From Bacteroidota bacterium (lineage in GTDB: Bacteria > Bacteroidota > Bacteroidia > Bacteroidales > Prolixibacteraceae), in NCBI GenBank assembly GCA_023251435.1, contig JAHEYU010000008.1, positions 1-64,000 of the forward strand: a stretch of DNA of 64,000 nt, read 5' to 3'. How positions within the stretch are numbered: position 1 is the stretch's first letter; each line of letters begins with the position of its first letter. Below, piece after piece: positions 1 through 64,000 of this stretch. The position numbers and the translations under genes were made by a program. The notes below the pieces were generated by a model. That model was not told the DNA's origin. It did no database searches and was given only the letters and a program-made list of their open reading frames with translations.

Positions 1-673
1 CTGCATCCTCGCCTACAGCTTTCCCAACACCGTAATTCTGCGGAAGCCATTTATGCCCTTTTCCTTCACCCATGCGGGTATCATCGGAATACATATAGGC
101 ATGAGTATTAACGATGACTTTGTGTTTTGGATGTTTTTCAATAACACCTGCTGCCCAATCGAGTACCTTGTTTCGAGGGCCAAATTCCAGCGAAACGATT
201 AACCAATTGTATCCACCTGCTTTAAAGGTATGCCAGGTATTGGTCATATCGTTGGCCACAAAAGCTCCACCGAAGTTTGGTAATTTGCTGTACTTGTTGT
301 AAGGTAAAAACTTGTTCAACATAGAATTATTGCGGTCAACCGCATTTCCGCCATCACTTGTATCATGGTTGCCGGGAACAAAAGTATAAGGAACTTTTCC
401 ATCCATCTTATTAAATGATTCGACTGCAACATTCCATTGCGGTTCGCTATTTTTATCAGTTATATCGCCCTGATGCAGAACAAAAGATATGTTTTTTGCA
501 TTTTCTGCGATCCAATTCGTCTGCGATTTGAAGATTTCAGGATAATTGGATGTATATGTTTGTGTATCGGGCAATAAAACCAATGTGAACGACGACTTCT
601 TTCTGCCTGAACTAAATACAATCAGTAATAATGCCAGAGAAAACAGCATTAATAAATGTTTGGTAAGTTTCAT
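1..673 (-). CDS. Secreted metallophosphoesterase (calcineurin-like), partial
   Basis: The frame is open from the ATG at 671-673 to the left edge, so only about 224 N-terminal residues are present. A hydrophobic signal peptide (residues 3-22) is followed by LVLLPDTQTY, LHQGDITD and FVPGNHDT, the DxH, GDxxD and GNHD metal-binding motifs of calcineurin-like phosphoesterases; NTHAYMY further on supplies another metal-ligand histidine. Family members hydrolyse phosphomono- or diesters with two metal ions; the export signal suggests a periplasmic or surface role. Substrate cannot be told. The next gene runs the same way but a strong terminator separates them. The family call is firm; the C-terminal half is outside the window. 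Confidence 0.85.
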   Translation of the reverse strand, partial: MKLTKHLLMLFSLALLLIVFSSGRKKSSFTLVLLPDTQTYTSNYPEIFKSQTNWIAENAKNISFVLHQGDITDKNSEPQWNVAVESFNKMDGKVPYTFVPGNHDTSDGGNAVDRNNSMLNKFLPYNKYSKLPNFGGAFVANDMTNTWHTFKAGGYNWLIVSLEFGPRNKVLDWAAGVIEKHPKHKVIVNTHAYMYSDDTRMGEGKGHKWLPQNYGVGKAVGEDA

Positions 674-707
674 AACAAGCTATTTTAGAATTGGGTGTAA
701 ATTACTG

Positions 708-744
708 AAAAACCCTGCATGATGGTCGTCAGTGCAGGGTTTTT
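708..744 (-). terminator. Rho-independent terminator of ilvE
   Basis: Perfect 12-bp inverted repeat AAAAACCCTGCA / TGCAGGGTTTTT around a 13-nt loop. It lies 19 bp beyond the ilvE stop and ends in a T run on the minus strand. Confidence 0.85.
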
Positions 745-762
745 ATACATTTTTATGCCGTA

Positions 763-1782
763 TTATTCGACGACTGTTACCCAGTTGTGGGTATCAGGTT
801 CGTCACCGTACTGAATACCACGTAATTTTTTGTAGAGTTTCTCGCTAACCGGACCCGGTTTGCCGTCGTTCGAGAAAATGTATGATATTTTCTCGTCGTA
901 GTCGTCAATCCGCTCAATTGGGCTTATTACAGCAGCAGTTCCGCAGGCTCCGGCCTCTTCAAAAGTTGCCAGTTCTTCCACTGCAACCGGCCGTTGTTCC
1001 ACTTTCATTCCCAGATCCTGAGCTAAAACCATCAAACTTTTATTGGTGATTGACGGTAAAATAGAACTTGACTTTGGAGTGATGTAAGTGTTGTTTTTGA
1101 TTCCGAAGAAATTGGCCGCACCACATTCGTCGATGTATTTTTTTTCTTTGGCATCGAGATAAAACACATTGGAATAACCCAATTCGTGGGCTTTTTGGCC
1201 AGCCACCAAACTGGCAGCATAATTTCCACCCACTTTATATTTACCCATTCCGAGCGGTGCAGAGCGGTCGAACTCGCGCATAATTACAAACGGTGTAGTT
1301 TGAAACCCACCTTTAAAGTATGGGCCAACAGGTGTTACAAAAATAACGAACATGTATTCTGATGCAGGTTTAACACCTACCTGAGCGCCGGTTCCGAATA
1401 AAAACGGACGGATATACAATGAAGCGCCCGATTCGTAAGGCGGAACAAAACGTTCGTTCAATTTCACGGCTTTAACAACGGCTTCTTCAAATTTTTCAAT
1501 CGGAAGAATGGCCATCATCGTTCCAACGCTCGAATCCTGCATACGTTTGGCGTTTTCGTCCATCCGGAAAACCCTGATTTTACCATCTTTTCCGCGAAAG
1601 GCTTTTAAACCTTCAAACGATTCCTGCCCGTAATGTAGGCAAGTCGCCGCCATGTGCAGGTTCAGATACTCGCTGTCGCTCACTTCCAAATCGCCCCATG
1701 CTCCGTTGCTGTAGGTACAACGTATATTGTAATCGGTTTTCATATAACCGAACGCCAGATTACCCCAGTCTATATTTTCCAT
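763..1782 (-). CDS. ilvE: Branched-chain amino acid aminotransferase
   Basis: Class IV PLP-dependent aminotransferase, 339 residues, the usual length for the branched-chain (BCAT) type. It transfers the amino group between glutamate and the keto acids of leucine, isoleucine and valine in the cytoplasm. Visible signatures are SFEGLKAFRGKDG near residues 55-67, YIRPFLFGTG near 123-132, and KVGGNYAAS, whose Lys183 should carry PLP. ECGAANFFGI (about 217-226) and a GACGTAAVISPI block close the cofactor site. The ATG at 1782 fits the family start. It is a single gene with its own terminator. Assignment is firm. Confidence 0.95.
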   Translation of the reverse strand: MENIDWGNLAFGYMKTDYNIRCTYSNGAWGDLEVSDSEYLNLHMAATCLHYGQESFEGLKAFRGKDGKIRVFRMDENAKRMQDSSVGTMMAILPIEKFEEAVVKAVKLNERFVPPYESGASLYIRPFLFGTGAQVGVKPASEYMFVIFVTPVGPYFKGGFQTTPFVIMREFDRSAPLGMGKYKVGGNYAASLVAGQKAHELGYSNVFYLDAKEKKYIDECGAANFFGIKNNTYITPKSSSILPSITNKSLMVLAQDLGMKVEQRPVAVEELATFEEAGACGTAAVISPIERIDDYDEKISYIFSNDGKPGPVSEKLYKKLRGIQYGDEPDTHNWVTVVE

Positions 1783-1887
1783 ATCAAAAATGTTTTTTTG
1801 TCAATTCTGGTTTTTAAGAATCCTAAATTAACGAAAAAAAAAGCGGAGAAGAAAAGACTTATGACCTTCGTATGTAAATTTATCAAT

Positions 1888-2691
1888 TTAGTCATTTGTG
1901 CTGATTTCCAACCAGTAGCCATTGTGTTTTCGGATATTGAGCACCCGTCCGTCCGAAAAAATCAGGTATTGCCCTTTTATTCCATTCAGTATTCCTGTAA
2001 TTACCGGGTCTTTATCAAACGAAACACTGGTTACTTTCTCCGGAAAAACAGAACATGGATATCGCATTTTCCAGACCTGGTCATCGGTGCACAAATATTG
2101 CAGCAATTCGGCCGGAAGCAACTGATACGCATTTACTTTTTCTTCCTGAAGGTTGTATTCCTGAACATCCTTATTCTGGAGCATCGAACGCCAGTTGGTT
2201 TTATCCGAGAAGAAGTTTTTCAGATAAACCTCAATAACTCCTGAAATATGCCTGTTGGGCGTTTTGGCTAAAATTATTGCCTGAGTTGCACCTTGATCGA
2301 TCCAACGGGTTGGCACCTGGTGATGGCGGGTCACTCCCACTTTCAGCTCTCCGGAAACAGCCAGATAAACGAAATGGTCGATCAGGTCGTGTTCGCGGGC
2401 CCAGTCCATGTCGCGGGCAATGCCGAGGTGAGCTTTCGATAATTCGGGACGCATCACCGTTTCACTGGCTTCGGGAGCCGTTTGCAAACAATTGTAGCAA
2501 AAGCCCTGCCCGAACGAAGTTTTGGTCCGTTTTCCGCAAGCAATACAGTTGATCTGGCCAGTAAATTTCATGCTGATTGATTTTCCAATCAGTTCATTCA
2601 TTGGCAATTCAGCCTCTCCCAAAGGAAGAAAATACTGCACCGGATCGGCGTATTCCGACCGCATTTTTATGATATTTCCTGAAACAAGCAT
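1888..2691 (-). CDS. DUF2797 family protein
   Basis: A 267-residue cytoplasmic protein of the uncharacterised DUF2797 family. Four cysteines (49, 52, 65 and 68, pattern CxxC-N12-CxxC) form a likely zinc ribbon. It is followed by KVGVTRHHQVPTRWIDQGA (about 117-135), a segment that resembles the core of GIY-YIG nucleases. The nuclease resemblance is my inference; no activity is established that I can cite. It is 105 bp upstream of ilvE on the same strand and could be cotranscribed. Family assignment is good, function unknown. Confidence 0.8.
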   Translation of the reverse strand: MLVSGNIIKMRSEYADPVQYFLPLGEAELPMNELIGKSISMKFTGQINCIACGKRTKTSFGQGFCYNCLQTAPEASETVMRPELSKAHLGIARDMDWAREHDLIDHFVYLAVSGELKVGVTRHHQVPTRWIDQGATQAIILAKTPNRHISGVIEVYLKNFFSDKTNWRSMLQNKDVQEYNLQEEKVNAYQLLPAELLQYLCTDDQVWKMRYPCSVFPEKVTSVSFDKDPVITGILNGIKGQYLIFSDGRVLNIRKHNGYWLEISTND

Positions 2692-2738
2692 GATCAGTGT
2701 TTATTTGTAGGTATAATTACAAATTGGATGGTAAATGG

Positions 2739-3032
2739 TTATAGCTTAAGGTTTTTATTATCCTGATAATTATTCCAAAAACGAAGTAATTCTATTGTAT
2801 CAGATTCGATATGCCTGTAATAAAGTGTAATTTGTTTGCAAACCACACATTGTTTAATATCCAAATAGCCACATTCTTTGAATTCAACATTGCCTTGTCT
2901 TAAATTGAAAATTAGCGAATCAACATCTGTAATAAAATTAATTGCATCTCTATCAGACCATTTGCTTAACAGATAGTCAATATTCTCATGATAATCACGC
3001 ATAGCTAAATCATTCCAGACTATCATTTTCAT
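2739..3032 (-). CDS. RelE/ParE-family toxin
   Basis: A 97-residue basic/aromatic protein with the ParE-type layout: an N-terminal strand (IVWNDLAMRDYHENIDYLLSKW) leading into two helices, a middle NLRQGNVEF segment, and a C-terminal YYRHIESDTIELLRFWNNYQ strand pair. ParE members poison gyrase and RelE members cut ribosomal mRNA; the sequence alone does not say which. The gene abuts the upstream antitoxin with no gap (its ATG follows directly on the antitoxin stop), the standard arrangement for a type II module. Confidence 0.75.
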   Translation of the reverse strand: MKMIVWNDLAMRDYHENIDYLLSKWSDRDAINFITDVDSLIFNLRQGNVEFKECGYLDIKQCVVCKQITLYYRHIESDTIELLRFWNNYQDNKNLKL

Positions 3033-3278
3033 CTAAAACAATTTAGAGTATTTCTCTTTCGTTTTTTGCATCACGTCCTCGTGAGAATGAATTTGTCCCT
3101 TTTTGCTGGCATCTATCGCCTCTTCGAGTGCTACTTTTAACTCTTGATTCATCGTCGATTCACTTAACGAAGCGGAATTTAGTAAGCCAACAAGGCTGTT
3201 ATAGATTTTCTCTAATTTGCTGTTATCGAGATTATCTATTTTACGGAATAGTTCCAATTTTATTTCGGCTGAATTCAT
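3033..3278 (-). CDS. Antitoxin of the ParE-type module
   Basis: An 81-residue predicted helical, charged protein directly upstream of the toxin. Its C-terminal part (LKVALEEAIDASKKGQIHSHEDVMQKTKEKY, shown here in outline at about residues 47-77) resembles the toxin-wrapping tail of ParD/addiction-module antitoxins of Bacteroidota. I see no clear ribbon-helix-helix at the N-terminus, so whether it binds its own promoter is open. The call rests mainly on context and size. Confidence 0.65.
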   Translation of the reverse strand: MNSAEIKLELFRKIDNLDNSKLEKIYNSLVGLLNSASLSESTMNQELKVALEEAIDASKKGQIHSHEDVMQKTKEKYSKLF

Positions 3279-3301
3279 AATTTTAACTTTTAATCCTTAG
3301 A

Positions 3302-3309
3302 CAAACTTA
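3302..3309 (-). promoter_or_regulatory. -7 element of the toxin-antitoxin promoter
   Basis: Minus-strand TAAGTTTG matches the Bacteroidota -7 consensus TAnnTTTG, 23 bp upstream of the antitoxin start. No clear -33 TTTG is visible. Confidence 0.45.
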
Positions 3310-3473
3310 ACGATTATTTTTTTCTTTTAGTAATTATCGTTTGCAGGGAAACATTGCTCTTTCATGGGGAAGAGCCCTTGTTTTCAATTGTTTTCCAGTA
3401 ATCATTATCAGGCTTTCAATACAAATTATCAGGCTTGTTTAGAATGAGAACTTTGAATCACTAATTTTACCCA

Positions 3474-3953
3474 ATGGCTTTAAGCAACTTCGAACGATTG
3501 ATACAACTGGCCGACAAGGTGTTTGCCGTGAAAAGCGATCCCAATCAACTCGATGTAAACCCGGAAGTACTGGAACGGCTGCATCAGATCCATCCGGACA
3601 CGGTTTCGGCGCACGACGAAGGAAACGGACCGGTAGCATGGGTTTTACTTATCCCAACCACAATTGGTTTAATGAAGCGGTTTCTGGAATCGGAAATTTC
3701 AGAAAAAGAACTCTTCGAACTAACCCCGCTGAACGTCAGCTACGACGCCATTTACCTGTGTTCGGCTCTGGTCCTGGAAGAATATCGCCGCAAAGGAATC
3801 ACCAAACAACTGGCGCTGGCTGCTATTGAAAGCATCAGAAAAAAATATCCGTTAAAAGTAGCTTTTGTATGGGCTTTCAGTCCTGAAGGAGATAAGGCTG
3901 CTGAAATGATTGCCCGACTGGCTGGGCTGCCGCTGCTTAAACGGGGGAAATAA
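3474..3953 (+). CDS. GNAT-family N-acetyltransferase
   Basis: A 159-residue cytoplasmic protein. The acetyl-CoA-binding motif A is seen as SALVLEEYRRKGITKQLALAAIE (outline; the RRKGIT loop is near residues 108-113), following a beta strand YDAIYLCSALV. Such enzymes move an acetyl group from acetyl-CoA to an amine; the substrate is not predictable. It ends 67 bp before the GH8 gene on the same strand, but nothing ties the two functionally. Confidence 0.75.
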   Translation: MALSNFERLIQLADKVFAVKSDPNQLDVNPEVLERLHQIHPDTVSAHDEGNGPVAWVLLIPTTIGLMKRFLESEISEKELFELTPLNVSYDAIYLCSALVLEEYRRKGITKQLALAAIESIRKKYPLKVAFVWAFSPEGDKAAEMIARLAGLPLLKRGK

Positions 3954-4020
3954 AACGTTAACAAAGAGCATTTCATACAATAATATTTTACTTTTAAAGC
4001 CTGAACCTAACCCAAGTAAT

Positions 4021-5340
4021 ATGAAAAAAATACTTTGTTTCGCCATACTGACTTTTATGCTCAGCATTTTCTGTTTAGCACAAACAGTAACACCTTATCC
4101 TGACTGCAATAAAGATGTGAAAGATAGACGGGGAAAGATGAAACCCTGGACCAAAGGAGCCCACGAAACCGGAAAATACCGTAATGTATTTCTTGAAGCC
4201 GGATACAGCCAGGCAAATATTGACGCCAAACTCACCAAAGCTTATCAAGATCTTTTTGAGGGGCCCAACCGGGTATATTTCGAAGTAGGGGACTCAATGG
4301 CCTATGTTTCGGACCTGAAAAACAACGATTGTCGCACCGAAGGACTTTCCTATGGCCTGATGGTGGCGGTGCAACTCGATAAAAAAGAGGTTTTTGACAA
4401 GTTGTGGAGATGGACAAAAAAATACATGCAACATCAGGGAGGAGCCCGCGATGCCTATTTTGCCTGGAGTGTCAACAATAAAACCTTCAAGCAAAACTCA
4501 CCGGGTTCGGCCTCCGATGGTGAATTGTATTTTGTTACTGCTCTGATTTTTGCCTCCAACCGTTGGGGAAACGAAACCGGATTTAATTACTACGCCGAAG
4601 CCCGCCGTATTCTGGATGCCATGTGGAAAAAGGACGGCACCGGAGGTGTAATGAATGTACTGAACACCGAACACAAGCAAATCACCTTTGTGCCCGACAA
4701 AGGTGGCTATGGCTGGACCGACCCGTCGTACCACTTACCTGCCTTTTACGAGGTTTGGGCCGAATATGCCAAAGACGGACACGAACAGTTTTACCGCGAT
4801 TGTGCCGATACTGCCCGGGTTTTCCTGCACCGTGCCTGTAATCGGGAAAATGCACTAAATTCTGACTACAGCGATTTTAGCGGAAAACCACGAAATTTCT
4901 GGAGAATGCAACCGGCCTTCCGTTACGATTCGTGGCGGGTACCCATGAACATTGCCATGGATTATTCGTGGTATGCCAAAGACACCAAATGGCAGCAGGA
5001 TTATGGCAAACGGTTCCAGAATTTCCTCTTCTGCCGGGGCATCGATACCTTCGAAGATCAGTTTATGATGGATGGATCATTACCGGAACAGAAAGAAATT
5101 CTTGGTGCTGGCGGATTCCAAAAACTAAGGCATTCACTGGGATTGGTATCCACTTCAGCCGCTGCCTCCATCATGGGTACACAGGCTAAAAGCTGGAAAT
5201 TTGTGGATGCGGTGTGGAATGCCAAACTCGAACCTTACGAAGATGGCTATTTTGATCCGTATTACGATGGTCTGCTCTACCTGTTCAGCATGATGCACCT
5301 TAGTGGAAATTACCGGATTATTACACCGGGGATGAAATAA
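4021..5340 (+). CDS. Glycoside hydrolase family 8, exo-oligoxylanase type
   Basis: 439 residues from ATG 4021; this start gives a clean signal peptide (residues 1-20, FCLA/Q cleavage), whereas an upstream in-frame ATG at 3910 would overlap the GNAT gene and bury the signal. The GH8 inverting machinery is visible: RTEGLSYGLM with general acid Glu107, SASDGELYF with Asp166, and AMDYSWYAKD with the probable base Asp314. The closest architecture I know is reducing-end xylose-releasing exo-oligoxylanase (Rex), which trims xylo-oligosaccharides; ours is longer by the signal peptide and N-terminal extension. It is not part of the SusCD locus downstream. GH8 is firm; xylose specificity is inferred. 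Confidence 0.88.
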   Translation: MKKILCFAILTFMLSIFCLAQTVTPYPDCNKDVKDRRGKMKPWTKGAHETGKYRNVFLEAGYSQANIDAKLTKAYQDLFEGPNRVYFEVGDSMAYVSDLKNNDCRTEGLSYGLMVAVQLDKKEVFDKLWRWTKKYMQHQGGARDAYFAWSVNNKTFKQNSPGSASDGELYFVTALIFASNRWGNETGFNYYAEARRILDAMWKKDGTGGVMNVLNTEHKQITFVPDKGGYGWTDPSYHLPAFYEVWAEYAKDGHEQFYRDCADTARVFLHRACNRENALNSDYSDFSGKPRNFWRMQPAFRYDSWRVPMNIAMDYSWYAKDTKWQQDYGKRFQNFLFCRGIDTFEDQFMMDGSLPEQKEILGAGGFQKLRHSLGLVSTSAAASIMGTQAKSWKFVDAVWNAKLEPYEDGYFDPYYDGLLYLFSMMHLSGNYRIITPGMK

Positions 5341-5386
5341 CCCACCGTCCGATCGATCAATCGAATAACTTTTTAAGAGTAAGGCC

Positions 5387-5848
5387 ATGAGATGGAATGA
5401 ACTAAGTAATACCCTGACAATTACGGAAAGGAAAATCAATGGGATTCCTCTTATTAAAGCAAAAATTGAATCTCAATTAAACGCATTGAAAGCAAGAACC
5501 AACGTTTCAGAAAATAAAATTGATTTTAGCACCATTAAAATAACAATACCAGCTTCTGGTTATACCGAAGCTAATCTAACCCTATTTAGAATTTATAAAG
5601 AGGGCAACATTATCATAGACAAACAAAAGGAATCATTAAAAATTACCTGGACTGTCAAATTGGATACCTTGTATGCTTTGGCTTTGAGTATCGCTTTCAT
5701 TTCGCTTATTATTACCAGCATTGTTACCCAACTCATTTTTTCATTTATCATCGGAATCGCTGTCTTTTTTACGCTTGTATTTTTTGGGGCGCTTTTCATC
5801 TTGTCGTCGATGAATGAACTGATATTGTCGAGTGTTTATAATAATTAG
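5387..5848 (+). CDS. Hypothetical protein with two C-terminal membrane segments
   Basis: A 153-residue protein I do not recognise. Residues 1-90 are soluble and mixed polar. Two hydrophobic helices follow (about 96-116, LALSIAFISLIITSIVTQLI, and 117-142, ending FFTLVFFGALFILSS). It starts 46 bp after the GH8 stop on the same strand, so cotranscription is possible. Composition is more AT-rich than the GH8 gene. No function can be given. Confidence 0.55.
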   Translation: MRWNELSNTLTITERKINGIPLIKAKIESQLNALKARTNVSENKIDFSTIKITIPASGYTEANLTLFRIYKEGNIIIDKQKESLKITWTVKLDTLYALALSIAFISLIITSIVTQLIFSFIIGIAVFFTLVFFGALFILSSMNELILSSVYNN

Positions 5849-6059
5849 GATAACCAAGTATTACCCGATCCTCCAATTAGTTTGAAAAATAAATAACCTG
5901 GAATTAAATGGCAACCTTGCCCTTCCGCTAAAGCGATACTGCCTGTTCCGGTTTTTACCGGAAGCAAAGGATATTACCTCATTGAAATAGATTTTCGCTC
6001 ATTCAAAGCTTTGCCTATCCTTCTTTGTTGGTTTTAACCAAAGGCCATTTAGGAATAAT

Positions 6060-8162
6060 CTACTTCGTCTCCATCTCTTTCCCCATCTCCGATCTCCCAC
6101 TCTCTCCCAGCCCTTCAATCGAAAAATAATAAGTCGTTCCTTTGTCCAGTCCGCGAAAATTGTAGCTGGTTTCGCCGTTTACGGTAATGCAGTTGTACAA
6201 TTTGCCGGGCGAAACGCCATACCAAATGTTGTAGCCATAAGCTTTTGCTGTTGGGCTCCAGCTTATTTGTGCATTACGTGGGTCGGTGGTTGAGCGGTCA
6301 ACTTTAAAGTTGCGCACTTCTTCAGGTTTCTCACCTTTGGCCAGTCCGAACACCCGAAAATCGCTGATGGCAAACGAGCCTGTTGGCATGTGAATGTTTT
6401 CAATTTTCAGGAAACGGGTATTTACAGGTTTTTTCAGTTCCACGTAATCGTGCGGGATATCGCGGTCGTTGTCGCTTTTGTCCACCAGCAGCGTCCAGTT
6501 TTGGCTGTCAGCCGAATGGAATATGCGGTATTGGTGGTACAAATCCATCGCCTTGTTGTGCTGAAATGCCTTGTGCTCGTAGTAATTTATTTGCAAAGCG
6601 CGGACTTCTTTCACCGAGCCCAAATCCATTTTCAGCCATTCGCCGGGATTACCGCTTTGTGCAGCCCAATAGGTACGCATATTTTCATCCGAAGCATTTT
6701 TGGCAACCAAGTCTTCATCCGTAGAAGAAACGGTAACTGGCTTTTGGTATGAAAGCAGCATCCATCCCGAGAATGTTCCGCTGCGGTGATCGGTGGCTTT
6801 GGTCGGGTTCAGGCAAGGGTAATCGCCATAGCCGGTGGAGGCGTACATCGTTCCATCCTCGTCGAAACCGGCCGGGTAAATGCCAATGCGCCGCTCGAAT
6901 TTGTATTTGAGCGATACCATGCAGGTGGCCACATGCCAGTAATTTCCGTAGTTATCCTGAAAGGTTCCTCCGTGACCCGCACCCTGCACAAAACCTCCGG
7001 GTTTGTATGACATCGGGTTGTGCTTTTGGTAGGTGAAAGGGCCCAATGGTTGGTCAGCCACATAAACGCCATCGGCATACACCTTAAATTCGGTTCCGGG
7101 AGCACCATACTGAAAATAGTATCTGCCCTTGTGTTTATTCACAAAAGCCCCTTCGGTAAAGGGCGCCAGTGTGGTGCTGTCGTCGTTGTTCATGCCAAAA
7201 CGTTCCCAGCCGTGCTGTTCGGGCTGTAACATCATCACATCAGTAATTTTGCTTTTCGGGTAAAAATTGCTGCGGTTCAATTCAACGCCTTTCAGCGGAA
7301 ATTCGTTGCTCGATCCGTAGAACATGTACAGGCGTTGATCGTCGTCAAGGAAAAATCCCGGGTCCCAAAAGGGCAACGAAACCGACTCAATTTTTCGTTT
7401 GAAACGACCGCTTTTGGGATCGGTGCTGTACCAAACGGGTAATCCGCGGTATGTCGATCCCACATAAAAAAGCGTGTCGCCGCTCACAAAAGCAGATGGG
7501 GCACACTGATCGTCGTCGGTTGGGGTGCGTTGGAAACTGGCATACACAAATTCCCAGTGACTCAAATCTTTGGAATAATGGAATCCGCCCTGGTTGGTCG
7601 AAAACAGGAAATATTCGCCTTTGTAGTTGACCAAAATCGGGTCGGCTGCCGAGCGGAAGGATCCATTCGGTTTCACGTTGTTGTTGTACGGCTCGAAATT
7701 GTAACTGATGTTTACCGGGTTGCAGAAGGTTTTCGGATGATCGTTCAGCGGATCGAACCATTCGGTAACCTTTGCTTTATCAACCTTTACTGAAACGTTT
7801 TTTTGCGGAATTAGCTTAAAATCTACCTTACTTCCCAACCGCTTCACATTCACATTGGCCATTTCCATTCCGGGATAATACACCACCATGATGGTACCGT
7901 CGTAATCAGCGATTTTGTACATCCCGTTTGCATCGGTATTATCATGAGCCGGACTGTATTGATACATAACTGTTGCACCATCCAAAGGTTTTCCGTCGGG
8001 ACCTTTAACTTGCCCGGTTCGGAATTTCTTCTTTTTCAAGGTGATTGAATAGTCGCTCACCTGGCCTTTTACAACGATAACACTGTCTTCGGGCTCCTGG
8101 GCTTTTACCTGAAAGGAGAGAGAAAAGAGGAAAAAGAAAAAGGGGAAAAGAAGATTTTTCAT
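6060..8162 (-). CDS. Glycoside hydrolase family 43 with F5/8C and FN3 domains
   Basis: 700 residues from the ATG at 8160-8162, which opens a signal peptide (1-22); the frame extends 36 codons further upstream but without a plausible export signal. Order: a carboxypeptidase-regulatory-like beta domain (about 45-115, GPDGKPLDGATV...NGMYKI), a five-bladed GH43 propeller (about 150-455) with Asp174 (SAADPILV), Asp267 (PFWDPGFFLDD) and Glu337 (FTEGAFV) as the base/pKa-modulator/acid triad, a discoidin F5/8C-type sugar-binding domain (about 475-620), and a fibronectin type III domain to the end. GH43 enzymes cut arabinose, xylose or galactose linkages; specificity is unresolved. Confidence 0.85.
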   Translation of the reverse strand: MKNLLFPFFFFLFSLSFQVKAQEPEDSVIVVKGQVSDYSITLKKKKFRTGQVKGPDGKPLDGATVMYQYSPAHDNTDANGMYKIADYDGTIMVVYYPGMEMANVNVKRLGSKVDFKLIPQKNVSVKVDKAKVTEWFDPLNDHPKTFCNPVNISYNFEPYNNNVKPNGSFRSAADPILVNYKGEYFLFSTNQGGFHYSKDLSHWEFVYASFQRTPTDDDQCAPSAFVSGDTLFYVGSTYRGLPVWYSTDPKSGRFKRKIESVSLPFWDPGFFLDDDQRLYMFYGSSNEFPLKGVELNRSNFYPKSKITDVMMLQPEQHGWERFGMNNDDSTTLAPFTEGAFVNKHKGRYYFQYGAPGTEFKVYADGVYVADQPLGPFTYQKHNPMSYKPGGFVQGAGHGGTFQDNYGNYWHVATCMVSLKYKFERRIGIYPAGFDEDGTMYASTGYGDYPCLNPTKATDHRSGTFSGWMLLSYQKPVTVSSTDEDLVAKNASDENMRTYWAAQSGNPGEWLKMDLGSVKEVRALQINYYEHKAFQHNKAMDLYHQYRIFHSADSQNWTLLVDKSDNDRDIPHDYVELKKPVNTRFLKIENIHMPTGSFAISDFRVFGLAKGEKPEEVRNFKVDRSTTDPRNAQISWSPTAKAYGYNIWYGVSPGKLYNCITVNGETSYNFRGLDKGTTYYFSIEGLGESGRSEMGKEMETK

Positions 8163-8246
8163 AGTTGACTGATTAGTTTTAACACAAAGGCACGAAAACA
8201 CATATTTAACATACCAGAATCTGGAACTTTGGAAATTGCCCCTAAA

Positions 8247-8355
8247 TCCCCCAATCGGGGGACTATACATCCTGCAAGTTCAGACTTTAGTCTCGTTTAT
8301 AATCAGATAGACCGCGTTTTCTGTGCCGAAACTCCCTTCCCTATTTGGGGAAGGG
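8247..8355. repeat. Two G/C-rich intergenic palindromes
   Basis: TCCCCCAATCGGGGGA (8247-8262) and a CCCTTCCC...GGGGAAGGG hairpin (8334-8355) lie 70 bp apart between the GH43 and LamG genes. Both differ sharply from the surrounding composition and look like dispersed intergenic palindromes seen in Bacteroidota; they may also terminate the LamG transcript. Confidence 0.4.
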
Positions 8356-8370
8356 TTGGGGATGGGGCTT

Positions 8371-9234
8371 CTACTTAAATCTTCCGATTTCCTCTGCACT
8401 CAATGCCCTGTCGAACACAGCCAACCCGCCAATTTGTCCCCGGAAATAGTTGCCCATTCCGCGAGCCAGCAATACGGCGCCAACTGTAAAATCCGATCCG
8501 TTGTTTCCCATTCCATCAGGATAAAAGTACGGATTTTTTGAATGTGTCATTCCTTCCGGGTAACCCGGAAAACCTTTGGTGTTTCTGATCAGTTCCGGCT
8601 CACGGGTTTCAAAATCGCCATTCAGGTAAGAGCAGATGTATTCTCCATTATAGGTAAAAGCCACAAATTGCCATTGTCCCTTTTCAACGGTTTGTTTGCT
8701 GGCCGAATAATCGATGGAATACGGAAACGGCGGTGTTGGTTTTCCGGTGTGCGAAATGTGCCCGCATACCTGATCGCCTCCGTCGTAATGGGGCAGACTT
8801 ACAAAAAGTCCATACTGTCGTTTTCCTCCTGACGCATATTCGTTCCACATACCACCCACGAATCCGGTTTTGCCTTCCCATTTTACCCAGGCCATCACGG
8901 TTACTCCTTGATTTTTGCCGTAAATGTTCAGTTTACCTGTTTTGAAATTCGGTAACCGAAGAAAAGCGCTGTCGCGAAACAAAGCGGAACAGCCTGAAAG
9001 TGGCCCCTCTTCAATACGAGGAATCGTACCTTTTTGCTCTGTTAATGGGAATTTCCCTTTTCCAAAAGCTTTCCTCGCTTTTCCGGCTTCCTCTTTAAAA
9101 TCCCAAAAGGCAACTAATCCTGAAGTCGATTTGATTTTCGAAACGAGTTCTGGATTGCCTGATTTTACAAGAGATTTCCCGAAAGAAGAAAAAGCAGAAA
9201 TAAGAAGCAGCAGGAACAGATATCTGAAAATCAT
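8371..9234 (-). CDS. Secreted LamG/concanavalin-like jellyroll protein
   Basis: 287 residues from ATG 9232-9234, chosen because it opens a signal peptide (residues 1-18); 17 further codons upstream read as noise. The remainder is one laminin-G-like jellyroll: GLVAFWDFKEE at the start, VTVMAWVKWEG, WQFVAFTYNGEYICSYLNGDF in the middle, and GQIGGLAVFDRALSAEEIGRF at the end. Such domains bind or occasionally cut glycans. It is 208 bp upstream of the GH43 gene on the same strand. No catalytic residues can be named. Confidence 0.75.
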   Translation of the reverse strand: MIFRYLFLLLLISAFSSFGKSLVKSGNPELVSKIKSTSGLVAFWDFKEEAGKARKAFGKGKFPLTEQKGTIPRIEEGPLSGCSALFRDSAFLRLPNFKTGKLNIYGKNQGVTVMAWVKWEGKTGFVGGMWNEYASGGKRQYGLFVSLPHYDGGDQVCGHISHTGKPTPPFPYSIDYSASKQTVEKGQWQFVAFTYNGEYICSYLNGDFETREPELIRNTKGFPGYPEGMTHSKNPYFYPDGMGNNGSDFTVGAVLLARGMGNYFRGQIGGLAVFDRALSAEEIGRFK

Positions 9235-9262
9235 AGGTTTTGGTTTTTTTTGAAAATGAAAT

Positions 9263-9811
9263 CTAAATTGATTTAGGAAGAGCATATACCGAATTAAGAA
9301 AGCTAGACCTGCGATGAAGTATATTCAAATAGTCGTTTATTGTTTCTTGATATTCAATCTGATAGTCTGGATGCAATTTATTTTTGACTACATTAATCAA
9401 TCGCTTTAGCATATTTGCGACTTTATTATCATAGGCGGTGAAACATGTCCCAAATAAGTTTCCACTCATGGAAAAAGGAACATTTAAAACATGCAGAAGT
9501 AGATCTGCTTCCAGGTTTTTGTTTTTTGTGACTTTGGTAAATTCGTTGATTCGTTTTGTACAAGCTGCCAGCATATTAGCAAGTTGTAATTCTTCAGAAA
9601 ATCCCTTATATCTTTTTACGAAAAGTCTTTCGATGTCAGATTTGGCTTCTTCAAACAAAATCTGGTCTCCATCTTCTTTATTCAGGTAATTCACCAAAAG
9701 ATAGTCGTAGAAGATTTTATCCTTCCCGGCAAATTTCACTACAATATTCTCCAAATCTGCTTTCGAAAGAGACTGAATTTTTTCTTTTGTCTCGACACTA
9801 ATTTTGGGCAT
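9263..9811 (-). CDS. Hypothetical helical protein
   Basis: 182 residues, no signal peptide or membrane segment, predicted mostly alpha-helical. It opens MPKISVETKEKIQSLSKADLENIV and carries several Lys/Glu-rich helices and a single Cys-containing stretch (GTCFTAYDNKVANML). I do not recognise the family. It ends 28 bp before the LamG start. The ATG overlaps the start of a divergent frame only if the PQQ-like gene used an upstream start, which I reject. Coding is supported by length and smooth codon use. Confidence 0.6.
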   Translation of the reverse strand: MPKISVETKEKIQSLSKADLENIVVKFAGKDKIFYDYLLVNYLNKEDGDQILFEEAKSDIERLFVKRYKGFSEELQLANMLAACTKRINEFTKVTKNKNLEADLLLHVLNVPFSMSGNLFGTCFTAYDNKVANMLKRLINVVKNKLHPDYQIEYQETINDYLNILHRRSSFLNSVYALPKSI

Positions 9812-9947
9812 TGCACAAATGTTTTGGGTTTTGATTCACAAAACTGCAAAAATAGTTGAGAAAGATCAACTAGTGGTTGAAGTTAGCAGATTTGGCTGTC
9901 AAGGGAATTTTTATAGATTTACCTTGAAATGTTCAATCCCAACAGCT

Positions 9948-11177
9948 ATGGCAAAAAATAAGCTTTTCCTGTTTTTTGGTTTGTTTATCATCTTTTCATT
10001 TACAAACAGCCCCGATTATTTGAATTGGCGTGGCCCAAACCGCGATGGTATTTATCCTGAAAAAAAATTGTTGAAAGCGTGGCCTGAAGGCGGCCCTTCT
10101 TTATTGTGGTCTTTTGATGGACTTGGTGCCGGGCACAGTAGCATGGGTATTGGTGATGGCAGGCTTTTTACCACCGGTATGCCCGATACCATTGGCGTGC
10201 TCTATTCTTTCGATCTGAAAGGAAAGCTGATGTGGAAAAAAGCGTATGGATTGGAGTGGTTTACAAATTACACCGGTCCACGGTCAACTCCAACGGTGGT
10301 TGGCAAATTGGTTTATCTTTTAAGCGGGCAGGGAGTTGTTTATTGTTTCGATGCCCTGACAGGTGATATAAAATGGTCGGTCGATCTGCTGAAAAAATTC
10401 GGGGCCTCAAATATTCAGTGGGGCATGACCGAATCGCTCCTGATTGATGGCAACCGTATTATTTGTACCCCCGGAGGAAAAGAAAACAACGTGGTGGCTT
10501 TGGACAGGTATACAGGTGAAACAATCTGGACGAGCCCGGGGTTTGGTGAACCTGCCGCTTACTGCTCACCAATTCTTATAACCCACAACAATACAAAGTT
10601 CATTATTACCATGACCACGACTTCGGTGATTGGGATTGACGCCAATACTGGTGAAATGCTCTGGAGAACCGAGCAGCAGCAAAGAAATAAAATACACGCC
10701 AATACGCCGGTTTATATTGATGGAGTGATTTATTGCTCGAGCGCATCGGGCGAAAAGAACTCCGGAACGGTCGCCTTGAAATTATCCGCCGACGGGAAAA
10801 ATGTTGAACAACTCTGGAGAAATGAAAAGCTACAGAACCTGATGGGAGGGATAATCATCAACGATGGATTTATCTACGGGTCAACCTACCGGAAAAGCGA
10901 CTGGTACGCTGTGAACACGCAAACCGGTGTTGAAAAATTAATTTCAGCCGATTTTGGCAATGGTGTTATCATCTATGCCGACGGATTGTACTATTGCTAC
11001 AGCGAAAAAGGCCAGTTGGCTTTGGTTGACATGGGCCCCGACTATTTTACCATTAAAAGCAAATTCGATATTTCGCAGGGAACCGGTGAACACTGGGCGC
11101 ATCCGGTGATTCACAACCGCAAACTCTACCTGCGACATGGCAATTCGCTGATGGTTTATGATATTGCAGAGAAATGA
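9948..11177 (+). CDS. PQQ-binding-like beta-propeller protein, secreted
   Basis: 409 residues from ATG 9948, which opens a hydrophobic signal (KLFLFFGLFIIFSFTNS). An in-frame ATG at 9804 would overlap the neighbouring gene. NWRGPNRDGIYPEKK is the usual opening of exported PQQ-like propellers of Planctomycetes/Bacteroidota, followed by repeated blades such as YCFDALTGDIKWSVD, VVALDRYTGETIWTS, IGIDANTGEMLWRT and YAVNTQTGVEKL. These W-docking motifs build a seven- or eight-bladed scaffold. Whether PQQ is bound is unknown; many relatives are scaffolds. It converges on the GH3 gene with a 5-bp gap. Confidence 0.78.
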   Translation: MAKNKLFLFFGLFIIFSFTNSPDYLNWRGPNRDGIYPEKKLLKAWPEGGPSLLWSFDGLGAGHSSMGIGDGRLFTTGMPDTIGVLYSFDLKGKLMWKKAYGLEWFTNYTGPRSTPTVVGKLVYLLSGQGVVYCFDALTGDIKWSVDLLKKFGASNIQWGMTESLLIDGNRIICTPGGKENNVVALDRYTGETIWTSPGFGEPAAYCSPILITHNNTKFIITMTTTSVIGIDANTGEMLWRTEQQQRNKIHANTPVYIDGVIYCSSASGEKNSGTVALKLSADGKNVEQLWRNEKLQNLMGGIIINDGFIYGSTYRKSDWYAVNTQTGVEKLISADFGNGVIIYADGLYYCYSEKGQLALVDMGPDYFTIKSKFDISQGTGEHWAHPVIHNRKLYLRHGNSLMVYDIAEK

Positions 11178-11182
11178 AATAG

Positions 11183-13480
11183 TTATTTCAGCACAAAAGA
11201 AGCTTCCAAAGTATTTGCCGAATTGGTTCCCACAAACACTTTGAAATCGCCTGGCTCGCTTACGAATTGCAGATCGCTGTTGTAGAAACGCAGATCCTTT
11301 TCGGTCAGAGTGAACTCAACCGTGCGGATTTCGCCTTTTTTCAGGAGTACCTTCTGAAAGCCTTTCAGCTCCTTCACCGGTCGGGTAACCGTTCCAACCA
11401 TGTCGCGCAAATACAGCTGAACCACTTCGGCGCCATCGTAATTTCCGGAGTTGGTTACTTCCACCGAAACTTTCAATTCGCCATCGGCGATAAGGTTCGA
11501 ATCGGATAATTTCAGGTTCTTGTAGTCGAAAGTGGTGTAGCTCAAACCATATCCGAACGGATACAGCGGCTCGTTCGGAACATCGAGGTAATTCGAGCGG
11601 AATTTTGAGAACCATTTGCCCTCGGCCAGTGGTCGCCCTGTATTTTTATGGTTGTAGAAAATTGGAATCTGCCCCACGTTTTGAGGGAAAGTCATAGTAA
11701 GTTTTCCTGAAGGATTTACCTTTCCAAGTAACACATCGGCAATGGCATCTCCGGCTTCGGAACCTGCAAACCAAACATTCAGTATAGCCGGAATATTGGC
11801 TTTTTCCGCGGCAATGGCCAATGGGCGACCGGTAAACAATACCATCACGACAGGCTTTCCGGTGGCAAGCAAGGCTTTTAGTAATTCTTTCTGGTTCTCG
11901 GGAAGTTCTATGTTTGTCCGGCAGGCTGCCTCGCCCGACATTTCGGCTGCTTCGCCCATTGCAGCAATCACCACATCCGATTTGCGTGCAGCCGTAACAG
12001 CTTCGGCAATCATTTCTTTTTGCGACCGCTTATCCCATTTCGTTGGTTTCCCAAAAATGCTAATGCGTGCATCGAGTTCCGGATCACTGACTACGTTGGT
12101 TCCCATGGCGTAAAGAATTTTTGCTTCGCCACCAAGGGCATTTTTCAAGCCATCGAGCAGTGAAACCGATCTGGCAAAATCGCCGGCCACGCTCCAGGTT
12201 CCGGGCATGTTTTCGCGGTTGTCGGCCAAGGGGCCAACCAAAGCAATGGTCTTTCCGGCCTGAAGTGGTAAAACCTGATTGTCATTCTTCAGCAAAACTA
12301 AAGTTTGAGCAGCAATTTCGCGTGCTACCTGACGATTTTCAGGAGTGAAAACTTCGGTTTTCGAGCGGTTTACATCGCAGTAACGATATGGATCCTCGAA
12401 CAAACCAAGTTTATATTTGGCTTCCAGAATCCGCCGGCAAGCCTGATCAATTTGCTGTTGTGTAACTTTGCCTTCATCGAGCGATTCTTTCAGTGTAGTT
12501 AGAAGCCCGTCGCTCACCATGTCCATATCGATTCCGGCTTTTAGTGAAAGTGCCGAAACTTCCTGAAGGTTACCAATCCCGTGTTCTTCCAATTCCATAA
12601 TGGCGGTATAATCGGTCACCACAAATCCATTGAACCCCCAGTCTTTGCGCAATAAATCGTCTAACAACCACTTGTTTGCCGTTGCCGGAATTCCATCGAT
12701 TTCGTTAAAAGCAGCCATCACCGTTCCCGCTCCGGCATCGACTGCGGCTTTATACGGAGGCAAATACTCGTTGTACATACGGATTCGGCTCATATCAACA
12801 GTATTGTATTCTCTGCCGGCTTCAATAGCGCCATACAAAGCAAAATGCTTGACACACGAAAGGATGGTATTGTTTTTCCGGAGGTCGTCGCCCTGATAGC
12901 CTTTCACCATAGCGCCTGCAATTTGTGAACCCAGATACGGATCTTCGCCTGAACCTTCGGAAACGCGGCCCCAACGCGGATCACGCGAAATATCTACCAT
13001 CGGCGAAAAAGTCCAGCAAATGCCGTCGGCGCTGGCTTCTTGTGCTGCTAGCCTGGCACTTTTTTCTATCAGTTCCATGTCCCAGCTGCACGACAATCCC
13101 AACGGAATGGGGAACAATGTCTGGTAACCATGAATTACGTCCATCCCGAATATCAATGGGATTTTCAGGCGGCTTTCATCAACCGCAATTTGCTGAACCG
13201 CGCGGATTTTTTCGGCTGTTTTGATATTGAAGAGACCACCAACCTGGCCTTTCTTGATTTTTTCGCCAATGTCTGAACTGCTTGCAGTACCGGTTACAAT
13301 ATCTCCCGAAGCCGGTAAATTCAGCTGTCCCAGCTTTTCTTCGAGCGTCATTTGACCCATCAGGTCGCTGATAAAGGTGTTCATCTGTTGATCGCCGGTC
13401 GTGGATTTTTTTTGCGTACACGACATCACAAAAGATGCAAGTATCAGCACTATAATAAGTAGTCGGTTTGGTGAGTTCAT
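11183..13480 (-). CDS. bglX: GH3 beta-glucosidase lipoprotein
   Basis: 765 residues. A lipoprotein signal with Cys21 (SFVMSCTQ) places it in the periplasm or outer membrane. The GH3 TIM barrel spans about 35-370: KHF (Lys211-His212) binds substrate and GFNGFVVTDYTAI carries the nucleophile Asp290. The alpha/beta sandwich (about 410-640) holds the acid/base region (AAMGEAAEMSGEAACR), and the C-terminal fibronectin-like domain (about 670-765) is complete. BglX-type enzymes release glucose from beta-linked oligosaccharides. As last gene of the SusCD operon it probably finishes the oligosaccharides made by the GH144 enzyme, such as sophorose; that substrate is inferred. Confidence 0.92.
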   Translation of the reverse strand: MNSPNRLLIIVLILASFVMSCTQKKSTTGDQQMNTFISDLMGQMTLEEKLGQLNLPASGDIVTGTASSSDIGEKIKKGQVGGLFNIKTAEKIRAVQQIAVDESRLKIPLIFGMDVIHGYQTLFPIPLGLSCSWDMELIEKSARLAAQEASADGICWTFSPMVDISRDPRWGRVSEGSGEDPYLGSQIAGAMVKGYQGDDLRKNNTILSCVKHFALYGAIEAGREYNTVDMSRIRMYNEYLPPYKAAVDAGAGTVMAAFNEIDGIPATANKWLLDDLLRKDWGFNGFVVTDYTAIMELEEHGIGNLQEVSALSLKAGIDMDMVSDGLLTTLKESLDEGKVTQQQIDQACRRILEAKYKLGLFEDPYRYCDVNRSKTEVFTPENRQVAREIAAQTLVLLKNDNQVLPLQAGKTIALVGPLADNRENMPGTWSVAGDFARSVSLLDGLKNALGGEAKILYAMGTNVVSDPELDARISIFGKPTKWDKRSQKEMIAEAVTAARKSDVVIAAMGEAAEMSGEAACRTNIELPENQKELLKALLATGKPVVMVLFTGRPLAIAAEKANIPAILNVWFAGSEAGDAIADVLLGKVNPSGKLTMTFPQNVGQIPIFYNHKNTGRPLAEGKWFSKFRSNYLDVPNEPLYPFGYGLSYTTFDYKNLKLSDSNLIADGELKVSVEVTNSGNYDGAEVVQLYLRDMVGTVTRPVKELKGFQKVLLKKGEIRTVEFTLTEKDLRFYNSDLQFVSEPGDFKVFVGTNSANTLEASFVLK

Positions 13481-13502
13481 ATTTGTATTTTATTTAATTA
13501 TT

Positions 13503-15080
13503 CTATTTTAGAACCAGCAGTTGTTTGGTATCAAAAAGCTGATTATCAACTGACATCCGGCAAAAATAGGCACCAGGAAGAATAATCGATTTTGCCTCGG
13601 TTTGGGTATTCCATTTTATCGAATGCTTTCCGGCGATTAATTCCCTGTTTACCAGCTGTTTGATAATCTGACCATTTGCCGAATAGATTTCAATTAATAC
13701 GTGAGCGCTATTTTTGAGCTCGAACTGTATAGTCGTTTTATCGGTAAATGGATTAGGATAGTTCGATAAATTACCAAACCCTTCTTTCAGATCAATGGAA
13801 GAAGTTGTTGGATTGAAATTGAAATCATTGTAAGTTTTAAAAAAATCGGTACCCAAATACTCTGGTAGTGCTGCAAGTCCATACAACATGGTAGAAAAAT
13901 CGACCGACTGAATATAGGCAGCTCGCGCGGCGGTACTGGAATATTTATACCGCCACAGAAATTGCCGGTTAGTTCCCGGAATTTTATAAACAGACGGGCC
14001 GGTTCCGTTGGCATAAAGAGCAATCAGGTCACTTTTCACATCGGCCATCACCGGACTGAACCCGGCCATGATGTGTGGCGAAACAATTTTATTCGGATTG
14101 TTATTTACCGCATCGGCAGAATAACCTCCTCCGGGAATTTCGCCCGCACCCAAACCCCAAGCAATTTGCTGGCCGGTATTGTTTTGCCACCAGGTTTTAT
14201 CGGCTGTGGCCTGATTTCCGAAATAGGTCATGTAATCGGCATTCCTGCTGAAATAATTACAGTAATAGTAGCAGAACTGTACATGAAATGAAGGTTGTGC
14301 GTACGAACTTCCGGAGCTTAAATTCGGATTACCTGACGGATAACTATACCTGGGAAGTTTAGTAGCATCGCTGAATTTATTGGTCCAATAGGTTTGTGCC
14401 CTGTTATATCCCGAAAATGCAGAATTCGAATTCTTCGCAAACCAGGCAAGCAACATGTATTCATTAAATGGCGTTGTGAGTGCCGAACCAACTCCATTGT
14501 CATTAAGTATCATGTACATTTGTTCTCCTGAAGGGGGAATTGCGGCAGTAAAGTCCATCGAATTTAGCAAGGTGGTAGTTTTGGTAACTATTTCTGAATT
14601 TTTGTTGAAATAATTCTTACAAAACAAAAAACCTGCAGCCAGAATCGCATTGTCGATGGTACTGTGTTCGGTAACCCACACCCATGAACCATCTGACGGA
14701 TTAAAGTATCGGTGAAACAAACCGTTCACATTTGCGGCACCCGGAGTATTTTTCAGCCTGATCCATTCATTGATGGTTTGTAATGCTTTACTCTCGGCGT
14801 TAGCATCCCAGTTAACCGCATCACCGCTCTTTTTGTACATAGCATCAGCAATACACAGCGACACCAGCCCAACACCATTTGCGGCCAGAGCGGCTGGCTT
14901 GTCGCCGGTATTTATTGCAAGGGCATCCAGGTAAATTCCGCCGGGCAACCTCATCGCGTCAATCACTTTGTAACTGTTCTGAAACAAGGTTGTAATTGTT
15001 GAATTGGGTGTTTGCGAACGCACAAAACTGCCGGAAAGCAGGATTGAAATTATCAGAAATACTTTAACCATTTTGTTCAT
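13503..15080 (-). CDS. Remote glycoamylase-like protein with type IX secretion tag
   Basis: 525 residues from ATG 15078-15080, which opens a signal peptide (VKVFLIISILLSGSFVRSQ). The body (about 30-430) looks like an (alpha/alpha)6 fold: ANGVGLVSLCIADAM, then GLFHRYFNPSDGSWVWV followed by TEHSTIDNAILAAGFLF, a pattern close to the STIDTALLLAG signature of glycoamylase/GH144-related proteins, and GLGAGEIPGGGYSADAVNN near 310-330. Overall it is much diverged from its neighbour. The last 80 residues (NYPNPFTDKTTIQFEL to KQLLVLK) form a type A sorting domain for the T9SS. Likely a secreted glucan-acting enzyme; family placement is tentative. Confidence 0.7.
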   Translation of the reverse strand: MNKMVKVFLIISILLSGSFVRSQTPNSTITTLFQNSYKVIDAMRLPGGIYLDALAINTGDKPAALAANGVGLVSLCIADAMYKKSGDAVNWDANAESKALQTINEWIRLKNTPGAANVNGLFHRYFNPSDGSWVWVTEHSTIDNAILAAGFLFCKNYFNKNSEIVTKTTTLLNSMDFTAAIPPSGEQMYMILNDNGVGSALTTPFNEYMLLAWFAKNSNSAFSGYNRAQTYWTNKFSDATKLPRYSYPSGNPNLSSGSSYAQPSFHVQFCYYYCNYFSRNADYMTYFGNQATADKTWWQNNTGQQIAWGLGAGEIPGGGYSADAVNNNPNKIVSPHIMAGFSPVMADVKSDLIALYANGTGPSVYKIPGTNRQFLWRYKYSSTAARAAYIQSVDFSTMLYGLAALPEYLGTDFFKTYNDFNFNPTTSSIDLKEGFGNLSNYPNPFTDKTTIQFELKNSAHVLIEIYSANGQIIKQLVNRELIAGKHSIKWNTQTEAKSIILPGAYFCRMSVDNQLFDTKQLLVLK

Positions 15081-15217
15081 CGCTTTGGTATGTTCACTTT
15101 TTTTGAATCTCATTTTCAAGCTTATTTTTTGCGTTTGCCGCAAGTTAGTAAAGAATTAATACACCCTGACTTTCGCACCCTATACTACAATTCTTTAATC
15201 CAGATATTTCTGAATAC

Positions 15218-16567
15218 TTATTTCCGCTCAAATCCCAAACTCTTCAGGCCTTTTTGTACATCCTCATTTTTCATGAATAAATTCCACAACAACCCGGTTC
15301 TGTGATTTTCTATCATCACCGGAATTGGTCCCTGGTCGATTGCCAGATAACGAGGCAAATACCATTTGCTTGATACGCTGTACGCGTCATACGGGCCATA
15401 AACACCAATCAGCGAATCGGCCTCCTGATACAAGAATTTCAGGAATTGCATTGACTCGGCAGGTGTATAAGGAAACGACGACAAGGCTGCTGTTGGAGAA
15501 ATTACACCCAAATCTTCTTTGCCGGGGTGATGACCTGCATAGCCATTCATCGAATAGCTGGAAGTGAGACCCCATTGCTTTTCGCCGTAACCTTCAAATT
15601 TATTCGGATTGTCCAGGGCATATTTGTAATGGATCATCGCATGGTTCTGATTCAATTTCCAGTAATCGCCAAATTTGTCAGACAAGCCTTTCGGATTTAG
15701 TCCCAAATAAGAATAATGCGCCCAAAACAACGGACCAACCGGATCGTCGTTGTGCTCATAATGATTCAGGATGGTAGGTAAATCGTAATACACCGTATCA
15801 TCAGCAATAGCACCGCTGCGCGCCCATCCTTTGTCGTACACACTTGATTTTATTGGATAAGTGGGAGAAGAGGCTGCCAACACATACATTATCAGACATT
15901 CGTTATAACCTCCAACCGGAAAATTCATTTCCCAGCCATACTCTGGCGACCAGTGCCAGTAAAGTACATCTTCGCCGCCTTTGGTGTACCAGTTCCATTC
16001 CACCTCCGTCCATAGTTTATTGATATCGGCTACCAGTTGCTGCTCGGCTTCGTTGCCGCCTTTAAAGTATTCGGAAACAGTGAGCAGTCCCTGAATCATA
16101 AAGGCAGTTTCGACCAAATCGCCGCCATTGTCTTTTTTACTGAATGGTTGTACTTTCCCGGTCGGGCCATGAAGCCAATGCGGCCAAGCACCGTGAAAAC
16201 GATCAGCTTTGCCAAGGTAATCCACAATCTTTTGGAAACGGGCAAAACCTTCTTCGCGGGTGATAAAGCCCCGTTCAATCCCAACAAGAATAGCCATTAC
16301 GCCAAATCCGGAGCCTCCAAGTGTGATTACATCCTGATCGTTCTGCGGATAAATGTTATCGGTATGAACACGTTCGCGTGCCAGGCCTGAAGTTGGTTCG
16401 GCTCCATCCCAGAAATACCGGAATGTTTGATATTGTACTGTGTCAAGAAGCCGATCGTCGGTCAGCACCTGATACTTTCCGGTTTTTTCTTCATTTGACT
16501 TTTTCGTTGATGTAGAGCATCCCGACACCAGAAAAAAAGCAAAACTGACTATGATGAAATACTTCAT
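15218..16567 (-). CDS. GH144-type endo-beta-1,2-glucanase lipoprotein (glycoamylase-like)
   Basis: 449 residues from ATG 16565-16567, giving a lipoprotein signal with lipobox VSGC (Cys16). The frame's upstream ATG at 16621 lacks a signal. The remainder is the glycoamylase-like (alpha/alpha)6 domain: QYQTFRYFWDGAEPTSGLARER, ITLGGSGFGVMAILVGIERG, FHGAWPHWLHGPTGK, NGGDLVETAFMIQGLL and YGWEMNFPVGGYNECLIMYVLA. Characterised relatives in Bacteroidota are GH144 endo-beta-1,2-glucanases that yield short sophoro-oligosaccharides; some relatives act on other beta-glucans. With GH3 next door, beta-1,2-glucan is the best guess. Family firm, substrate inferred. Confidence 0.82.
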   Translation of the reverse strand: MKYFIIVSFAFFLVSGCSTSTKKSNEEKTGKYQVLTDDRLLDTVQYQTFRYFWDGAEPTSGLARERVHTDNIYPQNDQDVITLGGSGFGVMAILVGIERGFITREEGFARFQKIVDYLGKADRFHGAWPHWLHGPTGKVQPFSKKDNGGDLVETAFMIQGLLTVSEYFKGGNEAEQQLVADINKLWTEVEWNWYTKGGEDVLYWHWSPEYGWEMNFPVGGYNECLIMYVLAASSPTYPIKSSVYDKGWARSGAIADDTVYYDLPTILNHYEHNDDPVGPLFWAHYSYLGLNPKGLSDKFGDYWKLNQNHAMIHYKYALDNPNKFEGYGEKQWGLTSSYSMNGYAGHHPGKEDLGVISPTAALSSFPYTPAESMQFLKFLYQEADSLIGVYGPYDAYSVSSKWYLPRYLAIDQGPIPVMIENHRTGLLWNLFMKNEDVQKGLKSLGFERK

Positions 16568-16660
16568 TTTGTCTGTTTTTAAATTGGCTAAATGGTTCTG
16601 AAAAAACAGAAGGCTGCCCAAATACGATCCAGGCAGCCTTCCATGGAATTCTAAAAGAAC

Positions 16661-18427
16661 TTATTTTTCAGCATTAAAAATCGTTTTTATTTCGGCCTGA
16701 GTAAGCGATTTATTGAAAACGCGCAACTCATCCATCAAACTAAGGTCAGAGAAGTGATTCCATTCTGTAAAACGGGGAGCTCCCGACATAATGGAAAGCA
16801 AATCGCAACCTGTCCAGTCGATTCCGGTTGTAAAGGCAGATTCGCGGGCAAGCTCACCATTGATGTAAATAATGCTTTTTGTACTTGAAATTGTAAAAGC
16901 AAAATGTGTCCAACCTACCACCGGATCTATTTTCCCTCCGTCGTTCCAGCTTTCGCCGGTTCCCAATCCGACATTCACCTTGAATTGCTGCGATGCGGCT
17001 GTTCCTTCACGGAAGAACCTGAACCCGTTGGTTCGTTTATTCTGAACAGCCGGGTATCCTGCGTTTGTTTTATCTTCAGGACCGAGTGTTAAAATACCGG
17101 CACGATCGGGACTTGGATTTACATTCATCCAGAAAACAGCACTCACTTCCTTAGTTTTGGTTAAATCGCCGGCAGGGAAAGTGAGGTACGAATTTGGTGC
17201 ACCCGATAAAGCTTTACCACGCTTACCGGCTACAAAGTCGGGTGATCCTACTTTCACGGCTTCGGTATTGGTATTGAGCTCTTTGGCATTGCCTTCGAAC
17301 GGCATATACAGTACTTCACCGCTGTATTTTGCTTTATAGGGTGAATCGTACTGAATCATGGCCTGTACTTCATCAGCAGTAAGGGTTTTGTTGAATAAAC
17401 GTAACTCATCCATATAACTCAAATCAGAAAGATGGCCCCATCCGGAAAATCTCGGAGCACCCGACATGATGGAAAGAACATCGCAACCATCCCACTTCAC
17501 ACCCGTAAAGACACCTTTACTGGCAACTTTTCCGTTGATATAAACGATGCATTCAGTGCTTGAAATCGAAAATGCGAAGTGAGTCCATTCTCCCAGGGCA
17601 GGATCTACGTCGGCTGCAGCACCGCCATCGAACCAAACATCAGAAGCTCCATTTCCAACATTGAGTTTAAACCGCTGTTTTCCGCCTGCATTTTCGCGGA
17701 AGAACCTGAAACCTGAATTGCGGTTGTTTGGTGCGGCAGGCGCTGCCGGATCGGTTGGTCCCATTATCAAAACACCGGCACGATCGGGGACTGCATTAAT
17801 TTTAAGCCAGAAAGATGCGCCGAATTCATTGTTCTGCAACCCGGTTGTGGGAAAGGTGAGGTACGAATCGGTGGCTCCTTTATAAGCGTTTACACCTTTA
17901 AGTCCAACTCCGGCATAACCGGGAGTCCCGACCACTGTTGCCAGTTTGAAACTTATTTTTTCCATGTAATCGCCATCAAAAGGCATGTAGAATGTTTCGC
18001 CCGGATAAATCGGGGTGTATGGCGGTTTCTTTTCGAAATTAACCGTGGTGTTTGTTACTTTCCCTTCAATATCAGTAGCTCTTACTGTCAGGGTGTGTGC
18101 ACCATTTGCCACTTTTGTATAAAGAAATTCTTGCACCAAACGACGATAATCTTTGAATTCGGCAAAACTGGCAACCTGAACATTGTCGATTAACAAGACT
18201 ACCGTTTTAAGTTCAATATCGTCGGTAGCTTCAAACTGAATATTAATGCTGCCAAGCAGTTCGGGAACCTGAATCTTAGTTCCTTCAATCGGATATTTCA
18301 GCGTGATTACAGGAGCAGTTACATCTGGTCCCGGATCAACCTGAGTTAAGGGGTCGATACCATCGTTACATGATGTTGCAAAAACGATGGCAAATAAACC
18401 AACCAAAATATATTTCAATATTTTCAT
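16661..18427 (-). CDS. Surface glycan-binding lipoprotein with two LamG domains
   Basis: 588 residues. Lipobox FATSC gives Cys20, followed by the acidic NDGID stretch that fits a surface lipoprotein export signal. An Ig-like domain (about 38-135, VTAPVITLKYPIEGTKI...ANGAHTLTVRATDIEGK) precedes two LamG jellyrolls (about 140-360 and 370-588). The two share long near-identical runs (DELRLFNKTLTADEV versus DELRVFNKSLTQAEI; ILxxGPxD, SIMSGAPRF), so they arose by internal duplication. Its place right after susD marks it as the locus's surface glycan-binding protein. Ligand inferred as a beta-glucan from the neighbours. Confidence 0.8.
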   Translation of the reverse strand: MKILKYILVGLFAIVFATSCNDGIDPLTQVDPGPDVTAPVITLKYPIEGTKIQVPELLGSINIQFEATDDIELKTVVLLIDNVQVASFAEFKDYRRLVQEFLYTKVANGAHTLTVRATDIEGKVTNTTVNFEKKPPYTPIYPGETFYMPFDGDYMEKISFKLATVVGTPGYAGVGLKGVNAYKGATDSYLTFPTTGLQNNEFGASFWLKINAVPDRAGVLIMGPTDPAAPAAPNNRNSGFRFFRENAGGKQRFKLNVGNGASDVWFDGGAAADVDPALGEWTHFAFSISSTECIVYINGKVASKGVFTGVKWDGCDVLSIMSGAPRFSGWGHLSDLSYMDELRLFNKTLTADEVQAMIQYDSPYKAKYSGEVLYMPFEGNAKELNTNTEAVKVGSPDFVAGKRGKALSGAPNSYLTFPAGDLTKTKEVSAVFWMNVNPSPDRAGILTLGPEDKTNAGYPAVQNKRTNGFRFFREGTAASQQFKVNVGLGTGESWNDGGKIDPVVGWTHFAFTISSTKSIIYINGELARESAFTTGIDWTGCDLLSIMSGAPRFTEWNHFSDLSLMDELRVFNKSLTQAEIKTIFNAEK

Positions 18428-18451
18428 TTTTCTAAGTTTTTAATTGATCAG

Positions 18452-19987
18452 TTAATTAGTTTTTGCTTTCAGTCCAGGTAATAAGTCAACCTGATTCTGC
18501 GGATAAGGCAGGTAGATTTTCGCTTCGGTAAAAGTTCTTCCGTCGTAGTTCAACTCGTTGAATCTGCCAAGGCGTATCATGTCGTAATAACGGGTTCCCC
18601 ATTCCATTGCCAGTTCGGCAAATTTTTCGTCCATTACCTGTGCGTTGGTAACGGCTGTAAGAGCAGGCATATTTACACGGGCTCTTACTGCATTAACGGC
18701 TGCAACAGCTGTCATTGCCGAACTTGTTGCACCTTGCGTTAAAGCTTCGGCATGCATCAGCAATACTTCGGCATAACGAATAATCGGGAAATTTTTGTTG
18801 GTTCCATAATCGGTACGTCCCGGAGTAAGTTGTTGCGAAGGCAGATAATGTTTTCCGCTGGCAAACAGGGCACGTGCATAGTCGTTAATTTTATCTCCTG
18901 AACGAGTAGTATTCGACATCCAGGCAGGCAAAGTGGCATATTTCGAATCTTTCTGGATCTCGGCCATCCCGCGGCTGGTAAACAATACGCTTGTTTCGAG
19001 ACGAACGGTTTCGCCACGGTCGAGCATAAATTTTATGTATTTCATACTTGGTTCATAAAATCCCCAGCCATCGCCGGCACCGGTTACTTTTGGAGTCCAG
19101 CCCTGTGGTCCGAAGAAAGCATACAGATAGCTGTAATTATCGCCCGAACCTTTTCCGAAATCGGAATACTGTAATTCGAGAAGGTTTTCTTTATTCAGTT
19201 TGCCTTTTATTTTGAACAATTCATAATAATCAGGTTCAAGGGAAAATTCACCTGAACTGATAATCTGTGAAGTTGCATCGGCCACTGCCTGATAATTTTT
19301 CAATTCGAGGTTGGCAATCGCTTTAATAGCTAGTGCAGTATATTTGGTCATTCCCCCACGAACATCGGTACGTTCGTTTGGGTGCATATTGGGCAGAAGC
19401 GGAATTGCTTCGTCCATCTGATCCGAAATGTGTTTCATTACTTCTTCTTTGGTGTACAACGGAGCAACCAAAAGTTCCGAAGGATCAGCATTTTCAGTAA
19501 TATAAACACTTCCCCAAACACGCGTCAAATAAAGCAGCAACCATCCGCGCATCGTTTTGGCTTCGGCTATATACTGATCGGCCAAAGCTTTGTTGGGTGC
19601 ATTTTCTTTGTAAAGTTCGATCTGTTCAATAGCATTGTGAGCGGTAAAAATATCGGCATAGAAATTTTGCCAGATCGAATTGTACATCCAGTAATCTTTG
19701 TCGTAGATAAACTTATCGGTATCGGCATAAGGCTGCTGGTCGCCCAATCCACCGGCATTAACATCGTCGCCCCTGACCGAAATCAGTGGAAAATCTTCCC
19801 ATCCGCGTGAATAAAATTCGGCATACATACCAAGCAATGGCTGAACCATGTTGTTGGTGTTTGTATAATCGGTTTCTTCGGTAAACGCTTTATTTTCGGC
19901 GGGCTCATCCAAAAGATCATGACAGGCTGTTGTCGCAATGAGCGTAACAAGAACTGTGAGCGTAAGAATTTTATTTATTAGTTTCAT
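18452..19987 (-). CDS. susD: SusD/RagB-family outer-membrane lipoprotein
   Basis: 511 residues with lipobox TTAC (Cys22). The N-terminal SusD domain (HDLLDEPAENKAFTEE onwards) is followed by TPR-like helices and the C-terminal RagB/SusD block (LPSQQLTPGRTDYGTNKNFP, IRYAEVLLMHAEAL, VNAVRARVNMPALT, ELAMEWGTRYYDMIRLGR). It lids the SusC transporter and delivers oligosaccharides. Spacing to susC is 19 bp, so the pair is cotranscribed. Confidence 0.95.
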   Translation of the reverse strand: MKLINKILTLTVLVTLIATTACHDLLDEPAENKAFTEETDYTNTNNMVQPLLGMYAEFYSRGWEDFPLISVRGDDVNAGGLGDQQPYADTDKFIYDKDYWMYNSIWQNFYADIFTAHNAIEQIELYKENAPNKALADQYIAEAKTMRGWLLLYLTRVWGSVYITENADPSELLVAPLYTKEEVMKHISDQMDEAIPLLPNMHPNERTDVRGGMTKYTALAIKAIANLELKNYQAVADATSQIISSGEFSLEPDYYELFKIKGKLNKENLLELQYSDFGKGSGDNYSYLYAFFGPQGWTPKVTGAGDGWGFYEPSMKYIKFMLDRGETVRLETSVLFTSRGMAEIQKDSKYATLPAWMSNTTRSGDKINDYARALFASGKHYLPSQQLTPGRTDYGTNKNFPIIRYAEVLLMHAEALTQGATSSAMTAVAAVNAVRARVNMPALTAVTNAQVMDEKFAELAMEWGTRYYDMIRLGRFNELNYDGRTFTEAKIYLPYPQNQVDLLPGLKAKTN

Positions 19988-20006
19988 AGTATAATCGTTT
20001 TAAGAA

Positions 20007-23000
20007 TTAGAATTTGACATTTAATCCGATGGTATAAACAGCAGGAACCGGATAAGTCTGTGTATCAATTCCGTTTGCCACTTCAGGATTGAAACCGTTG
20101 TATTTAAACATTGTCAACGGGCGTTCGGCTGTCAATGAAATCCTTGAATCAGGTATCTGAACTCCTGAAAGTTGTTTCCCTTTCAGGTTGTAAGCCAACT
20201 GTATATTCTGAATGCGGAAGAAAGTACCGTCTTCGACAAAGTAGTCGCTCATTTTCTGGTTCCAGCCTTTGCGCAAACCTGCCGACGACGGATATTTGTT
20301 TGAAGTACCTTCGCCATGCCAGCGGTTGATGGCAAGGTCGGCATCGAGATTACCGTCTGAAGTCCAGATCAGTTCACCACGTTTGCGGTTCAGGATTTTG
20401 TTTCCGGTCTGGCCCATGATGTTGGCCGATAATTCGAAATTTTTAAAGTTAATTCCCAGATTGGCACCATACATGAAATTCGGGAAATAGGAACCCAAAA
20501 TCACACGGTCGTCGTCGTTAATAACTCCGTAGCCTGCTTCTCCTTCACTTTGCTGGTCCTGATATTTGAAATCGCCGGGAACTGCAGTTGCGGGAGCTGA
20601 AGGATCGTTATCAATTTCGGCCTTATTCTGATAAACTCCAAGGACTTTGTATCCGAAAAAGGCAAGCAATGGTTCGCCTACCATCGAACGCTGGCGGAAT
20701 TCGGCAGAACCTCCATCAATGTATGGTTGTCCGTACAAATCGCGTACTTCGTTTTTAAGAGTCGAAAAATTGAATCCGACGTTGTAGCTAAAATCTTTCG
20801 ATATTTCATTGCTCCAGTTCATCGCCAATTCGAATCCGGAGTTACGGATAATACCCACGTTTTTAAGAACGCTTCCTCCTATTGATGGAATTTTCACATA
20901 AATAGCAGCATTCTTGGTATCGCGGATGTAATAATCGGCATCAATCGTTAATTGGTTTTTAAACAGACGGCTGGTCAAACCAATGTTGGTTTCCTCGGTA
21001 ACTTCCCATTTTAGTGATGAGAAAGTACTCGAAGTTTTTGTTCCTGAAACAAGCACATTGTCAATGGCTGTGTTAATGACAGTAGTGGTGGTTGCGCCGT
21101 CGCTTGCCTGAATTTTATCGTTACCAAGTTGCCCCCAGCTTCCGCGCAATTTCAGGTAATCTATTACTGAACCATTTTTCATGAAGCCTTCTTCAGAAAT
21201 AACCCAACCTGCTCCAATTGTAGGGAAATAGCCCCATTTCTGCTGATACTTTGAGCTTCCGTCGGCCCTCATCGTACCATAAAGCAGGTAGCGGTCGGAG
21301 AAATTGTATGAAATACGTCCGAAGTAAGAAATTCCATATTCGCGGCGGCCATCATCACCAACTCCGGTTACCGGAATTTCTTCGGCCTGATTAATATACC
21401 ATGCCTGTTCCTGATCGGTCGGGAAATTCAATCCCTGGGCACTTAGTCTGCTGTAAGCCTCGTCGCGGTATGAAGTACCGGCCATTGCAGTAAAACTATG
21501 GTCTCCAAAGTGGTCGGTATAGGTTAACACATTGTCCCAAATCTGGTTGGAGTAAGTAATTGCATTTTTTGTGAGCGAAGCGTCAACACGCTGAAAATTG
21601 GTACTTGCAAAAAATGGCAGGCGAACAAAACGCTCATCCAGCGATGTAAACGCGTGATTGTATGTTGTTTTTAAGTTTAACTTTTTTGGTATCAGCTCTA
21701 AATCGGCATAGAAATTTGCCAGCATTTTTCTGATTTTCAGTTTGTTTTCACTCAAATCGATTGTCGGGAAAGGATTTTGGCCACTCCGGTAACCCAAATT
21801 CTGTGCACTGGCGTAATTCTTTGGCCAGGCTGTTGTGCTTTGGTCGTCATAAACAGGAAGAATTGGAACTGCAAAATAAGCCTGGTTCCATGCGCCACCT
21901 TCATCATCGTATTTCAATGCATTACTAAAAATCATGTTTCCACCGATGGTGAGCCAGTCGGTTACTTTAAAATCAACTTTATTCCGAAGATTGAAACGTT
22001 CATAATCATTCTTCATTTTCAGGATACCTTCCTGGGCAAAGTAGTTAGCGCCAATTGAATAGGAAGCTTTTTGCCCACCACCCGAAACACTGATGCTATG
22101 ATTCTGGATGGCTCCTGTACGCAGGATTTCTTTGTACCAGTCGGTATTTACATCGGGAGCGATCGGATTAACGCGGCTGCGGCCATAACGCTGCATGGCA
22201 TTCAATATAAAACTGGCTTCGGCGGTCGATCCCGATTCGTTGGCCATGGTGGCAAATTGTTCGGCATTGGCCATTTTCAGTATGTTTTGTGCAATCTGCG
22301 TTCCGTAGTAACCATCGTAACTTACTTCAGTTTTTTGGTTCATACTTCCCGATTTGGTTTCGATTAAGATAACACCGTTGGCAGCGCGAACTCCATAAAT
22401 GGCGGCAGCCGAAGCATCTTTTAAAACCGATACGGAAGCAATGTCGGAGGTATTCAGAAAATCGATGTTATCGAAAAACATTCCATCAACAACGTATAGC
22501 GGAGCTTCGTTGTTGGCACCCGGATAAGAACCCACACCACGAACACGAATGGTTGGCGAATCGCCTGGACCTCCGCTGCTTACAACATGCAGACCGGGAA
22601 CTTTTCCCTGAAGGGCTTGCATGGCTTGTCCGGTGGGAGTTTTTGCGAGTTCCTCGGTTTTAACCGTAGAAATTGAAGAAGTAAGGTCTTTGACACTCAG
22701 TTTTCCGTAGCCAACAACAATTACTTCATCAACCATTTCGGTACTGGCTTCCAGCACCACGTTAATCAGGGTCGAGTTATTAACTTCAACCTCATTGGTT
22801 TTCATGCCTATAAAACTGAAGGCCAGAGTACCATTGCCTGGAACCTGAATGGAGTAGTTCCCATCAAAATCGGTGATTAAACCCGTACTGGTACCTTTTA
22901 TCAGTACACTAACCCCGGGAATGGGTTCTCCATTGGCGGAATCAGTTACTTTCCCTTTCACCGTGATGGGGTTCTGTGCAAAAAGGATGGATACTGACAA

Positions 23001-23033
23001 TAGAAAATACATTACAACAAATAGTTTTTTCAT
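20007..23033 (-). CDS. susC: SusC/RagA TonB-linked outer-membrane transporter
   Basis: 1008 residues: signal peptide (1-19), carboxypeptidase-regulatory-like domain (VKGKVTDSANGEPIPGVSVLIKG, about 24-105), TonB-box region DEVIVVGYGKLSVKDLTSS, plug domain (about 115-225, VVDGMFFDNIDFLN, ILIETKSG), then a 22-strand barrel ending NVKF. It imports oligosaccharides across the outer membrane with energy from TonB/ExbBD, together with SusD. It heads a six-gene minus-strand operon and is divergent from a SusR-like regulator. No N-terminal STN domain is present, so anti-sigma control is unlikely; regulation should run through the neighbour. Confidence 0.95.
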   Translation of the reverse strand: MKKLFVVMYFLLSVSILFAQNPITVKGKVTDSANGEPIPGVSVLIKGTSTGLITDFDGNYSIQVPGNGTLAFSFIGMKTNEVEVNNSTLINVVLEASTEMVDEVIVVGYGKLSVKDLTSSISTVKTEELAKTPTGQAMQALQGKVPGLHVVSSGGPGDSPTIRVRGVGSYPGANNEAPLYVVDGMFFDNIDFLNTSDIASVSVLKDASAAAIYGVRAANGVILIETKSGSMNQKTEVSYDGYYGTQIAQNILKMANAEQFATMANESGSTAEASFILNAMQRYGRSRVNPIAPDVNTDWYKEILRTGAIQNHSISVSGGGQKASYSIGANYFAQEGILKMKNDYERFNLRNKVDFKVTDWLTIGGNMIFSNALKYDDEGGAWNQAYFAVPILPVYDDQSTTAWPKNYASAQNLGYRSGQNPFPTIDLSENKLKIRKMLANFYADLELIPKKLNLKTTYNHAFTSLDERFVRLPFFASTNFQRVDASLTKNAITYSNQIWDNVLTYTDHFGDHSFTAMAGTSYRDEAYSRLSAQGLNFPTDQEQAWYINQAEEIPVTGVGDDGRREYGISYFGRISYNFSDRYLLYGTMRADGSSKYQQKWGYFPTIGAGWVISEEGFMKNGSVIDYLKLRGSWGQLGNDKIQASDGATTTTVINTAIDNVLVSGTKTSSTFSSLKWEVTEETNIGLTSRLFKNQLTIDADYYIRDTKNAAIYVKIPSIGGSVLKNVGIIRNSGFELAMNWSNEISKDFSYNVGFNFSTLKNEVRDLYGQPYIDGGSAEFRQRSMVGEPLLAFFGYKVLGVYQNKAEIDNDPSAPATAVPGDFKYQDQQSEGEAGYGVINDDDRVILGSYFPNFMYGANLGINFKNFELSANIMGQTGNKILNRKRGELIWTSDGNLDADLAINRWHGEGTSNKYPSSAGLRKGWNQKMSDYFVEDGTFFRIQNIQLAYNLKGKQLSGVQIPDSRISLTAERPLTMFKYNGFNPEVANGIDTQTYPVPAVYTIGLNVKF

Positions 23034-23068
23034 AGTCTCATTGTTTAAGTTGTCAAAAAATCGTAGGT

Positions 23069-23076
23069 CAAAGCTA
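23069..23076 (-). promoter_or_regulatory. -7 element of the susC operon promoter
   Basis: Minus-strand TAGCTTTG matches TAnnTTTG, 36 bp upstream of the susC ATG, implying a 5' leader of roughly 30 nt. The -33 region is T-rich but not a perfect TTTG, as expected for an activator-dependent promoter. Confidence 0.45.
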
Positions 23077-23291
23077 AACTACCCCGTAACGAAAGAAAAA
23101 GAAAAGAGTACACCACTGATTCATCACCCCCGAAAGATGTTGAACAGCAACTGCACTTTTACCTCATCAACATTTCAGAATAGCCTATTAAATCATTTAT
23201 AAACAGAACGATAGGTAAGACATTTTTTTATACTGTTTAAACGAAGAAACCGCAATATTGGTTCTAAAATGAAGTCATGAAAGTGTCATTA

Positions 23292-23326
23292 TCAGACTTA
23301 TATGTTTAAAAAACATATTTCTGATC
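23292..23326. promoter_or_regulatory. Palindrome in the susC/regulator intergenic region
   Basis: ATCAGA / TCTGAT outer arms and ATATGTTT / AAACATAT inner arms form a 35-bp near-perfect inverted repeat, the most symmetric sequence in the 378-bp gap between the divergent susC and regulator genes. It lies about 215 bp from the proposed susC -7 and 86 bp before the regulator start. It could be the binding site of the regulator or a hairpin in its leader. Confidence 0.4.
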
Positions 23327-23411
23327 TCTTTTTGGTAGTACTTACGCTAAATACAAAGTCGCGTTTTCCTTATTTTTACTAATTTTAGTTTCTATTAATT
23401 ATGAATCGCCA

Positions 23412-26234
23412 ATGATCAGAGTATATTCCATCATTATCCGGAGCATTTTCATCTCTTTTATTTTTCTGATTTCTGATTCAAATGTATTCGCCTCAACCGG
23501 ATATTTAATAAAGAACCACAGCAAACAAGAATACCAGGCAGCCAGCCAAAACTGGTCGGCTACGCAGGATGCTGGCGGCTACATGTACTTTGCCAACAAT
23601 ATTGGGCTGCTCGAATTCGACGGCATAACATGGACACTTTATCCGGCACCCGAAGGAGCAATTATCAGGGCTGTTGCAGTTGATAAAAAAAACCGGATTT
23701 TTACTGCCGGCTATCGCGAACTGGGCTATTGGGAGCGCAACAAATTTGGACGCCTCGATTATCACTCGTTAAAAAAAGAGGTCGAAAACAATTTCACGAC
23801 CAACGAAGAATTCTGGAATGTGATTACTTCTGGCGATCATGTTTATTTTCAATCGTTTTCTAAAATTTATATTTACGATTATCAGATGTTTGAAGTCATT
23901 CGTCCCGGAGGCTTCATCAATTCCATCTCTGATGGTGGCGACCGGATTTTTGTCAACATCATGAACGAGGGAATTTACGAGATTAGTGGAACTAAGCTAT
24001 CGTCCTACCTTGTAAACGGCTATTTCAGTAATACTGAAATCCGCTTTATTATTACGCTGAGCCAATCCCAAAAGTTAATTGGTACCTCCAACAGAGGGCT
24101 TTTAATTTACGACGGACAAAAATTAACACCATGGCAATCTGACCAAACTGAATATTTCAAAAAAAACATCATCAACAGGGGCTGTCTCACTGCCGACGGG
24201 AAAATAATCATCGGGACTATTCTCGACGGAATTTCTGTTTTCGACCGCAATGGGAAGCTCCTCCATCGATTCAACAAGGAAAACGGGCTGCAGAACAATA
24301 CTGTGCTGGATTTGATGGCTGACTCCAATCAAAATATATGGCTTGCGCTCGACAAAGGGATAGATTTTGTTTCATTTATGCCCGACCCATCGTATTCAAT
24401 TATCGAGCGGAAAGAACTTGGGGCGGTTTACACTGCTGCCGTTTATCGCGATCAGTTGTACCTGGGAACCAATCAGGGATTGTATTTCAGGCCGTTTGCC
24501 TCTACTGACGAGCCCTTTAGCCTGGTTCCGGAAACACAGGGTCAGATTTGGGATTGCAAGGTTATTGACGACCGCCTGTTTGTGAACCACAACAAGGGAA
24601 CTTATGAAATTGAAGGCAACCAGGTACGAATAATATCGACTGTTTCAGGAGGTTTCTCAATTATCGAAAACCCGGTGAAGCCCAACTCACTGATGCAAAG
24701 CACGTATTCAAATCTTATTTCATACAAAAAGGAAAATGCTAAATGGACAATCGATCGGATCGTTTATCAGTTTAACGACCTGATTCGTTACCTCGAAATA
24801 GATCATTTCGGAAACTACTGGGCAGGGCACATGTACCGGGGCATATTCAGGCTGAAGTTTACCCAGGCCGATTCTTTGATTTACAATCGCTATTATGGCG
24901 GAAATATTTTCGGCAAAGACCACAACATTCATGTATTTAAAATAGAAAACCGGATTGTTTTTACCACCGGCGAAAAATTATACACGTTCGATGATCTACA
25001 GGATTCCATCACCGATTATGTGACCATGAACGAGAAACTGGGGAATTACAAAAAAGCGACCCGAATTGTTGCCTGCCCCGAAAATCGTTATTGGTTTATT
25101 ACGAGCGAAGCCTGCGGACTATTCAGCATTCAAAATTCGGAAGTCATAAAAATCAAGGAATTTCCTACCGGACTCTTTAACAATCAGCTGATTACCGGGT
25201 ATGAAAACATCGTTCCGGTTAGCGCAAGCAAAGCTATTCTTTGTCTCGAAAACGGATATGCACTTTTAAATGCAGATACAATCAGCCCGGCATCACAAAT
25301 TTCGGAGAAGAGACCCGAGCTGCGCCGCATTTCCATAAGTGGTAACAACGATCAGGTGAGTGACTTACCGCTCGATGGAAACGAAATAACTCTCCGGTAC
25401 AATCGGAACAACCTGCAACTACGGTTTTCGTTCCCGTTTTTCAGCTGTAATGCGATCAAATACCAGTCATTTATCGAAGGATTAGATCTGCGTTGGTCAG
25501 ACCCGCTTGACAATCCGATTTTCAGTTTTAAACGTATTCCGGTTGGCGATTACAAAATCAGGATCAGAGCTGTAAATAACTGGGGAGAATCGAGCCTGGA
25601 ATATACCACGAACCTGACCATCCTGCCGCCATGGTACCGGTCGAAGCTGGCCTACATCGCTTATTTACTGATCATTATGACCGGACTGATTATTTTCAGA
25701 AGTAGGATTATAAACCGGACCCGCCAGAAAGAAAGTCGCGAACGCGAAGAACGTGAACGTGAACTTATTCAACTCCGGAACGAAAAACTTCAGGCAGAAC
25801 TTTCGTTTAAAAGTTCGGAGCTGGCCAGTTCTACCATGTCGATTATCAAGAAAAACGAATTTCTGATCAACATGAAAGACATGCTCCGGCAACAGAAAGA
25901 GCATTTGGGCACACGTTATCCTGATAAATATTACGACACGCTGGTGCAAAAAATAGATGATAATATGAGCAGTCAGGATGACTGGAAAGTATTTGAAGCC
26001 AATTTTGAACGGGCACACGAGCAGTTTATGAAAACCCTGACAGACAGATACAAAGACCTTACGCCCAGCGATTTGAGATTGTGCGCTTTCCTCCGAATGA
26101 ATCTTTCGTCGAAAGAAGTTGCGCCTTTAATGGGGATTTCTGTTCGCGGAGTCGAAAATCATCGTTACCGGCTACGCAAAAAACTAAACCTCGACGCCGA
26201 CAGCAATCTAACAGAATTTATTATCCGCCTTTAA
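23412..26234 (+). CDS. SusR-like sensor/transcription regulator (propeller, Y_Y_Y, TM, LuxR-type HTH)
   Basis: 940 residues. A signal/anchor (about 8-26) leads into two periplasmic regulator propellers (about 40-640, with repeats such as NNTVLDLMADSNQNIWLALDKGI), then a Y_Y_Y immunoglobulin-like domain (about 665-740, KYQSFIEGLDLRWSDPL...DYKIRIRAVNNWG), one transmembrane helix (about 744-764), a charged coiled coil, and a LuxR/GerE-type helix-turn-helix (about 883-940, LTPSDLRLCAFLRMNLSSKEVAPLMGISVRGVE outline). There is no histidine kinase or receiver, so it resembles SusR rather than a hybrid two-component system: ligand binding outside should directly alter DNA binding inside. Target most likely the divergent susC operon. 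Confidence 0.85.
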   Translation: MIRVYSIIIRSIFISFIFLISDSNVFASTGYLIKNHSKQEYQAASQNWSATQDAGGYMYFANNIGLLEFDGITWTLYPAPEGAIIRAVAVDKKNRIFTAGYRELGYWERNKFGRLDYHSLKKEVENNFTTNEEFWNVITSGDHVYFQSFSKIYIYDYQMFEVIRPGGFINSISDGGDRIFVNIMNEGIYEISGTKLSSYLVNGYFSNTEIRFIITLSQSQKLIGTSNRGLLIYDGQKLTPWQSDQTEYFKKNIINRGCLTADGKIIIGTILDGISVFDRNGKLLHRFNKENGLQNNTVLDLMADSNQNIWLALDKGIDFVSFMPDPSYSIIERKELGAVYTAAVYRDQLYLGTNQGLYFRPFASTDEPFSLVPETQGQIWDCKVIDDRLFVNHNKGTYEIEGNQVRIISTVSGGFSIIENPVKPNSLMQSTYSNLISYKKENAKWTIDRIVYQFNDLIRYLEIDHFGNYWAGHMYRGIFRLKFTQADSLIYNRYYGGNIFGKDHNIHVFKIENRIVFTTGEKLYTFDDLQDSITDYVTMNEKLGNYKKATRIVACPENRYWFITSEACGLFSIQNSEVIKIKEFPTGLFNNQLITGYENIVPVSASKAILCLENGYALLNADTISPASQISEKRPELRRISISGNNDQVSDLPLDGNEITLRYNRNNLQLRFSFPFFSCNAIKYQSFIEGLDLRWSDPLDNPIFSFKRIPVGDYKIRIRAVNNWGESSLEYTTNLTILPPWYRSKLAYIAYLLIIMTGLIIFRSRIINRTRQKESREREERERELIQLRNEKLQAELSFKSSELASSTMSIIKKNEFLINMKDMLRQQKEHLGTRYPDKYYDTLVQKIDDNMSSQDDWKVFEANFERAHEQFMKTLTDRYKDLTPSDLRLCAFLRMNLSSKEVAPLMGISVRGVENHRYRLRKKLNLDADSNLTEFIIRL

Positions 26235-26917
26235 ATCTCCAGAAAATCAGAGGTTTTCTGAATCAAAGCTTCTGCCAGAATTAAGTCAACGGGACTTGTA
26301 ATCTTGATATTTTCGGGGTTACCTTCAACCAGGTTAATGGCGAACCCTGCCTTTTCGGCTACCGAAGCATCGTCGGTAAAAGCCTGATCATAAGCCTGAA
26401 GAAAAGATTTCAGTATAATTTCAGACCTGAAAGTCTGGGGAGTTTGAACATTAAAAAAGAGGCTTCGGTCAACCGAGTAGTTTTGATTTCCTTCCTTTTT
26501 GCGCAACGATTCTGTTACGGGCAGCACCGGAATTGCGTTGCCGGAATTGGCTGCAGTTTCGCAGCAACGGGTGAGCGTTTGCAAACTAACCAGCGGCCTG
26601 ACTCCATCGTGGATAAAAACAATTCCTTCGCCCTTAATCAGTTTCAGCCCGTTATTTACTGAATGAAAGCGGGTTTCGCCCCCATTTGCAATTTGATGAG
26701 GCAGTGAAAATGAATATTTCAGGCAAAGTCCGGCCCAAAATTCATGTTGTGTTTCAGGAAGTACCAATATCAGTTCACTTTCAGGATCGAAATCATAAAA
26801 GACCTGAATCGTGTGCATCAGAACCGGTCTTCCGCACAATTCCAGAAACTGTTTTGGAATTTGTGTGCCCATGCGGCTCCCCGATCCTCCGGCAACTATA
26901 ATTACATAGTTTTTCAT
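26231..26917 (-). CDS. ispD: 2-C-methyl-D-erythritol 4-phosphate cytidylyltransferase
   Basis: 228 residues, normal length. It joins CTP and MEP to form CDP-methylerythritol in the MEP isoprenoid pathway. Visible motifs are the nucleotide-binding IIVAGGSGSRMGTQIPKQFLEL (outline, residues 6-27, Arg15 and Lys22 catalytic), VFIHDGVRPLVS near 100-111, and VQTPQTFRSEII near 152-163. The 3' end overlaps the stop of the convergent regulator by 4 bp. ispG of the same pathway lies 15 kb away. Confidence 0.95.
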   Translation of the reverse strand: MKNYVIIVAGGSGSRMGTQIPKQFLELCGRPVLMHTIQVFYDFDPESELILVLPETQHEFWAGLCLKYSFSLPHQIANGGETRFHSVNNGLKLIKGEGIVFIHDGVRPLVSLQTLTRCCETAANSGNAIPVLPVTESLRKKEGNQNYSVDRSLFFNVQTPQTFRSEIILKSFLQAYDQAFTDDASVAEKAGFAINLVEGNPENIKITSPVDLILAEALIQKTSDFLEI

Positions 26918-26934
26918 ACTTTTAGCGTTGAAAG

Positions 26935-26942
26935 CAAAAGTA
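26935..26942 (-). promoter_or_regulatory. -7 element of the ispD promoter
   Basis: Minus-strand TACTTTTG fits TAnnTTTG, 18 bp upstream of the ispD ATG. Confidence 0.4.
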
Positions 26943-26962
26943 TAATTTCATCCGGTAATAAT

Positions 26963-27622
26963 ATGCAAGAAGTATTAAACTTCCTTTCGGAGCTAAAGGA
27001 AAACAACAACAAAGAATGGTTCGACCTAAATCGTGACCGGTATCAGGAATGCCGTAAAAAAGTGTTGTTTCTGACCGAACTGGTCATTCACGAAGTGGGT
27101 AAATTCGATTCTGAAATCGGAAATCTGGAAGCGAAAGATTGTGTTTTCCGCATCTTCCGCGATGTACGCTTTTCGAACGACAAGACTCCTTACAAAACCA
27201 ACATGGGAAGTTTTATTGCAAAAAGCGGCCGCAAAAGTTTCAATGCAGGTTACTATGTGCACATAGAGCCGGGAGCTTCGTTTGTAGGCGGAGGTTCGTA
27301 TTGCCCGCCTGCCGATGCGCTAAAAGCAATGCGAACAGAGATTTTTGATCATCCCGAAGAGTTTAAACAGCTCGTTCGCAGTGAATCGTTCCGAAAAATT
27401 TACCCCGAGTTTTACGACGACAAGCTAAAAACTGCCCCGAAAGGATTTCCAAAGGATTTTCCGGACATCGATTTGTTGAAATACAAGTCATTCGCATTTG
27501 GTTCAACAATCGACGATTCGGTTGTTGCAAGCGATGCTTATGTAACTAAAATAGTGGGTTCGTTGAAGGAATTATATCCTGTGAACCGGTTCTTGAACAA
27601 TGCCATCGAAAAGTGGATGTAG
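26963..27622 (+). CDS. DUF2461 family protein
   Basis: 219 residues from ATG 26963. The frame is open for 73 codons further upstream, but those overlap ispD antisense and do not resemble the family. DUF2461 hallmarks are the N-terminal LNFLSELKENNNKEWFDLNRDRY (outline), FRIFRDVRFSNDKTPYKTNMG near 65-85, YYVHIEPGASFVGGGSYCPPADALKAMR near 100-127 and FPKDFPDIDLLKYKSFAF near 170-187. The family is widespread and uncharacterised. Family call firm, function unknown. Confidence 0.88.
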   Translation: MQEVLNFLSELKENNNKEWFDLNRDRYQECRKKVLFLTELVIHEVGKFDSEIGNLEAKDCVFRIFRDVRFSNDKTPYKTNMGSFIAKSGRKSFNAGYYVHIEPGASFVGGGSYCPPADALKAMRTEIFDHPEEFKQLVRSESFRKIYPEFYDDKLKTAPKGFPKDFPDIDLLKYKSFAFGSTIDDSVVASDAYVTKIVGSLKELYPVNRFLNNAIEKWM

Positions 27623-27624
27623 GC

Positions 27625-27676
27625 TATTTCATCAACATTCGGCATGTTCGCCGGCTCTACTGTTCAACGTAAATGG
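27625..27676. repeat. Direct repeat, decayed copy of the lysC 3' end
   Basis: A 52-bp segment that matches 28009-28060, the last codons of lysC, at 49 of 52 positions. Read on the minus strand it encodes TIYVEQ and then an in-frame TAG where intact lysC has Lys. It starts 2 bp after the DUF2461 stop. Confidence 0.85.
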
Positions 27677-27703
27677 TTTAATTAACATGGATTTCGACCA
27701 TAA

Positions 27704-27997
27704 TTATTGAGGAACGATCGTTCCATTTAACAAATTTTTGACACCTATAATTTCATCAACTTCTTCCCAGAAAACAAAGTGGCCCCGCAGAATGTAGCTT
27801 TCACGTATAGTTTTACCGGCCATTTCGAGTTTTGGCACCCAATGTATTGGAATTGTAACAATACGGTTGTCAGATAAGTGGAAGGCAATATTTTCATTAG
27901 TAAAAGTAATTCTCATGAAAACGGGCATTTCGGCTAACCGTTTGAGTGATTTACTTCTTACGATACTCTTTTTTATTGGCGCTTTTACTGTGTTCAT
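27704..27997 (-). CDS. DUF2442 domain protein
   Basis: 97 residues. The DUF2442 core is FHLSDNRIVTIPIHWVPKLEMAG...FWEEVDEIIGVKNLL (about 39-88), preceded by a basic tail (KAPIKKSIVRSKSLKR). DUF2442 genes often sit in mobile or toxin-antitoxin-like contexts (commonly with DUF4160), but no DUF4160 gene is here. It begins 11 bp after the lysC stop on the same strand, so lysC transcription should read into it, and it is bracketed by the 52-bp direct repeat, which suggests it arrived as a unit. Function unknown. Confidence 0.75.
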   Translation of the reverse strand: MNTVKAPIKKSIVRSKSLKRLAEMPVFMRITFTNENIAFHLSDNRIVTIPIHWVPKLEMAGKTIRESYILRGHFVFWEEVDEIIGVKNLLNGTIVPQ

Positions 27998-28007
27998 CCC
28001 ACGATTT

Positions 28008-29255
28008 TTATTTCATCAACATTCTGCATGTTCGCCGGCTTTTCTGTTCAACGTAAATGGTGCGCCCGTCAGCAAGTTGGGCAACCGATTCCGGAGTGTA
28101 ATATCTGATCGTCACCAAATCAAGTCCGGTATTGTATTTTACTTCAAAATTCTCCTGCAACTTACTTATCAGATCATCAATTCCCTGTTCAGGTTCATCA
28201 AATCCCAGCGAAAGATCGATAGCCGACTGCTGTAACAGGCCAACTTTCAGGCGATATTTGGCAAACAGGCCAAACATATCCGAAACATTGCCAATGCTGA
28301 TGAACGAGAAATCGTTGGGCGACAAAGTAATCAGCGCCATGTTCTTTTTCACGATGATCACCGGAACAAGTTCGAGCGGATGTGCAAGAGAATGAATAAT
28401 CGTTCCAGGTTGTTCAGGATCGATAAAGGATTTTACAAACAGTGGGATATTCTTATTTTGCAGCGGCTTAATCGTTTTCGGATGTATAACTTTTGCTCCT
28501 GAATATGATAATTCGATGGCTTCCTTGTACGATAATTCGTCGAGTTTCTGGGTATCGGCAAAAAAGTCGGGATCGGCATTCAGGATTCCGGGCACATTTT
28601 TCCAGATGCTCACATCTTCAGCATCAAGCAGATTGGCCAAAATCGCGGCAGTGTAGTCCGAACCTTCGCGCCCAAGCGTGGTAGTCTGGTTGGTTAAAGT
28701 TGCTCCTAAAAAACCCTGTGTAATGTATAAATCTTCGGATTCGAAGGTAAACACGCCTTTTGCAAGACGTTCCGAAAGTTCCCATTCAATATTGGCTTCG
28801 CGGAACACAGCGTCTGTTTTCAGGCAGGTACGCACATCCACCCAATGATTTTTCAAGCCAATACTATTGAAATATAAACTGATAATTTGTGTCGAAAGCA
28901 ATTCTCCAAAAGCAACAATCTGATCGTATTCGTAATCAAAATTCAGCGATCGTTCTCCTTTAATGCGGTTGCTAAGTTCAGCAAACATCTTTTCCACCTC
29001 CGGAAGTTCGACAGGCGCCCCCCACAATTCAGTAATAATCTGATCGTGATAATCTTTCACTTCCTTAAAAGCAGCCCACACTTCTGTATCCTGACTAAAA
29101 TACCTTCGGGCAACAATTTCGAGCGCATTGGTAGTTTTCCCCATTGCCGAGATCACCAACACTTTGTTGTCAGGGTACATTTTCAGGATATTAACCGAAT
29201 TGCGGACAGCATCCGCAGAACTTACAGAGGCACCTCCAAATTTGAAAACTTTCAT
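28008..29255 (-). CDS. lysC: Aspartate kinase (monofunctional)
   Basis: 415 residues. It phosphorylates aspartate in the first step to lysine, threonine and methionine. Motifs: N-terminal VFKFGGASV (residues 3-11, usually KFGGTSV), FGELLST near 116-122, TLGREGSDYTAA near 190-201 and IELSYSGAKVIHPKT near 240-254. The C-terminal third (about 300-400) carries ACT-type regulatory folds (VIIVKKNMALITLSP, VGLLQQSAIDLSLGFDE), so feedback inhibition is expected, though by which amino acid cannot be read. No homoserine dehydrogenase is fused. Its last 52 bp are duplicated beyond the DUF2442 gene. Confidence 0.93.
   Translation of the reverse strand: MKVFKFGGASVSSADAVRNSVNILKMYPDNKVLVISAMGKTTNALEIVARRYFSQDTEVWAAFKEVKDYHDQIITELWGAPVELPEVEKMFAELSNRIKGERSLNFDYEYDQIVAFGELLSTQIISLYFNSIGLKNHWVDVRTCLKTDAVFREANIEWELSERLAKGVFTFESEDLYITQGFLGATLTNQTTTLGREGSDYTAAILANLLDAEDVSIWKNVPGILNADPDFFADTQKLDELSYKEAIELSYSGAKVIHPKTIKPLQNKNIPLFVKSFIDPEQPGTIIHSLAHPLELVPVIIVKKNMALITLSPNDFSFISIGNVSDMFGLFAKYRLKVGLLQQSAIDLSLGFDEPEQGIDDLISKLQENFEVKYNTGLDLVTIRYYTPESVAQLADGRTIYVEQKSRRTCRMLMK
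28009..28060. repeat. Direct repeat, intact lysC 3' end
   Basis: The partner of 27625-27676: 49 of 52 identical and offset by 384 bp, with the DUF2442 gene between the copies. This copy is in frame as the end of lysC. Confidence 0.85.
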
Positions 29256-29281
29256 GATTGTTTCTGATTAATTGTGTAAAG

Positions 29282-29289
29282 CAAAAATA
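29282..29289 (-). promoter_or_regulatory. -7 element of the lysC promoter
   Basis: Minus-strand TATTTTTG fits TAnnTTTG, 27 bp upstream of the lysC ATG. Confidence 0.4.
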
Positions 29290-29414
29290 GAAAATTGCAG
29301 CAGCCAAGACATTAAATTGAATTAAATTCGGGCAAGTATTTTAATAAAGGACTTTTTTATCCTTTATTAACAATTTTTGTAACGATTGTTACAATTTAAT
29401 ACCTGCAATCTGAA

Positions 29415-29422
29415 TACTTTTG
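29415..29422 (+). promoter_or_regulatory. -7 element before the PepSY gene
   Basis: TACTTTTG fits TAnnTTTG and is followed by GCAGC; it lies 20 bp before the ATG at 29442. Confidence 0.45.
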
Positions 29423-29441
29423 CAGCATTATCATCTGACTC

Positions 29442-30989
29442 ATGACAAAAAACGACCTACTCAGAAAACTCCGGAAGTTCCATAAATGGCCGGGAATATT
29501 AATTACACTGTTTGTAATACTCTTTTCCATCTCCGGAATTTTCATGAATCACCGGAGCCTGATTTCTGCTGTAGATATTAAACGGGCAATACTACCCGAC
29601 GACTATAGTTATCAGAACTGGAACAAAGCGGCTGTAAAATCAGTCTGTCATCTTGGCGGCGATTCGTCGCTGGTGTACGGAAACATCGGAATCTGGCTCA
29701 GCACCGACAATTTCAACACTTTTCAGGATTGGAATGCCGGTTTTCCAAAAGGAATCGACAACCGTAAAATCAGCAAAATCATAAAAGCTCCCGATGGAAA
29801 ATTGTTTACCGGAACGTATTTCGGCTTGTATCAATATTCGGTTCAGGAACACAAATGGCAAAAAGTGATACTTCCCGTCTCCGAAGAAAGGATTACCGAT
29901 TTGATCATAAAGCAGAATGAGCTGATCGTTCAAACTCGTTCGTTTTTGCTGAAAAGTGGCGATGGAAAAGTATTTCATTCCATTTCCATTCCGGCGCCTG
30001 TTAACAATGATCAGAAAGTGAGTTTGTTCAAAACCCTTTGGTTGCTGCACAGCGGCGAATTATTTGGTCTGACCGGAAAACTGATGGTCGATTTATTTGG
30101 CGTGGCGATACTGATTATTTCGCTAACAGGATTACTGCACTTTATTTTTCCCGGATGGCTGAAACGCCGGAAAGCAAAACAAAAAAGCAACACTTCTGTA
30201 ATCGCAGCCCGAAACACCAATCTGAGCTGGCACAATCGTCTGGGTTGGATTTTTATTCCTTTCCTGATTTTTGTGACCATTACAGGAATGTTTTTGCGCC
30301 CTCCACTGCTCATTGCGATTGCCAACTCAGTAGTTTCACCCATTCCCGGAACAGTATTGAGCTCACCAAACCCTTGGTACGACAAGCTTCGACGAGTTGC
30401 ATACGACGAAGAGCAACGAATTTTCCTGTTCTCTACAAACGACGGGTTCTTTTTTACCGACGAAAATTTTGAAAGCCCGATGCGACAACCCATGAACCAG
30501 CCACCGGTGAGTGTGATGGGCTGCAATGTACTTGAAAAAAAAGGGGAAAATACGTATCTGGTAGGATCGTTCAACGGCCTGTTTCTTTGGAATCCGTTGA
30601 CCGGTCAGGTAGCAGATTATCTCTCCGGAAGCCATTATCAGGCGCCGCAAGTAGCAGGTCCGCCCATTTCGAAAGACATGATCGACGGATGGTTTGCTGA
30701 TCATTCAGGAAATGAATTCTATTTCGACTACAATTATGGTGTTTTACCCATACGGACGAACGCCTCGTTTGGCGAAATGAGTCCTGAAATCATCAGCAAA
30801 AGTCCGATTTCATTGTGGAACCTCTCGCTCGAAGTTCACACCGGCCGCATATTCGAACCTCTTTTGGGTATGTTTTACATACTGTACGTTCCACTTGCCG
30901 GAATCTGCATTTTGATTGTGCTGATCAGCGGATTCTTTATCTGGTGGATTGGGTACCGGAGAAAATCAAAGGGTAAAAAAGCACCCTGA
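29442..30989 (+). CDS. PepSY-associated transmembrane protein
   Basis: 515 residues of the PepSY-TM type. The N-terminal helix LRKFHKWPGILITLFVILFSISGIF (outline, about 9-33) has the family's H-x-W/P start. Further helices are at about 210-235 (FGVAILIISLTGLLHFIFPGWL), about 263-283 (SWHNRLGWIFIPFLIFVTITGMF outline) and about 483-508. Between helices 1-2 and 3-4 are large periplasmic segments rich in propeller-like repeats (SGDGKVFHSI, NDGFFFTDENFESPM). Related proteins act in iron/siderophore reduction or sulfite-like redox; the role here is unproven. A palindromic repeat directly after the stop likely ends the transcript. Confidence 0.75.
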   Translation: MTKNDLLRKLRKFHKWPGILITLFVILFSISGIFMNHRSLISAVDIKRAILPDDYSYQNWNKAAVKSVCHLGGDSSLVYGNIGIWLSTDNFNTFQDWNAGFPKGIDNRKISKIIKAPDGKLFTGTYFGLYQYSVQEHKWQKVILPVSEERITDLIIKQNELIVQTRSFLLKSGDGKVFHSISIPAPVNNDQKVSLFKTLWLLHSGELFGLTGKLMVDLFGVAILIISLTGLLHFIFPGWLKRRKAKQKSNTSVIAARNTNLSWHNRLGWIFIPFLIFVTITGMFLRPPLLIAIANSVVSPIPGTVLSSPNPWYDKLRRVAYDEEQRIFLFSTNDGFFFTDENFESPMRQPMNQPPVSVMGCNVLEKKGENTYLVGSFNGLFLWNPLTGQVADYLSGSHYQAPQVAGPPISKDMIDGWFADHSGNEFYFDYNYGVLPIRTNASFGEMSPEIISKSPISLWNLSLEVHTGRIFEPLLGMFYILYVPLAGICILIVLISGFFIWWIGYRRKSKGKKAP

Positions 30990-30997
30990 AACGCGTC

Positions 30998-31054
30998 ACC
31001 CCGAATTTATTTCGGGGTCTTTCATGACATTGGATCCTGAAACAAGTTCAGGAT
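30998..31054. repeat. Doublet of REP-like palindromes
   Basis: ACCCCGAA-TTTAT-TTCGGGGT (30998-31018) and ATCCTGAA-ACAAG-TTCAGGAT (31034-31054), both flanked by GTCA/TGAC-like tips. The first palindrome recurs in inverted form at 53898-53918. It fills the gap between the PepSY and amidase genes, both of which end here, and likely acts as a bidirectional terminator. Confidence 0.75.
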
Positions 31055-31066
31055 GACTCCATCCAA

Positions 31067-32641
31067 CTATGCATCAATTTCTTTCAAAAATCCCGGCGCT
31101 TTGCGGTGTTTGGTGGCCTGCTCGAATGCAAACGCCAGTTTAATCAATGTTGCTTCGCTCCATGCACGGCCAAAAAATGAAATTCCGACAGGTAATCCAT
31201 GTACATATCCAACCGGAACGGTAATGTTGGGATAACCCGAAATGGCCGCGACGTCCGAACTTCCGCCTCCAAAATGGTCGCCGTTTACCCAGTCGATTTT
31301 CCATGCAGGACCATTGGTTGGTGCAATCAAGGCATCCAACTGGTGTTCATCCATTAATTTATCTATGCCTTCTTCCCGTGTAAATTTTTTCGAGTTTTTC
31401 AGTGCTTCCAGATAAACGGGATCTTTCAATCCGGTAGTTTTTTCAGCCGTTTCAAATATTTCCTGACCAAACCATTTCAATTCCGTATCTGCAATCTTCT
31501 TATTGAATTCGATCAAATCGGCCAAATTTTGAACCTTCAACCTAGTTCTGGTTTTCAGGTAAGCATTCAGGTCGGCTTTAAATTCTGAAATTAACACCTG
31601 CCATTCAGCACTTCCCCATTCTTCCCGCTTTTCAAATTTGAGATCTTCAATGATTATTGCGCCACTATCCTTCATCTTTTGGATGGCCTCGCTCATCAAT
31701 TTATCCACATCGGCACTGAATCCAAAATAGTCGGAAGCAATGCCAATCCGGGCATTTTTCAAACCATTGACATCCAAATATGGTGTGTAATCCTGGTCAT
31801 TTTCAGCAAGCAAACCCAGTAAAACAGCAGCATCCGAAACTGTTCGCGCCATTGGCCCCGCAGTATCCTGACTGTGCGAAATCGGAATGATTCCATCACC
31901 ACTCCATAATCCAACGGTCGGTTTGATGCCCACAATTCCGTTAATTCCTGAAGGACAAACAATTGAGCCATCGGTTTCGGTCCCGATTCCAATCGCGCAC
32001 AAATTGGCCGAAACAGCCGCTCCGGTTCCCGAACTCGAACCGCAGGGACTTCGATCCAAACAAAACGGATTGCGAACCTGTCCGCCTCTCCCACTCCATC
32101 CACTGGATGATTGGGTTGAACGGAAATTAGCCCATTCGCTCAAATTGGTTTTGCCCAAAAGAACTGCTCCGGCGTCGCGCAATTTTTGAACGATAATGGC
32201 ATCGTCGGGAGCCGGATTTCCAACCAAAGCAAGCGATCCGGCAGTGGTTTGCATTTGATCGCCGGTATCGATATTGTCTTTAATCAGCACCGGAATTCCG
32301 TGTAGCGGGCCGCGTAATTTACCTGTCATGCGCTCAATGTCCATTTTTTGTGCAATGGCAATCGCCTCCGGATTCATCTCAATAACTGCCCGCAATTCAG
32401 AACCATTGTTGTTGACCAACTCGATCCGGTCAAGATATTTTCGCGTAATTCCTTCGGAAGTCATTTCGCTTGAACTCATTTGCTCCTGAAGTTGGGAAAT
32501 GGACCATTCATTCAGTTCGAAATCAGCATAATTAACTGAAGATTCTGCTTTGGTTGCTGGCTGAACACATGAACTCAAAGGAGCCAGAGCAAGCGTTCCA
32601 CCTCCCAATGCTGCGGTTTTAAAGAAATTTCTGCGTTTCAT
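31067..32641 (-). CDS. Amidase-signature family hydrolase, exported
   Basis: 524 residues. MKRRNFFKTAALGGGTLALAPLSSC combines a twin-arginine-like start with a possible lipobox (LSSC, Cys25). The amidase signature shows the Ser-cisSer-Lys triad: Lys in VLIKDNIDT (about 121), and the serines in RSPCGSSSGTGAAVSANL followed by GIGTETDGSIVCPSGINGIVGIKPT (outline, about 195-240). The family hydrolyses amide bonds in the periplasm when exported. GatA is excluded by the export signal and absence of gatB/C. Substrate unknown. Confidence 0.88.
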   Translation of the reverse strand: MKRRNFFKTAALGGGTLALAPLSSCVQPATKAESSVNYADFELNEWSISQLQEQMSSSEMTSEGITRKYLDRIELVNNNGSELRAVIEMNPEAIAIAQKMDIERMTGKLRGPLHGIPVLIKDNIDTGDQMQTTAGSLALVGNPAPDDAIIVQKLRDAGAVLLGKTNLSEWANFRSTQSSSGWSGRGGQVRNPFCLDRSPCGSSSGTGAAVSANLCAIGIGTETDGSIVCPSGINGIVGIKPTVGLWSGDGIIPISHSQDTAGPMARTVSDAAVLLGLLAENDQDYTPYLDVNGLKNARIGIASDYFGFSADVDKLMSEAIQKMKDSGAIIIEDLKFEKREEWGSAEWQVLISEFKADLNAYLKTRTRLKVQNLADLIEFNKKIADTELKWFGQEIFETAEKTTGLKDPVYLEALKNSKKFTREEGIDKLMDEHQLDALIAPTNGPAWKIDWVNGDHFGGGSSDVAAISGYPNITVPVGYVHGLPVGISFFGRAWSEATLIKLAFAFEQATKHRKAPGFLKEIDA

Positions 32642-32898
32642 AAGCTTGGTGTAAATTGAAACGTCAATTTAAGAAAAGGATTTGGTTGTTCATCAACTGT
32701 AAAAAAGTTATTCCACATTATTATCCAATGCAACTTATTCCATACTCTATTTTGACCTTATCCCTCTCTCGATGAAATGAATAATCTTCCAGGTATTATT
32801 ATTGAAGACTATTTATACTTGCTGTATGTCCCTGAAATGCAAAGTTAAATACTTAGCTTTGACAGATTAAATTAAAAATCTGCTAAAGATCATCACCG
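32642..32898. other. AT-rich intergenic region upstream of a small gene
   Basis: No supported gene. It contains a TAGCTTTG -7 element at 32854-32861 on the plus strand, 38 bp before the 35-codon ORF that follows. Confidence 0.4.
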
Positions 32899-33006
32899 AT
32901 GCTTAAGAAAATAGTTATCACCATAGTCATTGTTGTAATCTGTTACTTTTGGGGCTGGTATATACTAGTAATTTTACTAATGATTAAATCAGCTATATCA
33001 AAATGA
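32899..33006 (+). CDS. Small hydrophobic peptide (35 aa)
   Basis: ATG 32899 to TGA 33006 encodes MLKKIVITIVIVVICYFWGW followed by a second hydrophobic run and a KSAISK tail: a single predicted membrane segment with a basic N-terminus. A TAGCTTTG -7 element 38 bp upstream supports transcription. It could be a type I toxin-like or other membrane microprotein, or chance; no family recognised. Confidence 0.4.
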   Translation: MLKKIVITIVIVVICYFWGWYILVILLMIKSAISK

Positions 33007-33053
33007 TGGAATTTTAGATTACAATTAGGAAACCAAAAATATGTGAAAATTAG

Positions 33054-33223
33054 CGGTATGGATGTTTAATAAATGAATTATCGGAAGTCAAATATGACAT
33101 TTCTGAAATCGCTCGAACCATTTACAGACAGTTGAAGAAGAACTTCAGGAATGAAAACAATGAATCAGAACCAAATAACATTAATCGTAAAATCACAACA
33201 CTATGGCAGATAATACAACAGAA
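33054..33223 (+). pseudogene. Possible gene remnant
   Basis: A frame open from 33054 to the TAG at 33221-33223 without a start codon reads NELSEVKYDISEIARTIYRQ and KKNFRNENNESEP, amphipathic and protein-like. Its end overlaps the first codons of the following gene. It may be a 5'-deleted fragment or an accident of AT-rich sequence. Confidence 0.25.
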
Positions 33224-33718
33224 ACAATCATAGAGAAAATCGCCCGTATTAAGGCAGAACAGGCCGTTCAAATAGCGGAACTGAAAAAACAAACCAGATT
33301 GCTGAAAGATGAAATGAAACGACTTAAAGATGACGAAAAGGCCGAAAAAAACGCATACAAAGCACAACTAGATCAATTAAAATCTAACAAAAATGATAAG
33401 CACCTTATATATGATGAAGATGAATTGGAAATCGAGAGGGTTCGTAGAAAAATACTAAAGTGGGCTAAATCTCCTGACCAAATAAATCATAGGATCGTAA
33501 GAATTTATTTGGAATTATTAAAACAAAATAATTTTGTTTATCTAGATGACCTTGAAAATCACTCAAAAACAATAAAAACATTTAAAAGCAATTTTGGGCA
33601 GATGAAAATCATTAGCGATCATAATCATGCCAAAGTTTTTGATATAATAAATGATAAAGTTTATTTGTGGGACCCTGTAAAGAGTGATGTTTTAAAAGCA
33701 TTCCAGAATATTTTATAA
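33203..33718 (+). CDS. Hypothetical coiled-coil protein
   Basis: 171 residues, AT-rich. Residues 5-65 form a strongly predicted coiled coil (EKIARIKAEQAVQIAELKKQ and on, full of K/E/L heptads). The C-terminal half (about 75-171) is compact and basic, with ILKWAKSPDQINHRIVRIYLELLKQ (outline) followed by DDLENHSKTIKTFKSNFGQM and a final VYLWDPVKSDVLKAFQNIL; the helix pattern could be a winged-helix domain, but this is a guess. A textbook terminator follows directly. Codon use and AT content differ from the neighbours, suggesting transfer. No family recognised. Confidence 0.6.
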   Translation: MADNTTETIIEKIARIKAEQAVQIAELKKQTRLLKDEMKRLKDDEKAEKNAYKAQLDQLKSNKNDKHLIYDEDELEIERVRRKILKWAKSPDQINHRIVRIYLELLKQNNFVYLDDLENHSKTIKTFKSNFGQMKIISDHNHAKVFDIINDKVYLWDPVKSDVLKAFQNIL

Positions 33719-33724
33719 CAATAA

Positions 33725-33756
33725 AAAAGCTCATCAAATTGATGAGCTTTTTTATT
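33725..33756 (+). terminator. Rho-independent terminator of the coiled-coil gene
   Basis: AAAAAGCTCATCA / TGATGAGCTTTTT stem with a 3-nt loop, starting 7 bp past the stop. Confidence 0.85.
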
Positions 33757-33892
33757 TAGTCGTGCTACTAATTCAAAAGTCACATTTTTCGGGAGTTAAA
33801 GGGCTTATATCTTTCAAGAAATCTTTATAAGTCATTACTATTCGTCAATTTCTTTTTTTGCTTCTTTAGCATTATCGTACTATCTAGATTGT

Positions 33893-33925
33893 AGTCCGGG
33901 CTTCACTTTGAGTGAAACCCGGACT
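33893..33925. terminator. Long hairpin beyond rfbB
   Basis: AGTCCGGG-TTCACT arms pair with AGTGAA-CCCGGACT around TTG. It lies 30 bp beyond the rfbB stop; the only T-rich flank is on the plus strand, so direction is uncertain. Confidence 0.55.
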
Positions 33926-33954
33926 TTATTCTTTCTTTGCCTAAGCCTGCGCCT

Positions 33955-35007
33955 TTACCTGTTCTGATATTGCTTTTCGTAGTAGCTCTGGTAATCGCCG
34001 CTGGTAACGTTTTCCATCCATTCTGTATTTTCCAGGTACCAATCGATGGTTTTTTCCAAACCTTCTTCAAACTGAAGGCTCGGTACCCAATTCAACTCTT
34101 TTTGAAGCTTGGAGGAATCTATGGCATAGCGTAAATCATGTCCGGCACGGTCTTTTACGTAAGTAATCAGTTTTTCGGAAGTTCCGGGTTCACGCCTAAG
34201 TTTACCGTCCATTATGCGGCACATCACTTTTATCAAATCAATATTTGTCCATTCGTTGTGTCCTCCAATGTTGTAAGTGTCGCCATCTTTTCCCTGATGG
34301 AAAATCACATCAATGGCACGTGCATGATCTTCAACCCACAACCAGTCGCGGATATTGAGACCTTCGCCATAAACTGGCAGCGCTTTGTTGTTCTTGATAT
34401 TATTTATAAACAGCGGAATCAATTTTTCAGGAAACTGGAACGAACCGTAATTGTTCGAGCAGTTTGAAACCACAACCGGCAACCCGAAAGTATCGTGGTA
34501 AGCACGCACAAAATGGTCGGAACTGGCTTTTGACGCGGAATATGGACTGTGCGGATCGTAACCGGTTTTTTCGGTAAACATACCTTCGCTGCCCAAACTT
34601 CCGTACACTTCATCGGTCGAAATGTGGTAAAAGCGTTTGCCTTCAGTATTGTCTTTCCAGATGTGACGAATGGCATTCAGCAAATTCACTGTACCGATCA
34701 CATTGGTAAATACAAATTCAGTCGGATTGGTGATCGACCTGTCAACATGCGATTCTGCTGCAAGGTGAATTACTCCATCAAATTGTCTTTCAATAAAAAG
34801 CTTCAGGATAAAATCCGCATCAACGATATCACCTTTTACAAACTCGTAATTTGCCTTGCCCTCAATGTCAGTCAGATTCGCAAGATTTCCAGCGTAAGTG
34901 AGCTTGTCGAGGTTCACAATTTTATATTCAGGATACTTATTTACAAACAAACGAACAAGGTGCGAACCAATAAATCCGGCACCTCCGGTAATCAGGATTG
35001 TCTTCAT
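33955..35007 (-). CDS. rfbB: dTDP-glucose 4,6-dehydratase
   Basis: 350 residues, extended short-chain dehydrogenase. It makes dTDP-4-keto-6-deoxyglucose for deoxysugars of surface polysaccharides. The NAD-binding ILITGGAGFIGSHLVRLF is at residues 4-21; the catalytic area reads HISTDEVYGSLG (Thr-Asp-Glu) near 130-141 and the YxxxK pair is SPYSASKASSDHFVRAYH near 155-172. RfbA, C and D are not next to it; galE precedes it by 49 bp on the same strand, probably in one operon for nucleotide-sugar supply. Confidence 0.93.
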   Translation of the reverse strand: MKTILITGGAGFIGSHLVRLFVNKYPEYKIVNLDKLTYAGNLANLTDIEGKANYEFVKGDIVDADFILKLFIERQFDGVIHLAAESHVDRSITNPTEFVFTNVIGTVNLLNAIRHIWKDNTEGKRFYHISTDEVYGSLGSEGMFTEKTGYDPHSPYSASKASSDHFVRAYHDTFGLPVVVSNCSNNYGSFQFPEKLIPLFINNIKNNKALPVYGEGLNIRDWLWVEDHARAIDVIFHQGKDGDTYNIGGHNEWTNIDLIKVMCRIMDGKLRREPGTSEKLITYVKDRAGHDLRYAIDSSKLQKELNWVPSLQFEEGLEKTIDWYLENTEWMENVTSGDYQSYYEKQYQNR

Positions 35008-35056
35008 ATCAAATGGTTATATTAATTAAAGTCATCTAAATTCAATTTCACAACTC

Positions 35057-36082
35057 TCACTCCATTCCGCGTACCCGTTTCTCCCAAAGCCAGGCCGAAA
35101 GCATCGTTTCTTCCAACCCTGTTTCGGCTTTCCAGCCCAGTTCTTCGTTTGCAAATGTTGTGTCAGCCCAGATTTTCTCGATATCACCGGCACGACGTCC
35201 AACAATTTTATAGTTCAGTTTCACTCCGCTTGCCTTTTCGAATGCTTGAACTGCTTCAAGAACTGAAACACCATTTCCGGTTCCAAGGTTGAAAATCTCG
35301 TAACCAGATTTATTTTTATTTTCGAGCAAACGCTCAACAGCCACAACATGCGCTTTTGCCAGGTCAACCACATTGATGTAGTCACGAACGGCTGAACCGT
35401 CAATCGTATCGTAATCATTGCCAAAAACCTTCAACTCGCTGCGCAATCCGGCTGCAGTTTGAGTAATAAACGGAACCAGATTGGCAGGCACTCCTAAAGG
35501 AAGTTCGCCAATCAGCGCTGAAGGATGAGCTCCAACCGGATTAAAATAACGAAGCGCAATCCCTTTAATTGCAGGATTGGCAGCGATGGTATCTTTTAAA
35601 ATATCCTCATTTACCCTTTTTGTATTTCCATAAGGTGATTCAGCATCTTTACGCGGTGTATTCTCGGTAACCGGCAGCTGATCTGGTTGCCCGTAAACCG
35701 TGCACGACGAAGAAAAAACAATGTTTGAAATTCCGAATTTCAATTGACATTCCAGAAGATTGATCAGTGAAACCAAATTGTTTTTGTAGTACATCAAAGG
35801 TATTTCAACCGACTCGCCCACAGCTTTTGAAGCCGCAAAATGTATGATGGCTGCGATATTTGGATATTTGGTAAAGAAATTCTCCAATTTATCCTTATCA
35901 ACCAAATCGAACTGCTCAAAGGCAGGGCGAATTCCGGTAATTTTTTCAATCCCATCCAATGAGTCGATACTCGAATTCGAAAGATTGTCAACAATAACCA
36001 CTTCATAACCCGCATTTATCAATTCAACAGCCGTATGTGAACCAATGTAACCTGCACCACCGGTGACCAATATTTGTTTCAT
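35057..36082 (-). CDS. galE: UDP-glucose 4-epimerase
   Basis: 341 residues from ATG 36080-36082. Ten upstream codons are open but the family begins at MKQILVTGGAGYIGSHTAVEL. It interconverts UDP-glucose and UDP-galactose. The Rossmann motif is at 4-18, VFSSSCTVYGQP (catalytic Ser/Thr) near 118-129, YGNTKRVNED (YxxxK) near 145-154, and ALRYFNPVGAHPSALIGE near 175-192. It leads rfbB by 49 bp. Confidence 0.93.
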   Translation of the reverse strand: MKQILVTGGAGYIGSHTAVELINAGYEVVIVDNLSNSSIDSLDGIEKITGIRPAFEQFDLVDKDKLENFFTKYPNIAAIIHFAASKAVGESVEIPLMYYKNNLVSLINLLECQLKFGISNIVFSSSCTVYGQPDQLPVTENTPRKDAESPYGNTKRVNEDILKDTIAANPAIKGIALRYFNPVGAHPSALIGELPLGVPANLVPFITQTAAGLRSELKVFGNDYDTIDGSAVRDYINVVDLAKAHVVAVERLLENKNKSGYEIFNLGTGNGVSVLEAVQAFEKASGVKLNYKIVGRRAGDIEKIWADTTFANEELGWKAETGLEETMLSAWLWEKRVRGME

Positions 36083-36109
36083 GTTTTTACATGTATTTAT
36101 GTTGAGCCG

Positions 36110-36117
36110 CAAATTTA
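36110..36117 (-). promoter_or_regulatory. -7 element of galE-rfbB promoter
   Basis: Minus-strand TAAATTTG fits TAnnTTTG, 28 bp upstream of the galE ATG. Confidence 0.4.
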
Positions 36118-36222
36118 TGAATAATCTGGTTTCCTTTGGACTTGCGAATGTATTAAGTTTTGTTGAGCATAAAATAAGCTGTTTTGTTGAAAACTTTGAC
36201 TTGAAACAATCCTTATTTTTCT

Positions 36223-36230
36223 TACTTTTG
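36223..36230 (+). promoter_or_regulatory. -7 element before the HU/SPOR gene
   Basis: TACTTTTG fits TAnnTTTG, 21 bp before the start at 36251; CTTG at 36200-36203 or TTTG at 36195-36198 could be the -33. Confidence 0.5.
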
Positions 36231-36250
36231 ACTGTTTAAACACAAAAACC

Positions 36251-37069
36251 GTGGAAATTAATCAATACATAAAAGAGCTGCTGTTGCTGAATGATTGCGT
36301 GATCATTCCTGAATTCGGTGGATTTGTTGCCAATTACAAACCGGCAACCATCGAAAACAATCAGTTTTACCCGCCATCAAAAGAAATAGCTTTCAACAAC
36401 AAACTGAATTCCAACGACGGTTTGCTAATAAATTACATTTCTGAAGCAGAAGGAGTCGACTATTTCAGCGCAAGGCAAAAACTCGACAGTTTTGTTGAAG
36501 AAACTAACCTTAATCTCGAACGCAACCGGAATGTACATTTCGAAGGCGTAGGTTATCTGCATTACGATTCGCGCGAAAACCTATTGTTCGAACCTCAGTT
36601 GCGACAAAATTTGCTGGTTGATTCTTATGGATTACAGAATTTCTCGTACGAAAAACTTTACCAAAGGCAAATGCCCAAACCAGCCTTTAAGGTTGAGTAC
36701 CTTGAGCCTGTTCCTGTTATTTTTCAGAAACGCAAACTGAAAAAACTGGTTGTCGCCCTTCCGTTACTTATGGCAATGGCACTTATCCCGATGAAAAACA
36801 ACAAGGAATACCTTTCTAAATCGGATATGGGAATGTGGGAAGCATTCACCCAAAGCGCCCCAACTGCAACGGTACAATTGTCAGAAGAAACCACTGCAGA
36901 ATATGTCGCAAATGCAACTGCTACGGAACAAAGTCAATTCAATTATTACATTATTGGTGGAAGTTTCAAGAGTGAAGAAAATGCCAATAAATACCTTCAG
37001 CAGTTAAAAGAACAAGGTTTTGAAGGACAAAATCTTGGCGTTTTTAAAGGTTGCACCGCATTGCAATGA
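36251..37069 (+). CDS. HU-CCDC81/SPOR domain protein, frameshifted near its end
   Basis: 272 residues from a GTG at 36251. The N-terminus is the paired CCDC81-like HU domain of Bacteroidota (INQYIKELLLLNDCVIIPEF, then GGFVANYKPA and NVHFEGVGYLHYDSRENLLFEP outline). A membrane helix (about 158-175, LKKLVVALPLLMAMALIP) is followed by a linker and a SPOR domain (about 228-272, YYIIGGSFKSEENANKYLQQ) that should bind denuded peptidoglycan at division sites. The frame stops inside SPOR; the missing half continues at 37051-37164 in another frame, indicating loss of one T in GGTTTG near 37050. So the gene is mutated or the sequence has an error. Confidence 0.8.
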   Translation: MEINQYIKELLLLNDCVIIPEFGGFVANYKPATIENNQFYPPSKEIAFNNKLNSNDGLLINYISEAEGVDYFSARQKLDSFVEETNLNLERNRNVHFEGVGYLHYDSRENLLFEPQLRQNLLVDSYGLQNFSYEKLYQRQMPKPAFKVEYLEPVPVIFQKRKLKKLVVALPLLMAMALIPMKNNKEYLSKSDMGMWEAFTQSAPTATVQLSEETTAEYVANATATEQSQFNYYIIGGSFKSEENANKYLQQLKEQGFEGQNLGVFKGCTALQ

Positions 37070-37164
37070 AAGGTTTTACAACTATGGAAGAAGCCCAGAA
37101 AGAACTTAACTCGCTGCTTTACCAAAACCCTCAATCGGGTGTCTGGATATCGGCAAACGAATAA
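37051..37164 (+). pseudogene. Out-of-frame C-terminal part of the SPOR domain
   Basis: After restoring one T the frame would read LHRIAMKGFTTMEEAQKELN and on to SGVWISANE and TAA 37164, completing the second helix and last strand of SPOR (the GLHRIAMKGF block matches the family's RV-x-x-G-x-F repeat). It is not translated in the sequence as given. Confidence 0.75.
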
Positions 37165-37171
37165 AATACTG

Positions 37172-37198
37172 AAAGCTCCGAAAGGAGCTTTTTTTTTC
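37172..37198 (+). terminator. Terminator after the HU/SPOR gene
   Basis: AAAGCTCC-GAAA-GGAGCTTT followed by seven T. It sits 7 bp after the restored-frame stop, supporting 37164 as the original gene end. Confidence 0.85.
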
Positions 37199-37448
37199 TT
37201 ACCGGCAGCTCATAAAAAAAGCCATCCCAAAAATTCTGGAATGACTTTTTTGTTCTGATGTATGAAATCACGTCAATTTAAATTCCTTTTCTCTCTAAAC
37301 ACTAAATTGACTGGTCGATTCTGAAAAATTGTTCATGGCTTTGAGACAACTTACATGATTTCTTTTTTACAAAACCTATGCCAATAATCCCAATTAGAAG
37401 GTCATTTTTCGTAGAGAATTAAATTTTTTTTGACCCGTTAGCACAGGT

Positions 37449-38195
37449 TTATATCTTCCCGATTGTATTCACAAGCAAATCAATCACATGACCTACATTT
37501 TGATTAAACACTTTTAATACTTCACCCCAGGTAACCGGAGCTTGGTCGGTTTTCCAGCAGTCGTAATCGGTGCTCATGGCAATGGCCGCATAAGGAATCG
37601 CCAGTTCATTGGCCAGAATTGCTTCTGGTGCGGTTGACATGTTGATCACGTCAGCACCCCACTGCCGAAACATATTTGATTCTGCACGGGTCGAAAAACG
37701 CGGACCTTCAATGGTCACCACTGTTCCTTTTTCAAAAATCTTCATCTTTAATTCGTTTGCCGTTTCAATGATCTTCGTGCGAAGAAAGTTGTCGAACGGA
37801 TCGGCCATCGGGGTATGTTTCATCTCACGCGGCTCGAACGATTCAAAGAATGTCACCGGTCGGTGCCTTGTAAAATCGATAAACTGATCGAGCACCACAA
37901 AATCGCCGCGTCCGATTTCCTGACGCAAACTTCCGCAGGCAGTTGTTGCCAAAATATGAGTACAACCAATTTCGCGAATGGCCCAAATGTTGGCACGATT
38001 GTTTACCTGTGTGGGCGGAATAGTATGCTGACGGCCATGACGCGAAAGAATTGCAACTTCGCGGCCATTGATTACTCCGCATTTAAAATCCGATGTGGTC
38101 GATCCATAAGGAGTTTCTATTTTTAGTTCGGTGGCATTTTTAAGGATCGCCGGATTTTCGAGGCCGGAACCACCAATAATGGCAATTTTATTCAT
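37449..38195 (-). CDS. mtnP: S-methyl-5'-thioadenosine phosphorylase
   Basis: 248 residues from ATG 38193-38195. Upstream codons lie within the neighbouring gene and are rejected. It splits methylthioadenosine with phosphate into adenine and 5-methylthioribose-1-phosphate. Motifs: IAIIGGSGLENP (phosphate loop, 3-14), SRHGRQHTIPPTQVNNRANIWA (outline) near 50-71, VVTIEGPRFSTRAESNMFRQWGADVINMSTAPEA (outline) near 165-200, and AIAMSTDYDCW, whose Asp pair marks 6-aminopurine preference and MTA phosphorylases. Last gene of a three-gene operon, overlapping its neighbour by 8 bp. Confidence 0.9.
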   Translation of the reverse strand: MNKIAIIGGSGLENPAILKNATELKIETPYGSTTSDFKCGVINGREVAILSRHGRQHTIPPTQVNNRANIWAIREIGCTHILATTACGSLRQEIGRGDFVVLDQFIDFTRHRPVTFFESFEPREMKHTPMADPFDNFLRTKIIETANELKMKIFEKGTVVTIEGPRFSTRAESNMFRQWGADVINMSTAPEAILANELAIPYAAIAMSTDYDCWKTDQAPVTWGEVLKVFNQNVGHVIDLLVNTIGKI

Positions 38196-38799
38196 GTTTG
38201 TATTGATTATAAATGTTGATAATTTGCGACGTTGCTTCAATCAGGTTGTTGCCAAAGGCCAGAATACCTTCCCGATGCCCACCCATTACAATTACTTTTT
38301 CTTTTCTTCCATTAATTTCTGAAGCCAGTTTCCCCACTGCATAAGCCATTTCAGGTGTTCCATATTCAATTTCGTCGGAAGTTGTTGGGTAGTTATTCAG
38401 TAGCTTTTCCCACAACCACAAACAATGAACATGTACTACTGCACCAATTTCAGGAAGTGATTCGTAAACAGCTGCATGAGTGAGGCTTTCGGCGGATGCT
38501 TTTGTAAGTCCTGAACAGGAAATGGAATTCTTGTCAAAATCATATCCGGTAACCAAAGCATAATGTGATTGATCAAGTTTTTCAAACTGACCTGTTGCAC
38601 TTCCGGTAATAATAAAGGATGAACCCTCGCCGGTTTTAACCGAAATGTTTCCAAAACCAATTCCGTCAGGATACATTCCAATCAAACCTAATTTATAAAG
38701 TTTGGTTCTGGCTGTTTCGAGTTGACTGAATATTTCTTCCTGAAACGGAAATTCCTCCTGCATCCAGTCGCAATTAAATTTTATGTATCCTTCTGTCAT
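38188..38799 (-). CDS. Class II aldolase/adducin family: methylthioribulose-1-P dehydratase or aldolase
   Basis: 203 residues. Zinc class II aldolase fold: GIGFGNISVK (about 45-54), VVHVHCLWLW with the two metal histidines (about 120-129), and VIVMGGHREGILAFG with the third histidine near 175. Family members next to mtnA/mtnP are either MtnB, which dehydrates 5-methylthioribulose-1-phosphate, or the DHAP-shunt aldolase, which splits it into DHAP and a thio-aldehyde. No mtnC or mtnD is nearby, which slightly favours the shunt. It overlaps mtnA by 4 bp and mtnP by 8 bp, so the three are translationally coupled. Confidence 0.8.
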   Translation of the reverse strand: MTEGYIKFNCDWMQEEFPFQEEIFSQLETARTKLYKLGLIGMYPDGIGFGNISVKTGEGSSFIITGSATGQFEKLDQSHYALVTGYDFDKNSISCSGLTKASAESLTHAAVYESLPEIGAVVHVHCLWLWEKLLNNYPTTSDEIEYGTPEMAYAVGKLASEINGRKEKVIVMGGHREGILAFGNNLIEATSQIINIYNQYKHE

Positions 38800-39890
38800 A
38801 GATTCGCCTTTTCAGGAAACATGCTTAAAATACTCTCCCGGGTTGCCTTGCAAACTCCCCGCTCTGTGATTAATCCGGTTACCAAACGTGCTGGAGTTAC
38901 GTCGAAACCGTAATTGGCGACTGCACTTTTCTCCGGAAATATTCTAAATTCATGAACCTCACCGTTGAGCATTCCTTCCATTAACGAAACTTCGTTGGCA
39001 TTACGCTGCTCAATTGGTATTTCTGCAATCCCGTCATTCAGTGCCCAATCAAAAGTAGTCGAGGGGAGCGCCACATAAAACGGGATTCCGTTATCGGCAG
39101 CGGCAAGTGCTTTCAGGTAAGTACCTATTTTATTGGCGACATCGCCGTTTAAAGTTGTACGATCACTGCCAACAATTGCCATGTCAACCATTTTGTGCTG
39201 CATCAAATGCCCGCCGGTATTGTCAGGAATAATGGTGTGCGGAATGCCGGCCTGACCCAATTCCCATGCGGTGAGCCGCGCCCCCTGATTACGCGGACGG
39301 GTTTCGTCTACCCAAATATGCACCGGAATACCCGCTTCGTGAGCCAGATAAATGGGAGCTGTTGCTGTACCCAATTCCACACAGGCCAACCGTCCGCCAT
39401 TGCAATGCGTCAGGATCTGCACTGGTTCCCCATTTTTAGATTTACTGATTGCTTTTATAATCTCAAGCCCATGCTTTCCAATGTTCTTGCTGAAATCAAT
39501 TTCTCGTTGCTTCAAATTTTCAGCATAATCAAAGAGGTTTTTCACATTTTCTGAAGCTGAAATTTGATCTAAAATTACTGAAAGTGCCTCATCAACCGCA
39601 AATGCCAGATTTACCGCAGTTGGTCTTGTTGACTTCAATTTTTCGGCTGACAGTTTCATTTCTAACTGAAGATTATTTCCGGAGTAATTACGTGCAGCCA
39701 GAAACATTCCATAAGCAGCAGTAACTCCAATAAGTGGTGCTCCGCGTACAACCATCTGGCTGATAGCATATTCAGCCTCCTCCAGGGTGGAAATTTCAAA
39801 AATCAGATTTTGAAACGGTAGTTTTCGCTGATCAATTGTTTCGACCAGTTGCTTTTGGTGGTTAAACCATATAGTCTGTGGATTTTCCAT
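38796..39890 (-). CDS. mtnA: Methylthioribose-1-phosphate isomerase
   Basis: 364 residues, eIF2B-related. It turns 5-methylthioribose-1-phosphate into methylthioribulose-1-phosphate. Motifs: MVVRGAPLIGVTAAYGM (about 46-62), ILTHCNGGRLACVELGTA with the catalytic cysteine (about 158-175), DETRPRNQGARLTAWEL (about 194-210) and IVGSDRTTLNGDVANKIGTY with the catalytic aspartate (about 233-252). It starts the mtnA-aldolase-mtnP operon and is divergent from a HAD gene. Confidence 0.92.
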   Translation of the reverse strand: MENPQTIWFNHQKQLVETIDQRKLPFQNLIFEISTLEEAEYAISQMVVRGAPLIGVTAAYGMFLAARNYSGNNLQLEMKLSAEKLKSTRPTAVNLAFAVDEALSVILDQISASENVKNLFDYAENLKQREIDFSKNIGKHGLEIIKAISKSKNGEPVQILTHCNGGRLACVELGTATAPIYLAHEAGIPVHIWVDETRPRNQGARLTAWELGQAGIPHTIIPDNTGGHLMQHKMVDMAIVGSDRTTLNGDVANKIGTYLKALAAADNGIPFYVALPSTTFDWALNDGIAEIPIEQRNANEVSLMEGMLNGEVHEFRIFPEKSAVANYGFDVTPARLVTGLITERGVCKATRESILSMFPEKANL

Positions 39891-39973
39891 GATTTGAATT
39901 GAATTTTGATTTCCAAATATGCCTTTTTATTTCCGATAAATTTCAGACTTTTGTGACCACTGAAATTTACTAA

Positions 39974-40603
39974 ATGGAAATGTTAAAAGGAATCAGGAAT
40001 ATTATTTTCGACCTGGGCGGAGTTTTACTGAACATCGATCCTAAAAAAACAATTGACGCTTTCGGACAACTCGGCATGGAACAGCTCATTGGTGATAAAG
40101 GCCTTACTTACGATCACGAGGTTTTTTACCTGATGGAACAAGGCAAAATTTCGCCGGAAGAATTCAGAAACGGAGTCCGCACCTTGCTTCCCGGAGTAGT
40201 AACCGATGATGAGATTGATCGGGCCTGGACAGCCATGTTGATCGATTTTCCCGCGATACGGGTCGAGCTGATTCAAAACCTAAAGAATGATTTTGACATT
40301 TATCTTTTCAGCAATACCAACGCGATTCATGTAACGAAATATCAATCCATCTTCAGGAAACAGCATGGCTTTGAAGTTTCATCCCTATTCAAAAAAGACT
40401 TCCATTCGAACGAAATCGGATACCGTAAACCAACACCCGAATCTTTTCACAAAATCATCCGCCTTTCAGAAATTAATCCTGAAGAATCATTATTTATCGA
40501 CGATTCGCTTCAAAATGTGGAAGGAGCCATTGCCTGTGGCTTGAAAGGATATTGGCTCGAACCGGGCCAAAAAATTGAAGAAATTTTTCAAAAATACCTG
40601 TAA
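39974..40603 (+). CDS. HAD-superfamily phosphatase (YihX-like)
   Basis: 209 residues, cytoplasmic. HAD motif I is IIFDLGGVLLNID (residues 9-21; the second Asp position is replaced by Gly, as in the epoxide-hydrolase/YihX subgroup), motif II is IYLFSNTNAIH (about 111-121), motif III uses Lys in IGYRKPTPESFHK (about 150-162), and motif IV is SLFIDDSLQNVEGA (about 175-188). YihX-like enzymes dephosphorylate sugar phosphates. It is divergent from mtnA; I do not think it is MtnC, whose motifs differ. Confidence 0.82.
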   Translation: MEMLKGIRNIIFDLGGVLLNIDPKKTIDAFGQLGMEQLIGDKGLTYDHEVFYLMEQGKISPEEFRNGVRTLLPGVVTDDEIDRAWTAMLIDFPAIRVELIQNLKNDFDIYLFSNTNAIHVTKYQSIFRKQHGFEVSSLFKKDFHSNEIGYRKPTPESFHKIIRLSEINPEESLFIDDSLQNVEGAIACGLKGYWLEPGQKIEEIFQKYL

Positions 40604-40607
40604 CAGA

Positions 40608-40697
40608 AAAATCTTGCCTTGACTTTTTGTTATTTTTAGTAAAATCTTGCCTTGACTTTTTGTTATTTAATGTTTATATTTGATCTGACTTTTTGTT
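40608..40697. repeat. Three tandem repeats with 33-bp period upstream of the DUF4143 ATPase
   Basis: The 12-mer TGACTTTTTGTT occurs at 40620-40631, 40653-40664 and 40686-40697, exactly 33 bp apart. The first two lie in a perfect 28-bp repeat (40608-40635 and 40641-40668); the third is diverged on its left. The segment ends 34 bp before the ATPase start. Confidence 0.85.
40675..40682 (+). promoter_or_regulatory. -7 element of the DUF4143 ATPase promoter
   Basis: TATATTTG fits TAnnTTTG and lies between the second and third copies of the 33-bp repeat; CTTG at 40651-40654, inside copy 2, is spaced to be a -33. Confidence 0.45.
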
Positions 40698-40730
40698 GAG
40701 ATAGATGATAAGTAATTAAATATCAAAAAT

Positions 40731-42041
40731 ATGAAACGAAGTATATTCAATCAACTGCTTGCATGGAAGGAATCTCCAATCCGGAAGGTGCTTTTATTAC
40801 GGGGAGCGCGTCAGGTTGGTAAAACATACGTGGTTCGCGAACTTAGTAAAACCTTCTCCAACTTCGTTGAGGTAAATTTTGAAAAGGATACGGTTGTTGC
40901 AGGCTTTTTTAACCAGGATCTTGATTCAAATCGCATTTGCCAGGAATTATCGGCTTTTTACGGAAAGCCGATTCGTGAAAACGAAACCCTTTTATTTTTT
41001 GATGAAATTCAGGCATGTCCGAGAGCGATCTCGTCGCTAAGGTTTTTTTACGAAAACAAGCCAGAATTGCATGTGATTGCAGCTGGATCGTTGCTCGAGT
41101 TTGCTTTGGCCGAACTGCCTTCTTTTGGGGTTGGCCGTATACGATCGATGTTTATGTATCCAATGTCGTTCAACGAATTTCTGTTGGCGCACCAAAGAGA
41201 TCAGTTTGTAGATCTTATCAAACAGGCATCGCCTGACAATCCGATGAATCCGGTTTTTCATGAGATGTTAACCGATTATTACCGTAAGTTTCAATTAACA
41301 GGAGGAATGCCCGAAGTTGTTCGTCAGGTAGTTGAAAACAAGAGCTTGCTCGATGGACTGAATGCATTGGACGACTTGACTTTGTCGGTTCGTGACGATT
41401 TTTCGAAGTACCATAGACGCGTGCCTGAAAGCCGTATCAGGGAAGTTTTTGCCAGTATAGTCGAGCAAGCCGGAGCCAAGTTTGTTTATTCGAATGTGGT
41501 TGCAAAGGCAAGTCTTCCGCAAATAAAGGAAGCACTCGAGTTGCTTTTTATGGCGGGCCTGGCTTATCCGGTTTATCATACAGCTGCCAACGGATTTCCG
41601 CTGGGAGCACAAATTGATTCGAAGAAGTTTAAGGTTTTGCTGTACGACACCGGTATTTTTCAACACATCCTCGGCCTCAATATCCGCGAATATCTGGTAG
41701 TTGAAGAAATGGACATGGTAAACAAAGGCAGTCTGGCTGAAATTTATGCTGGTTTGGAACTAATGAAGGCATCCTCTATTTTTGATAAGCCACAACTTTT
41801 TTACTGGCATCGTCAGGAAAGAGGAAGCAATGCCGAAGTGGATTTTGTGATAAGGCAAGGTTCTGAAATTGTGCCCGTTGAGATAAAATCTGGTTACAGT
41901 GGCAAAATGCAAAGTATGCGACTGTTCATGAAGGAAAAGAATTTGAACAGAGGAATCCGCTCGTCGCTCGAAAACTTTGGCAGAGACGGAAACATTGAAA
42001 TAGTTCCGCTATATGCAATTTCAACATTAATCAAAGAATAA
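40731..42041 (+). CDS. AAA-type ATPase with DUF4143 domain
   Basis: 436 residues. Walker A is LLRGARQVGKTYVVREL (about 21-37, GARQVGKT), Walker B LLFFDEIQACP (about 86-96), and a sensor AAGSLLEFAL (about 117-126). The C-terminal DUF4143 region (about 200-430) includes FYWHRQERGSNAEVDFVI...VPVEIKSGYSG, a PD-(D/E)xK-like nuclease pattern (Asp, then Glu-x-Lys). The family is widespread, often multicopy and patchily distributed; a defence or mobile role has been suspected but is unproven. Single gene here, with unusual upstream repeats. Confidence 0.85.
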   Translation: MKRSIFNQLLAWKESPIRKVLLLRGARQVGKTYVVRELSKTFSNFVEVNFEKDTVVAGFFNQDLDSNRICQELSAFYGKPIRENETLLFFDEIQACPRAISSLRFFYENKPELHVIAAGSLLEFALAELPSFGVGRIRSMFMYPMSFNEFLLAHQRDQFVDLIKQASPDNPMNPVFHEMLTDYYRKFQLTGGMPEVVRQVVENKSLLDGLNALDDLTLSVRDDFSKYHRRVPESRIREVFASIVEQAGAKFVYSNVVAKASLPQIKEALELLFMAGLAYPVYHTAANGFPLGAQIDSKKFKVLLYDTGIFQHILGLNIREYLVVEEMDMVNKGSLAEIYAGLELMKASSIFDKPQLFYWHRQERGSNAEVDFVIRQGSEIVPVEIKSGYSGKMQSMRLFMKEKNLNRGIRSSLENFGRDGNIEIVPLYAISTLIKE

Positions 42042-42082
42042 CCAGTAACTGCTGCGACTGAAGACTGTGACTGCTCACTTCC

Positions 42083-43942
42083 CTATGCTTCCCTGTCTTT
42101 CCAGTCGCCGCTTTCGCGAATAATCGCTTCGAGCTCTTCAACCGCCAGTTCATAAGGAATATGTCTTTTCACCAATTTCTGACATTTATAAAGATTCACA
42201 TTTCCGGGACCGGCTCCAACAAAGCCATAGTCAACGTCTCCCATTTCGCCCGGACCGTTTACAACGCAGCCCATTACTCCAATTTTCAGGTGATCGAGAT
42301 GATTAAAATGGGCTTTTATCTTGATAGTTGTTTCATGAAGGTCGAACAATGTACGTCCGCAACCTGGGCAGGATATAAATTCAGTTTTGGTCAATCGCAT
42401 CCGGCTGGCCTGTAAAAGCGAAAAGCTCAGATCTTTCAGATCGGTAAAAGTAATCTGTTCCGATTCGTTGGTAATACAAACGCCGTCGCCATAACCGTCG
42501 ATCAGCAAACCGCCAAGATCGGCAGCCGCTTTAATCTGAAGATTTTCAAGATACCGTTCATTGTATTTCCTGAAAATCACCACCGGAACTTTCCAGATGT
42601 GCGATTCGAGTGTCATAAAGAAAGCTCGTAGTTCTGCAAACGGATTTCGGTTGAAACTTTCAAGAATGAGAATCGTTTTGCGGGTTTGTTTCAGCTTGGT
42701 AATAATTTCAGGATTCTCGTTCATGAAACGATCGAATTCCTCTTTGTTGGTGCGAATAAACTTTGTTTGTCCCCAGTGCGACCCACCGAAGAGGTATTCT
42801 TCAAGCGTAAGTACGGGATACGAATTTCCTTCAAGGTCAAGAACTTCCGAATTATTAAAGAAGTATTCAGGAATTTGTTTTCCGCGTAATGGAAGAATTT
42901 CGGAAAGTGACCGCCCACGAAGATCGGCCATCACAATAGGTAAAAATTTATCGCCCATACGCAAAACCGGGCGAACCGACCGCCGTTCGTACTCAAAGGG
43001 GTTGATCTGCGCAAAAAGCGGCGCTTTTATGGGTTTGTGCCCTTTGTAAGTTTCAATATGATTGATCAGTTTTCGGGCAACAGAAATTTCGTTTTCAGGA
43101 GCCTCGGTAAGCGAAATACGAATGGTATCACCAATGCCATCGGCAAGAAGAGCACCGATGCCAACTGCCGATTTAATGCGGCCGTCTTCACCTTCACCAG
43201 CTTCGGTAACGCCGAGATGCAGCGGATAATTCATGTCTTCGAGACGCATCTTGTAGCTTAACAGGCGCACCGTATAAACCATTGTTCGCGTGTTGCTCGA
43301 TTTAATTGAAAGAACAACATTGGCAAAATCCTGTTTCTTGCAAATTCGTAAAAATTCCATCACCGATTCAACAATTCCTGAAGGAGTATCGCCATAGCGA
43401 CTCATGATACGATCTGATAAAGAACCCTGATTGGCTCCAATCCGAAGTGCGGTTTTTGTTTCTTTTAAAACCTGAATAAAAGGGACAAATTGCTCCTCAA
43501 TTTTCTGAAGTTCCGATTTATATTCTTCGTCGGTATATAAATGATGTTCGAATTTTGCTCGCTTGTCGTAGAAATTTCCGGGGTTAATACGAACTTTAGA
43601 TACATATCTGGCGGCGATTTCTGCCAGGTGTGGGTTAAAATGAATATCTGCAACCAGCGGGTTTTCGTATCCACGCGCAACCAGTTCGCGTTTGATATTT
43701 TTCAGGTTTTCGGCGTCACTTATTCCCCGAACGGTAACACGCACAATATCGGCTCCGCTCTTGATAATGCGGATAATCTGCTCAACAGTAGCTTCAGTGT
43801 CGCTCGTGTCGGTGTCGGTCATCGACTGAATCCTGATTGGATTATTGCCACCCAACTGCACCCCGAGGATTTGAACCACCGATGTTTTTTGTCGCTGATA
43901 CCTCGTCAAATCTTCTATGTAATTAAAGTTCTGATCCTCCAT
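42083..43942 (-). CDS. ispG: 4-hydroxy-3-methylbut-2-enyl diphosphate synthase, large form
   Basis: 619 residues: the long form of IspG (also GcpE) found in Bacteroidota, Chlamydiae and plants, with an extra domain inserted between TIM barrel and Fe-S domain. It reduces MEcPP to HMBPP in the MEP pathway. N-terminal barrel: IRIQSMTDTDTSDTEATVEQI (outline, about 37-57), LVADIHFNPHLA near 96-107, ALRIGANQGSLSDRI near 165-179. The C-terminal [4Fe-4S] site is ISCPGCGRTLFDL (about 534-546) and MGCVVNGPGEMGD (about 569-581) with a conserved Glu. Pathway partner ispD is also in this window. Confidence 0.95.
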   Translation of the reverse strand: MEDQNFNYIEDLTRYQRQKTSVVQILGVQLGGNNPIRIQSMTDTDTSDTEATVEQIIRIIKSGADIVRVTVRGISDAENLKNIKRELVARGYENPLVADIHFNPHLAEIAARYVSKVRINPGNFYDKRAKFEHHLYTDEEYKSELQKIEEQFVPFIQVLKETKTALRIGANQGSLSDRIMSRYGDTPSGIVESVMEFLRICKKQDFANVVLSIKSSNTRTMVYTVRLLSYKMRLEDMNYPLHLGVTEAGEGEDGRIKSAVGIGALLADGIGDTIRISLTEAPENEISVARKLINHIETYKGHKPIKAPLFAQINPFEYERRSVRPVLRMGDKFLPIVMADLRGRSLSEILPLRGKQIPEYFFNNSEVLDLEGNSYPVLTLEEYLFGGSHWGQTKFIRTNKEEFDRFMNENPEIITKLKQTRKTILILESFNRNPFAELRAFFMTLESHIWKVPVVIFRKYNERYLENLQIKAAADLGGLLIDGYGDGVCITNESEQITFTDLKDLSFSLLQASRMRLTKTEFISCPGCGRTLFDLHETTIKIKAHFNHLDHLKIGVMGCVVNGPGEMGDVDYGFVGAGPGNVNLYKCQKLVKRHIPYELAVEELEAIIRESGDWKDREA

Positions 43943-43974
43943 TTTACCCGATATTGATGGGCGACAAAGTTAAT

Positions 43975-43982
43975 TTAAAGTT
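43975..43982 (-). promoter_or_regulatory. -7 element of the ispG promoter
   Basis: Minus-strand TAACTTTG fits TAnnTTTG, 33 bp upstream of the ispG ATG. Confidence 0.4.
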
Positions 43983-44050
43983 AATAAATACGAAATCAGA
44001 AAGGCCATAAAGAAGAAATAAATGCTATAAAAGGAATCCCCGGAATTCTT

Positions 44051-44058
44051 TACTTTTG
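44051..44058 (+). promoter_or_regulatory. -7 element of the gldA promoter
   Basis: TACTTTTG fits TAnnTTTG, 22 bp before the ATG at 44080; a leader of about 15 nt would result. Confidence 0.45.
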
Positions 44059-44079
44059 CTGAACTTAAAACAGCCGGGA

Positions 44080-44988
44080 ATGACAATCAAAATATCTGAG
44101 GTAAATAAATTCTACGGAAGCCAAAAAGCGCTTGATCAGGTTTCCTTCGAGATAGGAACAGGAGAACTGGTCGGATTTTTAGGTCCAAACGGTGCAGGAA
44201 AATCCACCCTGATGAAAATCATCACCGGTTATCTGGCACCCGAAGGAGGATCGGTCGAAATTAACGGCGAGATGGTTGAAACAAGAAACATCGCCATTCG
44301 CTCACAAATTGGGTACTTACCCGAGAACAATCCGCTTTATACTGATCTGTATGTCCGTGAATACCTCGAAATGGTGGCCGGTTTTTATCAACTAAAAAAC
44401 AAAAAAGAACAGGTTTTAAAAATGGTTGAACTAACCGGACTGAAAACCGAACAGCACAAAAAAATAGGTGCACTCTCGAAAGGTTACCGCCAGCGTGTCG
44501 GACTGGCGCAGGCTTTGATACACGACCCGGCCGTATTGATTCTTGACGAACCTACCACTGGTTTGGATCCGAATCAACTGGAAGAAATCAGGCAACTGAT
44601 CCGAACGATCAGCAAAAACAAAACGGTAATGCTTTCGACCCATATAATGCAGGAGGTTGAAGCGGTTTGCACCCGCGTAATAATTATCAACAAAGGAAAA
44701 CTGGTAGCTGATGGGTCGGTTGACCAACTTAAAGCAGGGCAATTTGCCCAAAGACAAACTGTTTGGGTAGAATTTGATAAAGCTCCGAATTTAGACTCAC
44801 TTCATAAAATTCCCGGTCTCCTGAAAATAGAACAAACCGGGAAAAACGTGTTTCTTGCCTTTTCCGAAAGCAACACCGATCTCCGGCCACTTTTGTTCCG
44901 GTTTGCAGTTTCGAACAACCTTGTTATTCTAACATTGAAAGAACAACAGCAAAGCCTTGAAAATGTATTTCAGGAATTGACGAGGTAA
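44080..44988 (+). CDS. gldA: ABC transporter ATP-binding protein, GldA type
   Basis: 302 residues from ATG 44080; an earlier ATG at 44056 overlaps the promoter. Walker A GFLGPNGAGKSTLMKII (about 33-49), Q-loop LPENNPLYTDLYV, signature LSKGYRQRVGLAQAL (about 134-148), Walker B VLILDEPTTGLDP (about 154-166), and the His-loop STHIMQEVE. GldA works with permeases GldF and GldG in gliding motility of Bacteroidota; those partners are not adjacent, so the name rests on overall likeness (EVNKFYGSQKALDQVSFEI and the C-terminal LENVFQELT). Confidence 0.8.
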   Translation: MTIKISEVNKFYGSQKALDQVSFEIGTGELVGFLGPNGAGKSTLMKIITGYLAPEGGSVEINGEMVETRNIAIRSQIGYLPENNPLYTDLYVREYLEMVAGFYQLKNKKEQVLKMVELTGLKTEQHKKIGALSKGYRQRVGLAQALIHDPAVLILDEPTTGLDPNQLEEIRQLIRTISKNKTVMLSTHIMQEVEAVCTRVIIINKGKLVADGSVDQLKAGQFAQRQTVWVEFDKAPNLDSLHKIPGLLKIEQTGKNVFLAFSESNTDLRPLLFRFAVSNNLVILTLKEQQQSLENVFQELTR

Positions 44989-45027
44989 ATTTTTCAGACA
45001 ATAAAGTCTTTATCTGAAAAAAACTTT

Positions 45028-45035
45028 TACATTTG
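45028..45035 (+). promoter_or_regulatory. -7 element of the metK promoter
   Basis: TACATTTG fits TAnnTTTG; the predicted transcription start near 45042 falls directly before the riboswitch. Confidence 0.55.
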
Positions 45036-45043
45036 CACCTGTT

Positions 45044-45100
45044 ATGTGGATAAATTTGTACTGATTGCAACCACGGAAAAAAATGCTAAAACGATCCGAT
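45044..45100 (+). promoter_or_regulatory. SAM-II riboswitch upstream of metK
   Basis: GTGG (45046-45049) pairs with CCAC (45071-45074) around a loop containing AAATTT and ending ATTGCAA, followed by an A-rich stretch and GCTAAAA (45085-45091). This order, P1 stem, TTGCAA next to its 3' arm, and GCUAAAA forming the pseudoknot with the U-rich loop, is the SAM-II consensus. It precedes the SAM synthetase gene, a logical target, and begins at the predicted mRNA 5' end. High SAM should fold the pseudoknot and lower metK expression. Confidence 0.75.
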
Positions 45101-45115
45101 TCTTTCTTGCTTTTC

Positions 45116-45205
45116 GATCAATTATTCCACAGCATTTTGTATAATCTATTGTCCCTGAAATTATTCAGCAATGTCTGATTGTTTCCCGGACAATTTAAAT
45201 TGATC
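45116..45205 (+). promoter_or_regulatory. Structured metK leader with start-site hairpin
   Basis: GATCAATT (45116-45123) is perfectly complementary to AATTGATC (45198-45205), which ends 5 nt before the ATG. Inside are ATTGTCC/GGACAAT (45148-45154 and 45188-45194) and CTGAA/TTCAG. GATC also occurs at the 3' end of the riboswitch (45092-45095), so alternative pairings that expose or hide the start are possible. Confidence 0.45.
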
Positions 45206-45210
45206 AAATT

Positions 45211-46464
45211 ATGAGTTATTATTTCACAAGCGAATCAGTTTCAGAAGGCCATCCCGATAAAGTATCTGATCAGATTTCGGATGCGCTTCTTGACGAATTT
45301 CTGGCCTTTGATGCCAACTCAAAAGTTGCCATCGAAACACTTGTTACTACCGGACAGGTTGTACTTGCCGGAGAAGTAAAATCGAACACTTATGTAGATG
45401 TGCAGGAAACTGCAAGAAGAGTAATTAACCAAATTGGATACACCAAAGCCGAATATCGTTTCGACGGTGATTCGTGTGGTGTTTTCAGCGCAATTCACGA
45501 GCAAAGCCCGGATATTAACCGCGGTGTTGACAAGGCTGACAAAATGGATCAGGGTGCAGGCGACCAGGGAATGATGTTTGGTTTTGCCACCAACGAAACC
45601 GACAATTACATGCCGCTTCCGCTCGATTTGTCGCACCTTATTTTGGTTGAACTTGCTGTTATTCGCCGCGAACAGAAGGTGATGACTTACCTTCGCCCGG
45701 ATTCAAAATCGCAGGTAACCATTGAGTACAACGACGACAATTCGCCAAAAAGGGTTCATACCATCGTGGTTTCGACCCAGCACGACGATTTTGATGCCGA
45801 TGAGCCGATGCTTGCCAAAATCAAAAAAGATGTGATCGAAATCCTTATTCCACGCGTAAAAGCGCAATTGCCACAACGTGTTCAGGAACTGTTTAACGAT
45901 CAGATCATTTATCACGTTAATCCAACCGGAAAATTTGTGATTGGCGGACCTCACGGCGACACCGGATTAACCGGACGCAAAATTATTGTGGATACTTATG
46001 GTGGCCGCGGTGCTCATGGTGGTGGCGCGTTCTCCGGAAAAGATCCATCAAAAGTCGACCGTTCAGCCGCTTATGCAGCCCGTCATATCGCCAAAAACAT
46101 GGTTGCTTCAGGAGTTGCAAAAGAAATGCTGGTTCAGTTATCTTATGCAATCGGAGTTGCAAAGCCTGTTGGCGTTTATGTCGAAACCAGAGGAACTGCT
46201 CTTCAGGGACTTTCAGATTCGGCAATTTCTGATAAAATTCAGGAAATATTCGACCTGCGTCCGGCTGCCATCGAACAACGCTTGAAACTGCGCAACCCTA
46301 TTTATCGCGAAACCGCGGCTTACGGGCACATGGGTCGCCAGCCAAAAACAGTTACCAAAGTGTTCGAATCGCCATACAATGGCCGCATTGAAACCGAAGT
46401 GGAACTGTTTACCTGGGAAAAACTCGACTATGTCGACCAGATAAAAGGTGCTTTTGGCATTTGA
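45211..46464 (+). CDS. metK: S-adenosylmethionine synthetase
   Basis: 417 residues. It makes SAM from methionine and ATP. Motifs: [20 protein letters not shown] (outline, about 8-27), [13 protein letters not shown] (about 112-124), [26 protein letters not shown] (outline, about 231-256) and the phosphate-binding [19 protein letters not shown] (about 261-279). Expression is probably limited by the SAM-II riboswitch in its leader. A terminator follows. It links with the mtn genes of the window through SAM recycling. Confidence 0.97.
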
Positions 46465-46488
46465 TTTTAATTTAAGACCTCATAAAAG

Positions 46489-46518
46489 ATCCGGATCGTT
46501 GCTGATTCGGATTTTTTG
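46489..46518 (+). terminator. Terminator of metK
   Basis: ATCCGGATC / GATTCGGAT stem (one G-T pair), 6-nt loop, then T6. Confidence 0.8.
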
Positions 46519-46523
46519 TTTCA

Positions 46524-46531
46524 TATTTTTG
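46524..46531 (+). promoter_or_regulatory. -7 element of the histidine kinase gene
   Basis: TATTTTTG followed by CA fits TAnnTTTG, 29 bp before the ATG at 46561. Confidence 0.5.
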
Positions 46532-46560
46532 CACCGACAAATCAAGAATAATTTTCGTTT

Positions 46561-47601
46561 ATGAAGACCTATTCAGCAAAACGGTTATCCCTTTCTATTT
46601 CGGTATTGTTACTGGTTTTTAATTTTGGCTTTTTCCTTCTGATATCAAAAAAAGACTCCGAACCACTACTTGCCATCCTCCTGATTTGCTTCTTCGGCAC
46701 ATTATCCTATTTTCTCGTTTTGTTTATCCTGAATAAATATATCTACGATAAAATAAAACCTATTTACAAGACCATCCGCGAAGTTCCGATAAGCAGTAAA
46801 AAAGAAAAACTGGCCAACAAACTTGGTTCAACCAATATTTCGGATGTGCAGAAAGAAGTGGAAGAATGGGCAAAAAATCAAACACTGGAGATTACGCGGT
46901 TGAAAGACCTCGAACGCTACCGAAAAGAGTTTGTAGGCAATGTTTCGCACGAATTGAAAACCCCGATTTTTAACATTCAGGGATACGTGCTGACTTTGCT
47001 CGAAGGCGGAATTGACGACCCAAAAATCAATAAACTTTACCTGCAACGTACCGAAAAAAGTATCGACCGTATGATCTCAATCGTTGAAGATCTGGAGTCG
47101 ATTACCAAACTTGAATCGGGCGAATTGAAACTGAATTTTGTAGATTTTGATCTGGTGCGGCTCACCGAAGAAGTATTCGAACTGGCTCAAATGCTTGCCA
47201 GCGAACGCAATATCACCCTTCAGTTTGCCACCAAAAACGATAAGCCCGTAATGGTTCATGCCGACAAAAAGCGGATTATGGAGGTGATGAACAATCTGGT
47301 TGGTAACGGCATCAAGTACGGAAAAAAGAAGGGCAATGTAAAGGTCGGATTCTACGATTTGCACGAAACCATACTGATAGAAGTTAGCGACAACGGAATA
47401 GGAATGGATAAAAGTGAACTGCCCCGCATTTTCGAACGCTTTTACCGGGTCGATAAATCACGGTCGCGAGAGCAGGGAGGAACTGGTCTGGGATTGTCGA
47501 TCGTAAAACATATTATCGAGGCACACGATCAAACCATCAACGTTAAAAGTATTGCCGATAAAGGCACAACCTTTACTTTTACGCTCGAAAAAGCGAAATA
47601 A
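46561..47601 (+). CDS. Sensor histidine kinase, PhoR-like
   Basis: 346 residues. Two N-terminal membrane helices (about 10-29 and 36-60) leave almost no periplasmic part, so it senses in or near the membrane. A short linker/HAMP-like region (about 61-115) leads to HisKA with phospho-acceptor His130 (FVGNVSHELKTPIFNIQGY), then HATPase_c with N box (MNNLVGNGIKYG), G1 (EVSDNGIGM), F box (IFERFYRV) and G2 (GGTGLGLSIVKHI). Its partner is the response regulator 134 bp downstream. The signal is unknown. Confidence 0.9.
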   Translation: MKTYSAKRLSLSISVLLLVFNFGFFLLISKKDSEPLLAILLICFFGTLSYFLVLFILNKYIYDKIKPIYKTIREVPISSKKEKLANKLGSTNISDVQKEVEEWAKNQTLEITRLKDLERYRKEFVGNVSHELKTPIFNIQGYVLTLLEGGIDDPKINKLYLQRTEKSIDRMISIVEDLESITKLESGELKLNFVDFDLVRLTEEVFELAQMLASERNITLQFATKNDKPVMVHADKKRIMEVMNNLVGNGIKYGKKKGNVKVGFYDLHETILIEVSDNGIGMDKSELPRIFERFYRVDKSRSREQGGTGLGLSIVKHIIEAHDQTINVKSIADKGTTFTFTLEKAK

Positions 47602-47734
47602 ACAACCTCCAGTGTTCATTTCATAAATAAAAGTAAACAAACATGCTAGTTTAAAATGAAATTGCTAATTTTCATGCGATTTTAATAACATTGGTACAAT
47701 TGATCAAAAAGAAACCTATAAAATCAAATTTACT

Positions 47735-48454
47735 ATGAGCGACAGTCAATATAAAATTCTACTGGTTGACGACGAAGTTGATATTCTGGAGTTTATCAGC
47801 TATAACCTCGAAAAAGAAGGATACAAAGTTTATACAGCACAAAATGGCGCAGAAGCTATAAAGGTTGCAGAAAGGACACTTCCGGACCTGATTATTCTGG
47901 ATGTTATGATGCCTGAAATGGATGGAATTGCTGCCTGCGAAGAACTCAGAAGAATTCCGACACTTAGGCATACAATGATCGCTTTCCTGACTGCCCGCGG
48001 AGAAGATTATTCGCAGATAGCAGGTTTCGAAGCGGGTGCCGACGATTATATCACCAAACCTGTACGCCCTAAAGTTCTGGTTAGCAGAGTAAAAGCACTC
48101 CTGAAAAGAACTTCCGGAGTTGGAGCTATACAGCCAGCCGTTATAGAAAGCGGGCATACAGTTACCGTCGGAAATCTGGTTATTGACAAAGAACGCTATC
48201 TGATTGTTCAGGACGGACAGGAAATGATTCTGCCCAGAAAAGAGTTTGAATTGCTTTCATTACTGGTTTCGAAACCTGGAAAAGTATTCACCCGCGAAGA
48301 AATTTATTATTCGGTTTGGGGCGATAATGTGGTGGTGGGCGACCGTACCATCGATGTTCACATCCGTAAACTTCGCGAAAAAATTGGCAACGATCACATC
48401 AAAACCCTGAAAGGAATAGGCTATAAATTTGTTGACTTTTCAGAAATTCATTGA
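47735..48454 (+). CDS. OmpR/PhoB-family response regulator
   Basis: 239 residues. Receiver domain (1-120): acidic pocket VDDEVD (11-16), phospho-acceptor Asp56 in IILDVMMPEMDG, switch Thr in FLTARGE and Lys in ITKPVRP (near 110). The C-terminal winged helix (about 140-235) has MILPRKEFELLSLL, the recognition stretch RTIDVHIRKLREKIG and the closing GIGYKF. It is presumably phosphorylated by the kinase just upstream. Regulon not inferable. Confidence 0.93.
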   Translation: MSDSQYKILLVDDEVDILEFISYNLEKEGYKVYTAQNGAEAIKVAERTLPDLIILDVMMPEMDGIAACEELRRIPTLRHTMIAFLTARGEDYSQIAGFEAGADDYITKPVRPKVLVSRVKALLKRTSGVGAIQPAVIESGHTVTVGNLVIDKERYLIVQDGQEMILPRKEFELLSLLVSKPGKVFTREEIYYSVWGDNVVVGDRTIDVHIRKLREKIGNDHIKTLKGIGYKFVDFSEIH

Positions 48455-48481
48455 TCATACTGCTTCATTAACGAGGCGCAG

Positions 48482-48525
48482 GCCAGACAAACAACCCAAA
48501 TCGGGAATTTTGTCTGGCTTTTTTT
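48482..48525 (+). terminator. Terminator of the two-component genes
   Basis: GCCAGACAAA / TTTGTCTGGC, 17-nt loop, then T7. Confidence 0.85.
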
Positions 48526-48559
48526 ATGCTGAATCAATCCTATTCATTGGCCCAAAGCT

Positions 48560-48593
48560 TTTGGAATTCGGATACTAAATTTTTCTATATTTG
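48560..48593 (+). promoter_or_regulatory. ileS promoter
   Basis: TTTG (48560-48563) and TATATTTG (48586-48593) match the Bacteroidota -33 and -7 boxes with 22-bp spacing; start of transcription predicted near 48600, 30 nt before the ATG. Confidence 0.6.
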
Positions 48594-48629
48594 TACCTTT
48601 TAAAAATTACGGTTATAATTTCGGTTTCG

Positions 48630-51600
48630 ATGAGCAATAAATTTCAGGTTTACAAACAGTTAGACCTATCAAAGATCAACAAGGAAGTGTTGAAAAGATG
48701 GGAAGACGACGATACATTTCACAAAAGTATTTCAACACGCGAAGGTCACCCAACCTTTGTATTTTATGAAGGGCCTCCATCAGCAAACGGAATGCCCGGA
48801 ATTCACCATGTAATGGCGCGTGCCATTAAAGATACTTTTTGCCGGTACAAAACCATGAAGGGCTTCCGCGTGCACCGAAAAGCCGGCTGGGACACTCATG
48901 GCCTACCAGTTGAACTGGGAGTTGAAAAATCGATGGGAATCACCAAAGACGACATCGGTAAAAAAATCAGCGTAGCCGAATACAATGCAGCCTGCCGCAC
49001 CGAGGTGATGAAATATACCCGCGAATGGGAAGAGTTGACGCGCCAAATGGGTTACTGGGTGAATATGGATCATCCGTACATCACTTACGACAGCCGCTAC
49101 ATCGAAACCGTTTGGTGGTTGCTTAAGCAGCTTTTCGAGAAAAATCTGATTTACAAAGGCTACACCATTCAGCCATTTTCGCCTGCTGCAGGTACCGGAC
49201 TTAGTTCGCACGAGCTAAACCAGCCCGGATGTTACCGCGATGTGAAAGACACTACGGCGATCGCCCAGTTTAAAGCAATTCGTGATGCAAAATCGGAGTT
49301 TCTCTTCGAGAATGTTGAAACCGATTTGTATTTTGTAGCATGGACAACCACTCCCTGGACTTTGCCATCGAACACCGCTTTGTGTGTTGGGCCAAAAATT
49401 AAATACCTGAAAATTAGAACTTTCAATCCATACACAGGTCAGCCTGTCACTCTGATATTGGCAAAAAACCTGCTTTCTGCTCATTTCGATCCAAAAAATG
49501 AAGAAATTCCTCTGGAAGATTATGCGCAGGGCGATAAAAAAATTCCTTATCGTATTCTGGGAGAATATTCAGGAACGGAGCTAGAAGGTGTTAACTACGA
49601 ACAACTTATAAACTGGGTAAAACCCAAAGGAGATGCATTCCGTGTAATTACCGGTGAATTTGTTACCACCGAAGACGGAACCGGAATTGTACACATCGCT
49701 CCCACTTTTGGTGCCGACGATGACAGGGTAGCCAAACAGCACGGAATTGTTCCGCTGATTGTTGACGACCTCGAAGGTAAACGCCAGCCACTGGTTGATC
49801 GGAACGGGCGTTTTTTCCTGATTGAAAATATGCACCCGGCGTTTGTTGCTGAATATGTGAACATGGAAACATATACTGAATTTGCAGGACGCTATGTTAA
49901 AAATGAATACGACGAAACACTCACCGAAAACGATGCCACAGTTGATGTGGATATTTCGGTGATGCTGAAAAAAGAAAACAAGGCATTTAAAGTCGAAAAG
50001 CATGTGCACACCTATCCGCATTGCTGGAGAACCGACAAACCAATACTCTATTATCCTTTGGATTCGTGGTTTATCCGTTCTACTGCGGTTAAAGATAAAA
50101 TGATTGCCCTCAACAATACCATCAACTGGAAACCTGCCTCAACCGGAACCGGACGTTTCGGAAACTGGCTCGAAAATCTGGTTGACTGGAACCTGAGCCG
50201 TTCGCGTTACTGGGGAACTCCGCTTCCGATCTGGCGAACCGAAGATGGTACCGAAACAAAATGTATCGGTTCTGTTGAAGAACTGATGAACGAGATAAAT
50301 GCAGCAGTCGCTTCAGGAATGATGGAGAAGAACATTTTTGAAGGTTTTGAAGTGGATAAAAACACCCAGGAAAACTACGAGAAAATTGATCTTCACCGTC
50401 CGTTTGTTGACGATATATTCCTGGTTTCGGGCACCGGCAAAAAAATGTTCCGCGAACCCGACCTGATCGATGTTTGGTTCGATTCGGGCGCGATGCCGTA
50501 TGCGCAACGTCACTTTCCGTTCGAATACAAGGATAAATTCGACGAAGTATTTCCGGCAGATTTTATTGCTGAAGGTGTTGACCAGACACGTGGATGGTTT
50601 TTTACACTTCATGCCATAGCTACCATGATTGACGAATCGGTAGCCTTTAAAAATATCATTTCGAACGGACTAGTACTCGACAAAAATGGCAACAAAATGT
50701 CGAAACGATTGGGTAATGCGGTCGATCCGTTTGCTGCCATCGACGAACATGGTTCCGATCCGTTGCGCTGGTACATGCTCACCAACTCGCAGCCATGGGA
50801 CAACCTGAAATTCGACATCAACGGTGTTGACGAAGTAAAACGCAAATTCTTCGGAACACTTTACAATACCTACAACTTTTTCGCGATGTACGCCAACATC
50901 GACGGTTTTACTTTTGCAGAAGAAGAAATTCCGGTTGATGAAAGGCCAGAACTCGACAGATGGGTTATTTCGTTGCTGAATTCGCTCATAAAAGAGGTCG
51001 CCGAAAGCTATGAAACTTACGAGCCAACCCGCGCCGGGCGTGCCATTTCTGAATTTGTTTCGGAAAACCTGAGCAACTGGTTTGTTCGTTTGAGCCGCAG
51101 ACGTTACTGGGGCGGGTCGTACGATAAAGACAAAATTTCGGCCTACCAGACACTTTACACCTGTTTGAGCACAATCGCGAAACTGATGGCACCACTTGCT
51201 CCATTTTATGCAGATTTGTTGTACAGCGACCTGAATAAAATTTCAGGAAAAGAGACCGATCAAAGTGTTCACCTGGCCAACTTCCCGGTTGCCGACGAAA
51301 CAAAAATAGATCCTTCGCTGGAAGAAAAAATGGCCATCGCCCAAAAAGCTTCCTCGATGATTTTAAGTCTTCGCCGGAAAGAAAAGCTGAAGGTTCGCCA
51401 GCCACTTGCAAAAATTATGGTTCCGGTGCTAAGCAAAGATTTTCAGGATAAATTTGACGCGGTGAAAAGCATCATTCTTTCGGAAGTTAATGTAAAAGAG
51501 GTTGAATACCTGACCGATGCCGCCGGAATTATCAGCAAAAAAATAAAAGCAAACTTTAAAACCCTGGGCCCGAAATACGGAAAACTGATGAAGCAGATTT

Positions 51601-52067
51601 CAGGAGAAATTGCCGGTTTCAGTCAGGAGGACATTGGTCTCATGGAAAAATCAGGAAGCCGAAGTTTGACTATCAACGGCGAAATGGTAACTCTAAGTTT
51701 GGAAGATGTTGAAATACAGACGGAAGACATCCCCGGATGGCTGGTTGCCAGCGAAGGCGGTTTGACCATCGCACTCGACATCAATCTGACCGAAGAACTG
51801 AAGCAGGAAGGTATTGCACGCGAGTTTATCAACAAAATTCAAAACATCAGGAAAGAAAGCGACTTTGAAGTAACCGACCGCATCGTGTTGAAAATTGAGA
51901 AGAATGAAAGATTCAATCAGGCTGTCGAGAATTTCAGTGCTTACATCAGCAACCAAACGCTTGCGAATGAGCTGATTTTGGTTGATAAAATCGATCATAA
52001 CCAGACACATACAGTTGAAATTGATACTGATTTGGAAGCCGTCGTTTCGGTCGAAAAATATTTATAA
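48630..52067 (+). CDS. ileS: Isoleucyl-tRNA synthetase
   Basis: 1145 residues from ATG 48630; 13 upstream codons overlap the promoter and are rejected. Class I synthetase of the long eukaryote-like IleS2 type used by Bacteroidota. It charges tRNA-Ile and edits valine. The HIGH-type motif is PPSANGMPGIHHVMARAIKD (about 46-65), the editing domain spans about 200-410 (TTTPWTLPSNTA, GTGIVHIAPTFGADD), KMSKR is DKNGNKMSKRLGNAVDPF (about 685-702), and an anticodon-binding domain and C-terminal extension follow. IleS2 types are often naturally mupirocin-tolerant; here that is inference. Confidence 0.96.
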   Translation: MSNKFQVYKQLDLSKINKEVLKRWEDDDTFHKSISTREGHPTFVFYEGPPSANGMPGIHHVMARAIKDTFCRYKTMKGFRVHRKAGWDTHGLPVELGVEKSMGITKDDIGKKISVAEYNAACRTEVMKYTREWEELTRQMGYWVNMDHPYITYDSRYIETVWWLLKQLFEKNLIYKGYTIQPFSPAAGTGLSSHELNQPGCYRDVKDTTAIAQFKAIRDAKSEFLFENVETDLYFVAWTTTPWTLPSNTALCVGPKIKYLKIRTFNPYTGQPVTLILAKNLLSAHFDPKNEEIPLEDYAQGDKKIPYRILGEYSGTELEGVNYEQLINWVKPKGDAFRVITGEFVTTEDGTGIVHIAPTFGADDDRVAKQHGIVPLIVDDLEGKRQPLVDRNGRFFLIENMHPAFVAEYVNMETYTEFAGRYVKNEYDETLTENDATVDVDISVMLKKENKAFKVEKHVHTYPHCWRTDKPILYYPLDSWFIRSTAVKDKMIALNNTINWKPASTGTGRFGNWLENLVDWNLSRSRYWGTPLPIWRTEDGTETKCIGSVEELMNEINAAVASGMMEKNIFEGFEVDKNTQENYEKIDLHRPFVDDIFLVSGTGKKMFREPDLIDVWFDSGAMPYAQRHFPFEYKDKFDEVFPADFIAEGVDQTRGWFFTLHAIATMIDESVAFKNIISNGLVLDKNGNKMSKRLGNAVDPFAAIDEHGSDPLRWYMLTNSQPWDNLKFDINGVDEVKRKFFGTLYNTYNFFAMYANIDGFTFAEEEIPVDERPELDRWVISLLNSLIKEVAESYETYEPTRAGRAISEFVSENLSNWFVRLSRRRYWGGSYDKDKISAYQTLYTCLSTIAKLMAPLAPFYADLLYSDLNKISGKETDQSVHLANFPVADETKIDPSLEEKMAIAQKASSMILSLRRKEKLKVRQPLAKIMVPVLSKDFQDKFDAVKSIILSEVNVKEVEYLTDAAGIISKKIKANFKTLGPKYGKLMKQISGEIAGFSQEDIGLMEKSGSRSLTINGEMVTLSLEDVEIQTEDIPGWLVASEGGLTIALDINLTEELKQEGIAREFINKIQNIRKESDFEVTDRIVLKIEKNERFNQAVENFSAYISNQTLANELILVDKIDHNQTHTVEIDTDLEAVVSVEKYL

Positions 52068-52122
52068 ATGAGAACCATTTTTTTAGATGATTATAAAGCC
52101 TGTCTGAATTAAAAATATTTTA

Positions 52123-52130
52123 TACTTTTG
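52123..52130 (+). promoter_or_regulatory. -7 element before the dksA-like gene
   Basis: TACTTTTG fits TAnnTTTG, 58 bp before the ATG at 52188. Confidence 0.45.
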
Positions 52131-52187
52131 AAACTGTTGCAGGTTTCTATTAAACGTAAACTGCTCAAAAATAAAAGGATTAACGCT

Positions 52188-52565
52188 ATGAGTGAAAAAA
52201 ACAGATATTCGGACGATGAGTTACAGGAATTCAAACTATTAATTCTTGATAAACTCGAAAAAGCTCAAAAGGACTTTGAAATGTACAAAAGTTCCATAAC
52301 TCAGAGCGATGGAAATGACACGCAGGACACTTCGCCAACATTCAAGGTTTTGGAAGAAGGAGCAGCCACCTTATCGAAAGAAGAGGCAGGAAAGCTTGCT
52401 CAGCGTCAGCAAAAATTTATTCAGTATTTACAGGCGGCGCTGGTTCGTATCGAGAATAAAACCTACGGTATTTGCCGCGAGACCGGTAAGCTGATTTCAA
52501 AAGAGCGTTTGCGTGCGGTACCGCATGCAACTCTTAGCATTGATGCAAAAAACAGTCAAAAGTAA
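52188..52565 (+). CDS. TraR/DksA-family protein with degenerate zinc finger
   Basis: 125 residues from ATG 52188. Helical hairpin (about 10-90) with LDKLEKAQKDFEMYKSSIT and ALVRIENKTYGIC, then the TraR/DksA C-terminal module YGICRETGKLISKERLRAVPHAT (outline, about 93-115). The family normally has four zinc cysteines; only Cys96 remains, the others being Thr99, Ala110-region and Thr115-type residues, so zinc binding is unlikely. DksA proteins enter the RNA polymerase secondary channel and act with ppGpp. The gene lies between ileS and lspA, a common order in Bacteroidota. Confidence 0.85.
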   Translation: MSEKNRYSDDELQEFKLLILDKLEKAQKDFEMYKSSITQSDGNDTQDTSPTFKVLEEGAATLSKEEAGKLAQRQQKFIQYLQAALVRIENKTYGICRETGKLISKERLRAVPHATLSIDAKNSQK

Positions 52566-52586
52566 AACTTGTAAGATATCAGAAGA

Positions 52587-52624
52587 AATGGTTGGCAGAG
52601 CAATTCTACCAATCATTTTTTTAT
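52587..52624 (+). terminator. Terminator after the dksA-like gene
   Basis: AATGGTTGG / CCAATCATT stem (one G-T pair), 13-nt loop, then a T run, ending 12 bp before lspA. Confidence 0.7.
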
Positions 52625-52635
52625 AACTATAAATC

Positions 52636-53328
52636 ATGTCAAAAATAAAAAAATCGGTACTCATTGTTTTTGCGGTGTTACTGGTCGATCAGATTCTGAA
52701 GTTCTGGATCAAAACAACCATGGCACTTGGTGACGAATTTCCGGTAATTGGTAAATGGTTTATGATTCATTTCGTTGAGAACAACGGGATGGCCTTTGGT
52801 TTTGAATTTGGAGGAGAATACGGCAAAATATTCCTTAGTCTTTTCCGGATCGTTGCAGTATTCGGAATCGGTTGGTATATCAACAATTTATCGAAAAAAG
52901 AGGTGCCAATGGGGTTCATTGCCTGTGTTTCGCTCATTATGGCCGGGGCAATCGGGAATATTATCGACAGCGCTTTTTACGGGCTCATTTTCAACGATAG
53001 CTACGGGCAGGTGGCAACTTTATTTCCCGAAGGAGGCGGATACGCCACTTTCCTGCATGGCCGGGTTGTCGATATGTTTTATTTCCCTATGTTTTCGGGC
53101 GTTTACCCCGATTGGATACCATTTGCAGGTGGCAGCGAATTTCTGTTCTTCCGTCCGGTTTTCAATATTGCCGATTCGTCGATTACCATCGGTATTTTTT
53201 CGATCATGATCTTCTACCGCAAGCAGTTCAGTGAGCTTGAAAACGATGAATCCACAGAACAGAAGATAGAAACCGGAACGGCAGAAGAACCGGAACTTAC
53301 AGCAAAAAATGATTCATTGGAAAATTAA
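52636..53328 (+). CDS. lspA: Lipoprotein signal peptidase
   Basis: 230 residues, aspartyl protease of the inner membrane that removes signal peptides from diacylated prolipoproteins such as the many lipoproteins of this window. Four membrane helices; conserved VLLVDQILKFWIK (about 14-26), HFVENNGMAFGF (about 45-56), and the catalytic aspartates Asp146 (GRVVDMFYFP) and Asp180 (FNIADSSI). A Bacteroidota-type insertion (about 112-140 and 152-172) and an acidic C-terminal tail make it longer than the roughly 165-residue proteobacterial enzyme. Confidence 0.94.
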   Translation: MSKIKKSVLIVFAVLLVDQILKFWIKTTMALGDEFPVIGKWFMIHFVENNGMAFGFEFGGEYGKIFLSLFRIVAVFGIGWYINNLSKKEVPMGFIACVSLIMAGAIGNIIDSAFYGLIFNDSYGQVATLFPEGGGYATFLHGRVVDMFYFPMFSGVYPDWIPFAGGSEFLFFRPVFNIADSSITIGIFSIMIFYRKQFSELENDESTEQKIETGTAEEPELTAKNDSLEN

Positions 53329-53442
53329 TTATTTTGCTTGTGAAATATCGCTGAATTGAGTAAACTTGCACTCCGAAAAAAAGCGTTCATTTTATCAGTT
53401 ACGAATTTTTACCTGAAAATAAAAAACCATCAAGATATTTCA

Positions 53443-53516
53443 GGGCCTATAGCTCAGTTGGTTAGAGCACCTGACTCATAATCAGGGAGTCACTGGTTCA
53501 AGCCCAGTTGGGCCCA
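53443..53516 (+). tRNA. tRNA with CAT anticodon (elongator Met, or Ile2)
   Basis: 74 nt cloverleaf: acceptor GGGCCTA / TGGGCCC, D arm GCTCAGTTGGTTAGAGC, anticodon stem CCTGA / TCAGG with loop CTCATAA (anticodon CAT at 53477-53479), T arm ACTGG-TTCAAGC-CCAGT, discriminator A. CCA is not encoded. The CAT anticodon fits either elongator tRNA-Met or, after lysidine modification, tRNA-Ile reading AUA; initiator features are absent. Confidence 0.93.
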
Positions 53517-53540
53517 CTTAATTAACAATCAATATTGACT

Positions 53541-53583
53541 AAAATGCTTGGAATCAATGATTTCAGGCATTTTTTGTTTTTAC
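53541..53583 (+). terminator. Terminator of the tRNA gene
   Basis: A 15-bp stem AAAATGCTTGGAATC / GATTTCAGGCATTTT (two G-T pairs) with a 3-nt loop, then T-rich sequence. Confidence 0.85.
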
Positions 53584-53827
53584 AATACCCTGAAATTTAC
53601 GGTATATCTCGATCTTTAGGTGGCTATCTGGGTGACTAAATATTAAAATCTATTTTTAGGCACCTAAAAGTGTTAATAAATCGTATTGCCATAACTGAAA
53701 TATCTTACTAATTTAAGCAATCAAATACTAAAAGACAACTTTATCTTTTATTTTTCGGCTTCGAATGGATTTACCTCATCAATTTCCTCAATTCAAGAGG
53801 AACTCTTGATATTGAAGTAAATTACAG

Positions 53828-53956
53828 CTAGTGTTAAGTTAATGATCTTTTGACACAGCGTCATACCGAACTTGTTTCGGCATCCCTTATATGTGGGACC
53901 CCGAAATAAATTCGGGGTGACTGGGATCCGACAAAATCGAGTTAACACAACACTAG
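53828..53956. mobile_element. MITE-like element carrying REP palindromes
   Basis: 129 bp bounded by inverted ends: CTAGTGTTAAGTTAA on the left and the reverse complement of CTAGTGTTGTGTTAA on the right (13 of 15 match). Inside are ATACCGAA/TTCGGCAT (53863-53883) and ACCCCGAA-ATAAA-TTCGGGGT (53898-53918); the latter is the inverted form of the palindrome at 30998-31018. No coding sequence, no clear target duplication. The rest of the 53584-54092 gap shows no gene. Confidence 0.55.
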
Positions 53957-53982
53957 TTCAATATTCCATTAAGGGTTGCAAA

Positions 53983-54028
53983 AAAAGAGCAACAACCACC
54001 CTTGAATGAAGTCGGTTGTTACTCTTTT
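53983..54028 (-). terminator. Terminator of the S46 peptidase gene
   Basis: AAAAGAG-C-AACAACC pairs with GGTTGTT-A-CTCTTTT; on the minus strand it continues into T6. It lies 65 bp beyond the peptidase stop. Confidence 0.8.
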
Positions 54029-54092
54029 AAGTTGTAATTAAAAATACCAGATTTTCTATCTCGAAATTCCTGGCAACATATATTGTTGCTTT

Positions 54093-56237
54093 CTATTTCG
54101 AAAATTTCATTTCATTGAGCAAATAACCTGCTCCACCGAATTTATCCATGATAAACAGTGTGTAGCGAATATCGACATTGATGCAGCGTTGTAGCGATGG
54201 TTCAAAAATAATGTCGCCACTCATCGATTCCCAGTTGCCGTCGAAGGCGGTTCCAATCAGTTCTCCTTTGCGATTCAGCACCGGACTGCCCGAATTGCCG
54301 CCGGTAATGTCGTTATTGGTAAGGAACGCAACAGGCATCCGGCCATCTTTCAATGCATATTGCCCGAAATCTTTGGCATTGTATAGTTCTTTCAGCCTGG
54401 CCGGAACAACAAATTCCCAATTTTTTGGATCTTCTTTCTGCATCACACCATCCAGAGTAGTAATAAAATCGTAAATCACACCGTCTTTTGGGGAGTAATT
54501 CAATACTTGTCCATAAGTTAACCGCATTGTGAAGTTGGCGTCAGGATACATGGCTTGTCCGTCTTTCATCTCCAGCGTACCGGCAATGTACTTTTTTTGT
54601 CCTTGTGCATACAGTTCGCGGTACTGTTCAATTTCCTTACTGTACTTTGTGATTGCATCAGAAATATTCTTTCCGGCCACAAATGCAGGATCGCTTTCCA
54701 ATGCTTTTTTGTCACCGGCCAATGCAGCCTTTAGTTTTTCTTCAGAAGTAAATACCGATTTCCCAAACATTGCATCAACGTAAGCATCAATGCTGCCGTG
54801 GTAGTCAGCATCAATAATTTTATAGAACTCCGGAAGATCTGTTGCCGGGACTTTCTCTTTGAAAAGAGAAATCATGGCTTTTGCAACCTTTTTGTCGGTA
54901 GCCACATTGTAATCTTTATAGAAATCGGAAGGATTGGCTGAAGAATTGGGTCTGCCTCCTCTTCCATCTTGGTTATCGTCGTCAGATTTTGGAGTAAAAC
55001 GCAGTGCGGCAGCTGTTAGCTCAATCGGCGTAAGGGCTTCGGTGTAATATTTCAGAATCATTTGAAGTTTGGCTCTTCCTTCAATGGCCGACTTCACATC
55101 AGCCAAAGCAGTCCCATATTTTTGAACTCTTGCCGAATTAGCAGCCACCCATTCAGTAAAGATCTGTTCTTCGGCTGCCCGTCTTTCGTAAACTTTTAAC
55201 TTCGCAAAAGTCTCGTTCATACCAATCGATTTTTTCCAGCCATTGGATGATCCTGCATATTTACTGGCATACATCAACCTTACTTTCGGATCGGCCACCA
55301 TATCAGTCATTAGTACATTCTGACGGATTCCTCGCACCAAAATGTTTACTGCATTGGTAATTTCGCTGGTTTCCTTCACTTCAAATGAAGTCATAAAACG
55401 GTTGGTTCTGCCCGGATAACCCATGATCATTGCAGGATCGTTCTGCTTAACCCCCTTCAAAGAGATCGTCAGGAATTTTTTGGGTTGATAAGGAACATTG
55501 TCTTTCGAATATTCTGCAGGATTATTGTCTTTACCGGCATAAATGCGAAACATGCTGAAATCTCCCGTGTGACGAGGCCACATCCAATTATCGGTATCGG
55601 CTCCAAACTTACCAATCGAAGAAGGTGGCGCGCCTACAAAACGTATGTCGTTGTATGTTTTGGTGATGATCAGATAATACTGGTTGCCCCCATAGAAAGA
55701 AACTACTCTGCCCCGCAGATAGTTGTTCGTGCCAACGGCTTTGGCCGAAAGTTGTTCCGACACTATCCTAAAAGCCTCTTCTCTGGCTTTTGAGTCCGTT
55801 GCAGCATCGATTGCAGCAGTAACTTCTTTTGTAACATCTTCGAATCGGTCGAGAAAAGTAACAGTCAGGCCTTTGGCCGGCAGTTCTTCTTCCCGGCTCT
55901 TTGCCCAGAAACCTGTTTGCAGGTAGTCGTGGTCAAAAGAGCTTAATTTCTGAATCGCTCCGTAACCGCAATGGTGATTTGTTAAAATAAGCGCGTCTTT
56001 CGATATTATTTCAGCCGTGCAACCACCACCAAATTGCAATACCGCATCTTTTAAACTCGATTTGTTGATGTCGTAAATTTCTTTGGAAGAGAGCTTAAAG
56101 CCAATTCCTGACATTTCTTTACTGTTTAGTTTTTGAATCAGTGGCAGCATCCACATACCTTCATCGGCACGCAAAGTGTTGACCGATAAAATGATGATTG
56201 AAAGGAATAATAATCCAGCTTTTTTGAAGTTGATCAT
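54093..56237 (-). CDS. S46 dipeptidyl-peptidase, DPP7 type
   Basis: 714 residues with a signal peptide (1-24). S46 serine exopeptidases remove dipeptides in the periplasm of non-sugar-fermenting and marine Bacteroidota. Catalytic His89 (ILTNHHCGYGAI), Asp near 230 (DNWMWPRHTGDFSMFR) and Ser651 (TGGNSGSPVLN). The residue that sets S1 specificity follows in AFDGNWESMSGD: Gly667, as in DPP7 (hydrophobic P1), rather than the Arg of DPP11 (acidic P1). A helical domain (about 340-560) covers the active site as in the family. Single-gene unit. Confidence 0.93.
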   Translation of the reverse strand: MINFKKAGLLFLSIIILSVNTLRADEGMWMLPLIQKLNSKEMSGIGFKLSSKEIYDINKSSLKDAVLQFGGGCTAEIISKDALILTNHHCGYGAIQKLSSFDHDYLQTGFWAKSREEELPAKGLTVTFLDRFEDVTKEVTAAIDAATDSKAREEAFRIVSEQLSAKAVGTNNYLRGRVVSFYGGNQYYLIITKTYNDIRFVGAPPSSIGKFGADTDNWMWPRHTGDFSMFRIYAGKDNNPAEYSKDNVPYQPKKFLTISLKGVKQNDPAMIMGYPGRTNRFMTSFEVKETSEITNAVNILVRGIRQNVLMTDMVADPKVRLMYASKYAGSSNGWKKSIGMNETFAKLKVYERRAAEEQIFTEWVAANSARVQKYGTALADVKSAIEGRAKLQMILKYYTEALTPIELTAAALRFTPKSDDDNQDGRGGRPNSSANPSDFYKDYNVATDKKVAKAMISLFKEKVPATDLPEFYKIIDADYHGSIDAYVDAMFGKSVFTSEEKLKAALAGDKKALESDPAFVAGKNISDAITKYSKEIEQYRELYAQGQKKYIAGTLEMKDGQAMYPDANFTMRLTYGQVLNYSPKDGVIYDFITTLDGVMQKEDPKNWEFVVPARLKELYNAKDFGQYALKDGRMPVAFLTNNDITGGNSGSPVLNRKGELIGTAFDGNWESMSGDIIFEPSLQRCINVDIRYTLFIMDKFGGAGYLLNEMKFSK

Positions 56238-56295
56238 GCTTGAAGTTGATTTTGGTTTTTAACAGAATATTTCTGACAATAATAACAATTAAGCG

Positions 56296-56303
56296 CAAAG
56301 ATA
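56296..56303 (-). promoter_or_regulatory. -7 element of the S46 peptidase promoter
   Basis: Minus-strand TATCTTTG fits TAnnTTTG, 59 bp upstream of the ATG. Confidence 0.4.
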
Positions 56304-56371
56304 AAAATGAGATATGATCGCCTTCCTAAAATTTCAATAGTAATCCTTCAGGAAGGGATTATTAAACAGAA

Positions 56372-56403
56372 AAGGGGTTCAGACCAATCGATCTGAACCC
56401 CTT
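56372..56403 (-). terminator. Terminator of the TIM-barrel gene
   Basis: Perfect 12-bp stem AAGGGGTTCAGA / TCTGAACCCCTT with 8-nt loop, 27 bp past the stop; only a weak T run follows. Confidence 0.7.
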
Positions 56404-56429
56404 CAATCATATAAGATATTTCTTTTCGG

Positions 56430-57329
56430 TTAAACCAAAATCTTTGTTGTAAGATTGCTGATACTTACTTCCAAAGCTTCGAATGGTTTTCCACTTCCCT
56501 GGTTGTCGTCTTCAACAAAAGTATATTTTGCTCCGGCAGTTTCTTTGGCGGCAAGAATAGTTTTGAAATCAATCAAGCCGGCGCCAACGCTGCAAATATC
56601 ATCTTTAACCACATCAAAATATGGTGCATTGTTGATGCTCATATCTTTCAGGTGCAAAAGCTGGAAGCGTCCCGGATATTTGTTGAACATTGCTACCGGA
56701 TCTTGCCCTGCTTTCGTTGCCCAAAAGAGGTCTAATTCCATGGTAATTAGATTAGCGTCCATTTCAGGCATGAAAATATCATAATAAGGAACAATTCCAT
56801 CGATATTGGCGAATTCAAAATTATGGTTGTGGTATCCAAACTGAATACCAACTTCCTTCATAATTTCACCTACTTTGTTCCAGTCACCAATCATTCTTTT
56901 ATAAGTTTCGATGGTGCGATCCTCGTCGTTAACCCAAGGCTGAATGCAATATTTTACGCCAAGTTCGGCATGGGCATCAGCCATAATTTTTGCAGTTTCA
57001 GTTGTAATTCCCTGTGCTTCAACCGCAGCATGGCTACTGATAATATCCATTCCTAAATCGGTAACAATTTTCTTGAATTCGGCCGGTGCGTAACTGTAAA
57101 ATTTACCATCTGCATATCCGGCAAGTTCCAGATTTTTAAATCCCATATCGGATAGTTTTTTCAATGATCCCAAAGCATCGGCTGTCATGGCATCGCGAAT
57201 GGAATAAAGCTGTAAACCAACACCAAAGCTTTTACGGTCGGCAACAGTTTTGCAGCCAGCTGTACCAAGCAGCATCATACCGATAGATCCGGCGGCTGAA
57301 ATTTTCAAGAAGTTTCTCCTGTTTTGCAT
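56430..57329 (-). CDS. Sugar phosphate isomerase/epimerase-like TIM barrel, exported
   Basis: 299 residues. The N-terminus NRRNFLKISAAGSIGMMLLG carries a twin-arginine motif and a lipobox GTAGC (Cys26). The AP-endonuclease-2/xylose-isomerase-like barrel follows: FGVGLQLYSIRDAM (about 35-48), KKLSDMGFKNLELAG, IISSHAAVEAQG, IQFGYHNHNFEF with metal-ligand His/Asn, ELDLFWATKAGQDPV with Glu, LLHLKD with His, and TFVEDDNQG with Glu. Exported relatives are frequent in Bacteroidota and Planctomycetes, probably epimerising or isomerising sugars; the substrate is unknown. Confidence 0.8.
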   Translation of the reverse strand: MQNRRNFLKISAAGSIGMMLLGTAGCKTVADRKSFGVGLQLYSIRDAMTADALGSLKKLSDMGFKNLELAGYADGKFYSYAPAEFKKIVTDLGMDIISSHAAVEAQGITTETAKIMADAHAELGVKYCIQPWVNDEDRTIETYKRMIGDWNKVGEIMKEVGIQFGYHNHNFEFANIDGIVPYYDIFMPEMDANLITMELDLFWATKAGQDPVAMFNKYPGRFQLLHLKDMSINNAPYFDVVKDDICSVGAGLIDFKTILAAKETAGAKYTFVEDDNQGSGKPFEALEVSISNLTTKILV

Positions 57330-57401
57330 AGTTTGTGATTATTTGTGGATTAAGTTTAATTTGCTCAGAAACGATAAAAATAATACTCTCGTGCTAAGCG
57401 A

Positions 57402-57409
57402 CAAAACTA
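57402..57409 (-). promoter_or_regulatory. -7 element of the TIM-barrel gene promoter
   Basis: Minus-strand TAGTTTTG fits TAnnTTTG, 73 bp upstream of the ATG. Confidence 0.35.
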
Positions 57410-57587
57410 TCCAGATAAAAATTACATTTTAAATTCCCGAAGTTCTGTTTTTTCAGGTCTGAAGGCAACTTTCAAATTGAATTCAGATCGTTTCTGATGA
57501 CGCAAAACCAAAAAAGCTTAGCTTTGCGCACTCTAAAACTTCGCACTATCGTGCCGCATAAAACTGAAACTTTGAACTTTACATCCC

Positions 57588-57920
57588 ATGAATGATTTTT
57601 ATGAGCAGGTATATGAGGTGGTTCGCTTAATTCCCTCTGGAAAAGTAACCAGCTATGGTGCGATAGCCGCATTTCTGGGCACGGCTCAATCGTCGCGCAT
57701 GGTTGGCTGGGCAATGAACAATGCTCATGTTCAGAAAAAATATGTACCGGCTCACAGAGTGGTAAACCGAAACGGACTACTTACCGGAAAACATCATTTT
57801 GGCACTCAAACCGCTATGCAGGAATTTCTGGAAGCAGAAGGAATCCGCGTGGTTGATGATCAGATCATCGACTTTAAAAAGCACTTCTGGAACCCGCTGA
57901 CTGAACTTGCAATGGATTAG
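57588..57920 (+). CDS. Alkyltransferase-like (ATL) DNA-binding protein
   Basis: 110 residues, equal to the C-terminal DNA-binding domain of O6-methylguanine-DNA methyltransferase. The helix-turn-helix IPSGKVTSYGAIAAFLGTAQ (about 15-34), the arginine finger (SSRMVGWAM, Arg37) and the nucleotide pocket are present, but the PCHRV active site is PAHRVV (Ala55), so it cannot accept alkyl groups. ATL proteins flip and bind O6-alkylguanine and recruit nucleotide excision repair. It stands 81 bp before mrp on the same strand. Identity firm. Confidence 0.88.
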   Translation: MNDFYEQVYEVVRLIPSGKVTSYGAIAAFLGTAQSSRMVGWAMNNAHVQKKYVPAHRVVNRNGLLTGKHHFGTQTAMQEFLEAEGIRVVDDQIIDFKKHFWNPLTELAMD

Positions 57921-58001
57921 TTTGTTTCAATTTGGTTGTGATCAGATGAGTTAATTGCAGATTATAAAGACACAAAAATAAATGACCAAATACATTTAAA
58001 A

Positions 58002-59117
58002 ATGACAGACATACCACGTAAATTAATTGTTCCAAAAAATATTACCGATGCTTTGCGCAATGTGAATTTCCCCGGAAGCGACAAGGATGTTGTTTCGCTC
58101 GATATGGCCCAGGAAATCCGTGTAGCAGGTAAAAAAGTTACTTTTTCGCTCGTATTTCAGCGATCGGACGATCCGAATATGGCTGCCGTTATTGCTGCAT
58201 GCGAAGAAGCCATATTAAACTATGTTGGTCCTGAAGTTGAAATAAAGGGAAACATTACGGCCAAAGCTGTTCACCAGATGGAACGCCCCATTTTGCCGGG
58301 CGTAAAAAACCTGATAGCTGTTGCTTCAGGAAAAGGTGGTGTGGGGAAATCGACTGTTTCGGTAAATCTTGCAGTGGCATTGGCCAAAACCGGCGCCAAA
58401 GTTGGGCTGATTGATGCCGATATTTTCGGGCCATCGCTTCCCAAAATGTTTGGTGCCGAAGATATTAAGCCTGCCGGTGTTCGGGTTGACGGAAAAGAAC
58501 GGATTCAACCGATTAAAAAATTTGGGGTCAATTTTCTTTCGATCGGCTTTTTTGTTGCCACCGAAGATGCTGTTGTATGGCGCGGACCAATGGCTTCGAA
58601 CGCTCTTAAACAGCTGATTACCGATGGCAACTGGGGAACGCTCGATTACCTGCTTTTCGACCTTCCTCCCGGAACCAGCGACATTCACCTTACTTTGGTA
58701 CAAACGGTTCCGGTTACCGGAGCCATTATTGTAACCACTCCGCAAGATGTGGCTTTGGCCGATGTGATAAGGGGTGTAAACATGTTTAAAGGAAAAGGTG
58801 TAGATGTTCCGGTGCTCGGATTGGTCGAAAATATGGCATGGTTTACTCCCGAAGAACTTCCGGAGAACAAATACTACATTTTCGGTAAAGACGGAGGTGT
58901 GAAAATGGCCGAAAATCTTGGTATTCCTTTACTGGGACAAGTACCGATTGTGCAAAGTATCCGCGAAGGCGGCGATTCGGGAAATCCTTCAGCTCAAGAC
59001 GAAAATTCGGTTATTGGTAAAGTTTTTACTGAAATTGCAGCCAATGTAATTCGAGAAGTGAATAACCGGAATGAAAGTCTGGATCCAACAATTAAAGTGA
59101 AGGTATCGCGTAAATAA
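58002..59117 (+). CDS. mrp: Mrp/NBP35-family Fe-S carrier ATPase
   Basis: 371 residues. DUF59/MIP18 domain (about 1-85, [24 protein letters not shown] outline) and a ParA-like NTPase (about 95-350): deviant Walker [18 protein letters not shown] (about 107-123), [15 protein letters not shown], and [16 protein letters not shown] (about 218-233). The C-terminal [21 protein letters not shown] is where many homologues have CPxC; here no cysteine pair exists, so cluster bridging must differ. It loads or traffics Fe-S clusters in the cytoplasm. Followed by its own terminator. Confidence 0.92.
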
Positions 59118-59150
59118 TACCCAATACGACGTTCGGGATAAATAATACAA

Positions 59151-59195
59151 CGGAACATCAGGCAAATCAACAGCCGGGTGTTCCGTTCTTTTTTA
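59151..59195 (+). terminator. Terminator of mrp
   Basis: CGGAACA / TGTTCCG arms plus inner GGC/GCC pairing, then a T-rich tract. Confidence 0.75.
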
Positions 59196-59310
59196 TTTCT
59201 AATTTAAATGCTACTCCGCTATAATTGGATTAAATTTTTAATTTTGTTCGCGTACAAAAACAACATGTATAAACCAATACAATCAATTAAAAACCTTATA
59301 AATTGATAAA

Positions 59311-60288
59311 ATGAAGAACGTAGCAATTGGAGTCGATATTGGCGGAACAAACACTGCCATCGGTGTAGTAGACGATTTAGGAAATGTAATGGTGAAAGAC
59401 AACATTACAACTCCTTCGCATGGTGATATCGACCGGTATATCGACGATTTATCTTTAGCTATCAAGGAACTGATCAAATCAGTAAAACTCCTGAATGCCG
59501 ATATTGATATTCTGGGAATCGGAATAGGTGCCCCCAACGGTAACTATTATACCGGAACCATCGAATATGCGCCAAACCTCTCGTTTAAAGGCGTTGTGCA
59601 TCTGGTTAAATTACTAAAGCTTAAATTTCCTGAACTTCAGGCTATTGCATTAACAAATGATGCAAATGCCGCAGCCATTGGCGAAATGATTTATGGCGGT
59701 GCAAAAGGAATGAAAAACTTTGTGATGTACACCCTCGGAACTGGTGTTGGAAGTGGTATTGTGGTTAATGGCGACCTCGTTTATGGTGCCGACGGATTTG
59801 CAGGAGAATGCGGACATACCACTCTTATTCCGGGTGGACGCGTTTGCGGATGCGGCGCACTGGGCCATCTCGAAGCCTACTGTTCTGCTCCCGGAATGAA
59901 ACGTACTGCTTTTGAGCTGATGGTGAAATACAATGCCACCGATAGTTTGCTGGCCGATAAATCATTCGTTGAACTCGATTCGAAAATGATTTTTGACGCT
60001 GCTGAAAAAGGTGACAAAGTTGCCAACGAAGTATTTGAAATGACCGGAAAATGGTTGGGACAAGGTTTTGCCGATACTGTTCATCACCTTAGCCCTGAAG
60101 CAATCTTCCTTTTTGGCGGACCAACAGCTGCCGGCGACTATATTTTCAAGCCAACCAAAGAAAGCATGGAGCATCATTTACTCCCGATTTTCCAAAATAA
60201 GATTAAAATCCTGCCATCGCAGCTAAAACCCGGCGATGCAGCAATTGTTGGCGCAAGTGCGTTGGTTTATAAAGAACTCGAAAAATAA
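59311..60288 (+). CDS. ROK-family sugar kinase, glucokinase type
   Basis: 325 residues. ATP motif IGVDIGGTNTAIGVVDD (about 6-22), LTNDANAAAIGE with the catalytic Asp (about 111-122), LGTGVGSGIVVNGDLVYGADGFAGECGH (outline) near 140-167, and the ROK zinc signature CGHTTLIPGGRVCGCGALGHLEAYCS (outline; His plus three Cys in CxCxxxxC spacing). It phosphorylates glucose or a related hexose in the cytoplasm and could receive glucose released by the beta-glucan locus. Closed by a terminator at 60344-60382. Confidence 0.9.
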   Translation: MKNVAIGVDIGGTNTAIGVVDDLGNVMVKDNITTPSHGDIDRYIDDLSLAIKELIKSVKLLNADIDILGIGIGAPNGNYYTGTIEYAPNLSFKGVVHLVKLLKLKFPELQAIALTNDANAAAIGEMIYGGAKGMKNFVMYTLGTGVGSGIVVNGDLVYGADGFAGECGHTTLIPGGRVCGCGALGHLEAYCSAPGMKRTAFELMVKYNATDSLLADKSFVELDSKMIFDAAEKGDKVANEVFEMTGKWLGQGFADTVHHLSPEAIFLFGGPTAAGDYIFKPTKESMEHHLLPIFQNKIKILPSQLKPGDAAIVGASALVYKELEK

Positions 60289-60343
60289 ATATTCGATATA
60301 TTGCTGATTTACAACTATTAACGATCAGCTTTTCAAAAATCAT

Positions 60344-60382
60344 AAAAGGGAAGAACTGCCATTTTGGTGTGTCTTCCCTTTT
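60344..60382 (+). terminator. Terminator of the ROK gene
   Basis: AAAAGGGAAGA / TCTTCCCTTTT stem with 17-nt loop. Confidence 0.75.
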
Positions 60383-60467
60383 CTAATTTTTGCTAATAAT
60401 TGTTAATATTTAAGGTATTCCAATTCAATTTTCATAGCTTCACCAGCCAAACAGAAAAAACAGAGGC

Positions 60468-61280
60468 TTGAAAAACATAAAAACATACATCTATTTCTGC
60501 ATTATTCTGCTCATTTCGATGAGTATTTTTTCCGTAAAAACGTTTGCAGCAGCGCTGAAAAAAGTAAAATACAACTACCTGATATCTGTTCCTGAAGATT
60601 ATCACAAAGAACCCGGTAAAAAATGGCCGGTCATTTTTTATCTGCATGGGCGCCATGCAAGCGGTACAAATCTTAAAAGTCTGGAACGTTATGGTCTGCC
60701 ATATTACCTTAAGACAGGTAAGAAAATCGACTTCATTGTTGTTTCGCCGCAATGTCCGTGGGGAAAGAATTGGTCTTCGGAAGATTGGTTTAATCCGGTT
60801 TACGACGAAGTGGCTTCTAAATTGCGCGTTGATGACGCCCGTGTTTACCTGATGGGAATGAGCATGGGAGGCTATGGAACCTGGTCACTCGCCAACCGGA
60901 TGCCAGACCGGTTTGCTGCCATTTCGCCCATGTGCGGAGCGGCAGATGTGAAATGGGCAGACAGACTTAGCAAAATACCAACCTGGGTTTTTCACGGAAC
61001 CGCCGATAATCAAATCCCAATCAGCAAATCGGAAGAAATAGTAAAAGCTATAGGAAATAAAAATGCGAACCTTAAATATTCACGTCTCATCAATCAGGGG
61101 CATGATATCAGTAAGCAATTCAATAATGATGAAATATATGCATGGTTCAAACAATTCTCACTCGAAAGGAAACAATTCTGGGAAGAACCACTGCCATTCA
61201 TGAAAATGATTGCAGCTAAAAAGGTAACAGCAAATCCTCCTGAAAGACAAAAAAGCAACTCCATCGCCTCGGTTCATTAG
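60468..61280 (+). CDS. Secreted alpha/beta-hydrolase (esterase/peptidase-like)
   Basis: 270 residues from a TTG at 60468 (no ATG gives the signal peptide in this frame). Residues 1-28 form a signal peptide. Alpha/beta-hydrolase core: WPVIFYLHGRHASG (oxyanion loop, about 53-66), nucleophile elbow GMSMGGYG with Ser132, TADNQIP with Asp180, and NQGHDIS with His212. It belongs with the phospholipase/carboxylesterase and dienelactone-hydrolase-like proteins often found as exported Bacteroidota esterases. Substrate unknown; carbohydrate acetyl-ester removal is one possibility. Single gene. Confidence 0.8.
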   Translation: MKNIKTYIYFCIILLISMSIFSVKTFAAALKKVKYNYLISVPEDYHKEPGKKWPVIFYLHGRHASGTNLKSLERYGLPYYLKTGKKIDFIVVSPQCPWGKNWSSEDWFNPVYDEVASKLRVDDARVYLMGMSMGGYGTWSLANRMPDRFAAISPMCGAADVKWADRLSKIPTWVFHGTADNQIPISKSEEIVKAIGNKNANLKYSRLINQGHDISKQFNNDEIYAWFKQFSLERKQFWEEPLPFMKMIAAKKVTANPPERQKSNSIASVH

Positions 61281-61423
61281 CTGCCATACCCTGCCTGCAA
61301 AGGCAGAAATTGTTTCTACCACAGTTTACCCAGATAAGCACAGATTGAAAACTCATTTGATTGTTTTTAATCTATGAAAATTAGTGTAATCTGTGGTAGA
61401 AACTTTTGTTTTCTTACTGCAGA

Positions 61424-63667
61424 TTAATTCTTTTTATGCGACCAGCCAGTTTGAAGCCCAATCATAAAATAGATCAGTGCCACTACCCCGGCAGCAAATA
61501 TTGTATCGCCCACTATTCGCATCCAGCGAAGTGTGGCCATCCAGGGCAACTGCAGAAAATCAGCAGAACGTGCATACCACAAGCCATGTTTCACACTTGC
61601 CCATGTTTGAGCCAGACCTATGGGTAAAACACTGATCAGGACCATGAGCAGCAAGCCAATATTAATAGCCCAAAACGAGAGTTTAATGACTTTATCGCTC
61701 CACTCATTTTTGTGGTTCATTTCACGCAGTACAAACAAAGTCAAACCGATTCCCAGCATACCGTAAACGCCAAACAAGGCGGTATGAGCGTGTACCGGAG
61801 TGGTATTGAGTCCCTGCATGTAATACAATGCAATAGGCGGATTAATCACAAACCCGAAGATTCCGGCGCCAAGGAAATTCCAGAAAGCGACTGCCAAAAA
61901 GAAATTGATCGGCCATCTATAGGCTTCCACCCAACTCGCCGCTCTCTTAAGTTGGAGGTTGCCCCATGCTTCAAACCCGATCAGAATCAGTGGAACTACT
62001 TCCAGGGCGCTGAAGCTTGACCCGAGAGCCAGTATGGAGGTTGGTGTTCCGGAGAAATAGAGGTGATGAAAGGTTCCGAGAATTCCTCCAAAAAGGAATA
62101 CGATGGTCGAAAACAGCACAGTCGTGGTGGCGTATTGTACCTTGATAAGTTCCATGCGCACGAACAGATAAGCTATGATAACCGTAGCAAATACTTCGAA
62201 GAAGCCTTCGACCCAGAGGTGAACCACCCACCAGCGCCAGTATTCGGCAATGGCAAGGTTTGTATGTTGACCCCACATCATTCCGGCGCCGTAAAAACCG
62301 GCAATGGCAATACACGAAATCAGAAATAATATTAACAACTGCTTGCTGTCTGAACGACCTTTCAAAGCTGGTACAATGGCACGGGTCATCAGGAACAACC
62401 ACAAGAACAACCCAACCAGAAGGAAAATCTGCCAAAAACGGCCAAGATCCACGTATTCATATCCCTGATGTCCAAACCAGAAGTTGGTCACATAACCCAG
62501 TTTCTGCATAATGGCCATGAACTGTCCGGCCATTGATCCGCCGACAATAATCAGAAGTGCAATGAACAGGAAGTTGACTCCCCAAACCTGAAATTTAGGA
62601 TCTTTTCCACCGATGGCCGGAGCAAAGAACAGCCCTGTTGCCAGCCACGAGGTTGCAATCCAGAAAATTCCCATCTGAACATGCCATGTTCGCGACAACG
62701 AATAGGGCAGGTAGTCGGCCAGATTAAAGCCGTAAAAGGCAGTTCCTTCCACGCCGTAATGGACTGTAATGATTCCCATCCCTATCTGAACAAGGAACAA
62801 GAGCATCACCACATAGAAATATTTCAGCGTTGCCTTCATCGAAGGAAGTATTTGCAACCCTATTACGGGATTCGTGGCTGGAATCGTGTCAGATAATTCT
62901 TCATGACGGTTCGACACATAATACCATGTCAGCAGTCCAATTCCTGCCAGCAAAATAATCACACTGAAACCTGTCCAAAGTACCAGCGCGCTTGTTGGCC
63001 GGTTACCCACCAACTCCTCGGCTGGCCAGTTATTGGTATAGGTGATGTCTGAATCAACGCGGTTGGTGGTCGTGGCCCATGATGTCCAAAAGAAAAAGCT
63101 AGCCATCTTTGCCATTCTATCTGCATCCTTTACCGTATTGGCGGGCATTCCATAAGCTTCGCGAAGCGCATGCTGGTCAACGCCATCCATAAACAGTTCG
63201 GTGTAAAATTGCTGAACCAGGGCAATTGCTTCGGCTCTGTGGTCAGAAACTACCAAATCGCCACTGCTTACATTGTAGGTGTTTTTGCGAATCTCGCTTT
63301 GCAGTCTGGCTTTTAATGCAGCTTGCTTCTCTAAATCGAGCTTTGCAAATTCAGTACTGTCGTCAACAAAGGCAAAATGATTTAGCATGGCAATTGCTTC
63401 TTTGTGAAGCCAATCAGCTGACCAATCGGGTGCCTGGTAAGCTCCATGTCCCCAAATTGACCCCAGTTCCTGTCCGCCAATTGATTGCCAAACATTTTGT
63501 CAATCCTTGATATCCTGGGCTGTAAACAATACTTTTCCTGAAGTGGTAACAACCCTTTCAGGAATTGGGGGAGCCTTGCGATAAATTTCACGGCCAAAAA
63601 ATAGCAGTACGGCAAATGAAATAACCATTACGGCCGTAAAACCAATCCATAATTTTTTTGTACTCAT
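61424..63667 (-). pseudogene. norZ: Quinol-dependent nitric oxide reductase interrupted by in-frame TGA
   Basis: 748 codons from ATG 63665-63667, the length of qNOR. Residues 1-55 (membrane anchor KLWIGFTAVMVISFAVLLFFG) run into a TGA at 63500-63502 (codon 56). Translation resumes in the same frame with QNVWQSIGGQELGSIWGHG and APDWSADWLHKEAIAMLNHF, the conserved qNOR quinol-side region; the family has Gly at the TGA, so one G to T change (GGA to TGA) explains it. Downstream is a normal 12-14 helix subunit with haem/FeB ligands (WGHQGYEY, GQHTNLAI, WVVHLWVEGFFEVF with Glu, FHHLYFSG, HAHTALFG). It reduces NO to N2O with quinol. Possibly an error, a mutation or readthrough. Confidence 0.88.
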
Positions 63668-63709
63668 AGAATTTTTGTTTAGAAGATAATAATGTCCACA
63701 ATTCTTTTG

Positions 63710-63731
63710 CAAATGTAAAAATTCAAATGTA
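63710..63731 (-). promoter_or_regulatory. Tandem -7 elements of the NO reductase promoter
   Basis: Minus-strand TACATTTG occurs at 63724-63731 and again at 63710-63717, 14 bp apart, 43-64 bp upstream of the start. Confidence 0.5.
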
Positions 63732-63745
63732 AAAAGCATATATTT

Positions 63746-63777
63746 GTGGAGTATTTTATCCACTATAGAGTAAAATA
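63746..63777. promoter_or_regulatory. Nested palindromes, candidate Rrf2 operator
   Basis: GTGGA-N8-TCCAC (63746-63763) and TATTTTA-N12-TAAAATA (63752-63777) overlap upstream of the tandem -7 elements, between the NO reductase and the divergent Rrf2 gene. Position and symmetry suit binding of a dimeric regulator. Confidence 0.45.
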
Positions 63778-63863
63778 ATTTTTAGATGCTGATTATTAAA
63801 GCCATCAAACTTGAAAGCGAACTCATTAATGCGTAATTTTGACCGAAAATCTTAAAATCTTCT

Positions 63864-64000
63864 ATGCTATCAAAAGCCGCTGAATACGCGATACGATCCA
63901 TGGTTTATATATGGATGATGAATCAACAGGGCACGCGCCCCGGTTACCGCACCATTGCTACTGAAGTTGGCTCACCAGAGCACTTTACGGCAAAAGTGCT
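63864..64000 (+). CDS. Rrf2-family transcription regulator, partial
   Basis: First 45 codons only, cut by the right edge. MLSKAAEYAIRSMVYIWMMN followed by GYRTIATEVGSPEHFTAKVL matches the Rrf2 winged helix (MxS-x-x-x-YAxR start, IA-x-x-x-x-x-P-x-x-F-x-x-KVL). Family members NsrR and IscR sense NO or Fe-S status through a [2Fe-2S] or [4Fe-4S] cluster; the cysteines would lie beyond the edge. Divergence from an NO reductase suggests an NO-responsive repressor. Confidence 0.85.
   Translation, partial: MLSKAAEYAIRSMVYIWMMNQQGTRPGYRTIATEVGSPEHFTAKV

Follow-up and report, generated by a model that had tools for sequence, protein, structure and literature searches.

A single in-frame TGA in an otherwise intact quinol-type nitric oxide reductase gene: sequence error or very recent nonsense mutation?

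A gene for a quinol-dependent nitric oxide reductase (qNOR) is interrupted by a stop codon in the 64,000-nucleotide stretch of Bacteroidota DNA analysed here (the window), which raises the question of whether the cells have lost the enzyme, manage to translate past the stop, or carry an ordinary gene that is misrepresented in the assembly. The gene lies on the minus strand at 61424–63667 and comprises 747 codons and a stop. Counted from the ATG at 63667–63665, codon 56 is TGA (63502–63500), followed by a C, and it is the only internal stop in the frame. Upstream of it is an N-terminal piece of 55 codons (63503–63667), in which a first hydrophobic helix was recognized by eye from the sequence; downstream, the next in-frame ATG (63388) opens an ORF of 654 amino acids (61424–63388).

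Around the stop, the window's protein reads ...FTAQDIKD*QNVWQSIGGQELG, and those of its relatives G011, G002 and G015 read ...FTAQDIKDGQNVWQSIGGQELG. Residues 1–747 aligned to G011 with 97.1% identity, in one frame and free of gaps across the stop, so that the initial annotation of codon 56 as a TGA flanked on both sides by continuous qNOR was borne out. The 654-residue ORF contains positions 2–436 of the 436 in PF00115 (COX1-type) and positions 62–181 of the 181 in PF22085 (NorB cytochrome-c-like domain), and the 37 codons between the TGA and ATG 63388 match PF22085 positions 22–57. On these matches, the qNOR frame continues past the TGA. On its own, 63503–63664 had no Pfam match, and NCBIfam assigned neither the qNOR pieces nor the frame read with X to any family. 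The COX1-type domain and the N-terminal cytochrome-c-like domain thus share one frame, which is uninterrupted except for the TGA at codon 56. Judged by its sequence, the gene is a quinol-type NO reductase, otherwise intact, with NO reduction as its predicted activity. No further qNOR match was found in the same genome.

To see what other organisms carry at codon 56, as the initial annotation had proposed, we assembled 110 qNOR loci, comprising 30 of the 37 matches in 61 genomes (the window's own included) and 80 of 161 confirmed hits. Removal of six duplicates left 104 distinct sequences, 103 of which cover codon 56; the remaining one, L027, stops short of it. Most of the closest named records carry the label Prolixibacteraceae or Bacteroidota, and one is a Chitinophaga. 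All 102 other sequences have Gly at this position, and the stop occurs only in the window's own copy, which agrees with the claim that a conserved glycine had been replaced. The more specific claim, that GGA became TGA by one change, goes further than the comparison allows: the nearest relatives use GGG (G011 and G015), GGC (G002), GGT (G009 and G007) and GGA (G016), and any of these may have preceded the TGA.

The same set shows how well the front of the protein is kept. Including the window's own copy, 99 of the 104 distinct sequences give a single alignment that begins no later than residue 15 and reaches at least residue 730, and the front part of qNOR is therefore generally retained. Among the short alignments, those of L012 and L100 run into contig ends, that of L031 falls one residue under the threshold, and L027 is a fragment. 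In L026 (genome G058, near 1498), qNOR appears as two pieces with a frame change, residues 63–104 being unmatched. These observations bear on a restart at ATG 63388, which would yield a functional shortened reductase. The initial annotation had named two reinitiation products. The one starting at 63388 does exist as an ORF, and it holds a complete COX1-type domain, but the 55-residue peptide would be the terminated product rather than a reinitiated one. The restart ORF starts 37 codons past the stop, without the first hydrophobic helix and with the initial third of the cytochrome-c-like profile missing; this front is the very part that is kept in 99 of 104 sequences, and we consider a working restart product highly improbable.

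Could the UGA be read as an amino acid instead? UGA looks like a normal stop in this genome. Release factor RF2 is present, scoring 463.8 bits against a cut-off of 370. AGGAGG-CAT-CTTTGAC (L165, 418–433), with the classical UGA frameshift site, stands in the RF2 gene, and we take this to be the known RF2 autoregulatory arrangement. None of the 45 tRNAs detected has the anticodon TCA, and all 45 anticodons are ordinary; this set is incomplete, as scoring covered only 150 of the 403 candidates of the first look and Ala, Ile and Cys tRNAs went undetected. The SelA profile had no match in the genome, and the ten weak tRNA-Sec matches were all below the cut-off, seven of them coinciding with Ser or Leu tRNAs. 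The 42 window ORFs taken as genes end in TAA (26), TAG (9) and TGA (7), one of the seven being the shifted end of the ORF at 36251–37069, discussed below. An ORF does end with TGA at 30987–30989, the example given initially for UGA as a normal stop, and the accompanying statement that this genome does not use UGA for glycine is supported by the relatives, by the RF2 gene and by the tRNAs surveyed. No further TGA was found within the window ORFs of the 32 genes compared with G011. There is a precedent for such recoding, since UGA encodes glycine in Gracilibacteria and Absconditabacteria, according to the portion of PMC8629427 drawn on here. With neither loss nor change of RF2 seen, and no UGA-reading tRNA in the incomplete set of 45, recoding of the codon as glycine, tryptophan or selenocysteine was rejected as a candidate and is very improbable.

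A leaky stop would be a different matter, because it needs no change of code: a near-cognate tRNA would insert some residue at the UGA-C and give some full-length enzyme with residue 56 changed. UGA-C is a weak stop signal in E. coli. The C that follows the TGA fits this idea, and TGAC also occurs at the RF2 frameshift site of the same genome. Weakness of UGA-C has been described in non-bacterial reporters, in the part of PMC9841425 used here. Yet the stop is kept in none of the relatives compared (Gly in 102 of 102), and the replaced glycine is invariant in the set, so that the changed product may not work. Two candidate forms of directed readthrough were tried and rejected: a conserved or programmed stop, since no other copy compared has the TGA and conservation in orthologues is thus lacking, and a stimulatory hairpin, since there was no outstanding structure 3' of the stop (z −1.21). 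A tolerated leaky UGA-C, through which small amounts of full-length qNOR would be made with a residue other than Gly at position 56, so that purifying selection downstream continues, would also fit the absence of decay described next, but we regard it as very unlikely. Readthrough and restart, which the initial annotation had listed beside error and recent inactivation, thus received no positive support: the stop is not conserved, and the restart ORF is missing the helix and the cytochrome-c-like front.

If translation had ended at codon 56 for long, the rest of the gene should show it. The window qNOR is 91.5, 91.0 and 89.6% identical in DNA to those of G011, G002 and G015, with dN/dS values, computed with codon 56 left out, of 0.036, 0.037 and 0.035, respectively; among the three relatives, dN/dS is 0.033–0.036. 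Private codon changes (silent/replacement) number 26/3 in the window's copy, 26/1 in G011, 26/3 in G002 and 36/1 in G015. From the baseline of 5 per 88 in the three relatives, we derived a bound on the age of the change, which is a rough Poisson bound rather than a codon-model test. Had 10% of the branch been unconstrained, about 10.3 replacements would be expected, against the 3 private ones seen (P about 0.009), whereas 5% is compatible with the data (P 0.16). By this reckoning, it is unlikely that a real inactivation dates back further than about a tenth of the lineage's branch. The lack of decay in the rest of qNOR leaves two candidates, an error in the consensus or a nonsense mutation of very recent date, both already proposed in the initial annotation. 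No relaxed constraint is seen in the window qNOR, and the expectation is the same under either.

A very recent nonsense allele, in which UGA ends translation, leaving a 55-residue stub and no working qNOR, is a serious possibility, although we rate it somewhat below an even chance. The TGA is the sole defect in the gene, with no insertion or deletion relative to G011, and RF2 and ordinary tRNAs are present. Loss also seems tolerable: qNOR is matched in 19 of the 22 same-genus genomes and has no match in G005, G014 and G019, which are 99, 93 and 98% complete, respectively. Loss of qNOR within the same-genus group is plausible. The window's genome encodes Hcp (746.6 bits) and an NrfA-type cytochrome (604.4 bits), which also count in favour of the allele; the NosZ profile gave no match above the cut-off in the genome (27.2 bits against 625). 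Against the allele stands the absence of relaxed constraint, with 26 silent and 3 replacement private changes, which would confine the event to a short, late part of the branch.

The alternative is that the TGA is a base-calling, consensus or strain-mixing error. The genome is a draft of 148 contigs and is probably metagenome-derived. A comparison with G011 over the window and an adjoining stretch, at 70% identity or more, gave 33 rows representing 32 genes with an aligned G011 counterpart, one gene being split in G011. In the window's genome, breaks affect two of the 32: qNOR and the gene at 36251–37069 (plus strand), which encodes HU-CCDC81 and SPOR domains. Relative to G011, the latter lacks one base near 37051; past this point, the well-kept end of the SPOR domain continues in another frame with good similarity. 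This frame change is as fresh as the qNOR stop. Stops at 29418, 37452 and 54096, flagged through the G011 ORFs, were dismissed, as they lie upstream of the window's own ORF starts.

Isolated breaks are found in related drafts as well. G011 itself has an in-frame TAG (L113, 1796–1798) in the Mrp-type gene that adjoins qNOR; this Mrp-type gene spans 1202–2314 of L113, and at its codon 199 the TAG stands where the window, G015 and G009 have TCG. In the metagenome-derived record L093, the qNOR match (2722–4968) has an in-frame TGA aligned to Trp-479 of the window qNOR. Among the 80 database records, assigned by hand from their titles, an internal qNOR stop occurs in 0 of 18 isolate and 1 of 62 metagenome-derived records, a contrast that says little. 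A Thr-Tyr-Gly tRNA cluster is present twice in the window's assembly (L126/L146 on contig 76 of G000 and L127/L147 on contig 145); it was discarded as a sign of mixed strains, the two copies matching at 97.7% over 350 bp only.

In these drafts, fresh isolated breaks are thus no rarity; this speaks for error but does not prove it. Two observations make us lean that way: the one-base frame change at 36251–37069 looks no older than the qNOR stop, and two further metagenome-derived genomes carry isolated stops, L093 in qNOR and G011 in the Mrp-type gene. For 32 genes under strong constraint, two fresh breaks would be many if they were real mutations, and we infer that the marks in qNOR and 36251–37069 are errors rather than young mutations. 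On the other side, 30 of the 32 genes show no break, and a very young true mutation would look identical. On balance, an error in the draft assembly is slightly favoured overall and is a likelier explanation than a very young nonsense allele. If it is an error, qNOR in the cells themselves is probably ordinary and functional.

Divergent from qNOR, the gene of an Rrf2-family regulator of 149 amino acids starts at 63864 on the plus strand and runs on past the end of the window (64000) in the same contig. The initial annotation had called it a probable NO-responsive regulator. The gene is real and its reading frame is open, but NO-responsiveness is not shown: the product scores 69.7 bits on the general Rrf2 model (cut-off 73.3) and 27.7 bits on NsrR (cut-off 182). 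Upstream of qNOR, at 63746–63763 (minus strand), genome comparison revealed a dyad, GTGGA-N8-TCCAC, that is a candidate operator. Its arms are exact in five of six genomes, the window's own included, and altered in G015; its distance from the qNOR start is 78 bp in the window's genome, G011, G009 and G002, and 77 bp in G016. Directly 3' of the qNOR stop, at about 61303–61415, is a dispersed repeat, about 100 bp long and inverted at its ends, with many similar pieces in relatives; a second, of about 100–130 bp, lies at about 53830–53960 and has many matches in G011 and others.

The practical consequence is one of caution: a single base would make automatic annotation report a truncated qNOR for this genome. 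Were the allele real, respiratory NO reduction would have been lost very recently, with the neighbouring regulator and candidate operator retained. Broken NO reductase genes may well have been published before.

Compared with known systems, the intact, 97% identical relative in L003, which was used for this test in place of the broken copy, aligns with solved qNOR chains (such as 8bgw, 6qq5, 6fwf and 3ayf) nearly throughout, over residues 4–742 of 747 (best-chain E 1.8e-260); the solved chain has Gly at the aligned place where the window copy has its stop. The glycine code of Gracilibacteria and Absconditabacteria is similar in having UGA where Gly is expected, but the window's genome differs in having one such site only, with RF2 present and no UGA-reading tRNA detected. 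Recent bacterial nonsense pseudogenes share the single disabling change and the intact orthologues in sister species; the window qNOR departs from them in showing no relaxed constraint, and here the two cases, pseudogene and error, are indistinguishable. The pattern also matches the single-base consensus errors of draft and metagenome-derived genomes: an isolated stop and an isolated one-base frame change, in genes that are otherwise kept.
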